Part shown: one piece after another, positions 1 through 64,000 of the stretch
Position numbering within the stretch: the first letter of the stretch is position 1
How the letters are laid out: each line of letters starts with the position of its first letter
Source of the DNA: Faecalibacterium sp. An121
GTDB taxonomy: Bacteria > Bacillota > Clostridia > Oscillospirales > Ruminococcaceae
Length of the DNA: 64,000 bases
Reading direction: 5' to 3'
Assembly (NCBI RefSeq): GCF_002160915.1
Contig: NZ_NFLM01000005.1
Location: forward strand, 62,001 to 126,000
Notes under the pieces: model-generated
What the model was told of the DNA's origin: nothing
What the model saw: the letters and a program-made list of their open reading frames with translations, nothing else
The model's database searches: none
Translations under genes and position numbers: made by a program

Positions 1-236
1 AGCGAAACGGCGTCCCGCTCGATGCGGCCCGGATCCGGCAGTTCGAAGCCATCTGCGATCAGATAACAGCCGCACACTACCAGACCATCTGGTATCGCGG
101 CGTGGACTTGGGAAAGACCGAAAACGGGGAGAATGTGGCAAGTTACCTCCATATGCAGTACTGGAACGACGAGATCACCCTGGACGAACTCGTTGAGACC
201 CTCTCCTCCAAGATGCGCCTCTATCTGGACGAATAG
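1..236 (+). CDS. Sugar ABC transporter solute-binding protein, C-terminal end (partial)
   Basis: The reading frame enters from the left edge and stops at 234-236. About 77 residues are visible, ending in helical sequence (DELVETLSSKMRLYLDE) typical of the C-terminus of extracellular family 1 sugar-binding proteins. Identity rests mainly on context: two MalF/MalG-type permeases follow after 9 bases, the usual binding protein-permease-permease order of a carbohydrate (CUT1) importer. The substrate cannot be told from this fragment. The lipobox and most of the binding lobes lie outside the window. Confidence 0.65.
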   Translation, partial: RNGVPLDAARIRQFEAICDQITAAHYQTIWYRGVDLGKTENGENVASYLHMQYWNDEITLDELVETLSSKMRLYLDE

Positions 237-245
237 GAGGCGGCC

Positions 246-1070
246 ATGAACAGAAACAAGATGCGGGGCTGGCTGCTGGCGCTGCCCGCCCTGATCGCCC
301 TGGGGGTGGGGTATCTGCTCCCGCTGGCCATCGCTTTGTACAAGAGCCTTTTCGCCGGGATGAGCACAGATTTTGTGGGTCTGGAAAATTACGCCGATCT
401 GTTCGGAAATTACGCCTTTGGCTTGGCGGCCAAAAACCTGCTGCGGCTGTGGTGCATCGCCATTCCCCTGAATTTGGTGCTGGGCGTTCTGCTGGCGGTG
501 CTCTGCGTGGAAGCGGCAGGCCCCCGTCTGCGGCTGGCCTTCTTTTTCCCGGGTATCCTGCCGGCGGCCTGTGTGGTGATGGCGGCCGCCGAGGGAGTCA
601 GCCTGCTGGGTTGGGAAGACACCTGGACCTTTGACGCAGCGTCGGCTTTGGTCTGGCTGGCCATCGTCCTGTGGAAAACATTGGGCTATACGGTCCTGAT
701 CTGCGCCGCCTTTTTCGAGAGCATCCCGGCGGAGGTCACCGACGCCGCCCAATTGGACGGAGCGGGGTTCTGGCAATGCCTGCTGCGGGTGCGGCTGCCC
801 CTCATCGGGAGGGGGCTGGTTCTGAGTGCCATTCTGGTGGTTTTCAACGGCTACCGCTGTTTCCGGGAGGCCTATCTCATCGGCGGGGAGCACCCCCACG
901 AGGAACTGTACAGCTTGCAGCATTTTTTGCAGAACAACTTTGCCAACATGAACTACGCCCGGCTGGAAGCCGCCTCCATCCTGGTGGTGGCGGCGGTGCT
1001 GGCTGCCGGGCTGGCCATTCTGGGGATCTGGAAACGGTATCATGGGAGGACAGGCCATGCGGACAAATAG
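246..1070 (+). CDS. Sugar ABC transporter permease, MalF/UgpA type
   Basis: 274-residue integral membrane protein with about six hydrophobic segments, the first at residues 9-32. Near residues 158-180 it carries the EAA-type loop of binding-protein-dependent permeases (FFESIPAEVTDAAQLDGAGF), which docks on the ATPase. An AGGAGG ribosome site lies just upstream of the ATG. It overlaps the next permease by 14 bases, so translation is probably coupled. No ATPase gene follows, as is common for CUT1 importers that share one MsmK-like ATPase. The substrate is unknown. Confidence 0.88.
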   Translation: MNRNKMRGWLLALPALIALGVGYLLPLAIALYKSLFAGMSTDFVGLENYADLFGNYAFGLAAKNLLRLWCIAIPLNLVLGVLLAVLCVEAAGPRLRLAFFFPGILPAACVVMAAAEGVSLLGWEDTWTFDAASALVWLAIVLWKTLGYTVLICAAFFESIPAEVTDAAQLDGAGFWQCLLRVRLPLIGRGLVLSAILVVFNGYRCFREAYLIGGEHPHEELYSLQHFLQNNFANMNYARLEAASILVVAAVLAAGLAILGIWKRYHGRTGHADK

Positions 1071-1797
1071 ATTTTGGCAGCTGGGCCTGGCGGCGCTGGC
1101 CGTCTGCTTCCTGGCGCCCTGCGTCCTGTTGGTCCTGCCGCTGGCGGGACAGCCGCCGGAAACGCTCTGGCAGGCGGTTTCCGCGCCGGACTATCTGCGC
1201 GCCTACCGCAATACGCTGCTGCTGGCGCTGGGCGGCGTTCTGGTCCAGACGGGCGTGGCCCTGCCCGCCGGCTGCTTTCTCGCCAGGCTGGCGCCCGGAC
1301 GGGTCCGGCAGGTATGCCTGGCGCTCTGCCTGCTGCTCATGCTGCTGCCCCAACAGGCCCTTATGCTGCCCCAGTATCTGCTGCTGCAAACGTTTGGCCT
1401 GCTGGATACCCTGGCCGGCCTGTTGCTCATGACCGCCTTTCAGCCTTGGATGGTGCTGCTGTTCTGGTTCGGCACCAGCCGCATCGACCGGGAACTTTTC
1501 GATGCGGCCGCCTGTGACGGCGCGGCGGGCCTCTCCTTCTGCCGCCGGATCTACCTGCCGCTGATGGCTCCCTATCTGGCAGCCGCGGCGCTGCTGTCCA
1601 TGGCGGAAAGCTGGAATCTGCTGGAGCAGCCCATGATCTTCCTGCAGCAGCGGGCAAACGATCCGCTGTCCATCCTTTTCTCCCGGCTGCCCGGGGCCAG
1701 CCCGGCCCAAAAACTCTTTGCCGGGGTGCTGTTTGCCCTGCCCCTGGTCATCCTGTTTGGATTGGTCGCCCGCAGCAGCCGTCCGCCCCGTGCATAA
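1057..1797 (+). CDS. Sugar ABC transporter permease, MalG/UgpE type
   Basis: 246-residue partner permease with about six membrane segments. The EAA loop is at about residues 145-165 (SRIDRELFDAAACDGAAGLS). The ATG at 1057 is chosen over the in-frame ATG at 1042 because GGAGGA at 1045-1050 is then correctly spaced and the overlap with the upstream permease stays short. It is the last gene of the importer operon. It probably pairs with the MalF-type protein to form the channel for an unidentified sugar or oligosaccharide. Confidence 0.88.
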   Translation: MRTNRFWQLGLAALAVCFLAPCVLLVLPLAGQPPETLWQAVSAPDYLRAYRNTLLLALGGVLVQTGVALPAGCFLARLAPGRVRQVCLALCLLLMLLPQQALMLPQYLLLQTFGLLDTLAGLLLMTAFQPWMVLLFWFGTSRIDRELFDAAACDGAAGLSFCRRIYLPLMAPYLAAAALLSMAESWNLLEQPMIFLQQRANDPLSILFSRLPGASPAQKLFAGVLFALPLVILFGLVARSSRPPRA

Positions 1798-1872
1798 GCC
1801 CGCCGGGTCTGCGCAAAATATACGTTTTGTATAATACATAGTATCCATTACGCACCGGCTGTGCCGGGCACG

Positions 1873-1901
1873 TTGCATCCCCCTGCGGCCTGTGATACAA
1901 T
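1873..1901 (+). promoter_or_regulatory. Sigma-A promoter for the 1983-2390 gene
   Basis: TTGCAT at 1873-1878 and TACAAT at 1896-1901 are separated by 17 bases, and the gene's AAGGAG site follows about 65 bases downstream. This is a near-consensus match. No operator is obvious. Confidence 0.6.
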
Positions 1902-1982
1902 AACAGCGTATGCGGCCCCAGGCCGCCGCTGAATTTCCGGGCCGGCCTCTGCCGCCCTGCAAGCACAAGGAGCAATCAAACT

Positions 1983-2390
1983 ATGTGGATCGAACTGAAC
2001 CGCCGCTGCGACACCGACATGGGCGACCACGAGGATGTGGAGCTGAATCCCTGCCAGATCGACACCTTTGTGGCCGAGCTGGTGGGACAGGAGGACGGGC
2101 GCACCCTCTACTGCACCGCCTGCTGGACCCCCTTCATGCCGCAGGTGTACTCTTTTTCGGTGACCGACGAGTCGGTCTATGGCTGGATCGTGGACTATGA
2201 GCGGGAGGACAACGGCCAGCTGGCCGCCATCCGGGCCCGGGGGCCGGTGAACTGCGAGGCCGACGAGGACTACGACGGCCCCTACGCCGAGCAGTTCCGC
2301 CAGCTGATGCGGATGCTGTCCGACGCCGCATCCAAAAGCGGCTACCGCACCGAGACCTACGACTCCTCCGACGATCTGGACGCCCTGTAA
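1983..2390 (+). CDS. Hypothetical acidic protein, 135 residues
   Basis: I do not recognise a named family. It is a soluble, acidic protein with no signal peptide or membrane segment. It has a CTACW motif near residue 44 and ends in an Asp/Glu/Ser-rich tail (YDSSDDLDAL). AAGGAG sits ten bases before the ATG, a good promoter lies upstream, and a strong terminator follows at 2443, so it is a single-gene transcript. Codon use matches the neighbours. The function is unknown. Confidence 0.75.
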   Translation: MWIELNRRCDTDMGDHEDVELNPCQIDTFVAELVGQEDGRTLYCTACWTPFMPQVYSFSVTDESVYGWIVDYEREDNGQLAAIRARGPVNCEADEDYDGPYAEQFRQLMRMLSDAASKSGYRTETYDSSDDLDAL

Positions 2391-2442
2391 GGCACGGCGC
2401 TTCCCCGGCCTTCCGCTGAAAGGCCGCCTTTGCAGACAAACC

Positions 2443-2496
2443 AAAAGACCAGAGCCCGCCCGGCCAAAAGGCCTGACAGCTCTGGTCTTTTCTTTT
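2443..2496. terminator. Bidirectional rho-independent terminator
   Basis: AAAAGACCAGAGC (2443-2455) pairs perfectly with GCTCTGGTCTTTT (2479-2491), with T-runs on both strands. It ends the short plus-strand gene and the minus-strand PTS/esterase operon. Confidence 0.9.
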
Positions 2497-2530
2497 GGGG
2501 ATCATCCCCCAGCACAAGGCGAGGTAAGCT

Positions 2531-4225
2531 TTACTTGCTCATCATCAACTCATACAGCGCACGGTCAAAGTCCACCTTGCATTCCGACTTGACATCAAAC
2601 ACCATGGTGTTGTGCTCGGCAGAGGTATAGGGTTTCCACTTCAAACGCCAGGTCGAAGGATCGCCATTTGCCATAAAGGCAGCCAGCGCATCCGAGACAG
2701 AGTCAGCCATCTTCCGGGCGCCCTTCTCGTCGCCGCGCATCATGTACATCACGGTATCCAGAGAGTTGAACCAGAATGGGATATCCGCGGTATGGCACAT
2801 GGTCTGCCCTCCAAAGAAGGGCATCACATATACATCGATGTAATTGTACACTTCCACACCGTTTGCATTCAGCGCAGCCAGAACGCCGTTGGGCTCAATG
2901 AGGCCCCAGCGGGACAGGCCGGAGAAGCCGCCCATGTCGTTCAGCCACAGGGCGTGGCCCAGGCTGCGGTCGGGATAAGCTGCACGGAAGGCGGCAATGA
3001 ACGCGTCTGTCTTGTCGCCGTATTTGGCACGCAGACGGTTGGCTGCATCGTCATCGGTGATCCTGGACAAGTCGGCAGATTCGTCCTGCTCATTGATCAG
3101 GGGCTTCGTATTGGCGTTGAACTCCGAGAAAGCCGTGCCAAAGATCCATTTGCGCTGGGCAGCATAGGGGTTGACTGTACCGTTCTCGTCCACCATGGGG
3201 CTCTCAAAAGTGCCGTTGCCGTAGCAGGCAGCCCAGTTGCAGCCCGCCTCGGTAGATGCATAGTACAGCTCCTCGTACGTCATGCCAGTCAGCCTTTCGG
3301 CCACTTCTTCCTTTTTCAGACCCAGATAGTCCACCAGTTTCCGGGTGTTGGCCAGGCCGGATTCTTTGGTGTCGCTGTATGTAGACATCGCGCCGCTCAT
3401 GACGAAGACCTTGTTGAACAGCCCCACCGTGTTGGACATACATGCCAGAGTGGTAACTTTTGTACCGCCGCCGGACTGACCCAGGATGGTCACGTTGCCG
3501 GGGTCGCCGCCAAAGTTTGCAATGTTGTCATGCACCCACTGCAGAGCCACCACACAGTCCTCAATACCAGCGATCGCACTGTTCTTGTATTCGTCGCCAT
3601 ATTCGGACATATCCAAAAATCCCAGAACATTCAGCCGGTGGTTGACAGAAACGAACACTGCATCTTCACGCTCCGCAAAGTACTGACCGGTATAGCATGC
3701 CAGCTCGCTGGAAGCACCGTTGCTCAGGCCGCCGCCGTGGAAGAACACCAGGACGGGCTTTGCACCAGTCAGGCTTTTGGTCCATACGTTCAGATACTGG
3801 CAGGTCTCGTTGGCCACCATGTCAGCCGCGCCGGACGGCGTGCGGAACTCCGTGCCATTGATGGTGCCTGTACCATTCAGGCACCGGTCCTGCGGAGATA
3901 CAGGACCATAGACCATGGCGTTCTGCCAGCCGTTGGGATAAGCCTTGATCGGCTGCGGGCTCTGGAAGCGCTTTGCCTCCGCATACTGGATCCCGCGGAA
4001 AGTATACATTCCCTGGTCCTCATAGCCGATCACCCGACCGGCCGTTACATTGACAGATGCCATCCGGATGGGATCTGTGCCGCCCAGTTTCAGGTCTATG
4101 CAGTTTTCTTCTGCATTAGCCGACGCCTGCGCAGCCGAGGCTATCATCCCAGTGCTTCCAACCAGTGCAGCAACGCCTGCTGCAGCTGAAGCCTGAAGAA
4201 AATTACGGCGTGACAGTTTTTTCAT
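2531..4225 (-). CDS. Tat-exported type-B carboxylesterase
   Basis: 564-residue alpha/beta-hydrolase of the para-nitrobenzyl esterase/cholinesterase family. The start MKKLSRRNFLQ gives a twin-arginine signal peptide with a likely AxA cleavage site near residue 37 (AQASA|NAEE). The oxyanion-hole motif HGGG is at 163-166. The nucleophile elbow is GQSGGG with Ser251, where the family more often has GESAGG. GGAAGGA precedes the start. It is the last gene of the bglA-EIIBC-esterase operon. I infer that it removes acyl groups from plant-derived glycosides outside the cell before PTS uptake. The true substrate is unknown. Confidence 0.88.
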   Translation of the reverse strand: MKKLSRRNFLQASAAAGVAALVGSTGMIASAAQASANAEENCIDLKLGGTDPIRMASVNVTAGRVIGYEDQGMYTFRGIQYAEAKRFQSPQPIKAYPNGWQNAMVYGPVSPQDRCLNGTGTINGTEFRTPSGAADMVANETCQYLNVWTKSLTGAKPVLVFFHGGGLSNGASSELACYTGQYFAEREDAVFVSVNHRLNVLGFLDMSEYGDEYKNSAIAGIEDCVVALQWVHDNIANFGGDPGNVTILGQSGGGTKVTTLACMSNTVGLFNKVFVMSGAMSTYSDTKESGLANTRKLVDYLGLKKEEVAERLTGMTYEELYYASTEAGCNWAACYGNGTFESPMVDENGTVNPYAAQRKWIFGTAFSEFNANTKPLINEQDESADLSRITDDDAANRLRAKYGDKTDAFIAAFRAAYPDRSLGHALWLNDMGGFSGLSRWGLIEPNGVLAALNANGVEVYNYIDVYVMPFFGGQTMCHTADIPFWFNSLDTVMYMMRGDEKGARKMADSVSDALAAFMANGDPSTWRLKWKPYTSAEHNTMVFDVKSECKVDFDRALYELMMSK

Positions 4226-4269
4226 GGTGGATCCTTCCCTTCTTCTCATTTGTACATCATCGTTTTTTG

Positions 4270-4297
4270 AACGCCGCAGCCCGGAGACTGCGGCGTT
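4270..4297. other. Strong hairpin between EIIBC and esterase genes
   Basis: AACGCCGCAG (4270-4279) pairs perfectly with CTGCGGCGTT (4288-4297). The T-rich tail is on the plus strand. On the transcribed minus strand no U-run follows, so it is more likely an mRNA stability or processing hairpin than an operon terminator. Confidence 0.55.
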
Positions 4298-4325
4298 GCT
4301 TATTCTTTTTGGGGCAGCGGTCCGC

Positions 4326-5732
4326 TTATTCGCCTTCCTCCAGCTTGCCCTGTTTTTTCCACACGCCATACAGCACAAAGCTGACGACAAAGGAGACCAC
4401 CATGGCGATCACAGTGCCGATGCAGGCGTTGATCAGGTTGGCCATGCTGTCACCGCCGATGTAAGCGGGCAGGACCAGCAGGCCGGGAGAGCCGGAAGCG
4501 TAGCGGCCGACACCGGTCAGGCCCAGGTACAGACCGCCCACACCGCCGCCGATCATGGCAGAGATCAGCGGATAGATGAACTTGAGGTTGATGCCGTACA
4601 GCACCGGTTCGGTGATGCCCAGCACGCCGGTCAGACCGGCGGACATGGCCAGCTGCCGGGTATCCTTGTTGCGGGTGCGCAGGCCAACCGCCAGACCGGC
4701 AGCGCCCTGGGCCACGTTGGAAGCCAGCATACCAGGGCCGACCACGGTGTCAAAGCCGGCAGTCGCCAGGTTGTTGACGCCAATGGGGATCAGGCCATAG
4801 TGGGTACCGGTCATGACCAGCAGCGGGTTGAGGGTGCCGACCAGGGTGGGCACAGCCCAGCCTGCGTTGACCTCCAGCCACTTGAAGAAGGCAGCGATGA
4901 CATTGCCGATCCAGGTGCCGATGGGGCCCAGGGCCAGGATGGTGACAATGCCTGCGGCCAGCAGGCTGGCCAGGGGTACGGTGAAGAACTTGACCGCATT
5001 GGGGGAGATCTTCTGTACGGCGTGTTCAACGACAGACATGAACCACACACCCAGCAGGATGGGCACCACCGAGGAGCTGTAAGACGCCAGGGTGACCGGC
5101 AGGCCAAACAGGCTGACCGAGCCGCCCGCGTCCTTGGCCGCGTTGATCAGATCCACAAATCCCGGGTAGACCAGCACACCGCCCAGGGCCATGGCCACAT
5201 ACTGGTTGCATTTGAAGGTCTTGGCCGCAGAGCTGCCCAGCAGGATGGGCAGGAAATAGAACGCGGCGTCTGCAATGGCGTTCAGGATGACATAGGTCTG
5301 GGAGCTGCTGTCCAACAGACCGGTCACAGTGCCCAGCGCCATCAGGGCCTTGAGCAGGCCGGCGCCGGTGATGGCCGGGATGATGGGCTGGAACATGCTG
5401 GCAATGTACTCCAGTACGCTGCTCAGCTTGCTTTGGTTCTTCTTGTTTTTGCTGTCAGGCTTCTCATCCACCGGCTTGGCAGCCTCAAAACCGCCCAGAA
5501 CCACCACTTCCTGATAGACCTGCGGCACGTCCGGGCCTATGACTACTTGGTACTGTCCGCCTGCATGGATGACGGACATGACCCCTTTGGTCTTTTTCAG
5601 GGCTTCGGTGTCAGCCTTGCTGACATCTTTCAGGGTGAAGCGCAGACGGGTGGCGCAGTGCAGCACCTTGTCCACGTTCTCTTTGCCGCCCACCTTTTGC
5701 AGGATGACTGCGGCCAGCTGTTTGTAGTCCAT
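4326..5732 (-). CDS. PTS beta-glucoside-type transporter, EIIBC
   Basis: 468 residues. An N-terminal EIIB domain (about 1-85) has the phosphocysteine motif HCATRLRF. A Ser/Asn/Lys-rich linker at about 110-120 leads to a long hydrophobic EIIC domain. There is no EIIA domain at the C-terminus, so phosphate must come from a shared EIIA-Glc-like protein. The start at 5732 follows AGGAGG. The neighbouring 6-phospho-beta-glucosidase points to an aryl-beta-glucoside or cellobiose-like substrate, although the EIIC also resembles sucrose/trehalose permeases. Confidence 0.9.
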   Translation of the reverse strand: MDYKQLAAVILQKVGGKENVDKVLHCATRLRFTLKDVSKADTEALKKTKGVMSVIHAGGQYQVVIGPDVPQVYQEVVVLGGFEAAKPVDEKPDSKNKKNQSKLSSVLEYIASMFQPIIPAITGAGLLKALMALGTVTGLLDSSSQTYVILNAIADAAFYFLPILLGSSAAKTFKCNQYVAMALGGVLVYPGFVDLINAAKDAGGSVSLFGLPVTLASYSSSVVPILLGVWFMSVVEHAVQKISPNAVKFFTVPLASLLAAGIVTILALGPIGTWIGNVIAAFFKWLEVNAGWAVPTLVGTLNPLLVMTGTHYGLIPIGVNNLATAGFDTVVGPGMLASNVAQGAAGLAVGLRTRNKDTRQLAMSAGLTGVLGITEPVLYGINLKFIYPLISAMIGGGVGGLYLGLTGVGRYASGSPGLLVLPAYIGGDSMANLINACIGTVIAMVVSFVVSFVLYGVWKKQGKLEEGE

Positions 5733-5757
5733 AGTGTTCCTCCTGATTCCTCTGTTT

Positions 5758-7287
<1,530 letters not shown>

Positions 7288-7339
7288 TCAATTTGGGACA
7301 GCGCATTTTAAAATCCTGTAAAAACGTGGCAGATTTAAA

Positions 7340-7357
7340 ACAGAGCGTTCACTCTGT
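7340..7357. promoter_or_regulatory. Candidate RpiR operator palindrome
   Basis: ACAGAG and CTCTGT flank six bases, giving an 18-base dyad between the divergent promoters of the PTS operon and the RpiR gene. Position and symmetry suggest an operator. No binding data are available. Confidence 0.4.
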
Positions 7358-7408
7358 CAAAAAATCTTTTCTGACATTGTGCAAAATGTGTATTTATCCG
7401 CCCGGCGT

Positions 7409-7437
7409 TTGACCTGCCTTTCCATCAATGATACAAT
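7409..7437 (+). promoter_or_regulatory. Promoter of the RpiR regulator
   Basis: TTGACC (7409-7414) and TACAAT (7432-7437) have a 17-base spacer. The regulator's AAGGA site and ATG follow within 50 bases. Confidence 0.7.
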
Positions 7438-7482
7438 AAGAAAGAACTTTGGACTTGCCATACATTGAGAAAGGAAAACGAC

Positions 7483-8376
7483 ATGGATCTCAACAAGCGA
7501 CTGCGCGAGCACACGGGCCTGACGCCAACCGACCAGTGCCTGCGGGATTACTTTCTGCGCTACCCGGAACGCGTTGCCCGTATGAATACGCGCCAGCTCG
7601 CCGAGGCCACCTTTACCAGCCCCTCGGCTGTAGTTCGTTTCTGCCGCAAGTTCGGCTATCAGGGCCTGCAGGATTTCAAGGCCGACTATTTCAGCGCCAT
7701 CCCGGACGCGCTCGCCTTCGACCTGCCGGACAGCGATTTTCCGTTCCAGGCCGACACCCCGCCCGATGTGCTGGTGCGGGACCTACTCAAGCTGGAAGCC
7801 GGTACCCTTCACCGCCTGTCTGCCTCTCTGGACTTCGACGCCTTTGACCGCGCAGCCGCCCTGCTGAGCGGCGCCAGCAGCATTGAGCTGTGCGCCGCCG
7901 GCTCGGGGCTTTATCTTTTGGAGGAGTTTGCTTTCCGGCTGATGAAGTTTGGTTTCCGGATCAATATGATCTCCAACAGCGTCAACCTGAGCTACATTGC
8001 AAACCAAATGGACTCCACCCACTGTCTGCTTGTCGTGAGCTATACCGGGATGAACGAATCCATCGGCTCAGCGATGCGATTCGCCCGCCAGCACGGCACC
8101 CCTATCCTGCTCATCACCGCCCACGCAGACAGTCCGGCAGCCAGGCTGTCCGACTGCGTCCTGCTTCTGCCCTTGCTGGAGTCCAACGACAACAAGATCT
8201 CGACCTTTTCCTCCTCCATCGCCGCCAAGGCCATGCTGGATCTGCTGTTTGCCCGGTTGTTCCAGAATGATTACGACGCCAACTGCGACTTTGTCCGCCG
8301 GGATGCCGCCTGGCTGAGCGTCCGCCGCCCGGTGGGCTTCCAGGACGGGATCAACGGCACTTCCAAGCCCCGCTGA
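7483..8376 (+). CDS. RpiR-family transcriptional regulator (HTH + SIS)
   Basis: 297 residues. The N-terminal helix-turn-helix (about 1-77) contains the family pattern TSPSAVVRFCRKFGYQGLQDFK. A SIS sugar-phosphate-binding domain follows at about 115-260, with the VVSYTGMNESIGSAMRFA loop. It is divergent from the beta-glucoside PTS operon, so it probably senses a phosphorylated sugar and controls that operon. The ATG at 7483 has AAGGA at good spacing. An upstream TTG at 7465 is less likely. A terminator follows at 8381. Confidence 0.92.
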   Translation: MDLNKRLREHTGLTPTDQCLRDYFLRYPERVARMNTRQLAEATFTSPSAVVRFCRKFGYQGLQDFKADYFSAIPDALAFDLPDSDFPFQADTPPDVLVRDLLKLEAGTLHRLSASLDFDAFDRAAALLSGASSIELCAAGSGLYLLEEFAFRLMKFGFRINMISNSVNLSYIANQMDSTHCLLVVSYTGMNESIGSAMRFARQHGTPILLITAHADSPAARLSDCVLLLPLLESNDNKISTFSSSIAAKAMLDLLFARLFQNDYDANCDFVRRDAAWLSVRRPVGFQDGINGTSKPR

Positions 8377-8380
8377 ACGC

Positions 8381-8421
8381 AAAAAGCGCCCTTCCGCTTC
8401 GGCAGAAGGGTGCCTTTTTTC
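8381..8421. terminator. Bidirectional terminator
   Basis: AAAAAGCGCCCTTC (from 8381) pairs with GAAGGGTGCCTTTTTT (8405-8420) around a CGCTTCGGCA loop. It serves both the RpiR gene and the convergent AEC transporter gene. Confidence 0.88.
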
Positions 8422-8423
8422 GT

Positions 8424-9365
8424 TCAGGCTACTATGCGGATCAGCATCGAGACCAGCGGCAGGGTGATGACCGAAAAGACGGTGGAGAAAAACACGCCTT
8501 TGGAGATATAAGCGGAGTCCCGCCCCTGTTCACTGCAGATCATCACGATGTTGGAGGCGACCGGCATCGCTGAGACCAGGACCAGCACCCCCAGCAGCAT
8601 CGGGTCGCCGATCAGCCATCTGCACGCCAGCAGAGTCACCGCCGGCAATACCAGCAGCCGCAGCAGAGTGAAGGGCAGCAGGCTCTTTTCCTGCAGCACC
8701 TCCTGGATGGGCTGACGGGACAGAGATGCGCCGATCACCAGCATGGCCAGAGGAGTGGTGGTACTGCCGATGGATGCCACCGGCTGCAAAAGCAGGTCGG
8801 GCAGCTGCACTTGCAGCAGATACAGCAGGATGGCTGCCACCGCCGAGACGGTGCCCGGGTTGATCATCTTGCGCAAGTCGGCTCTTCCTCCCCCACCCTG
8901 CTGGAGCAGCAAGGTTCCATAGGAGAACACTGAAATGTTGAACACCGCCATGAAGATGGAGAGATAGAGGATCGAGTCCTGCCCCAGCACGGCATTGGCC
9001 ACCGGGATGCCCATAAAACCGATGTTGGAGTAGATCAGCATCCCCTCGTATTCGGCCGCCCGGCCGGCCGGCACCCGCAGCAGCCGGACAAGCCCCTTGG
9101 ACAGCAAAGGCAGCAGGACATAATAGACGGCCGCCGCCGCAAAGATCACAAACAGCGCGCCCAAACTCTCCAGCCGCGCGCTGGTGGTGACGTTGTTGAT
9201 GATCAGAGCCGGACAGGTAAGGTTGACGATCAGCCTGGAGAACAGCTGCTCCGACTCCCGGCTCATCACCCCGCACCGGCCGGCCACATACCCTGCCGCC
9301 ATCATCAAAAACAAAACGATCATCTGCTGCAATACCAAAGCCGTTCCCATACGATCCCAGTCCAT
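8424..9365 (-). CDS. AEC-family (auxin efflux carrier) transporter
   Basis: 313-residue membrane protein with about ten hydrophobic segments in two repeated halves. Family hallmarks include LTCPALIINNV near residue 50, IYSNIGFMGIPVA and the C-terminal SAMPVASNIVMI. Bacterial members export or import organic anions such as malate or malonate. The substrate here is unknown. Two starts are possible: 9365, where GGAAAGG abuts the ATG, and 9350 (MGTALVLQQM), which resembles the usual N-terminus better. A good promoter lies at 9407-9435. Confidence 0.88.
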   Translation of the reverse strand: MDWDRMGTALVLQQMIVLFLMMAAGYVAGRCGVMSRESEQLFSRLIVNLTCPALIINNVTTSARLESLGALFVIFAAAAVYYVLLPLLSKGLVRLLRVPAGRAAEYEGMLIYSNIGFMGIPVANAVLGQDSILYLSIFMAVFNISVFSYGTLLLQQGGGGRADLRKMINPGTVSAVAAILLYLLQVQLPDLLLQPVASIGSTTTPLAMLVIGASLSRQPIQEVLQEKSLLPFTLLRLLVLPAVTLLACRWLIGDPMLLGVLVLVSAMPVASNIVMICSEQGRDSAYISKGVFFSTVFSVITLPLVSMLIRIVA

Positions 9366-9406
9366 CCTTTCCGCAACATACAGACGCCGGCTACGCCTAT
9401 GGACCC

Positions 9407-9435
9407 ATCATAGCGTTGTGGCCTGCGCTTGGCAA
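9407..9435 (-). promoter_or_regulatory. Promoter of the AEC transporter gene
   Basis: On the minus strand TTGCCA (9430-9435) and TATGAT (9407-9412) have exactly 17 bases between them. The rest of 9366-9679 holds only a hairpin (CCCCGCAGAG at 9527, CTCTGTGGGG at 9548) that may end the neighbouring minus-strand remnant. I see no gene there. Confidence 0.65.
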
Positions 9436-9679
9436 TCTAAAACGGAGCGACTGGTGATTTTTGATGCAAATAAATCTTTCTGCGCCTTTTTTTGAAACAT
9501 CTCTGCCCCAAAGGAGGCAAAAGAATCCCCGCAGAGTTTTTTTGCTTCTCTGTGGGGGCGAAGGGACATCTGTCATCGTATCTGGTGCTTCTTTTTTGCA
9601 GCGGATCCTTTTTCCTCCAAACTTCCGCCTCTTCTAACGCGCTTCCTGCCGGAACCGCGCCGGCCGTCATCACCGGAAG

Positions 9680-11273
<1,594 letters not shown>

Positions 11274-11383
11274 CCTTTCCAACCACTCATAGCCGCACAT
11301 CCTTTGCTGCTATGAACCATCTCATATCACGCATAAACGCCGCCGCTCTTCTGCAAATCTGACCGGCGCACTTTGGTTCAGTC

Positions 11384-11433
11384 CAAACAAAAACCCACGG
11401 GAGACCTTACAGTTTCTCGTGGGTTTTTGTTTG
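11384..11433. terminator. Terminator after the GH1 remnant
   Basis: CAAAAACCCACGGGAGA pairs with TCTCGTGGGTTTTTG around a short loop, with T-runs on both strands. The rest of the gap up to the IS66 end at 11472 holds nothing recognisable. Confidence 0.85.
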
Positions 11434-11541
11434 TCGGAACTTGATCTTCAAGACTTCGGTATGGATTTTTTGTAACCGCCCCATCATCCCCCGTGAGGGA
11501 TAAAGAAAAGAGCTCCCATGAGGAGCTCAAATCGGTTAAAA

Positions 11542-11769
11542 TTATTTGAGTTTGCAATATTGGGGAAGGCATTCGGTCCAGGGGAGCAGCGGAAGCAGTT
11601 GGTCCTCGGAAGGATTTTCGCCCAGTTTGGGCAGCTCCTGAAGCAGGAACAACAGGTAACCAAAGGGATCCAGACCATTGCGCTTGGCTGTCTCGATCAC
11701 GCTGAAACACAGGGCACTGGCATCGGCACCCTTTGCGGTGTCGCAAAACAGGAAATTCCTGCGCGCCAT
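11542..11769 (-). pseudogene. IS66 transposase (TnpC), C-terminal fragment
   Basis: The residues RRNFLFCDTAKGADASALCF and the following segment with GLDPFGYLLFLLQELP are the conserved C-terminal domain of IS66 transposases. About 75 of the usual ~500 residues remain. The DDE catalytic domain and zinc finger are gone, so an internal deletion joined the end of tnpB to the end of tnpC. The ATG is coincidental. Confidence 0.85.
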
Positions 11770-11828
11770 TGTTGAAAAGCGCTGCTTTTCAGGCAGAATA
11801 TTCCCCGAAAAACGCCTCCCTGGTGGAA

Positions 11829-12185
11829 TTATACCAGCTCTTTCGGACGTCCGGGACGGATCGCTCTGGGCTGCTCAATATTCAGCCCCTGCATGAGCCA
11901 GGTGAACTGCTCCCAAGTCAGCTGCCTGACCTCCTGTGCATTCCACGGCCACTGATACCGGCATTATCCAGCCGCTTATACAGCAGCACAAAGCCGTCCG
12001 GTTGCCACAACAGGGCTTTCAGCCGGTCACAGCGTTTGCCGCAGAACAGAAACAGGCTGCTGGGATAGTGATCTATTCCCAAAGTTCTGCTGCACAAAGG
12101 GAACCAGGCTGTTCAGCCCCTTGCGCATATCGGTATAGCCACACACAATATACACGTTCTTTGCCTGTCGGATATCGCCCAGCAT
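11829..12185 (-). pseudogene. IS66 TnpB (Orf2), frameshifted
   Basis: From the ATG at 12185 the frame begins MLGDIRQAKNVYIVCGYTDM and runs to VPFVQQNFG. The continuation (IDHYPSSLFLFCGKRCDRLK) is in another frame, and the end (WNAQEVRQLTWEQFTWLMQG, then RPGRPKELV) in a third. So at least two frameshifts, near 12087 and 11958, break the gene. Its start lies just inside the end of tnpA, as in intact IS66 elements. Confidence 0.82.
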
Positions 12186-12186
12186 C

Positions 12187-12552
12187 TTAAGCCAGCCCTT
12201 TCACCAGCTTGACCAGATATTCCATTGGCACATCTGCCGGCAGATAAATGCGAACTTCTCCCTTTTCGATGCAAATACCGGATGTTCCTGCCTCGTCTGC
12301 ACAATAGTCTGAAGACGATGTAGATGCATGTACTTCTTCACCTGGCTTTTGGATCTGTACCGGAACAATCTCTTGTCCCGAAAGAATTTCTCCCGCCAGT
12401 TCATCCCTCAGCAATCCCTGCCATCTCATGAGCGTTGAATATTTCACGCCGGCCTGTGCGCACCATTCCCGTTTCTTCTTTCCGCTGCGGGCGCACTCCC
12501 GCAGCAGGCCAAGGTAGTGCTGCTTTTTTAGTTCCTGATATTGATTGCTCAT
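12187..12552 (-). CDS. tnpA: IS66 accessory protein TnpA
   Basis: 121 residues, intact. The N-terminal half is an HTH-like domain (LLRECARSGKKKREWCAQAGV); the C-terminal EVRIYLPADVPMEYLVKLVKG is the standard end of IS66 Orf1. These proteins assist transposition together with TnpB and TnpC, both broken here, so any product is probably without a role. The gene is inside the IS66 remnant. Confidence 0.85.
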   Translation of the reverse strand: MSNQYQELKKQHYLGLLRECARSGKKKREWCAQAGVKYSTLMRWQGLLRDELAGEILSGQEIVPVQIQKPGEEVHASTSSSDYCADEAGTSGICIEKGEVRIYLPADVPMEYLVKLVKGLA

Positions 12553-12743
12553 TTTTACCCCCTGTGAGACTTCTAAGACTTCTATGATTTCTAAGACTTT
12601 TGATACTCTGTCTTATTTTCTCACAGATTGGTTTGTTTTTACAGTCGGGGGATTATGGAGCGGGTACCTTGTATTCCACACCTAGGGCTTTGCAAATCGG
12701 TTGCCCCCATAAGCCAGGCGGTGGACCGGAACAGGAGGTGGAC

Positions 12744-13026
12744 TTGAACAAAAAGAAAAAAGTCGTCAACATTTCAATTTATCCCGAAGCGAGGAAGGCC
12801 AGCGGGCCTTCGCCGCCTGGCAGGCAGAACAGGCCAGACTCACATCCAAAGAAAAACAGGACGTTCCCTCCGGGGAACGCCCTGCTTTACATACAGACCG
12901 CAAGCGACTTTTTTCAGACGAAGCGCACCTTTCGGGGTGCGCCTTTCTTTTGGACTTCCAGGCAACCCGTCACCGCCTGGCCCGCCCAGCCTTCTGGTAC
13001 GGCTTCGGGCAAGGAACTGTTCCGTG
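12744..13026 (+). pseudogene. Possible frameshifted small ORF remnant
   Basis: AGGAGG precedes a TTG that opens KKKKVVNISIYPEA. After one frame change the sequence continues without a stop as RAFAAWQAEQARLTSKEKQ and on to a TGA near 13026. I do not recognise the family. A terminator-like hairpin (12923-12951) lies within the open part, so the real gene may be shorter, or the ORF may be chance. It sits between the IS66 end and the tRNA. Confidence 0.28.
12923..12951 (+). terminator. Terminator-like hairpin
   Basis: GCGCACC (12923-12929) pairs with GGTGCGC (12936-12942), followed by CTTTCTTTT on the plus strand. Confidence 0.6.
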
Positions 13027-13049
13027 ATTCAGCTCCCCGAAGAAAACGA

Positions 13050-13091
13050 AAAATCCGAACCCTTCTCCTATTGGAAAAAGGTTCGGATTTT
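13050..13091. terminator. Terminator of the tRNA-Leu transcript
   Basis: AAAATCCGAACC pairs with GGTTCGGATTTT around CTTCTCCTATTGGAAAAA. It lies just downstream of the minus-strand tRNA and can act in both directions. Confidence 0.85.
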
Positions 13092-13098
13092 GTGCTTG

Positions 13099-13185
13099 TG
13101 GTGCGGATAAGAGGACTTGAACCTCCACCGAGTTGCCCCGATTAGAACCTGAATCTAACGCGTCTGCCAATTCCGCCATATCCGC
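13099..13185 (-). tRNA. tRNA-Leu (CAG)
   Basis: 87 nucleotides with an encoded CCA. The acceptor pairs GCGGATA with TATCCGC, the anticodon arm is TTAGA-TTCAGGT-TCTAA giving CAG, a long variable arm (class II) is present, and the T-arm contains GGTTCAAGTCC. A terminator follows at 13050. The ORF through this region is the usual tRNA-Leu artefact. Confidence 0.96.
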
Positions 13186-13300
13186 TCATCTTTGGTTTTG
13201 TGTCCCGCTGTCTGGCTGGGACGTGTGTTATTATACCACACTGGCGCGGATTGTCAAGCACTTTTTTCAGATTCTTTTTGCTCTCCTTGGGGGCGCGGGG

Positions 13301-13546
13301 TCAGCGATCCTCGGGGGGCAGGTCGTCCAGGCTCCCCTTGCCCGGTTCGGCACCGGTCCAGCCCAGGCGTTCTGCATCGGGGCTGGCGTCGCCCTCCCGC
13401 ACAGCGGTGTCATAGGCCGGGGTGCCGCTGTAAGCGCTGGGCGGGCCCAGCTCCAGCCAGAACTGCTCCGCCTCGGGCATTTGCAGGTCCTTGGCCTGCG
13501 GCTCGGGGACCGGGGCGTGCTTTGTATCCTTTTGTGCTCGTTTCAT
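13301..13546 (-). CDS. Hypothetical small acidic protein, 81 residues
   Basis: I recognise no family. The sequence is hydrophilic, Pro- and Glu/Asp-rich, and ends LDDLPPEDR, with no membrane segment or Cys. It is supported mainly by a strong AAGGAGG site eight bases before the ATG and by codon use. It is divergent from the LCP-like gene at 13643. It may be disordered. Confidence 0.6.
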   Translation of the reverse strand: MKRAQKDTKHAPVPEPQAKDLQMPEAEQFWLELGPPSAYSGTPAYDTAVREGDASPDAERLGWTGAEPGKGSLDDLPPEDR

Positions 13547-13642
13547 CTGACCGTCCTCCTTGGTTGGATGTGCTGCGGACTGTATACAGTCTGGCCCCGG
13601 GGCCTATACTTTATGCACCATCTGTCAAAGGAGGCTGTCCCT

Positions 13643-14596
13643 ATGGAGACCAAAGGCTGGAAAAGTTTCTGGACCGCCCTGTGGGTGACTCTGCTGGTCC
13701 TGCTGCCCCTGGTGGCAGGCACGCTGGTGCTGGCCCAGCGCCAGGCGCTGCAGCGGGTGCGGGCATCCGAGAGCCAGAGCGGGGTGCCGGTGCGCCTGCC
13801 TCGGGAAGAAAACCACCTGACCCTGCTGGCCTGTGTGGCCGGAGAGGACCCGGCTTTTGTACTGCTGTACCTGAACGCCGACCAAAACTGCATCCACCTG
13901 CTGGCCCTGCCCAGCCAGTTGGCAGTGCCTTTCAGCGACGGGGAAGCCACCCTGGCCCAGTGCTACCAGGCCGCAGGCCCCGCACGCTGTCTGCAGGGTC
14001 TGGGGCAGGTGCTCAGTCTGCCCGAGGACGCCCATTATCTGGCGGCCACCCCCGAGACTCTGGCGGAGCTGTGCGGCGGCTATGGCAGCTTGCGGGTGGG
14101 CTTTTCGGGGGCGCTCACCCCCAGCCAGCTGGAACAGACCGGCCAGAGCGGGGTGAGCGACTGGACCGTCTCCTCTGCCCACGCTTTCCTGGCCGGGCTG
14201 GAGGGCGCTTTGCCTCCCGGCACGGTGGCTGCCGCCAGGGCCGCCGTGTGGGACGCCTTTTTCCGGCAGAACCTCGATGCCCTGCCCGCCGCTCTGCCCC
14301 AGGCCCTGCGGGACGCCAGCGGCTCCCTGCTCACCGATCTGACAGCCGGGGATCTGCTGACTTTGGAGGACACCCTGGAACTTCTGGCCAACGGCGGGGC
14401 CGCCGTGGAAAGCGGGGTCCTGCCGGGACAGTACCGCCCGGGCACCGGCTTTTACACCCTGGACGAGGAGGCGCAGGCCGCACTGATGGCTTTCTTCAAT
14501 GTGGAGGCCAGCTCGGGGCAGAGGGAGTCCTCCAGCGCGCCGTACCCCAGCACCAGCGTGCCCGAAGGGCAGCGGACTGGGGACGCCATCGAGTAA
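13643..14596 (+). CDS. Membrane-anchored LCP-like protein without visible catalytic arginines
   Basis: 317 residues: an N-terminal membrane anchor at about 10-30, then an extracellular domain whose order of segments (HLTLLACVAGEDP, a LLALPSQLAVP strand, QGLGQVLSLPEDAHY, LCGGYGSLRVGF) follows the LytR-CpsA-Psr phosphotransferase fold. The Arg-Asp pair of LCP enzymes (PRDT or similar) is replaced by PSQL, so ligase activity is doubtful. AAGGAGG precedes the ATG. Its last 145 bases overlap the convergent MocR gene. Family assignment is by pattern only. Confidence 0.6.
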   Translation: METKGWKSFWTALWVTLLVLLPLVAGTLVLAQRQALQRVRASESQSGVPVRLPREENHLTLLACVAGEDPAFVLLYLNADQNCIHLLALPSQLAVPFSDGEATLAQCYQAAGPARCLQGLGQVLSLPEDAHYLAATPETLAELCGGYGSLRVGFSGALTPSQLEQTGQSGVSDWTVSSAHAFLAGLEGALPPGTVAAARAAVWDAFFRQNLDALPAALPQALRDASGSLLTDLTAGDLLTLEDTLELLANGGAAVESGVLPGQYRPGTGFYTLDEEAQAALMAFFNVEASSGQRESSSAPYPSTSVPEGQRTGDAIE

Positions 14597-15879
14597 CCGC
14601 TCAGGGCGGCCAGGCGGATGCCTGCCTGCCGGGCCGCCCGGACCAGCGCCTGGTCTGAGGGCACCGGCCCTGCCAAATGGAGCAGCAGATGCAGGCCGGT
14701 ATGCAGCCCGGACAACCGGGCCTTTGGGCCGAAAGCCTCCGTCAGCGCGCCGGCAAGGGCATTGCGCCGGGCCTTGTAGGTCATACGGCTGCGGGCCAGA
14801 TGGCGGGTAAAATACCCTTCCTGGATGAAGCGGGCCAGGGTCTGCTGCTCGAACCGGCCCACCGTGGCAGAATAGAGGCTGTACCTCTCCTGCCAGGCGG
14901 GCAGCAGGCTGCGCGGCAGCACCATATAGGCGATGCGGATGCCGGGAGCCAGGCTGCGGGCCACTGTGGACAGATAGATCACCGGACCGTCTCCCCCGGC
15001 CATCCCCTGCAGACTGGGCAGAGGCCGGGTATCGAAACGGAACTCGGAATCATAGTCGTCCTCGATGATATACCGGCCGGGGGCGGCGGCCGCCCAGCCC
15101 AACAGTTCGGCCCTGCGGGGGGCGGGCATGGTCACACCGGTGGGGAACTGGTGGCTGGGGGTGACATAGCACACCGCCGCATCCGAGGCGGCCAGGTCCG
15201 CCACCGACAGTCCCCCTTCGTCCACCGGGATCAGCCGACAGGGCCGGCCGCTGTTTTCCAGCACCTGCCTGGCCCGGGGGTAGCCCGGGTCCTCCACCGC
15301 CGCAGGTCCCGGCAGCAGAGGGGCCAGCAGGCTGAGCAGGTATTCGATACCCGCCCCCACCACGATCTGGCCGGGGGTACAGCGCACCCCGCGGTACTCC
15401 TCCAGATAGCCCGCCAGGGCCTGCCGCAGCTGGATATCCCCCCGGGGGTCGCCCCGGGCCAGCAGCTGCGGGCTGGTATAAAGCAATTCCTTCTGGAGCC
15501 GCGCCCAGGTGCGGAACGGGAACAGCCGGGTATCCACTCCGCCGGTGGACAGGTCGAACCGCACCGGCGGGCCGGCGGGCGCAGCCGCAGGCGCCGGGGC
15601 TGCCGGCGGCTCGGGACGGCCCGGCAGGGCGGGATATTCCTGCACATAAAAGCCGCTGCGGGCCCTGCTGGCCAGATACCCTTCGGCGGCCAGCATCTGA
15701 TAGGCACCGTCCACCGTGTTCACCGATACGCCCAGGGCCTCGGCCAGGCTGCGCTTGCCCGGCATCCGGGTCCCTGCGGGCAAAGCCCCCGAGCGGATCT
15801 CCCCTGCCAGGCTGCGGTAGAGCTGCTGGTACAAAGGCACCCGGGAAGCCGGGTCCAGAGCTGCGGTCAAATGGAGCAT
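14452..15879 (-). CDS. MocR/GabR-type regulator (GntR HTH + aminotransferase-like domain)
   Basis: 475 residues. The winged-helix domain (about 10-80; VPLYQQLYRSLAGEIRSG and RSLAEALGVSVNTV) is followed by a Pro/Ala linker and a fold-type-I aminotransferase-like domain from about 105. EDPGYP, YVTPSHQFPTG and EDDYDSEF are intact, but the lysine that binds PLP in this family is replaced: STVARSL with Arg308 where homologues have TFSKSL. It is divergent from an ECF S component, the arrangement of PdxR-type regulators with vitamin B6 transporters, though the lost lysine makes PLP sensing uncertain. GAGGAGG precedes the ATG. Confidence 0.9.
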   Translation of the reverse strand: MLHLTAALDPASRVPLYQQLYRSLAGEIRSGALPAGTRMPGKRSLAEALGVSVNTVDGAYQMLAAEGYLASRARSGFYVQEYPALPGRPEPPAAPAPAAAPAGPPVRFDLSTGGVDTRLFPFRTWARLQKELLYTSPQLLARGDPRGDIQLRQALAGYLEEYRGVRCTPGQIVVGAGIEYLLSLLAPLLPGPAAVEDPGYPRARQVLENSGRPCRLIPVDEGGLSVADLAASDAAVCYVTPSHQFPTGVTMPAPRRAELLGWAAAAPGRYIIEDDYDSEFRFDTRPLPSLQGMAGGDGPVIYLSTVARSLAPGIRIAYMVLPRSLLPAWQERYSLYSATVGRFEQQTLARFIQEGYFTRHLARSRMTYKARRNALAGALTEAFGPKARLSGLHTGLHLLLHLAGPVPSDQALVRAARQAGIRLAALSGYSMASPVRCPSGTLVLGYGALEDSLCPELASTLKKAISAACASSSRV

Positions 15880-15929
15880 AACAGGCGCCTCCTCTCAACT
15901 GATACCATAAAAAAGTTGTATTCTGGGTA

Positions 15930-15957
15930 TTTTCATGGAGCCAGTTTTGGCTATAAT
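15930..15957 (+). promoter_or_regulatory. Promoter of the ECF S-component gene
   Basis: A perfect TATAAT (15952-15957) with a modest -35, TTTTCA (15930-15935), at 16 bases. It lies in the region shared with the divergent MocR gene. Half-sites TTCTGG and GTTTTGG within 15920-15950 are candidates for MocR binding. Confidence 0.55.
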
Positions 15958-16024
15958 AGGAGCATACCCGCCGGGGACCCAAAAGTCAAGACCCCACGGG
16001 AATCTGTTGTTTGGAGGGACCGCC

Positions 16025-16705
16025 ATGTCATCCACCGCCATGTGGCTGCTGTTGGCCGTCGTGGTCATCGGCATCTTGTTTGTCAGTGTGCTGTACAAGC
16101 GCACCTTTACCCCCCATGAGCTGGCCCTGACCGGCGTCATGGCTGCGCTGAGCTTTGTCGCCTACCTGTTTTTCCGCGTGCCCTTTTATGGGGGGTCCTC
16201 CTTCCATCTGGGCAACACCTTCACCGCCCTGGCGGCTCTGCTGCTGGACGGTGTGTCCGGCGGGCTGTCGGGGGCCATCGGCCTGGCCCTGGCCGACATA
16301 CTGGCCGGCGACCCGGGCTATGCGGTCACCACCTTTGTGCTCAAGTTCATCATCGGGGTGGTGTGCGGCTTCACTGCCCACCGTCTTTGCCGCATCGATG
16401 CCGCCGCGCCGGGGCGCAGCCTGCCCTATCTGGCCCGGGTGACGGTGTCGGCCGGTTCGGGTCTGCTGGTCAATGTGTTCACCGACCCCCTGCTGGGCTA
16501 TTTCCGCAACGTGTACATCTTCGGGCAGGATTACTCGGCAGCCCAGGTGCTGGCCTCGGTGGCGGGAGGCGTCACCCTGGTGAACAGCCTGGTATCCACC
16601 CTCTGTGCGGTGCTGCTGTACCTGGCCGTCCGCCCCGCTCTGGACCGGGCCGGGCTGCTGCCCAAACCCCAGGACCGCGGCCTGAGGCAGGCTCACCGGG
16701 CATAA
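16025..16705 (+). CDS. ECF transporter S component
   Basis: 226-residue membrane protein with about six hydrophobic segments. The first part contains LTGVMAALSFVAYLFFRVPF and LGNTFTALAALLLDGVSGGL, the pattern of ECF substrate-specificity subunits. It would join a shared EcfT-EcfA1A2 module encoded elsewhere. The neighbouring MocR regulator suggests a vitamin B6 or related substrate. That is inference from gene context, not from the sequence. GGAGG precedes the ATG at 16025. A terminator follows at 16733. Confidence 0.82.
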   Translation: MSSTAMWLLLAVVVIGILFVSVLYKRTFTPHELALTGVMAALSFVAYLFFRVPFYGGSSFHLGNTFTALAALLLDGVSGGLSGAIGLALADILAGDPGYAVTTFVLKFIIGVVCGFTAHRLCRIDAAAPGRSLPYLARVTVSAGSGLLVNVFTDPLLGYFRNVYIFGQDYSAAQVLASVAGGVTLVNSLVSTLCAVLLYLAVRPALDRAGLLPKPQDRGLRQAHRA

Positions 16706-16732
16706 CACAGCCTTTTTTCGCATATACATCCA

Positions 16733-16763
16733 GGAGCTGCGCCGCCAGGCGCCGCTCCTTTTT
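16733..16763 (+). terminator. Terminator after the ECF S-component gene
   Basis: GGAGCTGCGC pairs with GCGCCGCTCC with one mismatch, followed by TTTTT. It separates the ECF gene from the symporter gene, which must have its own promoter or depend on read-through. Confidence 0.65.
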
Positions 16764-16787
16764 CTGTTGTGCGGGGAGGTGTGGCCT

Positions 16788-18176
16788 ATGCTGGAAGAAC
16801 TGAACCGGGTGCTGTGGGGCCCTCTGGGGGTGGGCCTGCTGGGGGCCGCCGGCCTGTGGCTGACGGTGCGCACCGGCTGGTTCCAGCTGCGGCAGGCCCG
16901 GCTGTGGCTGGGCCAGACCCTGGGCGCCCTGCTGGCGGGCAGTCCCGAGCTGGACCGTCAGAGCGGGGACAACATTTCTCCCCTGCAAAGTCTGTGCACC
17001 GCCCTGGGGGCCACCATCGGGGCCGGCAGCGTGCTGGGTGTGGGGGCGGCCATTGCCAGCGGCGGGCCGGGGGCGGTGTTCTGGATGTGGGTGATGGCCC
17101 TGTTCGGGATGATGACCGCCTACGCCGAACATCTGCTGGGGCTGGCCTACCGCCGCCGGCAGGGCGGTATGTGGCAGGGCGGGCCCATGTATTATTTGTC
17201 GGAAGGGCTGGGCGCAAGGCCGGGCTGCAAGGCTCTGGGCAGGGCTCTGGCCGGGCTGTTCGCGGGCCTGTGCGTGCTGGCCTCCCTGGGCATGGGGAAT
17301 CTGAGCCAGGTCAACGCCATGGCCGCAGCCCTGCAGGGGGCCTTTGGCACGCCGCCCCCGCTGACAGGGGCCGTGGTGGCCCTGGCCACCGGGGTGCTGC
17401 TGTGGCGCGGCCTGAAAGGGGTGGCGGCCGCCGCCGGGCGCCTGGTCCCGCTGATGGCGGCCTTCTATCTGGCGGGGGCCCTGCTGGTGGTGGGACTGCA
17501 CGCCGCGCGGCTGCCGGCGGCGCTGGAAGCCATCGTCCGGGGCGCCTTCGGGCTGCGGGCCGCCGGGGGCGGCCTTGTGGGTTACGGCGTCTGGACGGCG
17601 GTGCGCTGGGGCTTTGCACGGGGGTGTTTTTCCAGCGAGGCGGGACTTGGCTCCTCGGCCATCGCCAGCGGCTCGGCCTCCACCCCCGAGCCGGTGCAGC
17701 AGGGGATGTGGGGGATGTTCCAGGTGTTCGTATCCACCTTTGTGGTGTGCACCCTCACCGCCCTGGCCATCCTGACGGCCGGTCTGGTGGATCTGGACAC
17801 CGGGCAGGTGGCGTTCTCCGCGCCGGTGGAGCAGCTGGCCGGGGCGGCTTTCGCTTCCGCCTTCGGACCGCTGGGCCCGGTGTTTTTGGGCGTCACCGTG
17901 GCCCTGTTCGCCTGGTCCTCCATTTTGGGGTGGAGCCAGTACGGTGCGGCCTGCTGGACCTATCTGCTGGGGCCGGACAGCCTCTGGATTTACAAGCTGG
18001 TGTTCCTGGCCCTGACCGCCGCCGGGGCCTGCGCCGACTTCACTCTGGCTCTGGCCCTGGCCGACGCGGTGAACGGCCTGATGATGCTGCCCAACCTGGC
18101 GGGGCTGTTCGCCCTCTCGGGGGAGGTGGCCCGGCGCACCCGGCGCTATCTGGAAGAAAAGCGCATCGCCCCATGA
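16788..18176 (+). CDS. Alanine/glycine:cation symporter (AGCS family)
   Basis: 462-residue membrane protein with about ten hydrophobic segments. The AGCS signatures SLCTALGATIGAGSVLGVG and GGPMYYLSEGLG are present near residues 73-150, and FSSEAGLGSSAIASG is near 285. These proteins couple Na+ or H+ entry to uptake of alanine or glycine. The substrate is assigned by family only. The ATG at 16788 follows GGGGAGG; the earlier in-frame ATG at 16767 has no site. Confidence 0.9.
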   Translation: MLEELNRVLWGPLGVGLLGAAGLWLTVRTGWFQLRQARLWLGQTLGALLAGSPELDRQSGDNISPLQSLCTALGATIGAGSVLGVGAAIASGGPGAVFWMWVMALFGMMTAYAEHLLGLAYRRRQGGMWQGGPMYYLSEGLGARPGCKALGRALAGLFAGLCVLASLGMGNLSQVNAMAAALQGAFGTPPPLTGAVVALATGVLLWRGLKGVAAAAGRLVPLMAAFYLAGALLVVGLHAARLPAALEAIVRGAFGLRAAGGGLVGYGVWTAVRWGFARGCFSSEAGLGSSAIASGSASTPEPVQQGMWGMFQVFVSTFVVCTLTALAILTAGLVDLDTGQVAFSAPVEQLAGAAFASAFGPLGPVFLGVTVALFAWSSILGWSQYGAACWTYLLGPDSLWIYKLVFLALTAAGACADFTLALALADAVNGLMMLPNLAGLFALSGEVARRTRRYLEEKRIAP

Positions 18177-18184
18177 CGCAAAAA

Positions 18185-18220
18185 CCGCCTCCCCTTCGGA
18201 CGGTCCCGAAAAGGAGGCGG
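18185..18220 (-). terminator. Terminator of the mutarotase-like gene
   Basis: CCGCCTCC (18185-18192) pairs with GGAGGCGG (18213-18220). On the minus strand the stem is followed by a T-run (complement of AAAAA). Confidence 0.75.
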
Positions 18221-18232
18221 GATGTTATGGAT

Positions 18233-19114
18233 TTAGACTTTGTCGATGGTGATGCTCCAGGTGCTGCCCAGGGCCTCGTCGGGCTCCAGCACCTCGTGCC
18301 GGCCCTCCTCGTTGACGCTGTTGGCCCAGCCGTTCCAGGGTTCCATGCAGACAAAGTTCTCGGCATCCTGCTGCCACAGCACGCCGTTGGTGAAGCTCTC
18401 GTCGGCATCCACCGTCACCTTGTGGCCGTTGCCCTTGTCGGTGAAGGACATGGGGAACTGCACCCCCGTCAGCAGCCGGATGCTGTCGGCGGCGCCCTCT
18501 TTGCGGGTGAGGGTGATGGTCTCGGGTGCGGCGGGCTGTTCGCCCTTGGCGTTTTCCGAGCAGGTGGCGCAGTGGATGTCAAACGCCACATTCTCCAGTT
18601 TGCTGGCCATAAAATAGGGATGATAGCCAAAGCTGAAGGGCATGGGCTTATCCCCGTCGTTGATGACGGTCAGGTCGATGGTGGCGGTCCTGCCCTGCAG
18701 GTTGTAGGTCACCAGCAGGGTAAAGTCGAAGGGATACAGGAACTTGGTCAAAGGCGAGGACTGCAGCATCAGGGTGACCCCGTCGGGTCCCACGCTGTCC
18801 ACCTGCCAGGCGCACAGATCGGCCAGGCCATGGGTCTCCATGGGATAGGCCTTGCCCTCAAAGATGTGGACGCCCCCGTCGGGGTTGGAGCAGCTGGGGA
18901 ACAGGATGGGCACACCAAAGCGGGGGCGGTTGCACTCGCTGAAGTTGGGGCGGCGCACCCAGATGTACTCCTCCCCGTTCAGGGTGAAGCCGGTGATCAT
19001 CCCTCCGCGCTCGGGGGTGATGACCAGCTCGGTGCCTGCGGCGGGGTCGGTGATGACGTACTGCTCATAGCAGGCATCGCCTTCGGTGACATAACGGGTG
19101 GTGATCTGATTCAT
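18233..19114 (-). CDS. Aldose 1-epimerase family protein
   Basis: 293 residues with the galactose-mutarotase-like beta-sandwich pattern: PERGGMITGF near the start, RPRFGVPILFPSCSN in the active-site strand, HGLADLCAW, FGYHPYF, and a C-terminal EPWNGWANS. The His of HGLAD and FGYHPYF match the catalytic residues of LacX/YeaD-like aldose epimerases. It interconverts sugar anomers in the cytoplasm; the substrate is unknown. AGGAGG precedes the ATG. It has its own terminator, so it is probably monocistronic. Confidence 0.87.
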   Translation of the reverse strand: MNQITTRYVTEGDACYEQYVITDPAAGTELVITPERGGMITGFTLNGEEYIWVRRPNFSECNRPRFGVPILFPSCSNPDGGVHIFEGKAYPMETHGLADLCAWQVDSVGPDGVTLMLQSSPLTKFLYPFDFTLLVTYNLQGRTATIDLTVINDGDKPMPFSFGYHPYFMASKLENVAFDIHCATCSENAKGEQPAAPETITLTRKEGAADSIRLLTGVQFPMSFTDKGNGHKVTVDADESFTNGVLWQQDAENFVCMEPWNGWANSVNEEGRHEVLEPDEALGSTWSITIDKV

Positions 19115-19184
19115 AGCGTATACCTCCTGTAAGATGGGGCGGGGCCGGCCCGTCCGGTTTTGCCTCTATTGTACCAGATTTTTC

Positions 19185-19225
19185 AAAAAAGGGCCATGCC
19201 TTTTGGCACGGCCCTTCTCTTTTTT
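19185..19225. terminator. Terminator of the uxaBA operon
   Basis: AAAAAAGGGCCATGCC pairs with GGCACGGCCCTT; T-runs flank it on both strands. It lies just past the stop of uxaA. Confidence 0.88.
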
Positions 19226-19231
19226 CCGCTT

Positions 19232-20722
19232 TTACAGCACCACGCCGTCCTTGAAGATGGAGATATCCCGGAAGCCGTTGATCTCTGCCTTGGTCTGTTT
19301 GCCGCTGGCGGTGTCGATCACCAGCTGCAGCAGGTCCTGGGCGGTCTGGTCGATGGTCTTTTTGCCGTCGGCGATGACGCCTGCGTTGAAGTCGATCCAG
19401 CCGGGCTTCTTTTCCGCCAGGGGGGTGTTGGTGGAGATCTTCAACGTGGGAGCCGGCGCCGAGAAGGGGGTCCCCCGTCCGGTGGAGAACAGGATCATAT
19501 GGGCCCCTGCCGCCGTCATGGCGGTGGCGGACACCAGGTCGTTGCCGGGTCCGTAGAGCATATTCAGGCCCTTGGTCACCACCGGGTCACCGTAGTCGAT
19601 CACGTCCATGATGGGGGCGGTGCCGCCCTTCTGCACGCAGCCGCAGCTCTTGTCCTCCAGGGTGGTGATACCGCCCTGCTTGTTGCCCGGGGAGGGGTTG
19701 TCATACACCACCTCGTTGTGGCTGATGAAGTAGTGCTTGAAGCCGTTCAGCATATGCTCGGCCTTCTCGAACACCTTGCGGTCGATGCAGCGGTTCATCA
19801 AGAAGCCCTCGGCGCCGAACATCTCGGGCACCTCGGTCAGGACGGTGGAGCCGCCCCGCTGGCCCAGCATATCCGAAAAGCGGCCAATGGTGGGGTTGGC
19901 GGTGATGCCGGACAGTCCGTCCGAGCCGCCGCACTTCATACCCACCACCAGCTCGGACACCGGGATGGGCTGACGCTCAAACTGGCGGGCGTAATCGGCC
20001 AGCTCCTCCAGCAGCTTGCGGGCGGCGGCGAACTCGTCCTCCACGTCCTGGCAGACCAGGAACTTGACCCGGTCGGGGTCGTAGGGGCCCAGCTCCTCCT
20101 TGAACTGGTCGGGCTGGATGTTCTCGCAGCCCAGGTGCAGCACCAGCACGCCGGCGGCGTTGGGGTGGCGCACCAGCGCGGCCAGCAGCTTGCGGGTCTG
20201 GGCATGGTCATGGCCGGTCTGGCTGCACCCAAAAGGATGGGGGAAGGTGTACAGGCCTTCGATGCTGCCGGTCACCAGGTCCTGGTTATCCTGCACCATC
20301 TTTTTGGCGTTCTCGTTGACACAGCCCACCACCGGGATGATCCAGATCTCGTTGCGGATGGCTGCGCGGCCGTCCTTGCGGCGGAAGCCCATGAAGGTCT
20401 CGGGCTCCACCCTGGGCAGGGGGGCCAGATCGGGGGCGGGATCGTAGCTGTACTCCACCTCTCCCGAAAGGTTGGTCTTGACGTTGTGGGTGTGCATCCA
20501 GCGGCCGGGCTGGGCGTCCTCGGTGGCGTGTCCGATGGCAAAGCCGTACTTGACCACGTTTTCCCCTGCCCGGATGGGCCGCACCGCCATCTTATGGCCC
20601 TGGGGGATGTCCTCCAGCGCCGTCACCGACAGGCCGTCGGTCTGGACCAGTTCCCCCTTGGCGATGGGGTGCAGCGCCACCACCACGTTGTCGATGGGGC
20701 TGATGTGAATAGCCTGCGCCAT
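19232..20722 (-). CDS. uxaA: Altronate dehydratase UxaA
   Basis: 496 residues, full length. The N-terminal SAF-like domain (about 1-95) is followed by the UxaA core with conserved segments GFRRKDGRAAIRNEIW, PHPFGCSQTGHDH and MKCGGSDGLSG, whose Cys and His residues hold the metal. It removes water from D-altronate to give 2-keto-3-deoxygluconate in the galacturonate pathway. The start at 20722 opens MAQAIHISPIDN after a GGAG site. It is downstream of uxaB and separated from it by a terminator-like hairpin. Confidence 0.94.
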   Translation of the reverse strand: MAQAIHISPIDNVVVALHPIAKGELVQTDGLSVTALEDIPQGHKMAVRPIRAGENVVKYGFAIGHATEDAQPGRWMHTHNVKTNLSGEVEYSYDPAPDLAPLPRVEPETFMGFRRKDGRAAIRNEIWIIPVVGCVNENAKKMVQDNQDLVTGSIEGLYTFPHPFGCSQTGHDHAQTRKLLAALVRHPNAAGVLVLHLGCENIQPDQFKEELGPYDPDRVKFLVCQDVEDEFAAARKLLEELADYARQFERQPIPVSELVVGMKCGGSDGLSGITANPTIGRFSDMLGQRGGSTVLTEVPEMFGAEGFLMNRCIDRKVFEKAEHMLNGFKHYFISHNEVVYDNPSPGNKQGGITTLEDKSCGCVQKGGTAPIMDVIDYGDPVVTKGLNMLYGPGNDLVSATAMTAAGAHMILFSTGRGTPFSAPAPTLKISTNTPLAEKKPGWIDFNAGVIADGKKTIDQTAQDLLQLVIDTASGKQTKAEINGFRDISIFKDGVVL

Positions 20723-20740
20723 AGTGTTCTCCTTTGCAAA

Positions 20741-20780
20741 GAAAAGGCCGGCGGGGCGCACGGGAACGGCCCCCGCCGGC
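20741..20780 (-). terminator. Attenuator-like hairpin between uxaB and uxaA
   Basis: GCCGGCGGGG (20747-20756) pairs perfectly with CCCCGCCGGC (20771-20780). On the transcribed strand it is followed by CTTTTCTTT, so part of the uxaB transcripts may stop before uxaA. Confidence 0.5.
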
Positions 20781-20807
20781 AACGGTTCTGTTGATGCAGT
20801 CAGCGCC

Positions 20808-22322
20808 TTACAGGCAGCTCTTGTAGGCGGCTTCGGCGCCCTGGGTGCGGATCAGCTCCAGGTCGGCCAGCACAGCCTGCTCCACGCCGGGGATGGCGCT
20901 GAGATCCTGGTCCCACATCTGGGTGTTGCTCAGCACAGCCTTGACCAGCTGGGCGGCGGTGTCATCCTTGTGGGCATAGTAGAAGTCCAGCGCCCATGCG
21001 TCGTCCTGGATCTTGTAGGTGTTGCCCTTGGGGCGCTTGCAGATCAGGCCGTCGGCAGCGCGCTCCTGGATGTCATTGGAGTAGAAAGCGATATAGGCCG
21101 CCAGGCTCATGGTCAGGCACTTGGGCAGCGCGCCGGTCTCCTTGATATACTCCAGGAAGGAGGGCATATTGCGGGCCTTCCACTTGGAGGTGGAGTTCAG
21201 GGAAATGCTCATCAGCTCGTGGTTGATGAAGGGGTTGTTGAAGCGGTCCTGCACGGCGGCGGCAAACTCCTTCAGGTCGTTCTTGTCCAGCGGCAGCGTG
21301 GGGATGACTTCCTCATACAGCATCTTGTTCATGAACTCGCGGATGGTATCGTTGTGCATGCAGTCCCGCACGATGTCATAGCCCGCCAGGTATGCGCCCA
21401 GGACAAAGCCGGTATGGGCGCCGTTCAGGATGCGCACCTTGCGCTTCTTGTAGGGGGTGACGTCAGGCACCACCATCACGTTGACGCCGGCCTTCTTGAA
21501 CGGCAGCTTGTCCTCCAGCCAGGCCGGACCCTCGATGACCCACACGCCGAACACTTCGCCCACGTCCAGCACCTGGTCGTGGTAGCCGTTGGCCTCCTCC
21601 AGGGCGGCCAGCTCCTGGGGATCGCGGATGCGGCCGGGCACGATGCGGTCCACCAGGGTGGAGCAGAAGGTGTTGGCGGTGTTCATCCAGTCGATAAAGC
21701 CCTGCTCCAGGCCCCAGTCGGCGGCATAGCTGTTGCAGCACTTCTGCAGTTCCTTGCCGTTGTTGTCGATCAACTCGCAGGACAGGATCACCAGGCCCTT
21801 GTCCGCCGCGCCGTCAAACGCTTTGTAGCGCTCGTACAGCACCCGGGTCAGCTTGGCCGGGAAGCTGTTGGGGGGCACCTGGTCAAATGCGCTGTCCCCT
21901 TTTGTATAGGCGATGCCCGCCTCGGTGGTGTTGGAGGCGATGATCTCCAATGCGGGGCTGGCTGCCAGGGCCAGCACCTCGTCCCACTTGCCTTCGCTGT
22001 AAGGGCACACGCAGTTGGCCACGCAGGAGATCACCCGCTTGTCATCCACCTTCTGGCCCTTGTCGCTGCCCCGCAGATACAAGGTGTACAGGCCCTCCTG
22101 GGCGTTGATCCAGTCTGCCATCTGGGGGAAATTGCCGATGGGCTGCACCAGGCTGACCTTGCCGTTCCAGCCCGCCTTCTCGTTGGCGATATCAAAGAAG
22201 TAGTCCACAAACGCCCGCAGGAAGTTGCCTTCGCCAAACTGCATCACCTTGACGGGGGCGTCCTTCAGCACATACCCCTTGTAGCCGGACTGCTCCAGCA
22301 CCTTATAATTCAACGTTTCCAT
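20808..22322 (-). CDS. uxaB: Tagaturonate reductase UxaB
   Basis: 504 residues of the polyol/mannitol dehydrogenase family. The Rossmann part starts at about residue 25 (KVMQFGEGNFLRAFVDYFFD) and the C-terminal domain includes KKRKVRILNGAHTGF, the family's Lys-Xxx4-Asn-Gly-Xxx-His pattern. It reduces D-tagaturonate to D-altronate with NADH. Position with uxaA and divergence from uxaC support tagaturonate rather than fructuronate, although UxuB-like activity cannot be excluded. AAGGAG precedes the ATG. The promoter and operator lie at 22395-22424. Confidence 0.92.
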   Translation of the reverse strand: METLNYKVLEQSGYKGYVLKDAPVKVMQFGEGNFLRAFVDYFFDIANEKAGWNGKVSLVQPIGNFPQMADWINAQEGLYTLYLRGSDKGQKVDDKRVISCVANCVCPYSEGKWDEVLALAASPALEIIASNTTEAGIAYTKGDSAFDQVPPNSFPAKLTRVLYERYKAFDGAADKGLVILSCELIDNNGKELQKCCNSYAADWGLEQGFIDWMNTANTFCSTLVDRIVPGRIRDPQELAALEEANGYHDQVLDVGEVFGVWVIEGPAWLEDKLPFKKAGVNVMVVPDVTPYKKRKVRILNGAHTGFVLGAYLAGYDIVRDCMHNDTIREFMNKMLYEEVIPTLPLDKNDLKEFAAAVQDRFNNPFINHELMSISLNSTSKWKARNMPSFLEYIKETGALPKCLTMSLAAYIAFYSNDIQERAADGLICKRPKGNTYKIQDDAWALDFYYAHKDDTAAQLVKAVLSNTQMWDQDLSAIPGVEQAVLADLELIRTQGAEAAYKSCL

Positions 22323-22394
22323 CTCAAGATCTCCTTTTACAACGTACTCTAGCCAGCGCCGGCAGGCCGGTTTGCCGCCGGGGTTCCTTGTTTC

Positions 22395-22424
22395 ATTTTA
22401 AGCTCTTGTATACAAATAAGTCAA
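22395..22424 (-). promoter_or_regulatory. uxaBA promoter with embedded palindromic operator
   Basis: On the minus strand TTGACT (22419-22424) and TAAAAT (22395-22400) are 18 bases apart. The palindrome TTGTATACAA occupies 22406-22415 inside the spacer, where a bound repressor would block RNA polymerase. The same ten bases recur at the uxaC promoter. Confidence 0.65.
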
Positions 22425-22519
22425 GCCCTTTCTTGCAGATTTTCCGTTGAAAACAGGCCCTATTCACAAATTCCGGCGGTTTACACAATCAATTCTAGGA
22501 AATTTCGGCAATTTTTCAG

Positions 22520-22549
22520 TTGTATACAATTGCCCTTTTAAGGTATACT
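22520..22549 (+). promoter_or_regulatory. uxaC promoter with palindromic operator
   Basis: TTGTAT (22520-22525) and TATACT (22544-22549) are 18 bases apart. The -35 is part of a second TTGTATACAA palindrome at 22520-22529. The regulator itself is not in the window; an ExuR/UxuR/KdgR-like protein is plausible. Confidence 0.62.
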
Positions 22550-22641
22550 ATACATAAGTGAGATTCTGTCCATATGCTCTGCGGACAGAGGCACACCCGA
22601 AACACGCGCTGCAAACAAGCGGAGAAAAGGAGTATCCAACC

Positions 22642-24075
22642 ATGAAAGCATTTATGGATAAAGACTTCATGCTTCAGTCGCCCACGGCCCAGCACCTGTA
22701 CCACGATTACGCGGCCGGGATGCCCATCTGCGACTATCACTGCCATATCCCGCCCCGTGAGATCTACGAGAACCGCAAGTTCGAAAACATCACCCAGGTA
22801 TGGCTGGGCGGCCGCAATCCCGACGGCAGCTATTTTGGCGACCACTACAAATGGCGCGTGATGCGCTCCAACGGTGTGCCCGAAGAATACATCACCGGGG
22901 ACAAGCCCGACCGCGAGCGCTTCCAGAAGTTTGCCGAGGCCCTGCCCATGGCCATCGGCAACCCCATGTACCACTGGACCAACCTCGAGCTGCACACCTT
23001 CTTTGGTTATGACGGCGTGCTGAACGGGGACACCGCCGAAGAAGTCTGGAACCTGTGCAACGACAAGCTGCAGAACGATCCCAAGCTGACCGTCCGCGGC
23101 CTGATCGAGCAGTCCAACGTGGCGTTCATCGGCACCACCGACGACCCCATCGACAGCCTGGAGTGGCACGAGAAGATCAAGAACGACCCCACCATCAAGT
23201 TCACGGTGGCTCCTTCCTTCCGTCCCGATAAAGCCATCAACATCAACAAGCCCGGCTTTGCGGAGTACATGGGCCAGCTGGCCAAGAGCGTGGGCAAGGA
23301 AAAACTGGCCTGCATCCACTGCGTCATGGACGCCCTGACCGAGCGGCTGGAGTTCTTTGTCAAGATGGGCTGCCGCGCTTCCGACCACGGTCTGGACTAT
23401 GTGCCCTACCGTGAGGCCACCCTGGAGGAAGTGGACGCCATTTACAAGAAAGCCATGGCCGGCGAAGCCGTCACCACCGAGGAGGCCGAAAAGTACCAGA
23501 CCGCCATCCTGATCCATCTGGGCCGCCTGTACCACAAGCACGGCGTGGCCATGCAGCTGCACTATTCCTGCCTGCGCGGCGTCAACCGCAAGATGAACGC
23601 TCTGCTGGGCCCCGACACCGGCTTTGACATGATCAACCAGAACACCTGCGGCGGCAACATCGCAGCCCTGCTCAGCGCCCTGAACGACACCGACGAGTGC
23701 CCCAAGACCATCATCTACAGCCTGAATCCCATCGACAACGAGCAGATCGGCACCATCTGCGGCTGCTTCCAGAACGATGAGATCCCCGGCAAGATCCAGG
23801 CCGGCTCTGCATGGTGGTTCTGCGACCAGAAGGTGGGCATGGAGAACCAGATGAAGTCCCTGGCCAACCTGGGCCTGCTGGGCAACTTCATCGGTATGCT
23901 GACCGACAGCCGCAGCTTCCTCAGCTACACCCGCCACGACTACTTCCGCCGCATCATGTGCAACCTGATCGGCCAGTGGGTCGAGGACGGCGAATATCCC
24001 GCTGACGAGAAGGCCCTGGAGAAGATCGTCAAGGGCATCTGCTTCGACAACGCCAAGCGGTACTTCGGCCTGTAA
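22642..24075 (+). CDS. uxaC: Glucuronate/galacturonate isomerase UxaC
   Basis: 477 residues, full length. Hallmarks are the N-terminal ICDYHCHIPP metal-binding motif (about residues 29-38), the MDKDFMLQSP opening and the LTDSRSFLSYTRHDYFRRI segment near the end. It isomerises D-galacturonate to tagaturonate and D-glucuronate to fructuronate. With UxaB and UxaA it converts galacturonate to 2-keto-3-deoxygluconate. GGAG lies before the ATG at 22642. It is divergent from uxaBA and sits under a matching operator. Confidence 0.96.
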   Translation: MKAFMDKDFMLQSPTAQHLYHDYAAGMPICDYHCHIPPREIYENRKFENITQVWLGGRNPDGSYFGDHYKWRVMRSNGVPEEYITGDKPDRERFQKFAEALPMAIGNPMYHWTNLELHTFFGYDGVLNGDTAEEVWNLCNDKLQNDPKLTVRGLIEQSNVAFIGTTDDPIDSLEWHEKIKNDPTIKFTVAPSFRPDKAININKPGFAEYMGQLAKSVGKEKLACIHCVMDALTERLEFFVKMGCRASDHGLDYVPYREATLEEVDAIYKKAMAGEAVTTEEAEKYQTAILIHLGRLYHKHGVAMQLHYSCLRGVNRKMNALLGPDTGFDMINQNTCGGNIAALLSALNDTDECPKTIIYSLNPIDNEQIGTICGCFQNDEIPGKIQAGSAWWFCDQKVGMENQMKSLANLGLLGNFIGMLTDSRSFLSYTRHDYFRRIMCNLIGQWVEDGEYPADEKALEKIVKGICFDNAKRYFGL

Positions 24076-24098
24076 ACCCCGCGCCTCAAGGTACTTAT

Positions 24099-24134
24099 AA
24101 GCCCTTCCGCCCGTACCGGCGGGAGGGCTTTTAT
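24099..24134 (+). terminator. uxaC terminator
   Basis: AAGCCCTTCCGCCCG pairs with CGGGAGGGCTTTT with minor mismatches and is followed by a T-run. Confidence 0.8.
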
Positions 24135-24182
24135 ATATCTTTCCCCTTTTGCAGCCAACTTTGACAAAGGATAAATAAAAAA

Positions 24183-24216
24183 GCGGGGAGGCCCTTTGCA
24201 GCCTCCCCGCCTTTTG
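24183..24216. terminator. Second terminator, end of the hydrolase operon
   Basis: GCGGGGAGGC (24183-24192) pairs perfectly with GCCTCCCCGC (24201-24210), flanked by T-runs on both strands. It ends the minus-strand hydrolase gene. Confidence 0.88.
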
Positions 24217-24251
24217 TCTCCCTTCCGATGCGCGCCCGGCAAAGGCGGGCC

Positions 24252-25181
24252 TTATTCCGCCAGCCTGATTTTCGGATCCTGATACAGCGGATTCGCCGCG
24301 ATTTCGGACGCATCTCCCCAAAAGGCTTTTCCCGCTTCCCGATCGGCCTGCAGCCAGTACATAAACCAGGCTGTCACATAGCCATTCGCAGCATACAGCA
24401 TTTCGCCATGCGGGGTATCCTTTCTTCGCAGCATGACTTTGCTGCCGCTCACATCGTTGTAGATTTCTTCCAGCTGCTCTCCCGTCACCACCCAGTCATC
24501 GCCGCCGCCTGCGCCGGAAAGCAACAGGACAGGCGTATCGATCTGCGCGGCGTCATAGTCCCATTCCAGATCATGCGCCAGTTTTTTGTTGGTGGGAGAC
24601 AGACTTACGGCAGCCTTGTATAGATTTCCGTGCCTTTGCTCCGTGATGGCATTGAACACGCCGACGCCGCCCTGCGAGTGGCCAACAATGCCCACCTTTT
24701 CAAAATCCACCTTCTGATAGAATCTGTTTTCGTTCTCTCCGATCCTTTCGTTGTCGTTGAGTTTCTGCAAATGCCGGATGCACATCTCCGCACCAAAGCC
24801 ATTCCAGTCATACGCTTCTTCCGTCCCTATCACGATAAAGCCCCACGAAGCAAAATGTTCCGGCACCGAAAGATACTTTGAAACCGGCGTCCCGCTGCCA
24901 TTGCAGAGGACGATCACAGGGTATGTTTCATCCGTTGTCTCCAGGTCGGACGGATAGCAGATGGTGTACCTGGAAAATCCTTGCAGCACGGGTTCCTGAT
25001 AGACCGACACTTCATGGCCGCCTTTTCCCATATATTTTGCCTCAACAGGTCCGGCGGTCTCGGTTTTCTGCGTATAGTCGGCAGGCGCAGCGGGACGGCT
25101 CTCCAGCAGCTTGGGCACCGCAAGGCCACCGGCCGTCAGGATCAAAGCAATGATACCGATCGTTTTCAGTGTTTTGTTCAT
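24252..25181 (-). CDS. Membrane-anchored alpha/beta-hydrolase (dienelactone hydrolase/PAF-acetylhydrolase-like)
   Basis: 309 residues. A single N-terminal hydrophobic segment (about 7-24) makes it exported or anchored. The hydrolase core shows the strand YPVIVLCNGSG, the nucleophile elbow GHSQGG, an acid in the GAGGGDDW region and a HGEML histidine near residue 268. The substrate is unknown. The start at 25181 overlaps the upstream TetR gene by ATGA, so the two are co-translated and the regulator probably controls this enzyme. Confidence 0.82.
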   Translation of the reverse strand: MNKTLKTIGIIALILTAGGLAVPKLLESRPAAPADYTQKTETAGPVEAKYMGKGGHEVSVYQEPVLQGFSRYTICYPSDLETTDETYPVIVLCNGSGTPVSKYLSVPEHFASWGFIVIGTEEAYDWNGFGAEMCIRHLQKLNDNERIGENENRFYQKVDFEKVGIVGHSQGGVGVFNAITEQRHGNLYKAAVSLSPTNKKLAHDLEWDYDAAQIDTPVLLLSGAGGGDDWVVTGEQLEEIYNDVSGSKVMLRRKDTPHGEMLYAANGYVTAWFMYWLQADREAGKAFWGDASEIAANPLYQDPKIRLAE

Positions 25182-25696
25182 GGGTCGCCGTTCTCCGTTT
25201 CCTGTTTCAAAAAGATTTGCTCCATCTTCTCCGGGCTGTCTTTCATCCCCTGCAGCACCCATTCATTTACCAGCCCGCACAGCGCGCCGGACAGAAAGGC
25301 GGTTTGATAGGTGTTTTTCCATTCGCCGGTCCGGCTCTGCTTTCCGCACCGGACGATATGCTCCATCAGCAGATGGGAAAGGCCTGTGCGATAGAGCAGT
25401 TCGATCTCCTCCCTCATGTCCAGAAAATGCTGGAACATTTCCGAGATCACGTGCGGGTAGCGGTCCGGGCAGGCGATCAATCCATCCCACCACCGGGAAG
25501 TTCTTTCCTCCAGAAACTGGCGGATGATCTCCTCGATGCTTTGATAATTCCGGTAAAAGGAGTTGCGGCTGACGCCGGCTTCACGCACCAGGTCGGTCAC
25601 AGTGATCTTATGATACGTTTTTCTTTTCATCAGACGGAACAGAGACTGCGTGATGCATTCGCAGACAAACGCATTGGTTGGGTGGGTCCTTTTCAT
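25178..25696 (-). CDS. TetR/AcrR-family regulator
   Basis: 172 residues. The HTH domain (about 12-55) reads ITVTDLVREAGVSRNSFYRNY, typical of TetR proteins, followed by a helical ligand domain with a hydrophobic segment near the C-terminus. GGAGG sits before the ATG at 25696. It is the first gene of a two-gene operon with the hydrolase. The upstream region carries near-repeats TGTACCAAAGC and GGTACAAAGC (about 25730-25795) that could be its operator. The ligand is unknown. Confidence 0.86.
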   Translation of the reverse strand: MKRTHPTNAFVCECITQSLFRLMKRKTYHKITVTDLVREAGVSRNSFYRNYQSIEEIIRQFLEERTSRWWDGLIACPDRYPHVISEMFQHFLDMREEIELLYRTGLSHLLMEHIVRCGKQSRTGEWKNTYQTAFLSGALCGLVNEWVLQGMKDSPEKMEQIFLKQETENGDP

Positions 25697-25808
25697 TCCT
25701 TTGCCTCCTATCCTGCGGCTCCAGGACAAGTGTACCAAAGCGCGCACCCAAGCGCAATATCCGAAGGCTCCACTGGTACAAAGCCGATGCAATTGCTCCA
25801 GCCGAATC

Positions 25809-25846
25809 AAAAAACGGGAAAGGGACCCGTCCCTTTCCCGTTTTTC
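25809..25846. terminator. Bidirectional terminator
   Basis: AAAAACGGGAAAGGGA pairs perfectly with TCCCTTTCCCGTTTTT around a four-base loop. It ends the XRE gene on the minus strand. Confidence 0.92.
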
Positions 25847-25878
25847 CGTTTCAGCCCATCGCCGCCGCAAAGCTTCCC

Positions 25879-26487
25879 TTACTTCCGCACAACGCGGCGG
25901 CGGCACATACCGGTCTTGCCGCAGACGGGGCATTGCAGCCTGCGCCTGGTAAGGGTATGATAGCCCTTCACATAATCCCGCAAGCTGGGGACGAACAGCG
26001 CCCCGCAGTCAGGGCACTCGTAGTAGCCCGCCCGGACATCCAGCACGGCGGCGGCGCCTATCCCGGCTACTGCTGTCGCCACCGCCAGTACCACCAGAGC
26101 CACCCGGACCGCCGCGGGCATCTGGATGTACGACGCCAGGGTCACCAGCGAGACCACTGCGATCACGGTGATCGTTCCACAGATGACCGTCAGGACCATA
26201 TACTTTTTGTTTTCCTGATTTTCCTTCATGAGATCCATCATATTTTCCTCCGCTTTCTTTTGGTAATCTGCGGGCTGCACCTTCTCCCCCGACAACAGGT
26301 CATTGACGGTGATGTGCAGCGCCTGGCACAGGGGCAGCATCAAGGAGACTTCCGGCAGGCCCTTGCCGGTCTCCCATTTGCTGATCGTCTTGTCGCTGAT
26401 GTCCAGCTCTCCGGCCAGCTGGCGCTGGGTGAGCTGTCGGGCCTTTCGCTGTTCCGCGATGAATCTGCCGATCTTCACCTGGTCCAT
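25879..26487 (-). CDS. XRE-family regulator with two membrane segments and a zinc ribbon
   Basis: 202 residues. A Cro/C1-type HTH at about 5-60 (RKARQLTQRQLAGELDISDK, then ISKWETGKG), two hydrophobic segments at about 95-120 and 125-147, and a C-terminal zinc ribbon with CPDCG and CPVCG. The layout implies a membrane-tethered DNA-binding protein; the signal it senses is unknown. GGAGG precedes the ATG. Its promoter overlaps an 11-base direct repeat that may be an autoregulatory operator. Confidence 0.88.
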   Translation of the reverse strand: MDQVKIGRFIAEQRKARQLTQRQLAGELDISDKTISKWETGKGLPEVSLMLPLCQALHITVNDLLSGEKVQPADYQKKAEENMMDLMKENQENKKYMVLTVICGTITVIAVVSLVTLASYIQMPAAVRVALVVLAVATAVAGIGAAAVLDVRAGYYECPDCGALFVPSLRDYVKGYHTLTRRRLQCPVCGKTGMCRRRVVRK

Positions 26488-26510
26488 CGCTCCACCTCCT
26501 TTCTGCCTCC

Positions 26511-26580
26511 ATTTTACCGAACGGACGGCCTGTTTTGCAACACACGCTGCGTAGATAAGCGGAACTCTGCGCTGCGTAGA
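26511..26580 (-). promoter_or_regulatory. XRE promoter and direct-repeat operator
   Basis: On the minus strand TTGCAA (26535-26540) and TAAAAT (26511-26516) are 18 bases apart. Just upstream CGCTGCGTAGA occurs twice (26545-26555 and 26570-26580), a likely binding site pair for the regulator. Confidence 0.55.
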
Positions 26581-26582
26581 CC

Positions 26583-26749
26583 TCACAAATAGCGCCTGAC
26601 CCTCTGCATATAGTCCCGGTAGGCCGCGCCGAACCGCACCAGGCACTCCCTCTCCTCGGCCAGGATCACCCTATGGCCTGCCGCCCCTTTCGGGCCAGCA
26701 CCCCAAACCGGATCGCAAAAAATGGCACCAGCAGCAAAAACCCGTTCAT
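26583..26749 (-). pseudogene. Isoprenylcysteine methyltransferase-like fragment, frameshifted
   Basis: Read from 26749 the first frame gives MNGFLLLVPFFAIRFGVLAR and soon stops; a shift gives ILAEERECLVRFGAAYRDYM then QRVRRYL. Together they match the C-terminal ~50 residues of ICMT/DUF1295-type membrane methyltransferases, where a Glu-Glu-rich stretch leads to YRDYM-x-RVRRY. The 167-base span is not a multiple of three. The ATG happens to overlap the flippase stop. Only the 3' scrap of a gene is left. Confidence 0.55.
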
Positions 26750-28149
26750 CCGTCCGCCTCCTTTTTTTCAGTATACCATTTCGGAGGCGCTTTTTCTACT
26801 GCCCAGACCCAGCGGGCGGCCAGGCACGCCGCCAGCACCGGCGCCGTCAGCTGCCAGGGGGCGCGGCCCGCCAGAGCTACAAACGCCGCAGCCAGACCCG
26901 CGTCCCACAGGCCCCGGGCGGGGCCGCCCAGCGCTTTGCGCAGGGCCCGCTGGGCCAGGAGGCAGCGGCAGGCCGATGCCAGACTCATGCCGCAGGCCAC
27001 TCCATAGACGCTGTCCAGGCCCCAGGCCGCCGCCAGACTGCACAGGATGCACACACCCACAGCGGTCAGGTTGATCCACAGCAGCTGGTCCTGCCGGCCG
27101 AGCACCTTGAGGAAGGTGGCCCCCACCAGATGCATCTGGCAATCAAAATAGCATATGGGCATGAGGGCGGGCAGGCAGGCAAGGCTGGCCGCATAGTCCG
27201 GGAGCCACCGTTTTAGGAAAAATGCGCAGGGAAAATACAGAATGTAGACTGCCGGCAGCAGCAGGAACAGTCGTTTCTGCATCCGCCGGAAGGCGGCCGC
27301 GCACCCTTCCGCCTCCATCCGCCGCAGCGCCGGGAACAGCACCAGCCCCACTTGGGCCAGAAAAGCCAGTCCGGCATTCACCAGGCTGAGGGCAAAGGAC
27401 AGCTGCCCAAAGGCCTGCACCCCCCACCGCAGGTCTGCCACCTGCCGGCCTGCGCCCAGCACCAGCATCGAGCAGAGATTGGCCAGCATCAGGCTCCAGC
27501 CTGCCCGGACGCTGCGCCGCCATTCGGCCCGGCCCACGGCCAGGCTGCATTTCGCCCGGACAAAGGCCGGTCCCATCCGCCCAATCAGATAAAGGGCCGC
27601 GCAGCCCTGGGCCGCCAGGTAGCATCCCAGCAGCTGCCACAGCCCGGCGCGGCCCAAAGCCAGCAGCGCCCCCAGCGCGGCCAGGCAGAGGCCGCGGTCC
27701 AGCAGCAGGGATTTGGCCCAGACCTCCGCCTCCCCGCAGGCCTGGAACAGATAGCCCAAAAAATTGTGACAGGTGTACAGCAGATAGTAGACCAGCGCCG
27801 CAGCGGCCATCCCTTTGCGCCAGGGATCGCGCAGCAGGGCCAGGGCGCACCCGCCTGCCGCGGCGGCCGCGCAGCCCTGGGCCAGCAGCCCTGCCGCCAG
27901 CTGGCTTTTCAGTGCCGCCAGATCCAGCCGGGCCCGGTCGCAGCCGCCATAGCGCAGATAGACCCCGTCGTTCAGGCCCAGAGCCAGACAGGGCAGGTAG
28001 GACGCATGGAACAGGAACAGCTGCCAATAGCTGAACGCTTCCGCCCCCAGGGCTTTGGGCAGCACCAGGCTGCCCACCCCGCCCGCCGCCAGGGCCGCTC
28101 CCTGCCCCAGCAGGACAAAGCATACGTTCCGCCTCAGCCTGCGGTCCAT
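26746..28149 (-). CDS. Polysaccharide flippase, Wzx-like (MOP superfamily)
   Basis: 467-residue, very hydrophobic protein with 12 or more membrane segments. The N-terminal QGAALAAGGVGSLVLPKALG and the repeated helix pattern fit the oligosaccharidyl-lipid flippase family, which moves undecaprenyl-linked repeat units across the membrane. It is the last gene of the capsule operon and starts 16 bases inside the polymerase gene. Sequence beyond the general family pattern is divergent, as usual for Wzx. Confidence 0.83.
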   Translation of the reverse strand: MDRRLRRNVCFVLLGQGAALAAGGVGSLVLPKALGAEAFSYWQLFLFHASYLPCLALGLNDGVYLRYGGCDRARLDLAALKSQLAAGLLAQGCAAAAAGGCALALLRDPWRKGMAAAALVYYLLYTCHNFLGYLFQACGEAEVWAKSLLLDRGLCLAALGALLALGRAGLWQLLGCYLAAQGCAALYLIGRMGPAFVRAKCSLAVGRAEWRRSVRAGWSLMLANLCSMLVLGAGRQVADLRWGVQAFGQLSFALSLVNAGLAFLAQVGLVLFPALRRMEAEGCAAAFRRMQKRLFLLLPAVYILYFPCAFFLKRWLPDYAASLACLPALMPICYFDCQMHLVGATFLKVLGRQDQLLWINLTAVGVCILCSLAAAWGLDSVYGVACGMSLASACRCLLAQRALRKALGGPARGLWDAGLAAAFVALAGRAPWQLTAPVLAACLAARWVWAVEKAPPKWYTEKKEADG

Positions 28150-29450
28150 GGCCGGCCTCTCCTTTTGCCCATCAGCGGCAGATACAGCGCCGCCGTCATT
28201 CCCAGCCGGATGGCGAACCCGAAGGACACCAGATTGGCGTAGAAGAAATTGGAGATCATGTAAAAGGCCAGCGCGTAGTACATCATGGCCAGCACGATCA
28301 GCCCGAGGTCGGAGCGGCGCCGTTTCTGGTACTCGTAAAAGACCGAGAAGAACAGCACGAACACGATGTGCAGCAGGTACATCCCCACCAGTCCAAAGTC
28401 GTAGTGGTAATCCCGCAGCGCGGTGTAGACGTTGCCGATCGAGCCGCCCCCGCTGCGGCGGAACTCATGGTGGACCAGATAATAGGGGATCTCCAGAAGC
28501 CCCAGCTTGCGCAGGCCCTGGTTGAGGGAGTAGAAGGTCTCCTTGCCCCAGATGTCCGAGGGAGGCGGCGGGTCCTTGAAATAGAGGTCCAGCCCGGGCA
28601 GGCTGCCCCCCGCATAGTGTGTGATGTATTCCAGCATCCCCTGCTCCGACTGGCGGCCCACAAAGACCCTGACCCCGTAGAACAGGTACAGCGCCCCCAA
28701 AGCCACCAGGGCCGCCTGAACCATCCGACCGGGGCGCAGCGCCCGCGGCCCGTCCGGCCCCAGCATATACCACAGCACAAAGGCGGCCACCAGGGCGGTC
28801 ATGGCCGAAAAGCGACCTCCCGTCAGGAGACTGACCAGGGTAGCCAGGGCCACCACCCCCAGGTTGAGCGCCCGGTCCAGCCGGCCCATCCGCTTGCCGT
28901 GCTTGAACAGGTTGAACAGGTACAGCACCTCCAGCACCGCCGCCAGGCTGAGCAGCTGGCGCACCCACAGGGGCAGCTGGTCGGCCAGGTCGGTGCCGTA
29001 GGAATTGCGGGTCCGGAACCGCACCATCACCTCGACAAAAAAGCCGGTGCCGGCGATCTGACGGATCTGGCTCAGCATGATCCCCGCCACCACCGCCAGT
29101 ACGGCCAGCACGGCCCAGGAGGCCCCGGCAGGGATGGGCCGGCTCTGCCCCTGCCAGGGGATGATGCGCACCCGCCGGGCACAGGCGTGCACCAGTCCGT
29201 TGAGCACCACCCCCACGGCCAGGGTGCTGACCAGCAGCCACACCGTCCAGCCCGAGAGCTCGAACTGCCACAGGGGCATATTGTACAGCGCGCATCCCGT
29301 GGTGAAAGCCGTCACCAGCACCAGCATCATGCCCGGGGCAAACAGATCCCTGCCGCAGGCCCAATAGCCCAGCAGTCCCAGGGGGACCAGCGCTGCCAGC
29401 AACATATAAACCACCCTATCCCCTCCCCATCCCGCCCCGGCGGCGGTCAT
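28134..29450 (-). CDS. O-antigen/oligosaccharide repeat-unit polymerase, Wzy-like
   Basis: 438-residue membrane protein with about ten segments and a large outer loop (about 245-330) containing SEQGMLEYITHYAGGSLPGL and FYSLNQGLRKLG, resembling EpsG/O-antigen polymerase family proteins. It polymerises repeat units on the outer face. The start at 29450 shares ATGA with the preceding stop and suggests coupling; the alternative ATG at 29405 (MLLAAL) also has a G-rich site. Its position before a flippase supports the role. Confidence 0.82.
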   Translation of the reverse strand: MTAAGAGWGGDRVVYMLLAALVPLGLLGYWACGRDLFAPGMMLVLVTAFTTGCALYNMPLWQFELSGWTVWLLVSTLAVGVVLNGLVHACARRVRIIPWQGQSRPIPAGASWAVLAVLAVVAGIMLSQIRQIAGTGFFVEVMVRFRTRNSYGTDLADQLPLWVRQLLSLAAVLEVLYLFNLFKHGKRMGRLDRALNLGVVALATLVSLLTGGRFSAMTALVAAFVLWYMLGPDGPRALRPGRMVQAALVALGALYLFYGVRVFVGRQSEQGMLEYITHYAGGSLPGLDLYFKDPPPPSDIWGKETFYSLNQGLRKLGLLEIPYYLVHHEFRRSGGGSIGNVYTALRDYHYDFGLVGMYLLHIVFVLFFSVFYEYQKRRRSDLGLIVLAMMYYALAFYMISNFFYANLVSFGFAIRLGMTAALYLPLMGKRRGRPWTAG

Positions 29451-30325
29451 CCAAACCGCTCCACCCACCGCTCCAGCCCGTACTGTGCCAGGATGGCCGG
29501 ACGGACCGGACGGCAGGCGCTGTGCAGGAAGCTGCCCAGCCGGGCCGGGTCGTCCTGCCCCCAGATAAAGATATTGTCGGGGTGGTAAAACGCCTCCCCC
29601 GCCAGCCGGCTGTCGTTGGTCAGCAGCTTTTTGCCGTAGAACAGCGCCTCCAGCGGACGCAGGGTCATCCCCTGCTGGCCGCTGCACTTGCAGTCCACCA
29701 GTACCCGGCAGCCCGCGATCCCCTGCAGCACCTGGGCGTAGGTCAGCCGGGGGCTGTTCACCCCCGCGATGCAGAACCGGGTGCTGCACCCCTGGGCCTG
29801 CAGGGCCGCCTCCATCCGGGCCAGCAGCTGCCGCCGCCCTTTGTCCCGCCCCACAAAAAAGGCGTCCCATGGCCCGGACGCCCCGGCACGGCAGGCGGGG
29901 CTGGGCACATAGAACTGGGGGTTGTACCCAAGGCCATAGGCCCGGCAGTCCCCCGGGTCAAAGGACCACACCTCGCAGCCGGGCGGAGCCTGACCGGGAG
30001 GCTGGGACGCCTGCACCAGGTTGCGGTACCACAGGATCAGCCGTTTTTGGGGCCAGCGTTCGCGGATCAGGCCCGCCACCGCAAAGCTGTTGCCCGCGTC
30101 GGCCAGGATCACCTGGCTGCATTCCCCGATCCGCTCCATCCAGGGGGCCAGCCAGCGGTCCGCCCAGGGCGCCCGGACGGACAGTTCCAGCTTGCGGGCC
30201 GCCCGGACGGCCAGGCCGGGCCGCGCCGGACGCAGCATGGGCAAACACAGGATCCTCGCTTCCTCTTTGCCCCGCAGCCCGTACTGGTAATAGAGGTCGT
30301 CGATGAGGACCAGCGTCCGTTTCAT
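29447..30325 (-). CDS. Putative glycosyltransferase of the capsule operon
   Basis: 292 residues. I see no exact family. The C-terminal half has the GT-B-like pattern with VPSPACRAG, DAFFVGRDKGRRQLL and GMTLRPLEALFYGKKLLTND, as in glycan transferases that bind a nucleotide sugar near an Arg-Pro-Xxx-Glu motif. It has no signal or membrane segment. It is coupled by a four-base overlap to the GT4 gene upstream and by ATGA to the polymerase gene. Donor and acceptor are unknown. Confidence 0.65.
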   Translation of the reverse strand: MKRTLVLIDDLYYQYGLRGKEEARILCLPMLRPARPGLAVRAARKLELSVRAPWADRWLAPWMERIGECSQVILADAGNSFAVAGLIRERWPQKRLILWYRNLVQASQPPGQAPPGCEVWSFDPGDCRAYGLGYNPQFYVPSPACRAGASGPWDAFFVGRDKGRRQLLARMEAALQAQGCSTRFCIAGVNSPRLTYAQVLQGIAGCRVLVDCKCSGQQGMTLRPLEALFYGKKLLTNDSRLAGEAFYHPDNIFIWGQDDPARLGSFLHSACRPVRPAILAQYGLERWVERFG

Positions 30326-31509
30326 GTTCCCTCCTGCATAAAGGCCAGGTAAAAGGCTTCCCGCAGCGGATCCAGCCGGGCCTTGGCATAGTCCTGGGCC
30401 CGGGCAAAGCAGGCCATGGCCTGTGCCTGCCTGACTGCGGGGCTGCTCATCTTCTGCAGCAGCCGGGCGGCCTGGCGGAAGTCCCCCGGCTCAAACAGGC
30501 AGCCGGGGTCCGTCAGCTCCCCGGCGCCTCCCACCGCCGTGGAGAGCACCGGGCAGGCCCGGGCCATGGCCTCCAGGATGGCCCGGCTCAGCCCTTCGCC
30601 ATAGCTGGGATGGATATAGACGTCCAGCTGGTCGTACCACTGCCGCATGGCGTCGTGACGGATGCATCCTGACAGCTTCACCTGCTGCCGGACGCCCCAC
30701 CTTTCCGCACAGGCCAGCAGTTTCCTGCCGTCCCCGCCCCCCGCCAGCCGGTACTCTATGGGCGGCCAGCCCTGCCGGCGCAGCAGCCCCAGGGCGCGGA
30801 TCACCACCTTCTGGCCCTTTCCGCCGTTGTCCAGAGAGGCTGCCGTCCCGATCACCAAAGGCCCGCTTTGGGCCGAAGTGCGCCGCAGCCGGCTGCTCAG
30901 CACCCGGGGGTCCAGGCCGGTCAGTTCCACGTCCGAACAGCCGATGCTGGCCCCCGCCGTGGGATACCGCTTCTGGAGGGCCCGCCGGGTCACATACACC
31001 GCCCAATCGGCCTGCCGCAGGCTGCGCCTGCATTGCAGTTCCCGCCAGGGGGCGGCCAGCTTGCCCGCCGGCCCGTGGTACCAGGCTCCCTCCCAGACCA
31101 GGCCGGTCACCTCGATCAGACAGGGCTTGCGGCAGCGGCGCGCCCACCGCAGGGCGGTGTCGGCATAGACGTTCCCCGGGCCCCGCACGATCACCCGGTC
31201 GGCCAGGCGCACCTGCCGGGCGATCTCCCTTTCCACCTGCCAGCGCAGCCGGGGGCAAAACCAATGCGATGCCGGGCGGTACAGGTCGGGCAGGGCCACC
31301 CAGTCTGCCCGGGATCGGTCAAAGGCGTTGAACCGGGCCGCCGCCGTCTGGGGCGGGTAGACGCCGGGGTCCCGCCGCAGCACCACCGTCAGGCTGCCGC
31401 AGCGCAGATACCGGTCCCATACGTCCTGGTTGGAGCTGGTGTCGGTGTAGAGTCCGCCCTCGGTGTCAAACTTCCAGCGGGAGCCCCCGTGGACGTACAG
31501 CAGGCGCAT
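30322..31509 (-). CDS. Glycosyltransferase family 4
   Basis: 395 residues with the GT-B fold. The C-terminal domain shows GTAASLDNGGKGQKVVIRAL, a GGGDGRKLL loop, SGCIRHDAMRQWYDQLDVYIH and the donor-binding PSYGEGLSRAILEAMARACP with the E-x7-E glutamates. It transfers a sugar from a nucleotide donor to the growing lipid-linked repeat. The start is the ATG at 31509, two bases past the cytidylyltransferase stop. The specific sugar is unknown. Confidence 0.88.
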   Translation of the reverse strand: MRLLYVHGGSRWKFDTEGGLYTDTSSNQDVWDRYLRCGSLTVVLRRDPGVYPPQTAAARFNAFDRSRADWVALPDLYRPASHWFCPRLRWQVEREIARQVRLADRVIVRGPGNVYADTALRWARRCRKPCLIEVTGLVWEGAWYHGPAGKLAAPWRELQCRRSLRQADWAVYVTRRALQKRYPTAGASIGCSDVELTGLDPRVLSSRLRRTSAQSGPLVIGTAASLDNGGKGQKVVIRALGLLRRQGWPPIEYRLAGGGDGRKLLACAERWGVRQQVKLSGCIRHDAMRQWYDQLDVYIHPSYGEGLSRAILEAMARACPVLSTAVGGAGELTDPGCLFEPGDFRQAARLLQKMSSPAVRQAQAMACFARAQDYAKARLDPLREAFYLAFMQEGT

Positions 31510-31511
31510 CC

Positions 31512-32183
31512 CTATCCCTCCCCTCCCAAGCGGTAGATGGTCCGGCCCACCCAGCCGGCCTCCCGCAGGTCCTCCTCGGTGTTGATGTCCACCGCCTGAT
31601 ACCGGTCCACCAGATGCGCATAGGGCCGCCGCCCGATGCGGCAGCGGTACTTTGCCAGCGCCTGGCGGCGGATGCCGTACAGCCCGGTGGTCTCCTCCAG
31701 CAGGGGAGCCAGGTCCTGGCTGCGGGGCAGGATGCCGGGGCGGTAATTGACCGGCGTGCCGCCCATCCAGTAAAAGCCCTGCCGCCGCACCGCCGTGAAG
31801 CAGGAATCGCAGCCCCCGTCGCTCTCCAGCCGCCCCACGCAGGCCCGGATGGCCTCCGGCTGCAAAAAGGGCGCCGTGGCAAACAGCTGGAAATAGCAGT
31901 CATATTCCGGGTACAGCTGCCAGTGATGCACCAGCAGGTCGTTGCCGTTGGCGTCGTCCCGGGCCAGTTCCGCCGCCCGGGGGATCACCGTAAAGCCCAT
32001 GGACCGGGCATACTCGGCCACCTCGGGGCTGTCGGTATCCACATACAGCCCGTCAAAGACGTCCGCCTGCCTGGCGTGGATGCAGATGTACTCGTACAGT
32101 TTGCGGCCGCACAGCAGGCGCAGGTTCTTTTCGGGCACCCGCCGGGAGTGGGCCTTGATGGGGATAAAACAGGCAGTTTTCAT
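31512..32183 (-). CDS. CMP-sugar (acylneuraminate-type) cytidylyltransferase
   Basis: 223 residues. The N-terminal FIPIKAHSRRVPEKNLR is the nucleotide-binding loop of NeuA/KdsB-like enzymes. VDTDSPEVAEYA, the LLVHHW stretch and the C-terminal QAVDINTEEDLREA follow. It makes a CMP-activated acidic sugar, which could be a sialic, legionaminic or Kdo-like acid. No NeuB or NeuC homologue is in the window, so the sugar is open. The start at 32183 shares ATGA with the upstream DUF115-like gene. Confidence 0.87.
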   Translation of the reverse strand: MKTACFIPIKAHSRRVPEKNLRLLCGRKLYEYICIHARQADVFDGLYVDTDSPEVAEYARSMGFTVIPRAAELARDDANGNDLLVHHWQLYPEYDCYFQLFATAPFLQPEAIRACVGRLESDGGCDSCFTAVRRQGFYWMGGTPVNYRPGILPRSQDLAPLLEETTGLYGIRRQALAKYRCRIGRRPYAHLVDRYQAVDINTEEDLREAGWVGRTIYRLGGEG

Positions 32184-33034
32184 GGTTTTCGCCCCTCCCT
32201 GGCGGCGTGCCGGACGGCTTGTTCCAGCGGGATGCGGGGGTAGACTTCCAGCGCGCCGCCCCGGGTGCAGTTGTACACCCGGAGCCCCCGCTGCCGGGCA
32301 AACGCCCGGAAGGCGCGGTGTCCCTGGATGATCCGCTGCCCGCTGTCCCTGGGCTGGGGGATGCCGCAGGGGATAAAGTGGGTCCGGGGCTGGGCATAGT
32401 CGCAGTCGCACCCCAGCAGAAAGATGGGTCCAAAGCCCAGGTAAGCGGCCAGCTGCAGCGCCGAGAACACCACCGAATAGCCGTCGTAGACGCAGCGGTA
32501 ACAGTCGGCTGAACAGCGGAACGTCCCCCAGCCCCGCCGGTGCAGCAGCCTGTGGTCCAGCAGGTGGAGCGGGTAGGTTTTATACCCCACCGGCAGCGGA
32601 AAGCGGCGGGCGATGTTCTGCCCCACCCACACCGCTTTCAGCTGGCAGGAGGACGCCGCCAGGGCCAGCGCCGCTTCCAGGCGCTGGTAGACGTATTCGT
32701 CCTGGATCAGATAGAAGTCGGGCCGCCACCCGGTCTGGCCCAGGGCCAGCACGGCGGCGTTCACCCCAAAGGAATAGGCCGGGCGGATCCGTTCCAGGTC
32801 CTCCAGGCAGAGACTGGGACCGGTGCCCACCACAAAGCAGCTGCGGCCCCGGTACTTGCCCTGCAAGGGCGGCAGCCAGGCGAATTCCGGGTCGTAAGCG
32901 CCCCGGCCCCGGCGCCAGGCCGCCCAGGCCGCACCCAGGCGCTGGGCCTGCAGGACAGGCCAGGCCGCGCTGCGCAGCGCGGCGTCCACGGCGGGCCGGC
33001 GTTTCAGGGCCAGTTTCAGACGGATGGGGTCCAC
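32180..33034 (-). CDS. DUF115/MptE-like protein of the capsule operon
   Basis: 284 residues. FVVGTGPSLCLEDLERIRPA (about 67-86) is the Gly-rich GxGPSL loop shared by DUF115 and by family-42 sialyltransferases. It is followed by FGVNAAVLALGQTGWRPDFY and later by DGYSVVFSALQLAAYLGFGP. The start is GTG at 33034, with GGAGGAG seven bases before. It is coupled to the CMP-sugar synthetase gene. I infer that it may transfer the CMP-activated sugar; the family's enzymatic role in Firmicutes is not settled. Confidence 0.7.
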   Translation of the reverse strand: MDPIRLKLALKRRPAVDAALRSAAWPVLQAQRLGAAWAAWRRGRGAYDPEFAWLPPLQGKYRGRSCFVVGTGPSLCLEDLERIRPAYSFGVNAAVLALGQTGWRPDFYLIQDEYVYQRLEAALALAASSCQLKAVWVGQNIARRFPLPVGYKTYPLHLLDHRLLHRRGWGTFRCSADCYRCVYDGYSVVFSALQLAAYLGFGPIFLLGCDCDYAQPRTHFIPCGIPQPRDSGQRIIQGHRAFRAFARQRGLRVYNCTRGGALEVYPRIPLEQAVRHAAREGRKP

Positions 33035-34167
33035 AGGGCATCTCCTCCTTCGTTCCGGATGCAGGCGTCGTAAAAGCGTTCCAGCAGCCCGGCATCCTGC
33101 GCGATGTCGAACCCTGCCGCGGCCACCCGGGCCCTGCCGTCCTGCCGGGGCAGGCTCCTGCACCCGGCCACCGCCCGGGCCCAGGCCCAGACCGGGGCCG
33201 CCAAAGGCAGCCGCCGCACGGCCGGCAGGATGTCGGCCTCCCAGGGCACCCCCTCCGAAAAGACGCAGGGCAGGCCGGCGGTCTGGGCCTCCACCGCCAC
33301 CACTGGCAGCCCCTCATACCGGGAGGGCAGCACAAAGCAGTCCATGGCCTGGTAGAGAGGCGCCGTATCCTCCACCACCCCCAGAAAGCGCACCCGTTCC
33401 TCCAGCCCGGCGGCCCGGACCCTGCGGCGGATCTCCCCCTCCAGCGACCCGGTCCCGGCCAGCAGCAGCACCGCCGAAGGCTCCTCCCGGCACAGCCGGC
33501 CAAAGAGTTCCAGCAGAAAGCCGTGGTTTTTCTGTGGACAGAACCGCCCGATGTGTCCCACCACGAACCGGTCCTGCAGGCCCAGCCGGCGCCGACAGGC
33601 GGCGCGCAGCTCCGGGCAGTAGCCAAAGCGTCCGCAGTCGATGCCGTTGGGCAGGATGGTCACCTCTCCCCGGGCCATGGCCCGCCGGCCAAACAGCCAT
33701 GCCCCCGCGTGGGCCGAACAGGCGCACCGGTGGGTGGCGAACACCCCCGCCCAGGGCCGCAGCAGGGTTTTGAGAAGGTTCCTGGCCGGCTCGCCCGGGG
33801 CCGAGGTGCTGTGGCTGTGGCAGATGCGCACCGGCACCCCGGCCGCCCAGGCCGCACCCAGGGCGAACACCGACAGGCTGTTCATCCCCGCATGGACGAT
33901 TTGGTAGCCCTCCGCCCGGAAATGCCCGGCCAGGGCCGCCATGTACCGGGGCAGCTGCTGGTAGGGCGGGATGACAAAGTACCTCGCCCCCAGCTCCATC
34001 AGGCGGCGGGAAGGCGGGATCACCGAGTCGGCATCGATGTAGAAATCGAACTGGTAGCGGCTGCGGTCGATGTGCTGGTAGTAGTTGCTCACCACCGTCT
34101 CCACCCCGGCCGCGCTCAGCTTGCCGATCACATGGGCCACCCGCACCGGCTGTCCCGCCCCCTTCAT
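33016..34167 (-). CDS. Glycosyltransferase family 4
   Basis: 383 residues of GT-B type. The N-terminal VRVAHVIGKLSAAGVETVVS is the acceptor-side loop of EpsF/CapM-like enzymes. The donor side has ILPNGID, VGHIGRFCPQKNH and PSRYEGLPVVAVEAQTAGLP. The ATG at 34167 follows AGGAGG. It probably adds a second or third sugar to the undecaprenyl-linked precursor. It overlaps the DUF115 gene by 19 bases. Confidence 0.9.
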   Translation of the reverse strand: MKGAGQPVRVAHVIGKLSAAGVETVVSNYYQHIDRSRYQFDFYIDADSVIPPSRRLMELGARYFVIPPYQQLPRYMAALAGHFRAEGYQIVHAGMNSLSVFALGAAWAAGVPVRICHSHSTSAPGEPARNLLKTLLRPWAGVFATHRCACSAHAGAWLFGRRAMARGEVTILPNGIDCGRFGYCPELRAACRRRLGLQDRFVVGHIGRFCPQKNHGFLLELFGRLCREEPSAVLLLAGTGSLEGEIRRRVRAAGLEERVRFLGVVEDTAPLYQAMDCFVLPSRYEGLPVVAVEAQTAGLPCVFSEGVPWEADILPAVRRLPLAAPVWAWARAVAGCRSLPRQDGRARVAAAGFDIAQDAGLLERFYDACIRNEGGDALWTPSV

Positions 34168-34241
34168 GCCAGGCCTCCTGCGGACCTTTGCGGAATCCGA
34201 ACGTTCATAAGATGCCCTCCCCTTTCCTCTCTTTGCCGGTC

Positions 34242-34916
34242 TTATGCGCCGTACATCCGCCCCACCGCCCCGAAGGTCTTGAAGATCAGGACCCAGTCCA
34301 GCCGCAGGCTGCGCCGCCGGATGTACTCCAGGTCCAGCTCCACCCACCGGTCAAAGGGGATCTGGTTGCGGTCGGGCTGCACCTGCCACAGACAGGTCAG
34401 CCCCGGCTTGACGTACAGCCGCTGGCGCTGATAGGGGGTGTACCGGTCTGCCTCCCGGGGCAGGGCCGGCCGGGGGCCCACCAGGCTCATTTCCCCTTTC
34501 AGCACGTTGAGCAGCTGGGGCAGTTCGTCGATGCCGGCCCGGCGCAGCCACCGTCCCAGCCGGGTGACCCGGGGGTCCCGCTGCATCTTGAAGACCGGGC
34601 CGTCCATCTCATTGCAGGGCAGCACCTGTTCCAGGCGTGCCTCGGCATCGGGCACCATGGTGCGGAATTTGTACAGCCGGAACAGCCGGCCGTTCTGCCC
34701 CACCCGCTGCTGCACAAAGAAAGGGCTGCCGCCCGGACTGTCCAGCCAGACCGCCAGGGCCACCGCCGCCATGGCAGGCCACAGGACCGCCAGGGCCGCT
34801 CCCGCCAGCAGGACATCCTGGAAGCGCCGGGCCGCACGGTACAGCCGCCGGCCCTGCTGCACCTGCCGCCGGTCCAGCCAACCGTTCCGGGGCGGCCGGG
34901 CTGCCGCCGGCCTCAT
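34242..34916 (-). CDS. Initiating sugar transferase (undecaprenyl-phosphate sugar-1-phosphate transferase)
   Basis: 224 residues, the catalytic part of the bacterial sugar transferase family without the long multi-helix N-terminus of WcaJ/WbaP. One hydrophobic segment is at about 35-57. Motifs GGSPFFVQQRVGQNGRLFRL, YKFRTM, LRRAGIDELPQLLNVLKGEM and SLVGPRP are all intact. It starts repeat-unit synthesis on undecaprenyl phosphate. It is upstream of the glycosyltransferases, as in typical capsule loci. Confidence 0.93.
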   Translation of the reverse strand: MRPAAARPPRNGWLDRRQVQQGRRLYRAARRFQDVLLAGAALAVLWPAMAAVALAVWLDSPGGSPFFVQQRVGQNGRLFRLYKFRTMVPDAEARLEQVLPCNEMDGPVFKMQRDPRVTRLGRWLRRAGIDELPQLLNVLKGEMSLVGPRPALPREADRYTPYQRQRLYVKPGLTCLWQVQPDRNQIPFDRWVELDLEYIRRRSLRLDWVLIFKTFGAVGRMYGA

Positions 34917-34957
34917 CTCTCTACCCCTTCATACACAGCGCCCCTTTCCTGCGATAA

Positions 34958-34998
34958 AGGGCCGCCTTCCTCCCCTTGCCGGCGAAAAAAGCGGCCCT
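34958..34998 (-). other. Hairpin before the sugar transferase gene
   Basis: AGGGCCGC (34958-34965) and GCGGCCCT (34991-34998) form an 8-base stem with a long loop. On the minus strand the U-run afterwards is weak. It may tune expression between the first five and the later genes of the capsule operon. Confidence 0.35.
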
Positions 34999-35011
34999 CG
35001 GCCTTCCGGTG

Positions 35012-35740
35012 TTACCGGGCGCGCACCAGGATCATCACCGGGCCGGAGGTGATCACGTTCAGATAGACCACGCTGCCCGCCACGGCCGCCGGCACCACCC
35101 GGGAGTTGCCTGCCCGGTCCCAGCAGACCGCCACCACCAGGGCCCCGTTGGTCACCCCGGGGACCGACAGGGGGATGGTGGCATTGCCGCCCTGGGCGAT
35201 GATCCTCTCCGCCCCCGCCGAGACCCCTATGTCATACAGGGCCAGAGGGGTATAGGCGTCCGCCGGGGCGCCCGCCACCTGGGTGAAGTTGGCCGCAGCC
35301 GCAGGGGCGTTGGCCGCCAGCAGAGCCCCCACCGAGGTGGCCGCATTGACCAGGTTGTAGAGGTTGTTCAGCTGGCCGTTGGCCGCATAGCTCAGGCCGC
35401 TGGCGGTGGGGTTTGCGGACAGCTGCCCGGCAGACAGGCCGGGGTTGGCGGCGTTGATGGCGTTGTTGACCGCCAGGGTCTGGGACACCGGCGTCACCTG
35501 GATCACCGCATTCTGGGACTGCTGCACCTGCAGGATGCTGCCGGTGGCGGGGTTGATGCTGGGTCCCGCGGTGACTGCCACCTGCGCCCCGATGCCGGTG
35601 GAGACGACGCTCTCCACCACCTCCACCTCGTTCTGGGTGCGGCTGGGCTGCCAGCCCACCGCCAAAGCCTGACTGCCCGCCGTCGCGGCCACAGCCGCCG
35701 CCAGAGACACGCTGGCCACCCTTTTGACCATTCGTTTCAT
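35012..35740 (-). CDS. Secreted Ala/Asn-rich protein of the capsule operon
   Basis: 242 residues. A clear Sec signal peptide spans residues 1-27 (MKRMVKRVASVSLAAAVAAT, cleavage near QALA|VGW). The rest is low in charge and rich in Ala, Asn, Val and Gly, with beta-strand-like stretches such as TGSILQVQQSQNAVIQVTPV. I recognise no named family. It lies two bases from cpsD in the middle of the operon, so a role in assembly or surface display of the polysaccharide is plausible but unproven. GGGAGG precedes the ATG. Confidence 0.78.
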   Translation of the reverse strand: MKRMVKRVASVSLAAAVAATAGSQALAVGWQPSRTQNEVEVVESVVSTGIGAQVAVTAGPSINPATGSILQVQQSQNAVIQVTPVSQTLAVNNAINAANPGLSAGQLSANPTASGLSYAANGQLNNLYNLVNAATSVGALLAANAPAAAANFTQVAGAPADAYTPLALYDIGVSAGAERIIAQGGNATIPLSVPGVTNGALVVAVCWDRAGNSRVVPAAVAGSVVYLNVITSGPVMILVRAR

Positions 35741-35741
35741 A

Positions 35742-36470
35742 TCATTTGCCTCCCTCTTTGCCGTTTGTATCGTGGGTATGGTCGTAGCTGCCGCCATAAT
35801 AGCGGTAGTAATAGCCCCCTGCCCCGCCGCCGGCATTGGCCCGGTTGAGGGCCACCCCCAGCAGAGGCTTGCCGGTGCGGCCCAGCAGCTGCACCGAATT
35901 GTGCACCAGGCGGCGGGGGGTGGATCCGCAGCGCACCACCAGGACGCTGCCATCGCAGTAGCGGGCGATGTTCAGACCGTCGGCCACGCTGCCCAGAGGA
36001 GGTGTATCCACCAGCACGCACCCGAACCGTCCGGCGCAGTCCTCCAGCATCCGGGCAAAGCGGGGGCTCTCGAGCAGGATGGTGGGGTTTGCGATGGTGG
36101 ACGCCACCGGGATCATATAACCCTGGGGAATATTGGTGCTGTAAATCACATCTTCCAGCTGGGCCTGGCCCGCCAGGCAGTGAGCCGCACCCAGCAGCTT
36201 GCCGCCGTCCGTGCTGCGGATTCCGTATTTACGGCGCATCTCGGAGTTGCGGAAGTCGCAGTCCAGGAGCAGCACCGGGGTGCCCACCTCGGCCATCCGC
36301 TTCCATAGCTGGATGGTCAGGAAGCTCTTGCCCTCGTTGGGCACGCTGCTGGTGATCATGATGGTCTTGATCTGGCTGCCGCAGAACCCCAGGTTGATCC
36401 GCAGCTGGTTGATGGCCTCGGACACCTGGAAGGGCAGCTGGGGCATCTGGTCGATCACAAGGGTCTTCAT
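35742..36470 (-). CDS. CpsD-type tyrosine kinase of capsule synthesis
   Basis: 242 residues. The BY-kinase Walker A is SSVPNEGKS (41-49), Walker A' is LLLDCDFRNS, and the C-terminus carries a tyrosine cluster (GGYYYRYYGGSYDH) for autophosphorylation. It works with the CpsC-type membrane partner encoded just upstream and is reversed by the CpsB-type phosphatase. Together they control chain length and export. It overlaps the CpsC gene by ATGA. Confidence 0.93.
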   Translation of the reverse strand: MKTLVIDQMPQLPFQVSEAINQLRINLGFCGSQIKTIMITSSVPNEGKSFLTIQLWKRMAEVGTPVLLLDCDFRNSEMRRKYGIRSTDGGKLLGAAHCLAGQAQLEDVIYSTNIPQGYMIPVASTIANPTILLESPRFARMLEDCAGRFGCVLVDTPPLGSVADGLNIARYCDGSVLVVRCGSTPRRLVHNSVQLLGRTGKPLLGVALNRANAGGGAGGYYYRYYGGSYDHTHDTNGKEGGK

Positions 36471-37246
36471 GACTGGTCTTTCCTCCATCTGGGCAGGGTG
36501 CGGCCGGGCCACCCGGCCCCGCCTTCGGGCTGGGCCTCGGGGATGGTGGCCAGGGGCTGCAGCCCCAGGCTGCCCGCCACCTCCTCCGGGGTGACGAAGG
36601 TATCGTTGAGCAGGCGGCGGCACAGCAGCACCCCGCAGCAGAGGACTGCCCCGGCCAGACCTCCCAACGCTCCGTTGAAGGCGTAGCTGGGGCTGGAGGG
36701 CCGCTGGGGTGCCACCGCCGTCTCCACCAGGTTGGGCTGGTCGGTCTCCATGACTTCGGGCAGGTATACCCGGGCCAGGTCCACCAGCTGGTTTGCGATC
36801 CGGGCGGCCATCTGCGGGTCGGGGCTGGTGACGGTCACCTTCAGGATACGGGTGTTGGCAGCGTTGGTGATCCGGATCTGCCGGGCCAGCCGCTGGGGGG
36901 TGGTGTCCAGTTCGAGACGCCGGATCACGTCCTCCAGCAGGGGGCGGCTGCGCATCAGTTCCTGGTAATCCGCAGTCAGCTGGGAGCCGATCTGCAGGTC
37001 GCTGAGGTTGACCACAGAGTTGTTGGAAGCCGACACGATGTAGATGCTGGACACCGCCTGATAGAGGGGTGTGACCAGAAGCCGGGTGGCGCACAGAGCC
37101 AGCAGGGCTCCCGCCGCAAGGCAGGCCAGGATCTGCCGACCCTGCCCCCAGAGCAGGTAGAAGATCTCCACCAGATCGACGCCGTCCTCCGCCGGGCGGC
37201 CGGGCTGCCAGGCCGCCGCGGCCTGGCTGTGGGGTTGGTTCTCCAT
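36467..37246 (-). CDS. CpsC/Wzz-type chain-length determinant
   Basis: 259 residues. Two membrane segments (about 38-60 and 190-210) flank an outer domain with the Wzz pattern (YQAVSSIYIVSASNNSVVN, and later TNAANTRILKVTVTSPDP). The short cytoplasmic C-tail activates the kinase partner. PQRPSSPSYAFN before the second membrane segment is the usual Pro-rich motif. It is part of the cpsB-LCP-cpsC-cpsD head of the operon. Confidence 0.9.
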   Translation of the reverse strand: MENQPHSQAAAAWQPGRPAEDGVDLVEIFYLLWGQGRQILACLAAGALLALCATRLLVTPLYQAVSSIYIVSASNNSVVNLSDLQIGSQLTADYQELMRSRPLLEDVIRRLELDTTPQRLARQIRITNAANTRILKVTVTSPDPQMAARIANQLVDLARVYLPEVMETDQPNLVETAVAPQRPSSPSYAFNGALGGLAGAVLCCGVLLCRRLLNDTFVTPEEVAGSLGLQPLATIPEAQPEGGAGWPGRTLPRWRKDQS

Positions 37247-37266
37247 AACAGCGCTCCTATCCTACC

Positions 37267-38268
37267 TTATATCTCGGTGTAAAAAAGCTGCAGGATCACC
37301 TGCTGCAAACTGTCCTGGTCCAGGTAATAGGCCCAGTAGCCGTCTTCCACCCGGTTTTCCCCCGCGATGGTCAGCAGGGGCAGCCGGGTATAGTCCCGCA
37401 GGCACTGGGCCGCCCGGGCCGCCGTACCGCTGGGGATATCGGTGACCACATAGTCGGCCAGGGCCTGCCATACGCGGGCTGCAAGATCCGCGTCCAGCGT
37501 GCGGGCCTTTTGTTCCAGTGCAGCCAGGAACTGCCGCTGCCGCTCCATCCGGGCCAGGTTGGTCTGGTCGTCCACGTCCTTGCGGGTGCGGACATAGGCC
37601 AGGGCCTGCCGGCCGTCCAGTGTCAGCGTCTCGCCCTCGGTCAGGGTGGGGTCCACGGCGGAAAAGTCGGACTGGACCGTCAGGGTCACCCCGCCGATCT
37701 GGTCCACCAGCACCTCCACGCCCCCCATATTCATGGCGAAATAGCCGTCGATGGGCTGATCCTCCAGCATCATCGAGACGGCGGCGGCGCTGTTCTCACA
37801 GCTCTCCTCCAGGCCGTTCCCATAGGCGTGGGCCAGGGCGATCTGCTGCACCACCGTGTAGGGGGATCGGCCCATCATGCCCAGCACCGGCACTTCCACC
37901 ATACTGTCCCGATTGATCTGCAGCAGCTGCCAGGTCCGGGCCTGATGGTCCAGCACCAGCAGGATCTGGGTGTCGGCCTGCCCTCCGGCAATGTAGCTGT
38001 CCGCCCCTGTGGCGGGGCCCATCACATCGATGCCGAGAAAGAGATAGCTCTCCACATCGCTCTTTTGGCGGTAGGTCCTGCCGTCCCAGACCCGCTTTTT
38101 GCAGGCGGGCTGCGAGGACGGCACGCCGGCGTCCCCCGATGTCTCCGGGCCGGGCGGGATCGGACGCTGTTCCCATCGGCGCAGCAGGGCTACCCCTGCC
38201 CCAAAGGCTGCCAGCGCTGCCGTCCCCTTGAGCACCTGCCGCCGGGTGATCTGCACCGGGGCCCTCAT
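37267..38268 (-). CDS. LytR-CpsA-Psr (LCP) ligase with twin-arginine-like signal
   Basis: 333 residues. The N-terminus ITRRQVLKGTAALAAFGAGV has a twin-arginine motif and one hydrophobic stretch. The LCP domain shows YLFLGIDVMG, INRDSMVEVPVLG with the Arg-Asp pair, and YVRTRKDVDDQTNLARMERQ with catalytic Arg residues, so it looks active. It would attach the finished polysaccharide to peptidoglycan. It overlaps the phosphatase gene upstream by four bases. Confidence 0.88.
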   Translation of the reverse strand: MRAPVQITRRQVLKGTAALAAFGAGVALLRRWEQRPIPPGPETSGDAGVPSSQPACKKRVWDGRTYRQKSDVESYLFLGIDVMGPATGADSYIAGGQADTQILLVLDHQARTWQLLQINRDSMVEVPVLGMMGRSPYTVVQQIALAHAYGNGLEESCENSAAAVSMMLEDQPIDGYFAMNMGGVEVLVDQIGGVTLTVQSDFSAVDPTLTEGETLTLDGRQALAYVRTRKDVDDQTNLARMERQRQFLAALEQKARTLDADLAARVWQALADYVVTDIPSGTAARAAQCLRDYTRLPLLTIAGENRVEDGYWAYYLDQDSLQQVILQLFYTEI

Positions 38269-38978
38269 AAGGCGGCCTCCCCGGGGCGCGGCCGGGTCAG
38301 GCGGGCGGCCTGCCGGTCCATCCGGGCCAGGAAGTCCGGACCCAGCCTCCGCCGGATCACGGTCCTTGCCTCCTCCAGACGGGGCGGGCGGCGGGCCAGG
38401 TCATGGCAGTCGCTGCCCAACAGGGGGATGGCCGCGCCCCGCAGCAGTTCCAGCGCCAGGCCCCGGAGCGGGCGGCGCAGAAGGCTGTCGGCGTTCACCT
38501 GCAAACCGACGGGCAGCGCCGCCAGCCGGGCCAGCTGCCGCCGGTTGCCCTGGCTGAAGCAGAACCGCTCCGGATGGGCAAGCACCACATCGTACCGGCA
38601 ATCCAGCGCCAGGGTCGTGACCGTCTCCACCTGCAGGTCGGTCCAGTCCGCAAAGGGCATCTCCAGCAGCAGCGTGCGGGTGCCCTCCACACACAGCAGA
38701 CCCAGAGGCTGCTGTTCCATCTGGGGGAAATAGGCCACCTCCGCCCCCAGCATCACCCGGGGCAGGCCCGGAGGCGCGGCGGCCAGCAGCCGGCCCAGAG
38801 CTTCGGCCCGGCGCAGGCAGAAGGCTGCGGGAGCGTTCTGACGCCGGTAATAGTGGGGCGTCGCGCAGACGGCCGTGACCTTCTGGGCCTGCAAACGGCG
38901 CAGCATGGCCACCGATGTTTTGACGTCGGGGCTGCCGTCATCCATGGCGGGCAGCAGGTGGGCATGCAGGTCTGTCAC
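38265..38978 (-). CDS. CpsB-type PHP-domain tyrosine phosphatase
   Basis: 237 residues of the CpsB/YwqE family. Metal-binding motifs are DLHAHLLPAMDDG at the start, ATPHYY, LGAEVAYF, LAHPERF and GSDCHD. It dephosphorylates the CpsD-type kinase. The start is GTG at 38978 with AAGGAGG at good spacing. It is the first gene of the 12-kb capsule operon. A weak promoter (-10 TACAAT at 39008-39013) lies just upstream. Confidence 0.9.
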   Translation of the reverse strand: MTDLHAHLLPAMDDGSPDVKTSVAMLRRLQAQKVTAVCATPHYYRRQNAPAAFCLRRAEALGRLLAAAPPGLPRVMLGAEVAYFPQMEQQPLGLLCVEGTRTLLLEMPFADWTDLQVETVTTLALDCRYDVVLAHPERFCFSQGNRRQLARLAALPVGLQVNADSLLRRPLRGLALELLRGAAIPLLGSDCHDLARRPPRLEEARTVIRRRLGPDFLARMDRQAARLTRPRPGEAAL

Positions 38979-39007
38979 AGCAGCCAGCCTCCTTTCGAGT
39001 CTCTGCC

Positions 39008-39033
39008 ATTGTATGTGTCAGAGCTCCGGAACA
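39008..39033 (-). promoter_or_regulatory. Candidate promoter of the capsule operon
   Basis: On the minus strand TACAAT (39008-39013) with a weak TATGTT about 16 bases upstream. This is the only -10-like site between the tandem terminators and the GTG start. Confidence 0.4.
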
Positions 39034-39116
39034 TACCGTCCCGGCGTGCAATCCCTCTACATCCCCTTCCTATGCAGCGGGCCGCCGGGATGTGCGGCCA
39101 AGGACCGGCAAAAGAA

Positions 39117-39188
39117 AAGTCCCGGCCGTACGGCGCACGTACGGTCGGGACACAAAAAACCCTCCGCCTGTTCTTCACAGGCAGAGGG
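39117..39188 (-). terminator. Two tandem hairpin terminators
   Basis: Read on the minus strand: stem CCTCTGCCTGT/ACAGGCGGAGG with a TTTTTTG tail, then stem GTCCCGACCGTACG/CGTACGGCCGGGAC with TTTTCTTTT. They end the Bax inhibitor-like gene and insulate the capsule operon. Confidence 0.85.
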
Positions 39189-39258
39189 ACTGGTTGAGGA
39201 GGAACCAGAGGGATCATGAAACTCGTTCAGGAGGCAGGGGCCTCCCTGGGGCGCAGGC

Positions 39259-39969
39259 TCAGTCGCGGCTGTGGCTGCTCAGGCCCAGCAGACGGACCAC
39301 AAACAGGAAGATGTTGATGAAGTCCAGATAGAGGGTCAGAGCCCCGTAGACGCTGGCCTTTTCGGCCAGTTCGCTGTCGGCGGCGTAGTAAGCGTACATC
39401 TGGTGCAGCTTCTGGGTGTCATACGCGGTCAGCAGCATGAACACCACCAGGCCGATGCCGCTGTACAGCAGCGACGCGCCAATGCCAAATCCGAACAGGG
39501 TGCCCACCAGGCCGGTGATGATCATGGCGATCAGGCCCATCATCAGCTTGGGGCCCCAGCTGGTGAGATCCCGGTTGGTGGTGTGGCCATAGAAGGCCAT
39601 CAGGCCGAAGTAGACCGCCGTAGCCAGGAAAGCCATCACCAGGGTGCCCACCGAGAAGGCCACGAAATAGAAACTGAGCACCATGCCGTTGAGGGCCGAA
39701 TAGGCGAAGAAGACCGCCCGTGCCGTCCCCACCGACATCTGCTGGATCCGGGCGCTGAGGAAGAACACCAGCGCCAGCTCTGCGATGGTCAGCACCAGAT
39801 ACAGGGAGCTGGCCACATAGAGCAGAGGCGTAGTGGCCGTCAGGAAGGCCACCGCAAAGGTCACGATCAAGCCGCAGGCCATCCAGCGGTAGGTCCGGGC
39901 CATATAGTCAGCCGCAGACATCATCGACTCGGTGTAGCCGCGGTCGTAATCATTGTTGTAATAATTCAT
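39259..39969 (-). CDS. Bax inhibitor-1/YccA family membrane protein
   Basis: 236 residues with seven hydrophobic segments. An N-terminal Asn/Tyr-rich tail is followed by YMARTYRWMACGLIVTFAVA. The last part carries the BI-1 signature FMLLTAYDTQKL, with the Asp residues of the pH-sensitive latch, and LTLYLDFINIFLFVVRLLG. Related proteins are calcium-leak channels or modulators of membrane proteases. AAGGAG precedes the ATG at 39969. The tandem terminators end the transcript. Confidence 0.93.
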   Translation of the reverse strand: MNYYNNDYDRGYTESMMSAADYMARTYRWMACGLIVTFAVAFLTATTPLLYVASSLYLVLTIAELALVFFLSARIQQMSVGTARAVFFAYSALNGMVLSFYFVAFSVGTLVMAFLATAVYFGLMAFYGHTTNRDLTSWGPKLMMGLIAMIITGLVGTLFGFGIGASLLYSGIGLVVFMLLTAYDTQKLHQMYAYYAADSELAEKASVYGALTLYLDFINIFLFVVRLLGLSSHSRD

Positions 39970-40011
39970 AACAGACACTCCTTTTCCGCCAGGCGGGGGT
40001 GTCACGGCCTA

Positions 40012-40040
40012 TTGCCCCGCTCTGATGGTTTTAGTATACT
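40012..40040 (+). promoter_or_regulatory. Promoter of hemW
   Basis: TTGCCC (40012-40017) and TATACT (40035-40040) with a 17-base spacer, 40 bases before the TTG start. Confidence 0.65.
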
Positions 40041-40080
40041 ATATAGAAATGAACGATTCATGAAAAGGCTGTGACTGATT

Positions 40081-41154
40081 TTGTCTTTTGGACTCTATTA
40101 TCATATTCCCTACTGCTTTTCCCGCTGCCGCTACTGCGATTTTTACGCCGCAGGGGCCTGGCGCGGGGTGCCGGACGCCTACATCGACGCCCTTGTGGCC
40201 GCTCTGGGCCGCCACGTCCTGCCCGGCCGGCCCGACACCCTGTATTTTGGGGGCGGCACCCCCAGCCTGCTGACGCCTGCCCAGTGTGCGCGCCTGATCC
40301 AGGCTGCGGCGCCCAAACCCGGCGCCGAGATCACCCTGGAAGCCAATCCCGAGACGGTGACCCTGGCCTCTTTGCAGGGATACCGGGCCGCCGGCGTGAA
40401 CCGGCTCTCCATCGGGGTGCAGTCGGCCCGGGACAGCCAGCTGCGCACCCTGGGCCGGCCTCACACCGCCGCCCAGGCCCGCCAGGCGTTTGCCCTGGCC
40501 CGGCAGGCCGGGTTTGCGAACATCAGCGGGGACATCATGCTGGCCTTGCCCCATTACACCCGGGCCGAGTTCGACGAGACGCTCGAGCTGATCCGGCAGG
40601 GCGGCGCCGGGCATATCTCGGCGTACCTGCTCAAGATCGAGCCGGGGTCCGCTTTTGGCCGCCGTCCCCCTGCGGGCCTGCCGGACCCCGACCAGGCCGC
40701 CGGTTTTTACCTCTATGCGGTGGAGCAGCTGGCCCGGGCCGGCTACCGCCAATACGAGATCTCCAGCTTTGCCCGCCCCGGTTTTGAGGGCAGGCACAAC
40801 CGCCTCTATTGGGACTGCGAAGATTACCTGGGTCTGGGGCCGGCGGCCCACAGCTGCCTTGGGGGCAAGCGCTTTTTCTACCCTGCCGACACCGCCGCTT
40901 TCATCGCCGGCGCGGACCCTGTCCCCGACGGCGGGTGCGGCGCCGAGGATTACCTGATCCTGCAGCTGCGGCTTTCCACCGGCCTGGACCTGGCAGAATA
41001 CCGGCGGCGCGGCGGCGCGGCCTTCACCCCGCACCAGCTGGCCTTCCTGGAGCGGTGCGCACAGGCGGGCTATCTGACTTTGACCCCCCGCCGTCTGACA
41101 CTGACCCCGCTGGGCATGATCGTCCAGAACAGCATCCTGGAAGAGCTGATCTGA
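40081..41154 (+). CDS. hemW: HemW-like radical SAM protein (HemN-related)
   Basis: 357 residues. The radical-SAM motif CFSRCRYCDF (CxxxCxxC, about residues 12-21) follows YYHIPY. GGGTPSLL, EANPET and the segment beginning VNRLSIGVQS are typical of HemW. The length and the single N-terminal cluster motif fit HemW, a heme-binding chaperone, rather than coproporphyrinogen oxidase HemN. The only start near the motif is TTG at 40081, with an AAAAGG site rather far away; the ORF cannot extend because of a stop at 40072. A terminator follows at once. Confidence 0.87.
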   Translation: MSFGLYYHIPYCFSRCRYCDFYAAGAWRGVPDAYIDALVAALGRHVLPGRPDTLYFGGGTPSLLTPAQCARLIQAAAPKPGAEITLEANPETVTLASLQGYRAAGVNRLSIGVQSARDSQLRTLGRPHTAAQARQAFALARQAGFANISGDIMLALPHYTRAEFDETLELIRQGGAGHISAYLLKIEPGSAFGRRPPAGLPDPDQAAGFYLYAVEQLARAGYRQYEISSFARPGFEGRHNRLYWDCEDYLGLGPAAHSCLGGKRFFYPADTAAFIAGADPVPDGGCGAEDYLILQLRLSTGLDLAEYRRRGGAAFTPHQLAFLERCAQAGYLTLTPRRLTLTPLGMIVQNSILEELI

Positions 41155-41190
41155 CCCCCGCCCCCGCAAGGGATGGCGGGGGCTTTTTTG
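41155..41190 (+). terminator. hemW terminator
   Basis: CCCCCGCC (41155-41162) pairs with GGCGGGGG (41175-41182), followed by TTTTTT. Confidence 0.88.
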
Positions 41191-41211
41191 CGCCGCCCGC
41201 ACGCAAAACAA

Positions 41212-41243
41212 TGCGGGGGCCGGCCAAATGGCCGACCCCCGCA
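41212..41243 (-). terminator. Long GC hairpin, probable minus-strand terminator
   Basis: TGCGGGGGCCGGCC pairs with GGCCGACCCCCGCA (one mismatch) around AAAT. On the minus strand TTGTTTT follows, fitting a terminator for the lipoprotein gene. I see nothing else in 41244-41436. Confidence 0.6.
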
Positions 41244-41436
41244 GAGGGACCCTATCTTTCGTGACGCAAAAGTTCTTTTGTTTTGGTGCGATCAACAACA
41301 GAAGGAATATGGTTCTATTCCTCTTTGCCGCCACATCGGATGGGTGTTTTACCCGAGCGTGCAGGTGGTCTCTGGCACCTGCCCGCCCCTTATATCATCT
41401 CCCGGTATGGTGCCCCGGGGGTGTTATAAGTAAAAT

Positions 41437-42123
41437 TTAGGCCAGAGCGTTAGCAGCCTCAGTGACATTCTGTGTCACGGCGATTGCAACAACCCAAGCG
41501 CTCTCAACAGTCAGGCTACTGTTGGTTACTTTCACAGCGCTAATAGCCAAATCGTAAGTGCAATCATACTTATCAGAATCCAAAGTAGGAACAGCGCCGC
41601 CGTCATTTACCATCCAGTCGCTCATCGTATTAGCCACGCTTGTAACTGCCATTCTCTCATCCAGAGCACCAGAAACAGTCTCAACCCAGACAATAGTCTT
41701 ATCAGTCTTATTAGCGGGCATCATGCCAAAGCTATGAAGTTTATAGTTATTCTTAGTATAAGCTTCTTTTCCGCTCATGGAATCAACGATCTTTTCGGCC
41801 ATGGTGTTTTCCCAAGAGTCATCCCAAAGACTAAACTGCTTATTGTTCTCAAAAACATCCTTAATCTCGACCGCGGAGAAATCACCCTTATTTGTCGCAG
41901 TTTTCTCCAGTGCTTCGTCCAGCCAGCTTGCACTCACATATTCCATATAATCTTTAGAAACGGAATTAAGCGTCTGGTTTGCGTAGTTCACAGCATTAGA
42001 AGCCGGAGTAACGGGATTCTCAGGCTCAGTATTGCCGCTGTTGCCGCCCTCACCGCAAGCGGTGAGCATGCTGACGGCCATGATGCCGGCCAGCGCCAGA
42101 GAAGCAATCTTCTTGAGTTTCAT
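41437..42123 (-). CDS. Hypothetical lipoprotein, 228 residues
   Basis: A lipoprotein signal (MKLKKIASLALAGIMAVSML, then TAC) puts the lipidated Cys at residue 23. A short Gly/Asn/Glu linker leads to a globular domain of no family I know, with two related stretches around KDYMEYVSASWLDEAL and TESAWVVAIAVTQNV-like segments. GC is lower and codon use less biased than in the neighbours, hinting at transfer. Its near-consensus promoter contains a C9/G9 tract in the spacer. Confidence 0.8.
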   Translation of the reverse strand: MKLKKIASLALAGIMAVSMLTACGEGGNSGNTEPENPVTPASNAVNYANQTLNSVSKDYMEYVSASWLDEALEKTATNKGDFSAVEIKDVFENNKQFSLWDDSWENTMAEKIVDSMSGKEAYTKNNYKLHSFGMMPANKTDKTIVWVETVSGALDERMAVTSVANTMSDWMVNDGGAVPTLDSDKYDCTYDLAISAVKVTNSSLTVESAWVVAIAVTQNVTEAANALA

Positions 42124-42204
42124 AATGAATTTTTCCTCCTTATGGTGTATAAAAGATAGAGACCCAAAACAGGTTCAAAGGAAGGTCCTTTCCTTTGTGT
42201 GCCT

Positions 42205-42232
42205 ATCATAACATACCCCCCCCCGGTGTCAA
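42205..42232 (-). promoter_or_regulatory. Lipoprotein promoter with C9 homopolymer spacer
   Basis: On the minus strand TTGACA (42227-42232) and TATGAT (42205-42210) are 16 bases apart. Nine of the spacer bases (42216-42224) are one G-run. Gain of one base would give the optimal 17. Confidence 0.75.
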
Positions 42233-42320
42233 GACCCAATTTCAAATTTTCCCATTTTTTCTTTATTTTCTTTAGTTTAGAGTATCTAACCTCGAAAGCA
42301 GGAGGAGTTTGGGGCAAACG

Positions 42321-42350
42321 AAAAGCGCACGTTTTCGCGTGCGCTTTTTG
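42321..42350. terminator. Bidirectional terminator
   Basis: AAAAGCGCACG (42321-42331) pairs with CGTGCGCTTTTT around TTTTCG. It ends the minus-strand SsuABC-like operon. Confidence 0.9.
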
Positions 42351-42369
42351 TGTCGTGAAGGGCTCGATC

Positions 42370-42954
42370 TCACCGGCCGGCCAGCTCATCCAGGCGGAGC
42401 ACCGGCCAGCCCAGAGCCTGGATGGCGGCGCGGTCATGGGTGGCCAGCAGGGCGGGCGCGCCTGCACAGCGGCGGACCAGCAGATCCGCGGCCTTTTCTA
42501 TAGCGGCGGGGTCCAGGCCGGTAAAGGGCTCATCGAATAGGCGGGTGTCCGCTCTGGCCCACAGGGCGCGCAGCAGGGCGGCCCTCCGCTTCTGCCCTCC
42601 GGACAGCCGGGACGCGGGCAGGGTCAGGGCCTCCTCTTCCATCCCCAAAAAGGCAAAATCCGCCTGCACGTCCTGCCGCTGCGCCCTGCCGTCGGGCAAA
42701 ACCAGCAGAACGTTGTCCACCGCCGTCAGCTGGGGGCAGAGGCGGTCCTCCTGAAAGACGGCGGCCACCCGCCCCACCCCGTCGGCCCGTCCGCTGTCGG
42801 GCTGTTCCAGCCCCATCAGGATCCGCAGCAGGGTGGTTTTGCCCCAGCCGCTGGGCGCCCACAGCACCGCAGGCCCGTCGATCGTAAAACGCAGCTGCCG
42901 GAACAGCAGATGCTCCCCAAAGGCTTTGGTCAGGTTTTCTACACGCAGGCTCAT
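42370..42954 (-). CDS. ABC transporter ATPase, SsuB/TauB-like
   Basis: 194 residues, shorter than the usual ~240. Walker A is APSGWGKTT (33-41), with Ala in place of the first Gly; the signature is LSGGQKRRAALLRAL, and Walker B TRLFDEPFTGLD is intact. Switch His is in LLATHDR. It energises the importer made with the permease and binding protein encoded upstream. It overlaps the permease gene by ATGA. A substrate in the sulfonate, nitrate or thiamine-precursor class is possible. Confidence 0.87.
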   Translation of the reverse strand: MSLRVENLTKAFGEHLLFRQLRFTIDGPAVLWAPSGWGKTTLLRILMGLEQPDSGRADGVGRVAAVFQEDRLCPQLTAVDNVLLVLPDGRAQRQDVQADFAFLGMEEEALTLPASRLSGGQKRRAALLRALWARADTRLFDEPFTGLDPAAIEKAADLLVRRCAGAPALLATHDRAAIQALGWPVLRLDELAGR

Positions 42955-43718
42955 GGCTGTTCCTCCCCGCAGACCCGGCGCACCGCCGCCCCCAACAGGG
43001 CCAGAAATCCCTTTTCAAAAGCGGCGGACAGGCATATGATGACAAAGGTCCAGGCAAACAGTTCCCCGGTGGAAAGGGTGATCTTGGCCCTGTACAGCGC
43101 ATCCCCGATGCTGCCGTCGGGCAGACCGATCACTTCGGCGGCCACACCGCTTTTCCAGCACAGGCCCAGGGCGGTGCGGCACCCTTCCCGGAAGGCGGGC
43201 AGCACGGCGGGCAGCCAGATGGCCCGCAGCCTGCGGCCCCAGGGCAGCCGGAACACCCGGGCCATCTCCAGCAGCTGGGCATCCGCGCTGGCCATGCCGG
43301 TGCGCAGGGCGCTGTACAGGACCGGCACCGCCATCAGGAAACTGATCAGGATGCTCAGTTCCCGGCCCCGCACCCACACCAGGGCCAGGATCACAAAGCT
43401 GGCCACCGGGGTGGCCTTGACCAGCTGGATGATGGGCTCCAGCAGCACCTCCACGGCGCCGGACAGCCGGGCGGCCACCGCCAGAGCCGCGCTGCACAGG
43501 CACCCCAGTCCAAACCCCAGCAGGATGCGCCCGCTGCTGAAGGCCACCCGTCCCCAGAACGCCCCTGTGGGCAGCAGCCCCACCAGGGTAGACAGGGCCC
43601 GTACCGGGGACACCAGGAACACCTCCTGTCCCACCGCCGCCGCGGCCCACTGCCACAGCGCCAGCCAGAAAGCCACCGCAGCCAGCCGGGCCAGCCAGGA
43701 TCTCTTTTTCGTTTTCAC
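42951..43718 (-). CDS. ABC transporter permease, SsuC/TauC-like
   Basis: 255 residues with about six membrane segments. The EAA-type loop (ARVFRLPWGRRLRAIWLPAV, then LPAFREG) near residue 175 is that of the nitrate/sulfonate/taurine importer family. The start is GTG at 43718 behind AAGGAGG; the longer ORF has no site. It lies downstream of the binding-protein gene, with a terminator-like hairpin between them. Confidence 0.87.
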   Translation of the reverse strand: MKTKKRSWLARLAAVAFWLALWQWAAAAVGQEVFLVSPVRALSTLVGLLPTGAFWGRVAFSSGRILLGFGLGCLCSAALAVAARLSGAVEVLLEPIIQLVKATPVASFVILALVWVRGRELSILISFLMAVPVLYSALRTGMASADAQLLEMARVFRLPWGRRLRAIWLPAVLPAFREGCRTALGLCWKSGVAAEVIGLPDGSIGDALYRAKITLSTGELFAWTFVIICLSAAFEKGFLALLGAAVRRVCGEEQP

Positions 43719-43773
43719 CCCAGCACCTCCTTTTCCAGTGCAGTATAAACCAAAAGGCCCGCCCGTGTAAAGC

Positions 43774-43812
43774 AAAAATCCGGCCCGGACGCAGGGCGCA
43801 TCCAGGCCGGAT
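43774..43812 (-). terminator. Attenuator-like hairpin between binding protein and permease
   Basis: ATCCGGCC (43778-43785) pairs with GGCCGGAT (43805-43812). On the minus strand the stem is followed by TTTTTGC. Partial termination here would make more binding protein than permease. Confidence 0.55.
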
Positions 43813-43838
43813 GGGATTTGCCGGGGTTCAGGCCGGTC

Positions 43839-44906
43839 TCAGCCCAGCCAGTAGAAACCCTGGTCGGGCATGGCGCCGCCCACCGAGGCGGGGTCAGCGT
43901 CGTAGAGCACCTGCAGGTAGCCCTCCACATCGGCCTGCATCTCGTCGCCGGTGATGCAGACGATGTTGCAGGCGGGCAGGGCCGCTTTGGCGATGGCCGC
44001 CTTGGCCACCACGCCCTGCTCCTCACAGAGGGCAGCGGTGCCGTCCAGGTCGTTGTTGGCGGCGTCCACGCTGGCCGCGTATTCCTCCAGGAAGGCCGCG
44101 ACCACATCGGGGTGCTCCTGCGCAAACGCAGTGCGCACCACCGTCACGCCGGTGATCAGCTGGGTGTCGCACACCTTGTCCCACTCCTCTGTCAGGTCCA
44201 GAGCCACCCGCAGAGTATCGTCCTGCATCGAGGCGCTGGTGACATAGGGCTGGGGCAGCACCGCGACGGCGTCCTCCGCCACCGCCATCTGGGCGGTCAC
44301 TTCGGTGGCCTCGCTGTAAAATTCGATGGTCACGTCGGTGTCAGGGTCCAGGCCGTTCTGCTCCAGCAGGTAGCGCAGCACATATTCAGGGGTGGTGCCT
44401 TTGCCGGTGGACAGGATGGTGCGCCCGGCCAGGTCAGCCACCGAGTGGATGGTATCGCCCTTTTCCACCACATACAGCACCCCCAGGGTGTTGACCGCCA
44501 TCACCTGGATGGCGCCCTCGGTCTTTTGGTAGAGGGTGGCGGCCAGGTTGGCGGGGATGGCCGCCATATCCAGTTCACCCTTGGTCAGCAGCGGGACGAT
44601 CTCGTCAGCGGCGCCGTAGAGCTGCAGGTCATAGTCCAGAGCGGCTGTGCCCGCCTCCTCCATGGGCAGCAGATTGACAAGGCCCATGGTGGTGGGGCCC
44701 TTCAGGCCGGCGATGCGCACCGTCTGGGCCGTCAGCGGCTGGGCCGCCTGGCTGGATGCGGCCTCCGGGGAAACCGCCTGGCTGGACGGGGCCGGCGCGG
44801 CCTGGCTGGACGCCGCACCGGAAGACACTGCGCCGGAAGATCCGCCGCAGGCGGCCAGGCCCAGCAGCATGGCCGCAGAAAGCAACAGGGAAACGATTCT
44901 TTTCAT
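43839..44906 (-). CDS. ABC transporter substrate-binding lipoprotein, SsuA/NMT1-like
   Basis: 355 residues. Lipobox LAAC with Cys20, then a Ser/Ala/Gln-rich linker to about residue 60. The binding domain runs in the normal order: VRIAGLKGPTTMGLVNLL, then DMAAIPANLAATLY, VADLAGRTILSTGKGTTPEY and the distal helices. The GPTTMG loop is seen in sulfonate/thiamine-precursor (NMT1-like) binding proteins. It is first in the SsuABC-like operon and divergent from a Crp/Fnr regulator. Confidence 0.88.
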   Translation of the reverse strand: MKRIVSLLLSAAMLLGLAACGGSSGAVSSGAASSQAAPAPSSQAVSPEAASSQAAQPLTAQTVRIAGLKGPTTMGLVNLLPMEEAGTAALDYDLQLYGAADEIVPLLTKGELDMAAIPANLAATLYQKTEGAIQVMAVNTLGVLYVVEKGDTIHSVADLAGRTILSTGKGTTPEYVLRYLLEQNGLDPDTDVTIEFYSEATEVTAQMAVAEDAVAVLPQPYVTSASMQDDTLRVALDLTEEWDKVCDTQLITGVTVVRTAFAQEHPDVVAAFLEEYAASVDAANNDLDGTAALCEEQGVVAKAAIAKAALPACNIVCITGDEMQADVEGYLQVLYDADPASVGGAMPDQGFYWLG

Positions 44907-45000
44907 GATCTGGTTCCTTCTTTCCTTGGGACGGCCGGCACGACGGGACGCGCCGGAAGCCCGGGGATTTTTACAATTTTCAAAAAATGCACAAAACCAT

Positions 45001-45029
45001 TTGCTTTGCAGCCATCATTTTACTATAAT
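45001..45029 (+). promoter_or_regulatory. Promoter of the Crp/Fnr regulator
   Basis: TTGCTT (45001-45006) and a perfect TATAAT (45024-45029) with a 17-base spacer, in the region shared with the divergent importer operon. Confidence 0.75.
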
Positions 45030-45114
45030 AAGAGGGAAATTACCGTTGCACACGCAACAGAAAGCCTGCAAGCGCCTTCCATCCGGGGGCAGGCACGGCT
45101 GGTGGGAAAAGCCT

Positions 45115-45795
45115 ATGCAAAACGAACTGACCCTTTTACAATCGACCCCGCTGTTCAGCGGGCTGGAGGCCGAGGCCCTGACCGGGCTGCTGGCCCAGAT
45201 CGGCGCGGTACGCCGCAGCTACAACCGGGGCGCAGTACTGGTGCAGGCCGGCGTGCCCAACCACTGCGTGGGGGTGATCCTGTCGGGATGGATCGAGGCG
45301 GCGCGCCTGGCCCCCGACGGCAGCCGCCTGCCCATCACCCAGATGGGCCCCGGCGGGATCTACGGAGACGTACTGGGCGGCTCCAGCCTGTGCAGCCCTG
45401 TCACCGTCATCGCGCGGGCCCCCTGTGAGGTGCTGCTGATCCCCTACCAGCGGCTGCTGCACCCCGACGGCAGCGCCGCCCAGCAGCTGGTGCTGCAAAA
45501 CCTGGTGCGCACCATCAGCGACAAATATTTCATGCTGGCCCGCCGGGTGGATCTGCTGCTGCTGCGCAGCCTGCGGGCCAAGGTCTCGTCCTACCTGCTC
45601 AGTGAAGCCGAGCGGGCGGGGCAGCTGACCTTCCGCATCCCCTTCACCCGGGCCCAGCTGGCGGACTACCTCAACTGCGACCGCAGCGCCCTCAGCCGGG
45701 AACTGGGCCGGATGCAGCGGGAGGGCCTTCTGGACACCTACCGCAGCAGCTTCAAGCTGCGGGACCCCGACGGGCTGCGCAAGCTGTCGCAGTGA
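45115..45795 (+). CDS. Crp/Fnr-family transcriptional regulator
   Basis: 226 residues. A cyclic-nucleotide-binding-like domain (about 10-125; LVQAGVPNHCVGVILSGWIE) is followed by a winged helix (about 150-215; FTRAQLADYLNCDRSALSRE). The four Cys of FNR iron-sulfur sensors are not arranged here, and the cAMP-contacting Arg-Ser pair is not evident, so the signal is unknown. It is divergent from the SsuABC-like importer and probably controls it. The ATG at 45115 gives the standard length. Confidence 0.88.
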   Translation: MQNELTLLQSTPLFSGLEAEALTGLLAQIGAVRRSYNRGAVLVQAGVPNHCVGVILSGWIEAARLAPDGSRLPITQMGPGGIYGDVLGGSSLCSPVTVIARAPCEVLLIPYQRLLHPDGSAAQQLVLQNLVRTISDKYFMLARRVDLLLLRSLRAKVSSYLLSEAERAGQLTFRIPFTRAQLADYLNCDRSALSRELGRMQREGLLDTYRSSFKLRDPDGLRKLSQ

Positions 45796-45822
45796 ACCTG
45801 CACGAAAAGGAGAATATCTGTC

Positions 45823-46800
45823 ATGAGCGGAAAACCGATCCTCTGGATCATCATTCCTTGTTACAACGAAGAAGAAGTGCTTCCCATCACCGCGCCGCAG
45901 TTTCTGCACAAGATCCTGGATCTGACGGCGCAGGGCCTCATCAGCGACAAAAGCCGGGTCTGCTTTGTGAACGACGGCTCCAGAGACCGCACCTGGCAGC
46001 TGATCTGCCAGTTCGCACAGCAGGACCCCCACTACATCGGCATCAGCCAAAGCCGCAACCGGGGCCACCAGAACGCCGTGCTGGCCGGGCTGATGGAGGC
46101 CAAAGACCAGTGCGATGTGACCATCTCCATCGACTGCGACGGCCAGGACGACATCAACGCCATGGACGAGATGGTGCGCAAATACCTGGCCGGGGCCGAG
46201 GTGGTGTATGGGGTACGCAGCCGCCGGGATACCGATACCTTTTTCAAGCGGTTCACCGCCGAGGGCTTCTACCACCTGATGAACCTGCTGGGCGCAGACA
46301 TCGTGTTCAACCACGCCGACTACCGGCTGATCAGCGCCCGGGTGCTGGAGCACTTTGCGGATTACCACGAAGTGAATATCTTTTTGCGCGGGATGGTGCC
46401 GCTGGCGGGCTTCCCCAGTGAGACGGTGGCCTACGAGCGCCATGAGCGCCTGGCCGGGGAAAGCCACTATCCCCTGTCCAAAATGCTGGGCCTGGCGTTC
46501 GACGGCATCACCAGCCTGTCCAACAAACCCATCCGGCTGATCACCGGGGTGGGGCTGCTGTTCAGCATCCTGAGCTTCATCGGGGTGGTCTGGGCGGTGG
46601 TGCTGGGGGTGCTGGGCAGCACGGTGGCAGGCTGGGCCAGCACCATCTGCATCGTCTGTCTGATGGGCGGCATCCAGCTGGTGTGCCTGGGCGTGATCGG
46701 GGAATACATCGGCAAGATCTATATGGAGACCAAAGCCCGGCCCCGCTATATCATCAGCGAGCGCACCTGGCAGCCCTATGAAAGGAAGTATCACGGATGA
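45823..46800 (+). CDS. Glycosyltransferase family 2, GtrB/DPM1-like
   Basis: 325 residues. The GT2 domain (about 1-230) has IIPCYNEEEVLP, VNDGSRDRTW, SRNRGHQNAVLAGL, a DCDGQDD metal site and RGMVPLAGF. Two C-terminal membrane segments (about 240-265 and 275-300) match bactoprenol glucosyltransferases, which charge undecaprenyl phosphate with one sugar for later transfer to a surface polymer. It overlaps the next gene by ATGA. Confidence 0.9.
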   Translation: MSGKPILWIIIPCYNEEEVLPITAPQFLHKILDLTAQGLISDKSRVCFVNDGSRDRTWQLICQFAQQDPHYIGISQSRNRGHQNAVLAGLMEAKDQCDVTISIDCDGQDDINAMDEMVRKYLAGAEVVYGVRSRRDTDTFFKRFTAEGFYHLMNLLGADIVFNHADYRLISARVLEHFADYHEVNIFLRGMVPLAGFPSETVAYERHERLAGESHYPLSKMLGLAFDGITSLSNKPIRLITGVGLLFSILSFIGVVWAVVLGVLGSTVAGWASTICIVCLMGGIQLVCLGVIGEYIGKIYMETKARPRYIISERTWQPYERKYHG

Positions 46801-47384
46801 GCAAACAGAGCTGGAAGGGCGCGGCCCTTCTCAACCCGGTCCCCCCGGTGCTGGTGTCCTGCGGCAGCATCGAAAAGCCCAACCTGATCACAGTGGGCTG
46901 GGCGGGCACCATCTGCACCCGGCCCGCCATGGTGTCGGTGAGCATCCGGCCCGAGCGGTACAGCTACGGCCTGATCAAAGACAGCGGCGTCTTTGCGGTC
47001 AACCTGCCCACCGAAGGGCTGGTGCGGGCGGTGGACTGGTGCGGGGTCAAGAGCGGCCGGGATGTGGACAAGTTCGCCGCCCTGGGCCTCCATGCCGAGC
47101 CGGGGACCGTCCATCCCGATTGCCCCATCCTGGCCGAAAGCCCTCTGGCCCTCGAGTGCCGGGTGACCCAGACCATCCCCCTGGGCAGCCACGAGCTGTT
47201 CCTGGCGGTGGTGGAAGGAGTGTGCGTGGACGAGAGCCTGCTGGACAGCGAGGGCAAGCTCCGGCTGGACCGGGCCGGCCTGATCGCCTACAACCACGGA
47301 GAATACCGGGCTTTGGGCAAGCGCCTCGGCACCTTTGGCTATTCGGTGCGCAAAAAGCGCCCCGCCCACCCCAAAAAGCGATAA
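46797..47384 (+). CDS. Flavin reductase-like FMN-binding protein
   Basis: 195 residues of the flavin reductase-like domain (split barrel). LNPVPPVLVSCG at the start, NLITVGWAGTICTRPAMVSV and the C-terminal FSVRKK-like end resemble FMN-binding flavoredoxin/DIM6-NTAB proteins. These use FMN and NAD(P)H or act as electron carriers; the partner is unknown. It is translationally coupled to the glycosyltransferase gene by ATGA. A terminator follows at 47406. Confidence 0.86.
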   Translation: MSKQSWKGAALLNPVPPVLVSCGSIEKPNLITVGWAGTICTRPAMVSVSIRPERYSYGLIKDSGVFAVNLPTEGLVRAVDWCGVKSGRDVDKFAALGLHAEPGTVHPDCPILAESPLALECRVTQTIPLGSHELFLAVVEGVCVDESLLDSEGKLRLDRAGLIAYNHGEYRALGKRLGTFGYSVRKKRPAHPKKR

Positions 47385-47405
47385 GACCACTTATCATGCA
47401 AAAAG

Positions 47406-47434
47406 CAAAAGCCGGCAGGGACCTGCCGGCTTTC
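47406..47434. terminator. Terminator
   Basis: GCCGGCAGG pairs perfectly with CCTGCCGGC around GA, flanked by AAAA and TTT, at the end of the flavin reductase gene. Confidence 0.8.
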
Positions 47435-47436
47435 AT

Positions 47437-47493
47437 CGTGTCGAAAACGGCACGCTTTTCTATGTGTGGATCAGAAATTTTGACAGCCTGCAT
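47437..47493. repeat. Short copy of the intergenic repeat
   Basis: CGTGTCGAAAACGGCACG (47437-47454) resembles the perfect hairpin at 48855-48877, and TTTTGACAGCCTG (about 47476-47488) resembles TTTTTTGACAGTCTG at 49166-49180. It looks like the two ends of the larger repeat with the middle removed. Confidence 0.5.
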
Positions 47494-47499
47494 CCCCTT

Positions 47500-47955
47500 T
47501 CATTTGTCCTTCCGGGCTTTGGGGCCGGGCAGGGGCAGGCCCAGCACCAGGGAGATGCCGATGGCCAGGGCTGCGGCGATCTTAACGGTGTCGGCGGCGC
47601 TGGCCGCCATCTGGAGGTTGTCGTTCTGGATGAAGTAATAGGCCGTGTAGTAGATGTCGGCGCCGGGCACCAGGGGGAAGATGCCGCACAGCAAAAACAC
47701 CGTCACCGGGGCTTTGAGGGTGATGGCAAAGATGCGAGCCAGCAGCGTCAGGGGGATGGCCGCCAGCAGGTTGGCGGTGACTGCCCCGATCCCCAGCATG
47801 ACGGCCAGCTCATAGGTCAGCCAGCCTACCGCGCCGGTGGCGGCGCAGGCCAGGTAGCATTTGCGGGGGATGCCGAACAGAATGCCAAAGCACAAAGTGC
47901 CCACCCCGCCCAGGAACAGCTGCCGCACCAGCTCCAACACTTGCTGCGCCGTCAT
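47500..47955 (-). CDS. Threonine/serine exporter, small subunit (ThrE C-terminal half)
   Basis: 151 residues with about four membrane segments (FLGGVGTLCFGILFGIPRKC and a segment with LLCGIFPLVPGADIYYTAYY). It matches the DUF3815/ThrE_2 half, which in Corynebacterium is fused to the DUF1212 half. FPLVPG-Asp is the family's most conserved motif. The start at 47955 shares ATGA with the large subunit gene, so the two form one transporter. The substrate is assigned by family only. Confidence 0.9.
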   Translation of the reverse strand: MTAQQVLELVRQLFLGGVGTLCFGILFGIPRKCYLACAATGAVGWLTYELAVMLGIGAVTANLLAAIPLTLLARIFAITLKAPVTVFLLCGIFPLVPGADIYYTAYYFIQNDNLQMAASAADTVKIAAALAIGISLVLGLPLPGPKARKDK

Positions 47956-48740
47956 ACGACCACCATCCCTGTCAGCATGGTATAAGCCCGCAGCACAAGG
48001 CCGGTGCCGCAGGCCAGGCACGCGGCCACCAGCACCGCGTCGATCATCCGGATGGTGCCCGAGAGATAGTCCCCTTTCACAAAGTCCCGGATGGACATGG
48101 TAAAGGCCACGCCGGGGGTCAGGATCATCAGCGCGCCGATGGCCGCATGGTTGACGCTGGCCCCCAGCGCCCCGCACACCGCGATGCACACCAGAGTGAT
48201 CAGCCCCGACCCCGTCAGTTTGAGGAACAGCGCCGGCAGCCGCCGGCAGGTCCATAAGTAAAGGCTGACCAGGCAGCCCGCAGCGGCGGCGGCCGCAGCT
48301 TCCCCCAGCCCTCCGCCGAACATCAGCGCAAAGGCCGCCGATCCCACGGTGCCGCTGAGCACCTGGGCCTTGACGTTGGGGAAGGGGATCCGCCGCGCGG
48401 CCACCAGGCGCCGCTCGGCTTCGTCCAGGCCCACCTGTCCTGCCGCCAGCTCCCGGGACAGCTCATTGACGGCGGCCACCCGTCCCAGATGGATGGTGCG
48501 CTGGGGCACATTGCGCACCTCGCTGATCTCGGCGGTGCCGGCGCTGGCAAAGATGCCGTTGGTCAGCACATAGACGTGGAACTCCCGCAGGTGCAGGCTG
48601 CGGGCCATGATCTGCATGGTCTGCTCGGCCCGGAACACCTCCGCCCCGTTCTCCAGCAGGGTCTGCCCTGCCGCCATAATAAAATCCATGATCCGGCGGC
48701 GCTCCTCGCCGTCGGGATAAAGCTGAATGGGCTGCGCCAT
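47952..48740 (-). CDS. Threonine/serine exporter, large subunit (DUF1212)
   Basis: 262 residues. A soluble N-terminal part with AGQTLLENGAEVFRAEQTMQ (the Gly-Ala-Glu catalytic-like motif of the ThrE hydrolase-like domain) precedes five hydrophobic segments, including MILTPGVAFTMSIRDFVKGD. It pairs with the downstream small subunit to export amino acids such as threonine or serine, or possibly dicarboxylates as in YjjP/YjjB. AGGAG precedes the ATG at 48740. Confidence 0.9.
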   Translation of the reverse strand: MAQPIQLYPDGEERRRIMDFIMAAGQTLLENGAEVFRAEQTMQIMARSLHLREFHVYVLTNGIFASAGTAEISEVRNVPQRTIHLGRVAAVNELSRELAAGQVGLDEAERRLVAARRIPFPNVKAQVLSGTVGSAAFALMFGGGLGEAAAAAAAGCLVSLYLWTCRRLPALFLKLTGSGLITLVCIAVCGALGASVNHAAIGALMILTPGVAFTMSIRDFVKGDYLSGTIRMIDAVLVAACLACGTGLVLRAYTMLTGMVVV

Positions 48741-48836
48741 ACGCTCCTCCTATCGTTTTGCGGGGGCGCATAGCTCCCCTCGCGTCGTCTGCCTATACTT
48801 TACCACGAAGGCCGCCGCATCTCAAGGGCAGGAGTT

Positions 48837-49197
48837 GGCAAAAAAGATTTGCTCAGCGTGTCGAAAAACGACACGCTCCAAGGGGAACCCATTTCTGCCC
48901 GCAGTCGCGGGGCAGAAATTCCTTCCCCCTGGTGGTTGCGGTTCCCTGTTTTCGCGGCGCGCCACGGCGGGCGCTTGCGAAAAGCAGACCGCGGCCCCTG
49001 CTCCGCTTCGGCTGTTTCGTCCGCAGGACGCGCCTCAGCTTCGCAGTCCCTGGGGACAAAATTTGGCGCTGAACCGCGCACTCGCCGCAAAGCGGCTCGC
49101 ACACTCTCAGCGCCAAATTTCCCTGTATGTGTCCTGTCCATCCGCACATGTCGGCTGGACAGGACTTTTTTGACAGTCTGGGCAAAAAAGATTTGCT
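48837..49197. repeat. Structured intergenic element bounded by a 17-base direct repeat
   Basis: GGCAAAAAAGATTTGCT occurs at 48837-48853 and 49181-49197. Between them are a perfect hairpin AGCGTGTCG-AAAAA-CGACACGCT (48855-48877), a dyad ATTTCTGCCC/GGGCAGAAAT (48891-48919), a perfect 14-base dyad AAATTTGGCGCTGA (49059-49072) with TCAGCGCCAAATTT (49107-49120) that encloses GCCGC-AAA-GCGGC, and a terminator-like hairpin GTCCTGTCC/GGACAGGAC with TTTTTT at 49135-49170. There is no convincing ORF. It may be a MITE-like or REP-like element. Confidence 0.6.
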
Positions 49198-49205
49198 TTT
49201 GCCTG

Positions 49206-49234
49206 TTGACAAAACAGCCCGACGCGGCTACAAT
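49206..49234 (+). promoter_or_regulatory. Promoter of the methionine operon
   Basis: Consensus TTGACA (49206-49211), 17 bases, TACAAT (49229-49234), just before the T-box leader. Confidence 0.85.
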
Positions 49235-49249
49235 AAAAACGATATCATA

Positions 49250-49557
49250 AAATTGGCTGTGAAGAGAAGAGTAGGCCTTCGCATTGACCTCTACCAGAGA
49301 GCCTGAACGGTGAGAGCAGGCGGGGAACAGGGGGCTGAAAATGGTCTCGGAGCCGCGCGGGCGAGGGGCAAGAGCGCCAAGCCTGCGACGGGTGCGCCCG
49401 TTACAGCGTCCGGCTGTCGCGCCATGGGTCCGCCCTGCCGCCGCAGCATCGAGGCCGTACCCCGCAAGGGGGCGGTAAACCAAGGTGGTACCACGGAAGC
49501 ATTCTGCTCCCGTCCTTGCAGGTTTTTTGGACCTGTGGGGACGGGAGTTTTTCTTTT
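49250..49557 (+). promoter_or_regulatory. Methionine T-box leader
   Basis: Stem I features are visible: AGAGTAGG (49268-49275), AGAGAG and GGTGAGAGC, and the specifier region CTGAAAATGG with codon ATG at 49341-49343. The T-box sequence AAGGTGGTACCACGG is at 49482-49496. A terminator CTCCCGTCC/GGACGGGAG with TTTTTCTTTT lies at 49507-49557. Uncharged tRNA-Met would stabilise the antiterminator and switch on metQNI. The ATG specifier agrees with the genes downstream. Confidence 0.92.
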
Positions 49558-49602
49558 CCGCCCCGGCCCATCATCCAACTTTATGAAAAGAGGAGTTTCA
49601 TT

Positions 49603-50475
49603 ATGTCCAAGATCACTCGCCGCAATTTCCTGAAAGTCACCGGCGCGGCTGCCGCAGCCGCCGCCCTGGCCGCCTGTGGCGCAGGCGGCTCCGCCAACGG
49701 CACCCAGTTCCACATCGCAGTGCCCAACGACACCACCAACGAGGCCCGCGCCCTGCGGCTGCTGGAGAAGAACGGCTTCTTCACCCTCAGCGAGGACGCC
49801 GGCATCACCGCCACCAAAAACGACATCGTGGAGAATCCCTACAATGTGGTGATCGACGAGGTGGAGGCCGCCCAGGTGCCCAACGTGCTGCAGGATGAGG
49901 ACTACGCCGTCATCAACTCTAACTATGCCATCCCCGCCGGGCTGGACCCCATGACCCAGGCGCTGGCCATGGAGGACGGCACCTCCGACTACGTCAACGT
50001 GCTGGTGTGCAAGGAGGGCAACCAGGAGCTGCCCCTCATCAAGGCCCTGGCCGCCGCCCTGCAGAGCCAGCAGGTGAAGGACTATATGGCCGAGCAGTAC
50101 AAGGGCGCCGTGGTGTCGGTGGTGGAAAACCCCACCGACGGCTACGATCCCACCGTGGACTACGAGGCCCTGAACGGCCAGACCATCAGCTGCGCCGCCA
50201 CCCCCGCCCCCCACTGCGAAGTGCTGGAGGTGTGCGTGCCCATCCTGGAGGCTAAGGGCATCACCCTGGATATCCAGGAGTTTGATGACTATATCATCCC
50301 CAACACGGTGGTGGAGGACGGCCAGGTGGACACCAACTACTTCCAGCACCAGCCCTACCTGGACGACTTCAATGAGCAGAACGGCACCCACCTGGTGACG
50401 GTGGCAGGCATCCATGTGGAGCCCATGGGCATCTACGGGGGCAAGCAGACCAGCCTGGACGCCATCTTTGGCTGA
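49603..50475 (+). CDS. metQ: MetQ-type methionine-binding lipoprotein, circularly permuted
   Basis: 290 residues. The N-terminus has a twin-arginine-like TRRNFLK and a lipobox LAAC (Cys25). All MetQ blocks are present but in swapped order. Residues 36-173 are the normally C-terminal half (AVPNDTTNEARALRLL, IVENPYNVVIDEVEAAQVPN, YAVINSNYAIPAGL). After a linker (176-192) come residues 193-290, the normally N-terminal half (AATPAPHCEVLEV, the segment ending VDTNYFQHQPYLD, HVEPMGIYGGKQTSLD). It lies under a Met T-box and is followed by metN and metI, so it should deliver methionine to that importer. Confidence 0.9.
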   Translation: MSKITRRNFLKVTGAAAAAAALAACGAGGSANGTQFHIAVPNDTTNEARALRLLEKNGFFTLSEDAGITATKNDIVENPYNVVIDEVEAAQVPNVLQDEDYAVINSNYAIPAGLDPMTQALAMEDGTSDYVNVLVCKEGNQELPLIKALAAALQSQQVKDYMAEQYKGAVVSVVENPTDGYDPTVDYEALNGQTISCAATPAPHCEVLEVCVPILEAKGITLDIQEFDDYIIPNTVVEDGQVDTNYFQHQPYLDDFNEQNGTHLVTVAGIHVEPMGIYGGKQTSLDAIFG

Positions 50476-50496
50476 TAACGCGAAGGAGCACTTGTC

Positions 50497-51510
50497 GTGA
50501 TTGAGATCAAGCATCTGTCCAAGACCTTCCAGATGAAGGACGGCGCCGTGGAGGCGCTGCAGGATATCGACCTGACCATCCCCGACGGGATGATCTACGG
50601 CATCATCGGTATGTCGGGGGCGGGCAAAAGCACCCTGGTGCGCTGCATCAACCTGCTGGAGCGGCCCACCCAGGGTTCGGTGGTGATCGACGGCACCGCG
50701 ATGGAATCCCTGACCCCTGCCCAGCTGCGCCAGCGCCGCCAGAAGATCGCCATGATCTTCCAGCAGTTCAACCTCCTGATGCAGCGCACCTGCCTGAAAA
50801 ACGTCTGTTTTCCCATGGAGCTGGCCGGCGTCAAAAAGGCCGATGCTGAAAAGCGCGCGCGGGAGCTGCTGCAGACGGTGGGCCTGCCCGACAAGGCAGA
50901 GGCCTACCCCGCCCAGCTCTCGGGCGGCCAGCGTCAGCGGGTGGCCATCGCCCGGGCCCTGGCCACCGACCCCAAGGTACTGCTGTGCGACGAAGCCACC
51001 AGCGCCCTGGACCCCGACACCACACGCTCCATCCTGACCCTGATCCGGCAGATCAACCAGAAACTGGGCATCACGGTGGTGGTGATCACCCACCAGATGA
51101 GCGTGGTGGAGGCCATCTGTGACCGTGTGGCCATCCTGGACCACGGCCGCGTGGTGGAAGAAGGGTCGGTGCAGGAGATCTTTGCCCGGCCCAAGACCCC
51201 GGCGGCCCGCCGTCTGGTGGCGCCCGGCGGGGGCAAGGCCTCCCGGGAGCTGGCTTCCTTTGCGCCCGACGACCATGTGGTGCGCCTGACCTTCAACGGC
51301 TCCTCCACCGAGAAGCCCCTGGTGGCCAGCCTGGCTGCCGATACCGGCATCCTGGTCAGCGTGCTCAGCGCCGATACCCGCGACCTGAACGCCCAGTGCT
51401 TTGGCAGTATGCTGCTGCGTCTGCCCCGGGACGTGGAGGCGGCCCGCCAGGCCGTTGCCTATATGAAAGCCCAGCCCGGTGTGACTGTTGAGGAGGTGTC
51501 CGGCCTGTGA
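50497..51510 (+). CDS. metN: Methionine ABC transporter ATPase MetN
   Basis: 337 residues. Walker A is GMSGAGKSTL (about 39-48), the signature LSGGQRQRVAIARAL, Walker B VLLCDEATSALD, and the switch His is in VITHQMSV. The C-terminal ~95 residues form the NIL domain that binds methionine and inhibits transport in this family. The start is GTG at 50497 behind AAGGAG. It overlaps metI by four bases. Confidence 0.94.
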   Translation: MIEIKHLSKTFQMKDGAVEALQDIDLTIPDGMIYGIIGMSGAGKSTLVRCINLLERPTQGSVVIDGTAMESLTPAQLRQRRQKIAMIFQQFNLLMQRTCLKNVCFPMELAGVKKADAEKRARELLQTVGLPDKAEAYPAQLSGGQRQRVAIARALATDPKVLLCDEATSALDPDTTRSILTLIRQINQKLGITVVVITHQMSVVEAICDRVAILDHGRVVEEGSVQEIFARPKTPAARRLVAPGGGKASRELASFAPDDHVVRLTFNGSSTEKPLVASLAADTGILVSVLSADTRDLNAQCFGSMLLRLPRDVEAARQAVAYMKAQPGVTVEEVSGL

Positions 51511-52163
51511 CCGTCTATGATTTCGCTTTTGCCGTGTGGGAGACCTTTTATATCACGGTGCTCTCCACCGCGTTTGCCCTGGTGCTGGGGCTGCCCTTGG
51601 GCGTGCTTCTGGTGGCCGGGGACAAGGACGGCGTTCTGCCTCTGCCCGGCTGGCTGATGCACGGGCTGAACATCGTCATCAACATCCTGCGCAGCATCCC
51701 CTTCCTGATCCTGATGATCTGCGTGTTCCCCCTCTCCCGGCTGATCATCGGCACCACCGTGGGCACCAACGCTACCATCGTGCCTCTGGTGGTGGCCTCC
51801 TTCCCCTTTGTGGCCCGGCTGGTGGAGACCAGCCTGCGGGAGCTGGACGCCGGCGTCATCGAGGCGGCCCAGAGCATGGGGGCCACCCCCTTCCAGATCA
51901 TCACCAAGGTGATGATCCCCGAAAGCCTGCCCGGCCTTGTCTCCAGCATGACCACCGCCCTGACCACCATCCTGGGCTATTCGGCCATGTCGGGCGCCAT
52001 CGGCGGCGGCGGCCTGGGCAAGATCGCCATTTCCTACGGCTACTACCGCTACCAGGCCGACATCATGCTGATCGCCGTGGTGCTGCTGATCGTGCTGGTG
52101 CAGCTGTTCCAGACCGTGGGCACCGCCCTGGCCAACCACAGCGACAAGCGCCTGAAAAAATAA
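51507..52163 (+). CDS. metI: Methionine ABC transporter permease MetI
   Basis: 218 residues with five membrane segments. The coupling loop SLRELDAGVIEAAQSMGATP (about 108-127) contacts MetN. The family motif ILRSIPFLILMI and the C-terminal GAIGGGGLGKIAISYGYYRYQ match MetI. The start is GTG at 51507, overlapping the metN stop. Confidence 0.94.
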   Translation: MTVYDFAFAVWETFYITVLSTAFALVLGLPLGVLLVAGDKDGVLPLPGWLMHGLNIVINILRSIPFLILMICVFPLSRLIIGTTVGTNATIVPLVVASFPFVARLVETSLRELDAGVIEAAQSMGATPFQIITKVMIPESLPGLVSSMTTALTTILGYSAMSGAIGGGGLGKIAISYGYYRYQADIMLIAVVLLIVLVQLFQTVGTALANHSDKRLKK

Positions 52164-52171
52164 CCATCCGT

Positions 52172-52194
52172 TTATAACGTCGTCTATAAAACGA
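52172..52194. promoter_or_regulatory. Dyad before metY
   Basis: CGTTTATA and TATAAAACG flank eight bases between metI and metY. It could be an operator or a weak hairpin. No clear -35/-10 pair is visible, so metY is probably read from the T-box promoter. Confidence 0.25.
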
Positions 52195-52228
52195 TCCGAC
52201 AAGATTTGTCACGAAAGGAGTCTTTGCC

Positions 52229-53503
52229 ATGAACCGCGATACCATCTGCGTGCAGGGGGGCTACACCCCCGGCAACGGCGAGCCGCGCCAGATCCCCATC
52301 ATCCAGTCCACCACCTTCAAATACGACACCAGCGAGGATATGGGCAAGCTGTTCGACCTGGAAGCCGACGGCTACTTCTATTCCCGGCTGCAGAACCCCA
52401 CCTGTGACGCGGTGGCCCGCAAGATCGCCGCCCTGGAGGGGGGCACCGCCGCCATGCTGACTTCCAGCGGGCAGGCGGCCAACTTCTTCGCCCTGTTCAA
52501 CATCTGCCAGTGCGGGGACCACATCGTCTCCTCCTCCACCATCTACGGCGGCACCTTCAACCTGATCTCGGTCACCATGGCCAAAATGGGGATCGATGTG
52601 ACCTTCGTGTCCCCCACCTGCACCGAGGAAGAGCTGGACGCCGCCTTCCGTCCCAACACCAAGGCCGTGTTCGGCGAGACCATCGCCAACCCCGCCCTGA
52701 CCGTGCTGGACATCGAAAAGTTTGCCCATGCCGCCCATGCACACGGGGTGCCCCTGATCGTGGACAACACCTTCCCCACCCCGGTCAACTGCCAGCCCAT
52801 TGCGTGGGGCGCCGACATCGTCACCCACTCCACCACCAAGTATATGGACGGCCACGGCGCAGCGGTGGGCGGCGCCATCGTGGACAGCGGCAAGTTTGAC
52901 TGGATGGCTCACGCCGACAAATTCCCCGGCCTGTGCACCCCCGACGAGAGCTACCACGGCATCACCTACGCCGAGCGGTTCGGCCGGGAGGGCGCTTTCA
53001 TCACCAAGGCGACCGCCCAGCTGATGCGGGACTTTGGCTGCTGTCAGTCCCCCCAGTCGGCCTTCATCCTCAACCTGGGCCTGGAGAGCCTGCATGTGCG
53101 GATGGCCCGTCACTGCGAGAACGCCCTGGCGGTGGCCCGCTTCCTGGAACAGCACCCCAAGGTGGCCTATGTGGACTACTGCGGACTGGAGTCCAGCCCC
53201 TACTATCCCCTGGCCCAGAAGTACCTGCCCCATGGCAGCTGCGGCGTGGTGTCCTTTGGGCTGGCAGGGGGCCGCGAGGCAGCCAGCACCTTCATGAAGT
53301 CCCTGCGGCTGGCCGCCATCGAGACCCATGTGGCCGATGCGCGCACCTGCTGCCTGAATCCCGCCTCCAGCACCCACCGGCAGATGAACGATGAGCAGCT
53401 GAAGGCCGCCGGCGTCCCCGCCGAGCTGGTGCGGATGAGCTGCGGCCTGGAGGCCAGCGAAGACCTGATCGCCGACATCGCCCAGGCTCTGGACAAGGTC
53501 TGA
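52229..53503 (+). CDS. metY: O-acetylhomoserine sulfhydrylase/aminocarboxypropyltransferase MetY
   Basis: 424 residues of the Cys/Met metabolism PLP family. The PLP lysine is K204 in HSTTKYMDGHG. YSRLQNPTCDAVARKIAALE, SSGQAANFFALF and NPASSTHRQM are the usual contacts. It makes homocysteine from O-acetylhomoserine and sulfide. The adjacent acetyl-type MetA supplies the substrate. AAGGAG precedes the ATG. Confidence 0.94.
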   Translation: MNRDTICVQGGYTPGNGEPRQIPIIQSTTFKYDTSEDMGKLFDLEADGYFYSRLQNPTCDAVARKIAALEGGTAAMLTSSGQAANFFALFNICQCGDHIVSSSTIYGGTFNLISVTMAKMGIDVTFVSPTCTEEELDAAFRPNTKAVFGETIANPALTVLDIEKFAHAAHAHGVPLIVDNTFPTPVNCQPIAWGADIVTHSTTKYMDGHGAAVGGAIVDSGKFDWMAHADKFPGLCTPDESYHGITYAERFGREGAFITKATAQLMRDFGCCQSPQSAFILNLGLESLHVRMARHCENALAVARFLEQHPKVAYVDYCGLESSPYYPLAQKYLPHGSCGVVSFGLAGGREAASTFMKSLRLAAIETHVADARTCCLNPASSTHRQMNDEQLKAAGVPAELVRMSCGLEASEDLIADIAQALDKV

Positions 53504-53533
53504 GCCTCCAGCCCGCACAAAGGAGGCTGCGCC

Positions 53534-54457
53534 ATGCCCCTGATCATCCCCAAATCCCTGCCGGCCTACCAGGCCCTGTATGCCGAAAATATCTTTGTCA
53601 TGCACCGGGAGCGGGCCCTTTCCCAGCACATCCGGCCGCTGGAGATCGCCATCCTCAACCTGATGCCCACCAAGATCGCCACCGAGACCCAGATCGCGCG
53701 GCTGCTGGCCAACAGTCCCCTGCAGGTCCACATGACCCTGCTGCAAACGGCCAGCCACTCCGCCACCCATGTCTCCCCCGCCCATCTGGAGGCCTTTTAC
53801 AAGACCTTTGACGAGGTGCGGGGCCGGCGGTTCGACGGCATGATCATCACCGGCGCGCCGGTGGAGACCATCCCCTTCGAGCAGGTGGACTACTGGCCCG
53901 AGCTGTGCGAGATCATGGAGTACAGCAAGACCAACGTTTATTCCACTCTGCATGTGTGCTGGGGGGCCCAGGCGGCCCTCTACCACCACTACGGCGTGCG
54001 CAAGGAGCTTTTGCCCCAAAAGATGTTCGGCATCTTCCCCCACCGGGTGCTGCGCCCCGCAAATCCCCTGGTGCGCGGCTTTGACGAGGTGTTCTACGCG
54101 CCCCACAGCCGCCACACCGGCATCTGCGTGGCCGATGTACAGGCCCGGCCCGAACTGCGGGTCCTGGCTGCCAGCGACCAGGCCGGCCCCTACCTGCTGA
54201 GCACCGAGAACGGGCGGCAGATCTTTGTCACCGGCCACCCCGAATACGACAAGCTGACACTGGACACCGAATACCGCCGGGATCTGGCCAAGGGCCTGCC
54301 CATCGCGGTGCCCCAAAACTACTATCCCGGCGACGATCCCAGCCAGAGCCCCCTGTTCCGCTGGCGGGCCCATGCCCACCTGCTCTACTCCAACTGGCTG
54401 AACTACTACGTCTACCAGAACACACCCTACGACCTGGACACCATGGACAGCGTCTGA
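53534..54457 (+). CDS. metA: Homoserine O-acetyltransferase MetA (MetAA)
   Basis: 307 residues in the MetA (HTS-fold) family. Catalytic Cys142 is in [11 protein letters not shown]; His235 and Glu237 are in TGHPEYD. Position 111 is Glu in TGAPVE; studies of MetA enzymes showed that Glu here selects acetyl-CoA and Gly selects succinyl-CoA. So the product should be O-acetylhomoserine, the substrate of the upstream MetY. AGGAGG precedes the ATG. Confidence 0.94.
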
Positions 54458-54520
54458 AAACGGCCCGGTTTCCCGACCGCCCTGTTGGGGCCGGGCCTGC
54501 TTTGTGCAGGAGGTACTTTT

Positions 54521-55564
54521 ATGGGTATAGAAGCCCGTTGGGGGTTCCGTGTGGGCACCATGCCCCATGGCCCCCGCAACAAGATCAGCGACGTGCCGGG
54601 GGTGACGGTGGGCCACTGCACCCTGGCACAGGGGGAGGTGCAGACCGGCGTCACCGCCCTGCTGCCCCACCCCGGGGACACCTTCCACCAAAAGGTAGCG
54701 GCGGCCAGCTGCGTCATCAACGGCTTTGGCAAGACCATCGGCCTGGTGCAGATCGACGAGCTGGGCACCCTTGAGACCCCCATCCTGTTCACCAACACCC
54801 TCAGCGTGGGCACCGCGGCCACCGCCCTGGTGCGGTATATGCTGGAGCGCTGCCCCGACATCTGTGAGAGCACCGGCAGCGTCAACCCGGTGGTGTGCGA
54901 GTGCAACGACAGCGGCCTGAACGATATCCGGGGCCTGCACGTCACCGAGGCTGACGCCCTGGCCGCCCTGGCTGACTGCCGGGCCGACTTTGCCGAGGGC
55001 GCCGTGGGCGCCGGCCGCGGGATGCGCTGCCACGGGCTGAAGGGGGGCATCGGCTCCTCCTCCCGGGTGGTGGAGCTGGACGGCCAGTCCTTCCATCTGG
55101 GGGCGCTGGTCCTCTCCAACCATGCCCGCTTTGACGACCTCATCCTGGCGGGAGTGCCCATCGCCCAGCGTCTGGGCCAGCTGCCCCAGGTGGCGCCCCA
55201 CCAGGACAAGGGCTCCATCATCACGGTGCTGGCCACCGACATCCCCCTCACCTGCCGCCAGCTGGGCCGGGTGGCCCGCCGGGCCATCGTGGGCCTGAGC
55301 CGCACCGGTTCCTACTGCGGCAACGGCAGCGGCGAGATCGTCATCGCCTTTTCCACGGCCAACAAGATCCCTCACTACCCCCAGCAGAGCCTACTCAGCC
55401 TGCAGGCGGTGGGGGAAACCAAGATCGACCTGCTGTTCCGGGCGGCGGCCGAGTGCGTGGAGGAGAGCGTGCTTTCTTCCCTGCTCCACGCCGAGACTGT
55501 CACCGGCCGGGGCGGCCTGACCGTCCGCAGCCTGGCGGACCTGTTGCAGGAAGCCGGGCACTGA
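54521..55564 (+). CDS. P1-family (DmpA-like) aminopeptidase
   Basis: 347 residues. The family is autoprocessed before a nucleophilic Ser; the motif CGNGSGEIVIAFSTAN (about 267-282) contains it. PHGPRNKISDVPGVTVGH at the start and SVNPVVCECNDSGLND are family hallmarks. Members are L-aminopeptidase/D-esterases or beta-aminopeptidases. It follows metA after a GGCCCGG/CCGGGCC hairpin (about 54463-54499). Release of methionine from peptides is one possible link to the operon. That is inference. Confidence 0.9.
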   Translation: MGIEARWGFRVGTMPHGPRNKISDVPGVTVGHCTLAQGEVQTGVTALLPHPGDTFHQKVAAASCVINGFGKTIGLVQIDELGTLETPILFTNTLSVGTAATALVRYMLERCPDICESTGSVNPVVCECNDSGLNDIRGLHVTEADALAALADCRADFAEGAVGAGRGMRCHGLKGGIGSSSRVVELDGQSFHLGALVLSNHARFDDLILAGVPIAQRLGQLPQVAPHQDKGSIITVLATDIPLTCRQLGRVARRAIVGLSRTGSYCGNGSGEIVIAFSTANKIPHYPQQSLLSLQAVGETKIDLLFRAAAECVEESVLSSLLHAETVTGRGGLTVRSLADLLQEAGH

Positions 55565-55585
55565 ATTTGTGAAAGGAGACCCATT

Positions 55586-56161
55586 ATGGACATCATGCAG
55601 CTTCTCGCCACCCGCCGCACCTACCGCCGGTTTGATCCAAAGCCGGTGCCTGCCGACGTGATCCACGATATGGTGGAGGCGGTGCGGCTGTCCTCCTGCG
55701 GGGCCAACCGCCAGGCCGTGCGGCTGGTCATCGTGGCCCGGCCCGAGGATGTGGCCCGGGTGCAGCCCCTGGTCAAATGGGCGGCCTACCTGCCTGCCGA
55801 ACAGGGCGTCCCGGCCCCCGGCCAGCAGCCCACCCTTTTTGTGGCAGTGGTGCAGGACACCACCATCCCCGGCGACCTGGATACCGACACCGGCATCGCC
55901 CTGGCCAACCTGACCCTGGCCGCCTGGGCCAAAGGGGTGGGCAGCTGCATCATGGGTGCCATCGACCGGCCCCGCCTGGCGCAGCTGCTGGGTCTGGCCG
56001 AGACCGAAAAACTGCACTCGATGGTGGCCCTGGGCTACCCGGCCCACGCCAGCCATGTGGTCCCCATGACCGAGAGCACCGGCATCAAGTACTACCTGGA
56101 CGAGAACCGGGATTACTGTGTGCCCAAGCGCAGTGCAGAGGAGATCGCACGGTATCTGTGA
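55586..56161 (+). CDS. Nitroreductase-family FMN enzyme
   Basis: 191 residues. The N-terminal ATRRTYRRFDPKPVPADVI is the FMN-binding start of the family. SSCGANRQAVRLVIV, the GIALANLTLAAWAKGVGSC dimer helix and a segment with MVALGYPA follow. It reduces an unknown substrate with NAD(P)H. AAAGGAG lies before the ATG, 22 bases after the peptidase stop. It is the last gene of the methionine-linked run, ended by the hairpin at 56191. Confidence 0.88.
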   Translation: MDIMQLLATRRTYRRFDPKPVPADVIHDMVEAVRLSSCGANRQAVRLVIVARPEDVARVQPLVKWAAYLPAEQGVPAPGQQPTLFVAVVQDTTIPGDLDTDTGIALANLTLAAWAKGVGSCIMGAIDRPRLAQLLGLAETEKLHSMVALGYPAHASHVVPMTESTGIKYYLDENRDYCVPKRSAEEIARYL

Positions 56162-56190
56162 GCGCAGCTCAGCTTGGCTGTCCGTCCCGT

Positions 56191-56236
56191 ATATGTCCCG
56201 TCCATCCGCACGCGTCGGCCGGACGGGACTTTTTTG
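56191..56236 (+). terminator. Terminator sharing sequence with the 49135-49170 hairpin
   Basis: GTCCCGTCC pairs with GGACGGGAC, followed by TTTTTTGACC. The loop ATCCGCACGCGTCGGC is nearly the same as in the hairpin at 49135-49170, with compensating changes in the stem. Beyond it, up to the promoter at 56363, I see nothing. Confidence 0.82.
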
Positions 56237-56362
56237 ACCGTTGACCGACCGGCCCAGCATCGCTGCCGCAGGTCATGCACTGCATATATTCGCAGTTTTT
56301 GGTCGAACTTTGCATAAGTTATCTCAAATCGGTTTCAATTCTTCCTCTTTTCTGCACAAGGC

Positions 56363-56391
56363 TTGACATTTGATTTTGTAAAAACTATACT
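56363..56391 (+). promoter_or_regulatory. Promoter of the amino-acid ABC operon
   Basis: TTGACA (56363-56368), a 17-base AT-rich spacer, TATACT (56386-56391). This is one of the strongest matches in the window. Confidence 0.88.
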
Positions 56392-56500
56392 ACAAATTGT
56401 TGCCGGGAAGATGCCCGGTGTTGTCGCCGCATCGTCTGTTTGCGGCCTGCGGGCCCAGTGCCCGTCTTATGCTTTAGGATAACAAGAGGAGTGTATGAAT

Positions 56501-57382
56501 ATGAAGAAGATCTCTCGCCGCAGCTTCCTGCTGGCCGCAGGTATGTCCGCCGCCCTGGTGCTGACCGCTTGCTCCAGCACCAGCTCTTCCACCGCTTCCA
56601 GCACCGCCAGCTCTGCTGCGTCTGCTGCATCCGACGCCGCTTCCGCTTCCACCCAGGCCATCCAGAGCCTGGAGGATCTGGCCGGCAAGACCGTTGGCGT
56701 CCAGCTGGGCACCACCGGCGACCTGCTGATGAGCGAGGAAGTGGGCGAAGGCGAGGACAAGCTGGGCATCGCCGGCGTGGAGCAGTACAACAAGGCCGCC
56801 GACGCCGTGCAGGCCCTGCTGACCAACAAGATCGACGCCGTGTGCATCGACGACCAGGTGGCCAAGAACTTTGTGGCTGCCAACCCCGATGAGCTGACCA
56901 CCCTGGACACCGCTTTCGCCGAAGAGAGCTACGCCATCGCCGTCAGCAAGGACAACGCTGACCTGACCGAGCAGCTGAACGGCGCCATCGCCGAGCTGAA
57001 AGAGGACGGCACCCTGGACGCCATCCTGGACAAGTACATCGCCAAGGTGGAGGGCGCCGAGGGCTATGTCTCCCCCGAAGGCACCGAGTACCCCAACGGT
57101 ACCCTGGTGATGGCCACCAACGCCACCTTTGATCCCTATGAGTACATCGAGAACGGTGAGATCGTGGGCATCGACGCCGAGTTTGCCAAGGCTCTGTGCG
57201 ACAAGCTGGGCTATGACCTGCACATCGAGGATATGGAGTTCGACTCCATCATCGCGGCTGTCAACAGCGGCAAGGCCGACTTCGGCATGGCCGGCATGAC
57301 CGTCACCCCCGAGCGTCAGGAGCAGATCGACTTCACCGATACCTACTGCACCGCCGCCCAGTCCATCATCGTGCTGAAGTAA
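56501..57382 (+). CDS. Polar amino-acid-binding lipoprotein (GlnH/ArtJ-type), circularly permuted
   Basis: 293 residues. ISRRSFLLAAG gives a twin-arginine-like signal; the lipobox is LTAC (Cys24), followed by a Ser/Ala-rich linker. Residues ~55-180 are the normally C-terminal half (SLEDLAGKTVGVQLGTTGD, YNKAADAVQALL, IDAVCIDDQVAK, GAIAELKEDGTLDAILDKYI). A new linker of about 20 residues leads to ~200-293, the normally N-terminal half (LVMATNATFDPYEYIENGEI, IIAAVNSGKADFGMAGMTVT, PERQEQIDFTDTYCTAAQS). The ATG at 56501 is better spaced from GAGGAG than the one at 56495. Permease and ATPase genes follow. Confidence 0.9.
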   Translation: MKKISRRSFLLAAGMSAALVLTACSSTSSSTASSTASSAASAASDAASASTQAIQSLEDLAGKTVGVQLGTTGDLLMSEEVGEGEDKLGIAGVEQYNKAADAVQALLTNKIDAVCIDDQVAKNFVAANPDELTTLDTAFAEESYAIAVSKDNADLTEQLNGAIAELKEDGTLDAILDKYIAKVEGAEGYVSPEGTEYPNGTLVMATNATFDPYEYIENGEIVGIDAEFAKALCDKLGYDLHIEDMEFDSIIAAVNSGKADFGMAGMTVTPERQEQIDFTDTYCTAAQSIIVLK

Positions 57383-57462
57383 GCAGCCGGACGATCTGCG
57401 GCTTAAAAAGAGAAAAAACTCTTTACAAACTGCGGTTTTTGTGGTTTTATAAGAGATGCAGT

Positions 57463-57496
57463 GGACAGAGCCCAGGTGCGAATCCCGGCTCTGTCC
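57463..57496 (+). terminator. Attenuator-like hairpin between binding protein and permease
   Basis: GGACAGAGCC (57463-57472) pairs perfectly with GGCTCTGTCC (57487-57496), followed by CTTCTCTTT. The loop GTGCGAATCCC resembles a tRNA T-loop. Partial termination would favour the binding protein over the membrane parts. Confidence 0.65.
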
Positions 57497-57576
57497 CTTC
57501 TCTTTATGTATATATGCATAAAAATTCAAAAAATATGCATATTCACCCCTGTCCGCCCCGCCAAGGAGGGAAGTTC

Positions 57577-58287
57577 ATGGCATTTTTCCAAAACCTATGG
57601 GAGGAACTTTCCAGCGAGTTCGTCTCCACCTTCATCGAGGAGCAGCGCTACCTGCTCTTCCTGAACGGCCTGAAAACCACCCTGATCGTTGCCTTTGCGG
57701 CAGCGGCCCTGGGCGTGGTGCTGGGCTTTATCATCGCGTACATCCGTACCACCCATGACCAGACCGGCCACCTGCGCATCCTGAACGGCGTGTGCAAGCT
57801 GTATCTGACTGTCATCCGCGGCACCCCCACCATGATCCAGCTGTTGATCATGTACTTTGTCATCTTCGGCTCGGTGAACATCGGCAAGGTGCCGGTGGCC
57901 ATCCTGGCCTTTGGCATCAACAGCGGCGCCTATGTGGCCGAGATCTTCCGCAGCGGCATCATGAGCCTGCCTCCGGGACAGATGGAGGCCGCCCGCAGCC
58001 TGGGCCTGAACTACACCCAGGCCACCTGGAAGATCATCCTTCCCCAGGCGGTCAAGAACGTGCTGCCCGCTTTGGGCAACGAGCTGATCGTCCTGCTGAA
58101 GGAGACCTCCATCAGCGGCTATATCGCCCTGCAGGACCTGACCAAGGCCGGCGACATCGTCCGCAGCCGCACATACAGCACCTTCTTCCCCTACATCTCG
58201 GTGGCTCTGATCTACCTGGTGATGGTGCTGTTCCTGGAGAAGCTGCTCAACCACATGGAAGGGAGGCTGGCCCGCAGTGACCGGTAA
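57577..58287 (+). CDS. Polar amino-acid ABC transporter permease (HisM/GlnP type)
   Basis: 236 residues with five membrane segments. The segments [40 protein letters not shown] and the coupling loop [20 protein letters not shown] (about 128-147) are typical of PAAT permeases. It works as a homodimer with the ATPase encoded next. GGAGGG precedes the ATG at 57577. It overlaps the ATPase gene by 11 bases. Confidence 0.93.
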
Positions 58288-59053
58288 ATCGACCGAAAAG
58301 ATCATCGAAGTACGCGGCCTGAAAAAGACCTACGGCGGCGAGAAAAAGCGCGGCTACAAGGGCCTGACCCCCACCCTGGACGTGCTGAAAGGCATTGACA
58401 TCGACATCTACCGGGGCGACGTGGTCTGCCTGATCGGCCCCTCGGGCTGCGGCAAATCCACCTTCCTGCGGTGCCTCAACCGGCTGGAAAAGCCCACCGG
58501 CGGCTCCATCAAGTTTGAGGGGGTGGAGGTGGACGAGGCCCACATCGACAAGCTCCGCCAGAAGATGGGGATGGTGTTCCAGCACTTCAATCTTTTCCCC
58601 CACATGACGGTGAAAGAGAACCTGTGCATGGCCCCCACCCTGCTCAACCTCAAGACCAAGGAGGAGGCCGCCAAACGGGCCGACGAGCTTCTGGCCCGGG
58701 TGGGCCTGTCGGACAAGGCTTCGGCCTACCCCGCCAGCCTGTCGGGCGGCCAGCAGCAGCGCATCGCCATTGCACGGGCCCTGGCCATGGACCCCGACGT
58801 CATCCTGTTCGACGAGCCCACCAGCGCCCTGGACCCCGAAATGGTGGGCGAGGTGCTGGCCCTGATGAAAGAGCTGGCCCACACCGGCATCACCATGCTG
58901 GTGGTCACCCACGAGATGGGCTTTGCCCGGGAGGTGTCCAACCGGGTCATCTTCATCGACGAGGGCGTCATCCAGGAGGACGAGCCGCCCCAGGAGCTGT
59001 TCGAGAACCCCAAGAACCCCCGTCTGAAAGCATTCCTCTCCAAAATGCTGTAA
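58277..59053 (+). CDS. Polar amino-acid ABC transporter ATPase (GlnQ type)
   Basis: 258 residues. Walker A is [10 protein letters not shown] (about 54-63), the signature [15 protein letters not shown], Walker [15 protein letters not shown] and switch His in VTHEMGFA. An insertion of about 15 residues ([16 protein letters not shown]) sits between the first strand and the Walker A, longer than in most GlnQ proteins. The start is GTG at 58277. A strong terminator follows. Confidence 0.93.
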
Positions 59054-59061
59054 AAAGGTCA

Positions 59062-59109
59062 AAGCCCCGGCGTTCCTGTGCGTGTTGCACAAGAGCGCCG
59101 GGGCTTTTT
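59062..59109 (+). terminator. Terminator of the amino-acid ABC operon
   Basis: AGCCCCGGCG pairs with CGCCGGGGCT and an inner TGTGC/GCACA stem, followed by TTTTT. Confidence 0.88.
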
Positions 59110-59112
59110 GGT

Positions 59113-59232
59113 TCATTTGCTGCGCAGGTATTTGATGCAGGCCAGGATGACGGCCAGGTAGCAGCCGCAGCGCAGCAGGTTCATGACGACGTTCAGGACC
59201 ACGCTGGCCCCGACCATGATGGTGGGTGACAT
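59113..59232 (-). CDS. 39-residue membrane protein
   Basis: A small ORF: MSPTIMVGASVVLNVVMNLL followed by RCGCYLAVILACIKYLRSK. GGAGGAGGTGAAACGCG places a strong ribosome site before the ATG, and a good promoter lies at 59343-59372. It has one or two short hydrophobic stretches, a Cys-Gly-Cys in the middle and a basic end. I know no family; the size fits small membrane regulators. It is convergent with the amino-acid ABC operon and shares its terminator. Confidence 0.6.
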   Translation of the reverse strand: MSPTIMVGASVVLNVVMNLLRCGCYLAVILACIKYLRSK

Positions 59233-59342
59233 CGCGTTTCACCTCCTCCCTGCCCTCTCCGTCCCGCCGCCTCTCCTGCACACGGGAATGGGACGGCAGA
59301 CTCCTTCGTCCGGCCGGCGGGTTGGCCCGGCGTGTTTTATTT

Positions 59343-59372
59343 AGTATAGCATACTTCTAAAGCATAAAGCAA
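59343..59372 (-). promoter_or_regulatory. Promoter of the 39-residue membrane protein
   Basis: On the minus strand TTGCTT (59367-59372) and TATACT (59343-59348) are 18 bases apart. It starts about 110 bases before the small ORF and just past the dnaK terminator. Confidence 0.6.
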
Positions 59373-59380
59373 CCGGTCCG

Positions 59381-59426
59381 CAAAAATGCCCGGCCGCCTG
59401 TTTGGACAGGCGCCGGGCCTTCTTTT
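59381..59426. terminator. dnaK terminator
   Basis: GCCCGGCCGCCTGT pairs with ACAGGCGCCGGGC around TTGG, with T-runs on both strands. Confidence 0.88.
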
Positions 59427-59437
59427 GGGCTTGTCGC

Positions 59438-61258
59438 TCACAGACTCTCGCCGGAGCCTGCATTGCCCTCGCCGGTCTGCTGGGTGTAGAGGATCATCAG
59501 ATGGCTGGCGCTGGCCTCCAGGGTCTCCTTGGCCTGGCGCAGGGAAGCTTCCTCGTTGTCGTTCATCTTTTCGGGGTGGTCCTTGCGGATGCAGCGGCGG
59601 AGGTTGGAAAGGTCGGTCTTGACGCGGTTCTTTTCCTCCTTGTCGATCTCCTTTTTGCACTTGGAGAGGGCCTCGTCCACCTTGTAGGCCAGGATCTCGG
59701 CCTGGTTGTGGAGTTCCAGACGGCCCTTGCGGCGGCTGTCCTCGGCCTCGTAGGCGGCCGCGTCGGCCATGGCCCGCTGGATCTCGCTCTCGGAGAGGTT
59801 GGTGGAGCCGGTGATGGTGATGTTCTGCTCCCGGCCGGTGCCCAGGTCTTTGGCCGAGACCTTCACCACGCCGTTGACGTCGATGTCAAAGGTGACCTCG
59901 ATCTGGGGCTTGGAGGAAAAGCCCGCCCGGATGCCTCCCAGCTTGAACTTACCCAGGGACTTGTTGTCCTTGGCAAAGCGGCGCTCCCCCTGCAGGACGT
60001 TGATCTCCACCGAGGTCTGCATGGGCCGCGCCGTGGTAAAGATCTGGCTCTTGCGGGTGGGGATCATGCTGTTGCGGGTGATGAGGGGGGTGGCGACCCC
60101 GCCCAGCGTCTCGATGGACAGGGTCAGGGGGGTGACATCCATCAGCACCAGGCCCTGGGCTGCCGCGCCGGTGGCGCCGGCCAGCTTGCCGCCTCCCTGC
60201 AAAAGGCCGCCCTGGATGGCCGCGCCCATGGCCACACACTCGTCGGGGTTGAGGGTATGGCTGGGCTCCTGGCCCAGCAGCTCCTTGACCTGGCGGGCCA
60301 CCGCGGGCATCCGTGTGCTGCCGCCCACCAGCAGCACCCGTCCCAGGTCGGCGGCCGAAAGGCCCGCATCCCGCAGGGCGTTGTTCACCGGCTCTACCGT
60401 CCGGGCCAGCAGGTCAGCGGTCATCATCTCGAACTGGGGCCGGGTCAGGGTGGCGTCGATGTGGTGGGGGCCGTCCCGGCCCACCGCGATAAAGGGCAGG
60501 TTGATCTGGGCCGAAGGGGCGCTGGACAGCTCTTTCTTGGCCTTTTCGGCCTCCTCTTTCAGGCGGCCCATGGCGGCGGGGTCCTTTGTCAGGTCGATGC
60601 GGTCGCTCTTTTTGAACTCCTGCACCAGCCAGTCCACGATCCGGCCGTCAAAGTCATCGCCGCCCAGCCGGGTATCGCCGCCGGTGGCCAGCACCGTAAA
60701 GGTGCCGTCCTCGATCTCGATGATGGAGACGTCGAAGGTGCCGCCGCCCAGATCGTAGACCAGGATCTTCTGGGGCGCCTCGTTGTCCAGACCATAGGCC
60801 ACGGCGGCGGCGGTGGGCTCGTTGATGATCCGCAGCACGTTCAGCCCCGCGATGCGGCCTGCATCCTGGGTGGCCTTGCGCTGGCTGTCGTCAAAGTAGG
60901 CGGGCACCGTGATCACCGCCTCGGACACCTTCTCGCCCAGATAGCTCTCGGCGTCCCGCCGCAGCTTGGACAGGATCATGGCGCTGATCTCCTGAGGGGT
61001 CAGGTCTTTGCCGTCGATCCGGACCCGGTAGTCGCTGCCCATCCGGCGCTTGATGCTTGATATGGTGCGGCCCGCATTGGTGGCCAGCTGGCGCTTGGCC
61101 GCGCCGCCCACCAGACGCTCGCCGTCCTTGGTGAAAGCCACTACCGAGGGGGTGGTGCGCTCTCCTTCCGCGTTGGTGATGACCACCGGCTTTCCCCCTT
61201 CCACCACCGCCACACAGGAGTTGGTGGTGCCAAGATCGATCCCGATCACTTTGCCCAT
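59438..61258 (-). CDS. dnaK: Hsp70 chaperone DnaK, stand-alone gene
   Basis: 606 residues. The ATPase domain (about 1-365) has [30 protein letters not shown] and [12 protein letters not shown]. The interdomain linker [16 protein letters not shown] and a beta-sandwich substrate domain follow. The helical lid is short and the usual Gly-rich DVVDAEF tail is missing (it ends NAGSGESL). No hrcA, grpE or dnaJ is adjacent, so this may be a second, specialised DnaK. Its -10-like TACAAT is at 61330-61335 with a weak -35. Confidence 0.93.
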
Positions 61259-61356
61259 ATGTGCAATCCTCTCTTTTTCTTCCTGGGCCGCAGGCTGCGC
61301 CCGCAGCGCCCGATCAAATATCCTGTTCTATTGTACCGTAGGATTGTGGCTGTTTT

Positions 61357-62517
61357 TCAGCTGAAATGTAAAGAATCTGTGTTCGCCTGCTCGGCCAGGC
61401 GGGCCAGCATCTCCTGCAGGCCGGCCGCTCCGGCGTACATCTTGCGGATGTACCGCTCCATGGCCTGTGCGGCGGCGTGCAGCTCCCGGCAGGCGTCGGG
61501 GTCTTTTTCTTCCCGGCAGAGCATATGCAGCCCGTGCACCGCTTCGGCCAGCAGACAGCCGGTGTGCTCCAGGTCCACCCCGCACTCCTCCGACTGGGCC
61601 AGGCGCAGGCAGACCACCGGCCATGTGGTGATATCCAGTTCCAGCTCGGCCATGGACCGGGCCTTGCGGTAAGCCATCAGGGCCTTGCCCGGGTCGGCGG
61701 GGATGCGGGCCGTCCCTGCGCCATACCGGTCCCCCAGGGCGATCTGGGCCAGCACGTCCCCTGCGGCGGCAGCCTTTTTCCACAGGGTCATGGCCCTGCG
61801 CCGGTTCCGGGGGCCGCCCAGGCCCTGGTCGCAGCAGTTTGCCAGACGGCGCACCCCCTCGGTGCAGCCGGCCGCGGCAGCTTCCTCAAACAGGGCACGG
61901 GCCGCTTCCCACTGGCCCTGGGCCGCCAGCTGCACCCCCTGGCGCACCTGAGCTTCCCCGGGGCTGTCCTCGGGGTCGGAGGCCCGCAGCAGCCCTTTCA
62001 GCAAACCCTTTTCCAGAGAGGCCGAACGGCCCCACGGGTTGACCACCAGCCCGGTCAGGTCCTGACGGGCCAGGGTCTCCTCCATCACCTGCTCCAGGGG
62101 CAGCTCCGCCATGGGCAGTCCCAGGGTGGCGGGGTTGGCGTCCGCTTCCTCGGGCCGGGTGAACACCGGCAGCATCTTGATCTTTTTGGGGGTGGTCAGG
62201 GTCCAGTAGGACAGGCCCCGGGCCTTCTCGGGCGGGATGGGGTCCTGGGCCCAGCTGAATTCTCCCTGCGGCTTTGCGCCCGACAGCTGCACCGGCACCA
62301 GCACCCGGGTCTGCATCTGCAAAGCGTAATTCAGCCCCCGCACCAGACCCCAGAACCGGGTCTCCCGGTGTTCATCGTCGGACTCGTACAGCCGCCGGAT
62401 GGCCAGCTCCACCGCCGGGCATCCGGTGAACACCGGGCTGTATTGCAGCATCGACGCTGCCCCCTTCCTGTTTCGTTTGACCGGCCTGTACCGGATATGC
62501 TTCTTTCCGCTTGCCAT
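61357..62517 (-). CDS. SseB N-terminal domain and Sel1-repeat protein
   Basis: 386 residues. A basic start (KKHIRYRPVKRNRK) is followed by an SseB-like domain (about 25-175; TRVLVPVQLSG, KMLPVFTRPEEADANP and LTGLVVNPWGRS) and Sel1/TPR-like helical repeats (about 195-290; ARALFEEAAAAGCTEGVRRL, LWKKAAAAGDVLAQIALGDR). Such repeats bind proteins. It is upstream of dnaK on the same strand, so it may be co-transcribed and act in the same process. An alternative start is 62451 (MLQYSPVF). Confidence 0.78.
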   Translation of the reverse strand: MASGKKHIRYRPVKRNRKGAASMLQYSPVFTGCPAVELAIRRLYESDDEHRETRFWGLVRGLNYALQMQTRVLVPVQLSGAKPQGEFSWAQDPIPPEKARGLSYWTLTTPKKIKMLPVFTRPEEADANPATLGLPMAELPLEQVMEETLARQDLTGLVVNPWGRSASLEKGLLKGLLRASDPEDSPGEAQVRQGVQLAAQGQWEAARALFEEAAAAGCTEGVRRLANCCDQGLGGPRNRRRAMTLWKKAAAAGDVLAQIALGDRYGAGTARIPADPGKALMAYRKARSMAELELDITTWPVVCLRLAQSEECGVDLEHTGCLLAEAVHGLHMLCREEKDPDACRELHAAAQAMERYIRKMYAGAAGLQEMLARLAEQANTDSLHFS

Positions 62518-62651
62518 CCCTTGGGTGACCTCCTGCCTGTATTTGTTCCAGTATAGCAGGATTTTCCCGTTTTCTCAACAGGGTGGGGCGAGCGCCGGCG
62601 GGCCTTTATCCCCTCTTTGGCCAAAAACCTCAGAAAATGCGGTCCTGTGCG

Positions 62652-62680
62652 GTGACATTTGGCGCCCGCCGCGGTATAAT
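62652..62680 (+). promoter_or_regulatory. Promoter of the ABC exporter gene
   Basis: GTGACA (62652-62657), 17 bases, perfect TATAAT (62675-62680). Confidence 0.75.
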
Positions 62681-62739
62681 AGAGCAGTATCATAAAGTGC
62701 GACCGCACAGGAAAGCCCCGGGAAAGGAGCGTTTATCAC

Positions 62740-64000
62740 TTGAATCGGATGCTTGTTTATCTCAACGGCTACAAAAAGGAGAGCGTCATCGCCCCCCTTT
62801 TCAAGATGCTGGAGGCCTGCTTTGACCTGCTGGTGCCTCTGGTGATGGCCGACATCGTCAACGTGGGGATCGCCGCCCACGACAGCCGCTATATCCTCAC
62901 CCGCTGCGGCCTGCTGCTGGCGCTGGCCCTGGTGGGCCTGGCCTGCAGCGTCACCGCCCAGTATTTTTCGGCCAAGGCGGCGGTGGGTTTTGCCACCGCC
63001 CTCCGCCATGCCCTGTTCGCCCACATCCAGTCGCTGGGCTTTTCCGAGATGGACACCATCGGAACCAGCACCCTCATCACCCGGATGACCAGCGACATCA
63101 ACCTGGTACAGGGCGGGCTGAATATGTTCCTGCGGCTTTTCCTGCGCAGCCCCTTCGTGGTGGTGGGCGCCATGGTGTGCGCCTTCACCGTCAATTTCCG
63201 GGCGGCCCTCATCTTTGTGGTCACCATCCCGGTGCTGTCGGTGGTGGTGTTCTCGATCATGGCGGTCACCTCCCCCCTCTACAAAAACGTACAGGCCCGG
63301 CTGGACCGGGTGCTGGGCCTGACCCGCGAGAACCTGACCGGCGTGCGGGTGGTGCGGGCCTTCGGCAAAGAGGCCAGCGAGACGTCCCGCTTTGAGCAGA
63401 CCAACGGCCAGCTGACCGACCTGCAGCTGCGGGTGGGGCACCTGTCGGCCCTGTCCAACCCCCTGACCTATGTCATCATCAACCTGGCCATTGTGGCCCT
63501 GCTGTACACCGGCGCCATCGAGATCGACGCGGGCGGCATGGCCCCGGGCGATCTGATCGCCCTGGTGAACTATATGAACCAGATCCTGGTGGAGCTGGTC
63601 AAACTGGCCAACCTGATCGTCCAGATCAGCAAAGCCCTGGCCAGCGCAGCCCGGGTCCAGGCGGTGCTGGACACCAAGCCCGGCATGGCCTTCCCCCAGA
63701 TGCCCGAGGGCCGCGTGGATCCGGCCCGCGCCGCCGAGGCGGTCCGCTTCGACCATGTGGGCCTGACCTATGCAGGGGCGGGCGCCCCCAGCCTGACCGG
63801 CATCACCTTCACCGCCCGTCAGGGAGAGACCATCGGAGTGATCGGAGGCACCGGCGCAGGCAAATCCAGCCTGGTCAGCCTGATCCCCCGGTTCTACGAC
63901 GCCACCCAGGGCCAGGTGGACCTGTTCGGCCGGCCGGCCGCCGCCTGGCCCCGGGAGATGCTGCGCCGCCGGGTGGGGATCGTGATGCAGAAGGCCCAGC
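62740..64000 (+). CDS. ABC exporter half-transporter (membrane + ATPase domains), partial
   Basis: The frame is open to the right edge, 420 residues so far. A six-helix membrane domain comes first, starting with YLNGYKKESVIAPLFKMLEA and including MDTIGTSTLITRMTSDINLV and LTRENLTGVRVVRAFGKEAS, the intracellular helices of type-IV exporters. The ATPase part begins at about residue 330, with Walker A GGTGAGKSSL. The best start is TTG at 62740 after AAGGAG; ATG at 62749 is possible. Such genes usually come in pairs forming a heterodimeric multidrug exporter. The partner would lie outside the window. Confidence 0.9.
   Translation, partial: MNRMLVYLNGYKKESVIAPLFKMLEACFDLLVPLVMADIVNVGIAAHDSRYILTRCGLLLALALVGLACSVTAQYFSAKAAVGFATALRHALFAHIQSLGFSEMDTIGTSTLITRMTSDINLVQGGLNMFLRLFLRSPFVVVGAMVCAFTVNFRAALIFVVTIPVLSVVVFSIMAVTSPLYKNVQARLDRVLGLTRENLTGVRVVRAFGKEASETSRFEQTNGQLTDLQLRVGHLSALSNPLTYVIINLAIVALLYTGAIEIDAGGMAPGDLIALVNYMNQILVELVKLANLIVQISKALASAARVQAVLDTKPGMAFPQMPEGRVDPARAAEAVRFDHVGLTYAGAGAPSLTGITFTARQGETIGVIGGTGAGKSSLVSLIPRFYDATQGQVDLFGRPAAAWPREMLRRRVGIVMQKAQ

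Follow-up and report, generated by a model that had tools for sequence, protein, structure and literature searches.

A circularly permuted amino-acid binding lipoprotein in Faecalibacterium sp. An121, probably a working transport receptor, and the likely repeated permutation of its relatives within one bacterial order

In a stretch of 64,000 nucleotides from Faecalibacterium sp. An121 (the whole stretch analysed, here called the window), a gene for an amino-acid binding protein was described in an earlier note as circularly permuted, with the two halves of the protein in swapped order. The locus raises the question of whether a receptor rearranged in this manner can still serve its transporter, and of how the order of its halves came to be changed. 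We consider it probable that the window protein is a working SBP lipoprotein that serves an ABC importer of polar amino acids and is permuted at its first hinge (hinge 1), and that permuted relatives arose repeatedly across the order, most likely by way of tandem copies.

The gene stands in an operon with an ordinary amino-acid permease and ATPase, both of which matched Pfam in unpermuted form, as the earlier note had stated. The features of the locus, all on the plus strand, are:

55586-56161, plus: nitroreductase-like gene (named from its sequence), the upstream marker of the conserved locus by synteny
56363-56391, plus: sigma-70-like promoter, TTGACA-17-TATACT, 11 of 12 positions (consensus scan)
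56495-57382, plus: circularly permuted PAAT-family (SBP_bac_3) amino-acid binding lipoprotein, 295 aa (Pfam, PDB and six-frame matches)
56495-56656, plus: signal peptide, lipobox LTAC (Cys26) and Ser/Ala-rich tether, residues 1-54 (sequence read by eye)
56657-57043, plus: half B, being lobe 2, the second hinge crossing and the C-terminal part of lobe 1, residues 55-183
57044-57091, plus: linker from the old C-terminus to the old N-terminus, residues 184-199 (sequence matches; pLDDT below 50 at model residues 136-152)
57092-57379, plus: half A, the N-terminal part of lobe 1, residues 200-295 (Pfam, PDB and half-profile matches)
57580-58287, plus: amino-acid ABC permease (BPD_transp_1), unpermuted (Pfam)
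58277-59053, plus: amino-acid ABC ATPase, unpermuted (Pfam)

The reading frame of the binding protein is intact; 56501, formerly given as its start, is the second ATG, in frame with the ORF start at 56495. The Pfam TAT_signal profile matched the protein weakly, under its cut-off. One promoter-like site was found against a mean of 0.5 in shuffled sequences, and the site is by itself no evidence of function.

Half A is the first half in canonical relatives and the last in the window protein, where its C-terminal IIVLK lies at hinge 1; half B is second in the relatives and first here. The SBP_bac_3 profile matched the window protein with an E value of 3.8e-37 (127.4 bits vs a curated cut-off of 26.4) in two stretches, residues 204-295 corresponding to profile positions 1-92, and in a six-frame scan the preceding half corresponded to profile positions 36-131. 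A search of the PDB gave 129 distinct sequences at E up to 0.001, the best being 4zv1, a solved ancestral binding protein. Residues 8-104 of the 4zv1 chain matched residues 200-295 of the window protein (83.8 bits) and chain residues 107-231 matched residues 54-182 (73.0 bits); both scores are far from chance, and the halves are swapped relative to 4zv1 with a gap of about 2 residues. The two matches place the junction between chain residues 104 and 107, which we take to be the first crossing between the lobes. Among the best 60 of the 129 PDB sequences, only 6h30 had a best stretch that spanned both halves. This is the GlnPQ SBD1-SBD2 tandem, in which the junction reads B-linker-A as in the permuted protein, whereas the tandem holds two whole canonical domains and the window protein one permuted domain. 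The order of the halves is B-A and not the canonical A-B, with the old ends joined and both halves homologous to the family, which bears out the permutation that had been read from the letters. Judged from these matches, the window protein is by ancestry a member of the PAAT SBP_bac_3 family and differs from it in topology. Annotation is affected, in that a Pfam search reports the protein as two fragments. The linker, formerly put at about 20 residues, is present and somewhat shorter, at 13 residues by the single-sequence match (186 to 200), 18 by a canonical profile and 16 by the boundaries listed above.

The permuted chain opens with lobe 2 and the C-terminal portion of lobe 1, continues through a flexible linker of about 16-18 residues, and ends at hinge 1. 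A canonical chain crosses between the lobes twice, and the permuted chain would cross once (at hinge 2); each lobe would therefore be one continuous segment. The permuted receptor would probably still close on its amino acid, by a single hinge, and hand it to the adjacent permease.

Structure prediction with AlphaFold2 from 8 close orthologues gave a pLDDT of 37. A second model was made from 19 rows, in which canonical half-proteins were entered as separate, unchanged fragments; its mean pLDDT was 80 and its pTM 0.74, with low confidence at the first four residues, the loop 34-43 and the linker 136-152, and it had the two lobes that the earlier note expected, and a floppy linker. The 50 Foldseek matches listed for this model comprise binding proteins and ATP phosphoribosyltransferases, and none has a TM-score above 0.50 over the query length. 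Foldseek follows chain order; for 4zv1 and 4prs the fit was close (1.0 A) in a single stretch of 83-85 columns, matches over the full chain were loose (5-20 A), and single-domain TmArgBP domain-1 constructs fitted loosely (102 columns, 8.6-8.7 A). The pattern is one that a changed chain order would be expected to give, but it is no proof of the modelled fold.

An error at the junction of one assembly had been raised as a possibility and was not borne out, since permuted orthologues (77-96% identity) stand in 8 named Faecalibacterium records, 7 of them metagenome assemblies or uncultured and 1 Faecalibacterium sp. An122; one orthologue is cut by a contig end. Nor were all close relatives found to be canonical at the locus. 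Among 31 Faecalibacterium genomes, 16 had a full-length permuted match, 14 had the canonical order (13 confirmed on the ORF, and G014 by the order of its matches) and one (G018) had a partial match at a contig end. The halves of permuted and canonical proteins within the genus were 47-57% identical, and the canonical protein occupied the same locus as the permuted one in 5 of 5 canonical strains compared. A comparison of neighbourhoods took in Faecalibacterium stretches from 5 canonical and 6 permuted strains: in all 11 the genes for binding protein, permease and ATPase were consecutive, and the nitroreductase-like gene was upstream in 10, with no match in G015. Relative to the window, the 5 canonical strains had ATPases 86-88% and permeases 48-50% identical, and the 6 permuted strains had ATPases 79-94% and permeases 53-90% identical. 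Canonical Faecalibacterium permeases (L038, L041) fell among the partners of canonical proteins in the permease tree, and that of G020 (L034), the most remote of the permuted strains, fell among the partners of permuted proteins. From these identities and the permease tree, binding protein and permease appear to have been exchanged as a pair. The hinge-1 permuted form is also present in other genera of the family, and thus looks older than the genus. A pairwise variation of binding protein and permease between permuted and canonical strains, with the ATPase conserved, can be followed for example in L251, L252 and L255 against L256 and L259.

The window holds a second permuted binding protein, upstream of the first:

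49603-50475, plus: binding protein of the MetQ/NlpA family (PF03180), permuted (Pfam, match to a solved protein, tree)

Residues 36-171 of this MetQ correspond to positions 99-234 of the PF03180 profile, and residues 190-287 align to the beginning of a MetQ-type protein of solved structure; this second case was upheld, together with the claim that the cut is at the corresponding hinge in both families. MetQ was matched in 30 of the 31 Faecalibacterium genomes, 29 times nearly full-length and permuted and once (G028) in two pieces; G024 (79% complete) had no MetQ match. The two pieces, at G028:C1:783554-784374, form a permuted MetQ gene with a stop between. Within the family, 59 of 148 genomes had a MetQ match, 10 full-length permuted and 49 split or partial, and 20 typed loci from those 49 were canonical. 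The 10 permuted rows occupy two places in the tree (one clade, p 0.034), which suggests that MetQ was probably permuted by two events. In one canonical MetQ (L144, G084) the leader at the N-terminus, GDGFDPNIDYAALAG, is similar to NPTDGYDPTVDYEALNG, the linker in the permuted MetQ of Faecalibacterium, and is perhaps a trace of a former arrangement.

A survey of the binding proteins of this genome, as had been proposed, found swapped halves in one of four SBP_bac_3 proteins and in the sole PF03180 protein among the families searched; the 9 SBP_bac_8 matches and 1 NMT1 match each formed one unbroken stretch in the usual order. For PBP_like_2 there were three matches, one near-full and two partial. 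A permuted PBP_like_2 protein was suspected from a partial match and rejected by eye, as the ORF starts normally; the third match, a short one, is in a LysR-like ORF.

The window protein was used as the query against genomes of the family (297), the order (394) and the phylum (398). Matches at E up to 1e-28 were obtained in 135 of the 394 order genomes and 10 of the 398 phylum genomes, numbers that are not counts of permutants because many of the matches are to canonical halves. The ORFs of 223 loci, in several of which one gene may recur, were typed with three part-profiles (A, B1 and B2) built from 24 canonical proteins. The resulting counts are not frequencies, since the relatives were drawn from the best matches to a permuted protein: 104 ORFs were type I (B1-B2-A, permease fusions included), 46 canonical (A-B1-B2) and 17 type II (B2-A-B1), canonical tandem arrays had two units in 4 ORFs and three in 1, permuted tandem arrays had two units in 5 ORFs and four in 2, and 10 ORFs were irregular or partial strings. 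On viral contigs no permuted relative was found; two loci matched, both without swapped halves.

Cut points were read on a canonical model of 221 columns and fell at three places across the order: at hinge 1, after the first helix of lobe 2, and before hinge 2. In most type I proteins the alignment opens at about 94-100, continues to the end of the model, and resumes at 2-4 to close at about 95-99; in a few it opens at 103-106, their first lobe-2 helix being unlike that of the model. The second place was seen in L173, L175-L177, L182 and, separately, L112, which start at about 107-109 and carry the segment after hinge 1 at the C-terminus; in L174, of the same group as the first five, the alignment extends into the signal peptide. 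For type II proteins the first aligned position is about 158-170 and the last about 164-168. Permutant linkers, from the old C- to the old N-terminus, were 13-25 residues long and mostly 16-18. In our reading of the topology, the cut at hinge 1 and the cut before hinge 2 would both give continuous lobes joined once. The habit of permuting that the earlier note ascribed to the lineage holds in that three cut sites occur in the SBP_bac_3 family and MetQ is permuted as well; it is order-wide and not specific to this genome.

The tandem arrays bear upon how the order of halves was changed. Linkers between the domains of canonical arrays were 13-18 aa, a length close to that of the permutant linker. 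Pfam searches of 8 proteins showed a permease domain ending 4 of 4 long tandem proteins and one single-unit fusion, and 3 single binding proteins without a permease domain, as expected. We think it most likely that the permutants arose from in-frame tandem copies whose outer halves were lost. This origin, suggested in the earlier note, is favoured by arrays in both the canonical and the permuted frame; a half-way intermediate of the permutation was not found among the surveyed relatives. Several arrays were long. The 1285-aa product of L079 (G065, 1214-5071, minus strand) has four consecutive permuted binding domains and then a permease domain, the 1223-aa product of L222 (G324, 620-4291, plus) has four consecutive permuted binding domains, and the 993-aa product of L116 (G680, 298-3279, plus) has three canonical binding domains, which cluster in the tree, and a permease domain. 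In L084 (G213), neighbouring ORFs at 1252-2313 and 2401-4221 have the half orders B-A-B and A-B-A, and look like the two parts of a single, divided tandem array.

Dereplication left 141 of 196 units for the trees. The main tree was built without 17 permuted tandem units, L126 and L001, and the AU tests also without L082 and L086; further rows were thinned or omitted in later AU tests and in those with permease columns. With 122 rows, the IQ-TREE tree needed 12 changes among the three types, and its starred branches by themselves require 7 or more changes for type I and 3 or more for type II; reversion to the canonical order is indistinguishable from permutation in these trees. AU tests on the binding protein rejected one clade for all type I rows (p 4e-15), for all type II rows (p 0.0027) and for all canonical rows (p 0.0015, 86 thinned rows). 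One type II clade was also rejected with permease columns added (p 1.2e-5, 68 rows) and by the permease alone, where the printed p of 1.5e-74 is surely extrapolated. The AU results depend on which rows are included. L112, a row chosen after inspection of the tree, was separate only when the permease was added (p 0.019 vs 0.355 without), and the permease partners of L118, L120, L163 and L112 were among the partners of canonical proteins. At the level of alignments and trees, three classes of cut point and more than one permutation event are demonstrated, and five events in the amino-acid family are likely.

A wider proposal, which we offer tentatively and regard as somewhat doubtful in its full extent, is that Type II binding proteins are re-cut in this order, with tandem arrays as a reservoir of new orders, cuts at or beside the hinges, and receptor and permease spreading together. 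A cut at or beside one hinge crossing would leave each lobe continuous and one hinge strand in place. At least five events would have occurred in the amino-acid family (hinge 1; L112; the L118/L120/L163 group; the main type II clade; and a re-permuted clade nested therein), with two further events in MetQ. A flytrap with one hinge would alter both the opening of the receptor and its docking, and might therefore spread with a matching permease.

We consider it unlikely that there was instead one ancient permutation, followed by reversions and recombination between paralogues, with cut points that drifted. Such a history agrees with the hinge-1 type I rows, for which one clade was not rejected without L098, L112 and L107 (p 0.146) or, with permease columns, without L112 only (p 0.28); it agrees as well with tests confined to type II and canonical rows (type I omitted), in which one clade was not rejected (p 0.348; by halves, p 0.443 for half A and p 0.61 for half B, the constrained tree scoring higher in the latter). 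Against it, a cut near model position 165 rather than 96 or 107 has about 60-70 residues changing ends, which is beyond trimming, while drift between the cuts at 96 and 107, about 11 residues apart, is harder to exclude. The permease, a separate gene, likewise speaks against one type II clade, and any reversion would itself be a permutation.

The permuted protein L098 (G576) touches both this history and one in which the lobe-2 fragment of one gene was fused to the lobe-1 fragment of another, with no tandem copy. Its A half is nearest to a canonical protein (80% identical to L185, G614) and its B half groups within the type I clade, so swapping of halves does happen, and by its halves L098 looks like a recombinant of both forms. 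The pairing of L098 with L185 (99/99 support) had been taken for a very recent permutation, which was rejected because the B half groups with type I. L098 was not counted as an event, since its halves differ in kin and one clade with the type I core was not rejected (p 0.475). Fusion of the end of SBD1 to the start of SBD2 in a GlnP-like tandem would yield exactly the permuted order. As a general origin, such shuffling nevertheless seems unlikely to us, as both halves of the window protein share their nearest kin (L012, L031), and trees of half A only and half B only (91 rows) needed similar changes, 10 and 11. Loss of outer halves from tandem copies is the origin that we prefer.

All 21 columns that are invariant in 30 canonical rows were kept in the window protein. 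Every one of them was also retained in 16 of 16 type II rows, and for type I the lowest figure for any column was 59 of 66 rows (L082, L086, L001 and the tandem units were left out of this count). The family-invariant residues include Thr, Arg and Asp at positions that serve to bind the amino acid. Over the mature part of the protein, dN/dS was 0.05-0.43 against 8 orthologues (Nei-Gojobori), and the window protein is under purifying selection. That the swapped protein is a decoy, a sensor or a decaying copy and not a transport receptor is very improbable, given this selection, the retention of every invariant residue, the operon with permease and ATPase, and the fusion of permuted domains to a permease in L077, L079 and L087.

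Permutation within the binding-protein superfamily is already known. TpMglB-2 (Tp0684) of Treponema pallidum, named 'Type Ic', is a natural permutant that binds glucose and changes shape; the shift of its N-terminus may, its authors propose, be favoured by anchoring (PMC4990184). It resembles the window protein in being natural, permuted and lipid-anchored, and it has kin in Gram-positive gut bacteria, whereas it has the Type I sugar-binding fold, with a cut within one lobe that adds a fourth crossover, and is a case of one family and one cut. Here the families are of Type II, for amino acids and methionine, and the cuts at or beside hinges would, in our reading, reduce the crossovers to one; the window protein is not a 'Type Ic' protein, its sequence kin being the SBP_bac_3 amino-acid binding proteins. 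OpuAC, ProX (glycine-betaine) and others have been reported as circular permutants by structure, similar folds being linked by permutation as here, with less than 24% identity and an old split (PMC2395249), as opposed to 47-57% between the two forms within one genus. Among the literature matches listed, which cover few subscription journals and were judged by titles and abstract openings, no natural permutants of amino-acid or MetQ binding proteins were found, and no report of recurrence at several hinge-side sites, in two Type II families of one order, near tandem arrays. No word beginning with 'permut' occurs in PMC2861598 or PMC9602780. The published natural permutants of binding proteins that we found are far diverged, and their origin is hard to test. 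In the present case canonical and permuted kin at one locus, three cut points, arrays in both frames and the proteins' own transporters coexist, and the model of duplication and truncation, and the role of two hinge strands in ABC import, are thereby made directly testable. Repeated permutation within one order is a natural experiment on the rewiring of a protein without loss of function. Ancestral binding proteins, probably of the same family, have reportedly been circularly permuted by engineering for FRET sensors; those permutants are man-made, whereas the window protein is natural and has its own transporter.

Between the genes for the binding protein and the permease, a segment at 57463-57496 of the window was absent from the terminator scan output and gave no tRNA with ARAGORN. 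It is a perfect 10-bp inverted repeat (GGACAGAGCC/GGCTCTGTCC) around a loop of 14 bases, and the loop gives the impression of a tRNA T arm.
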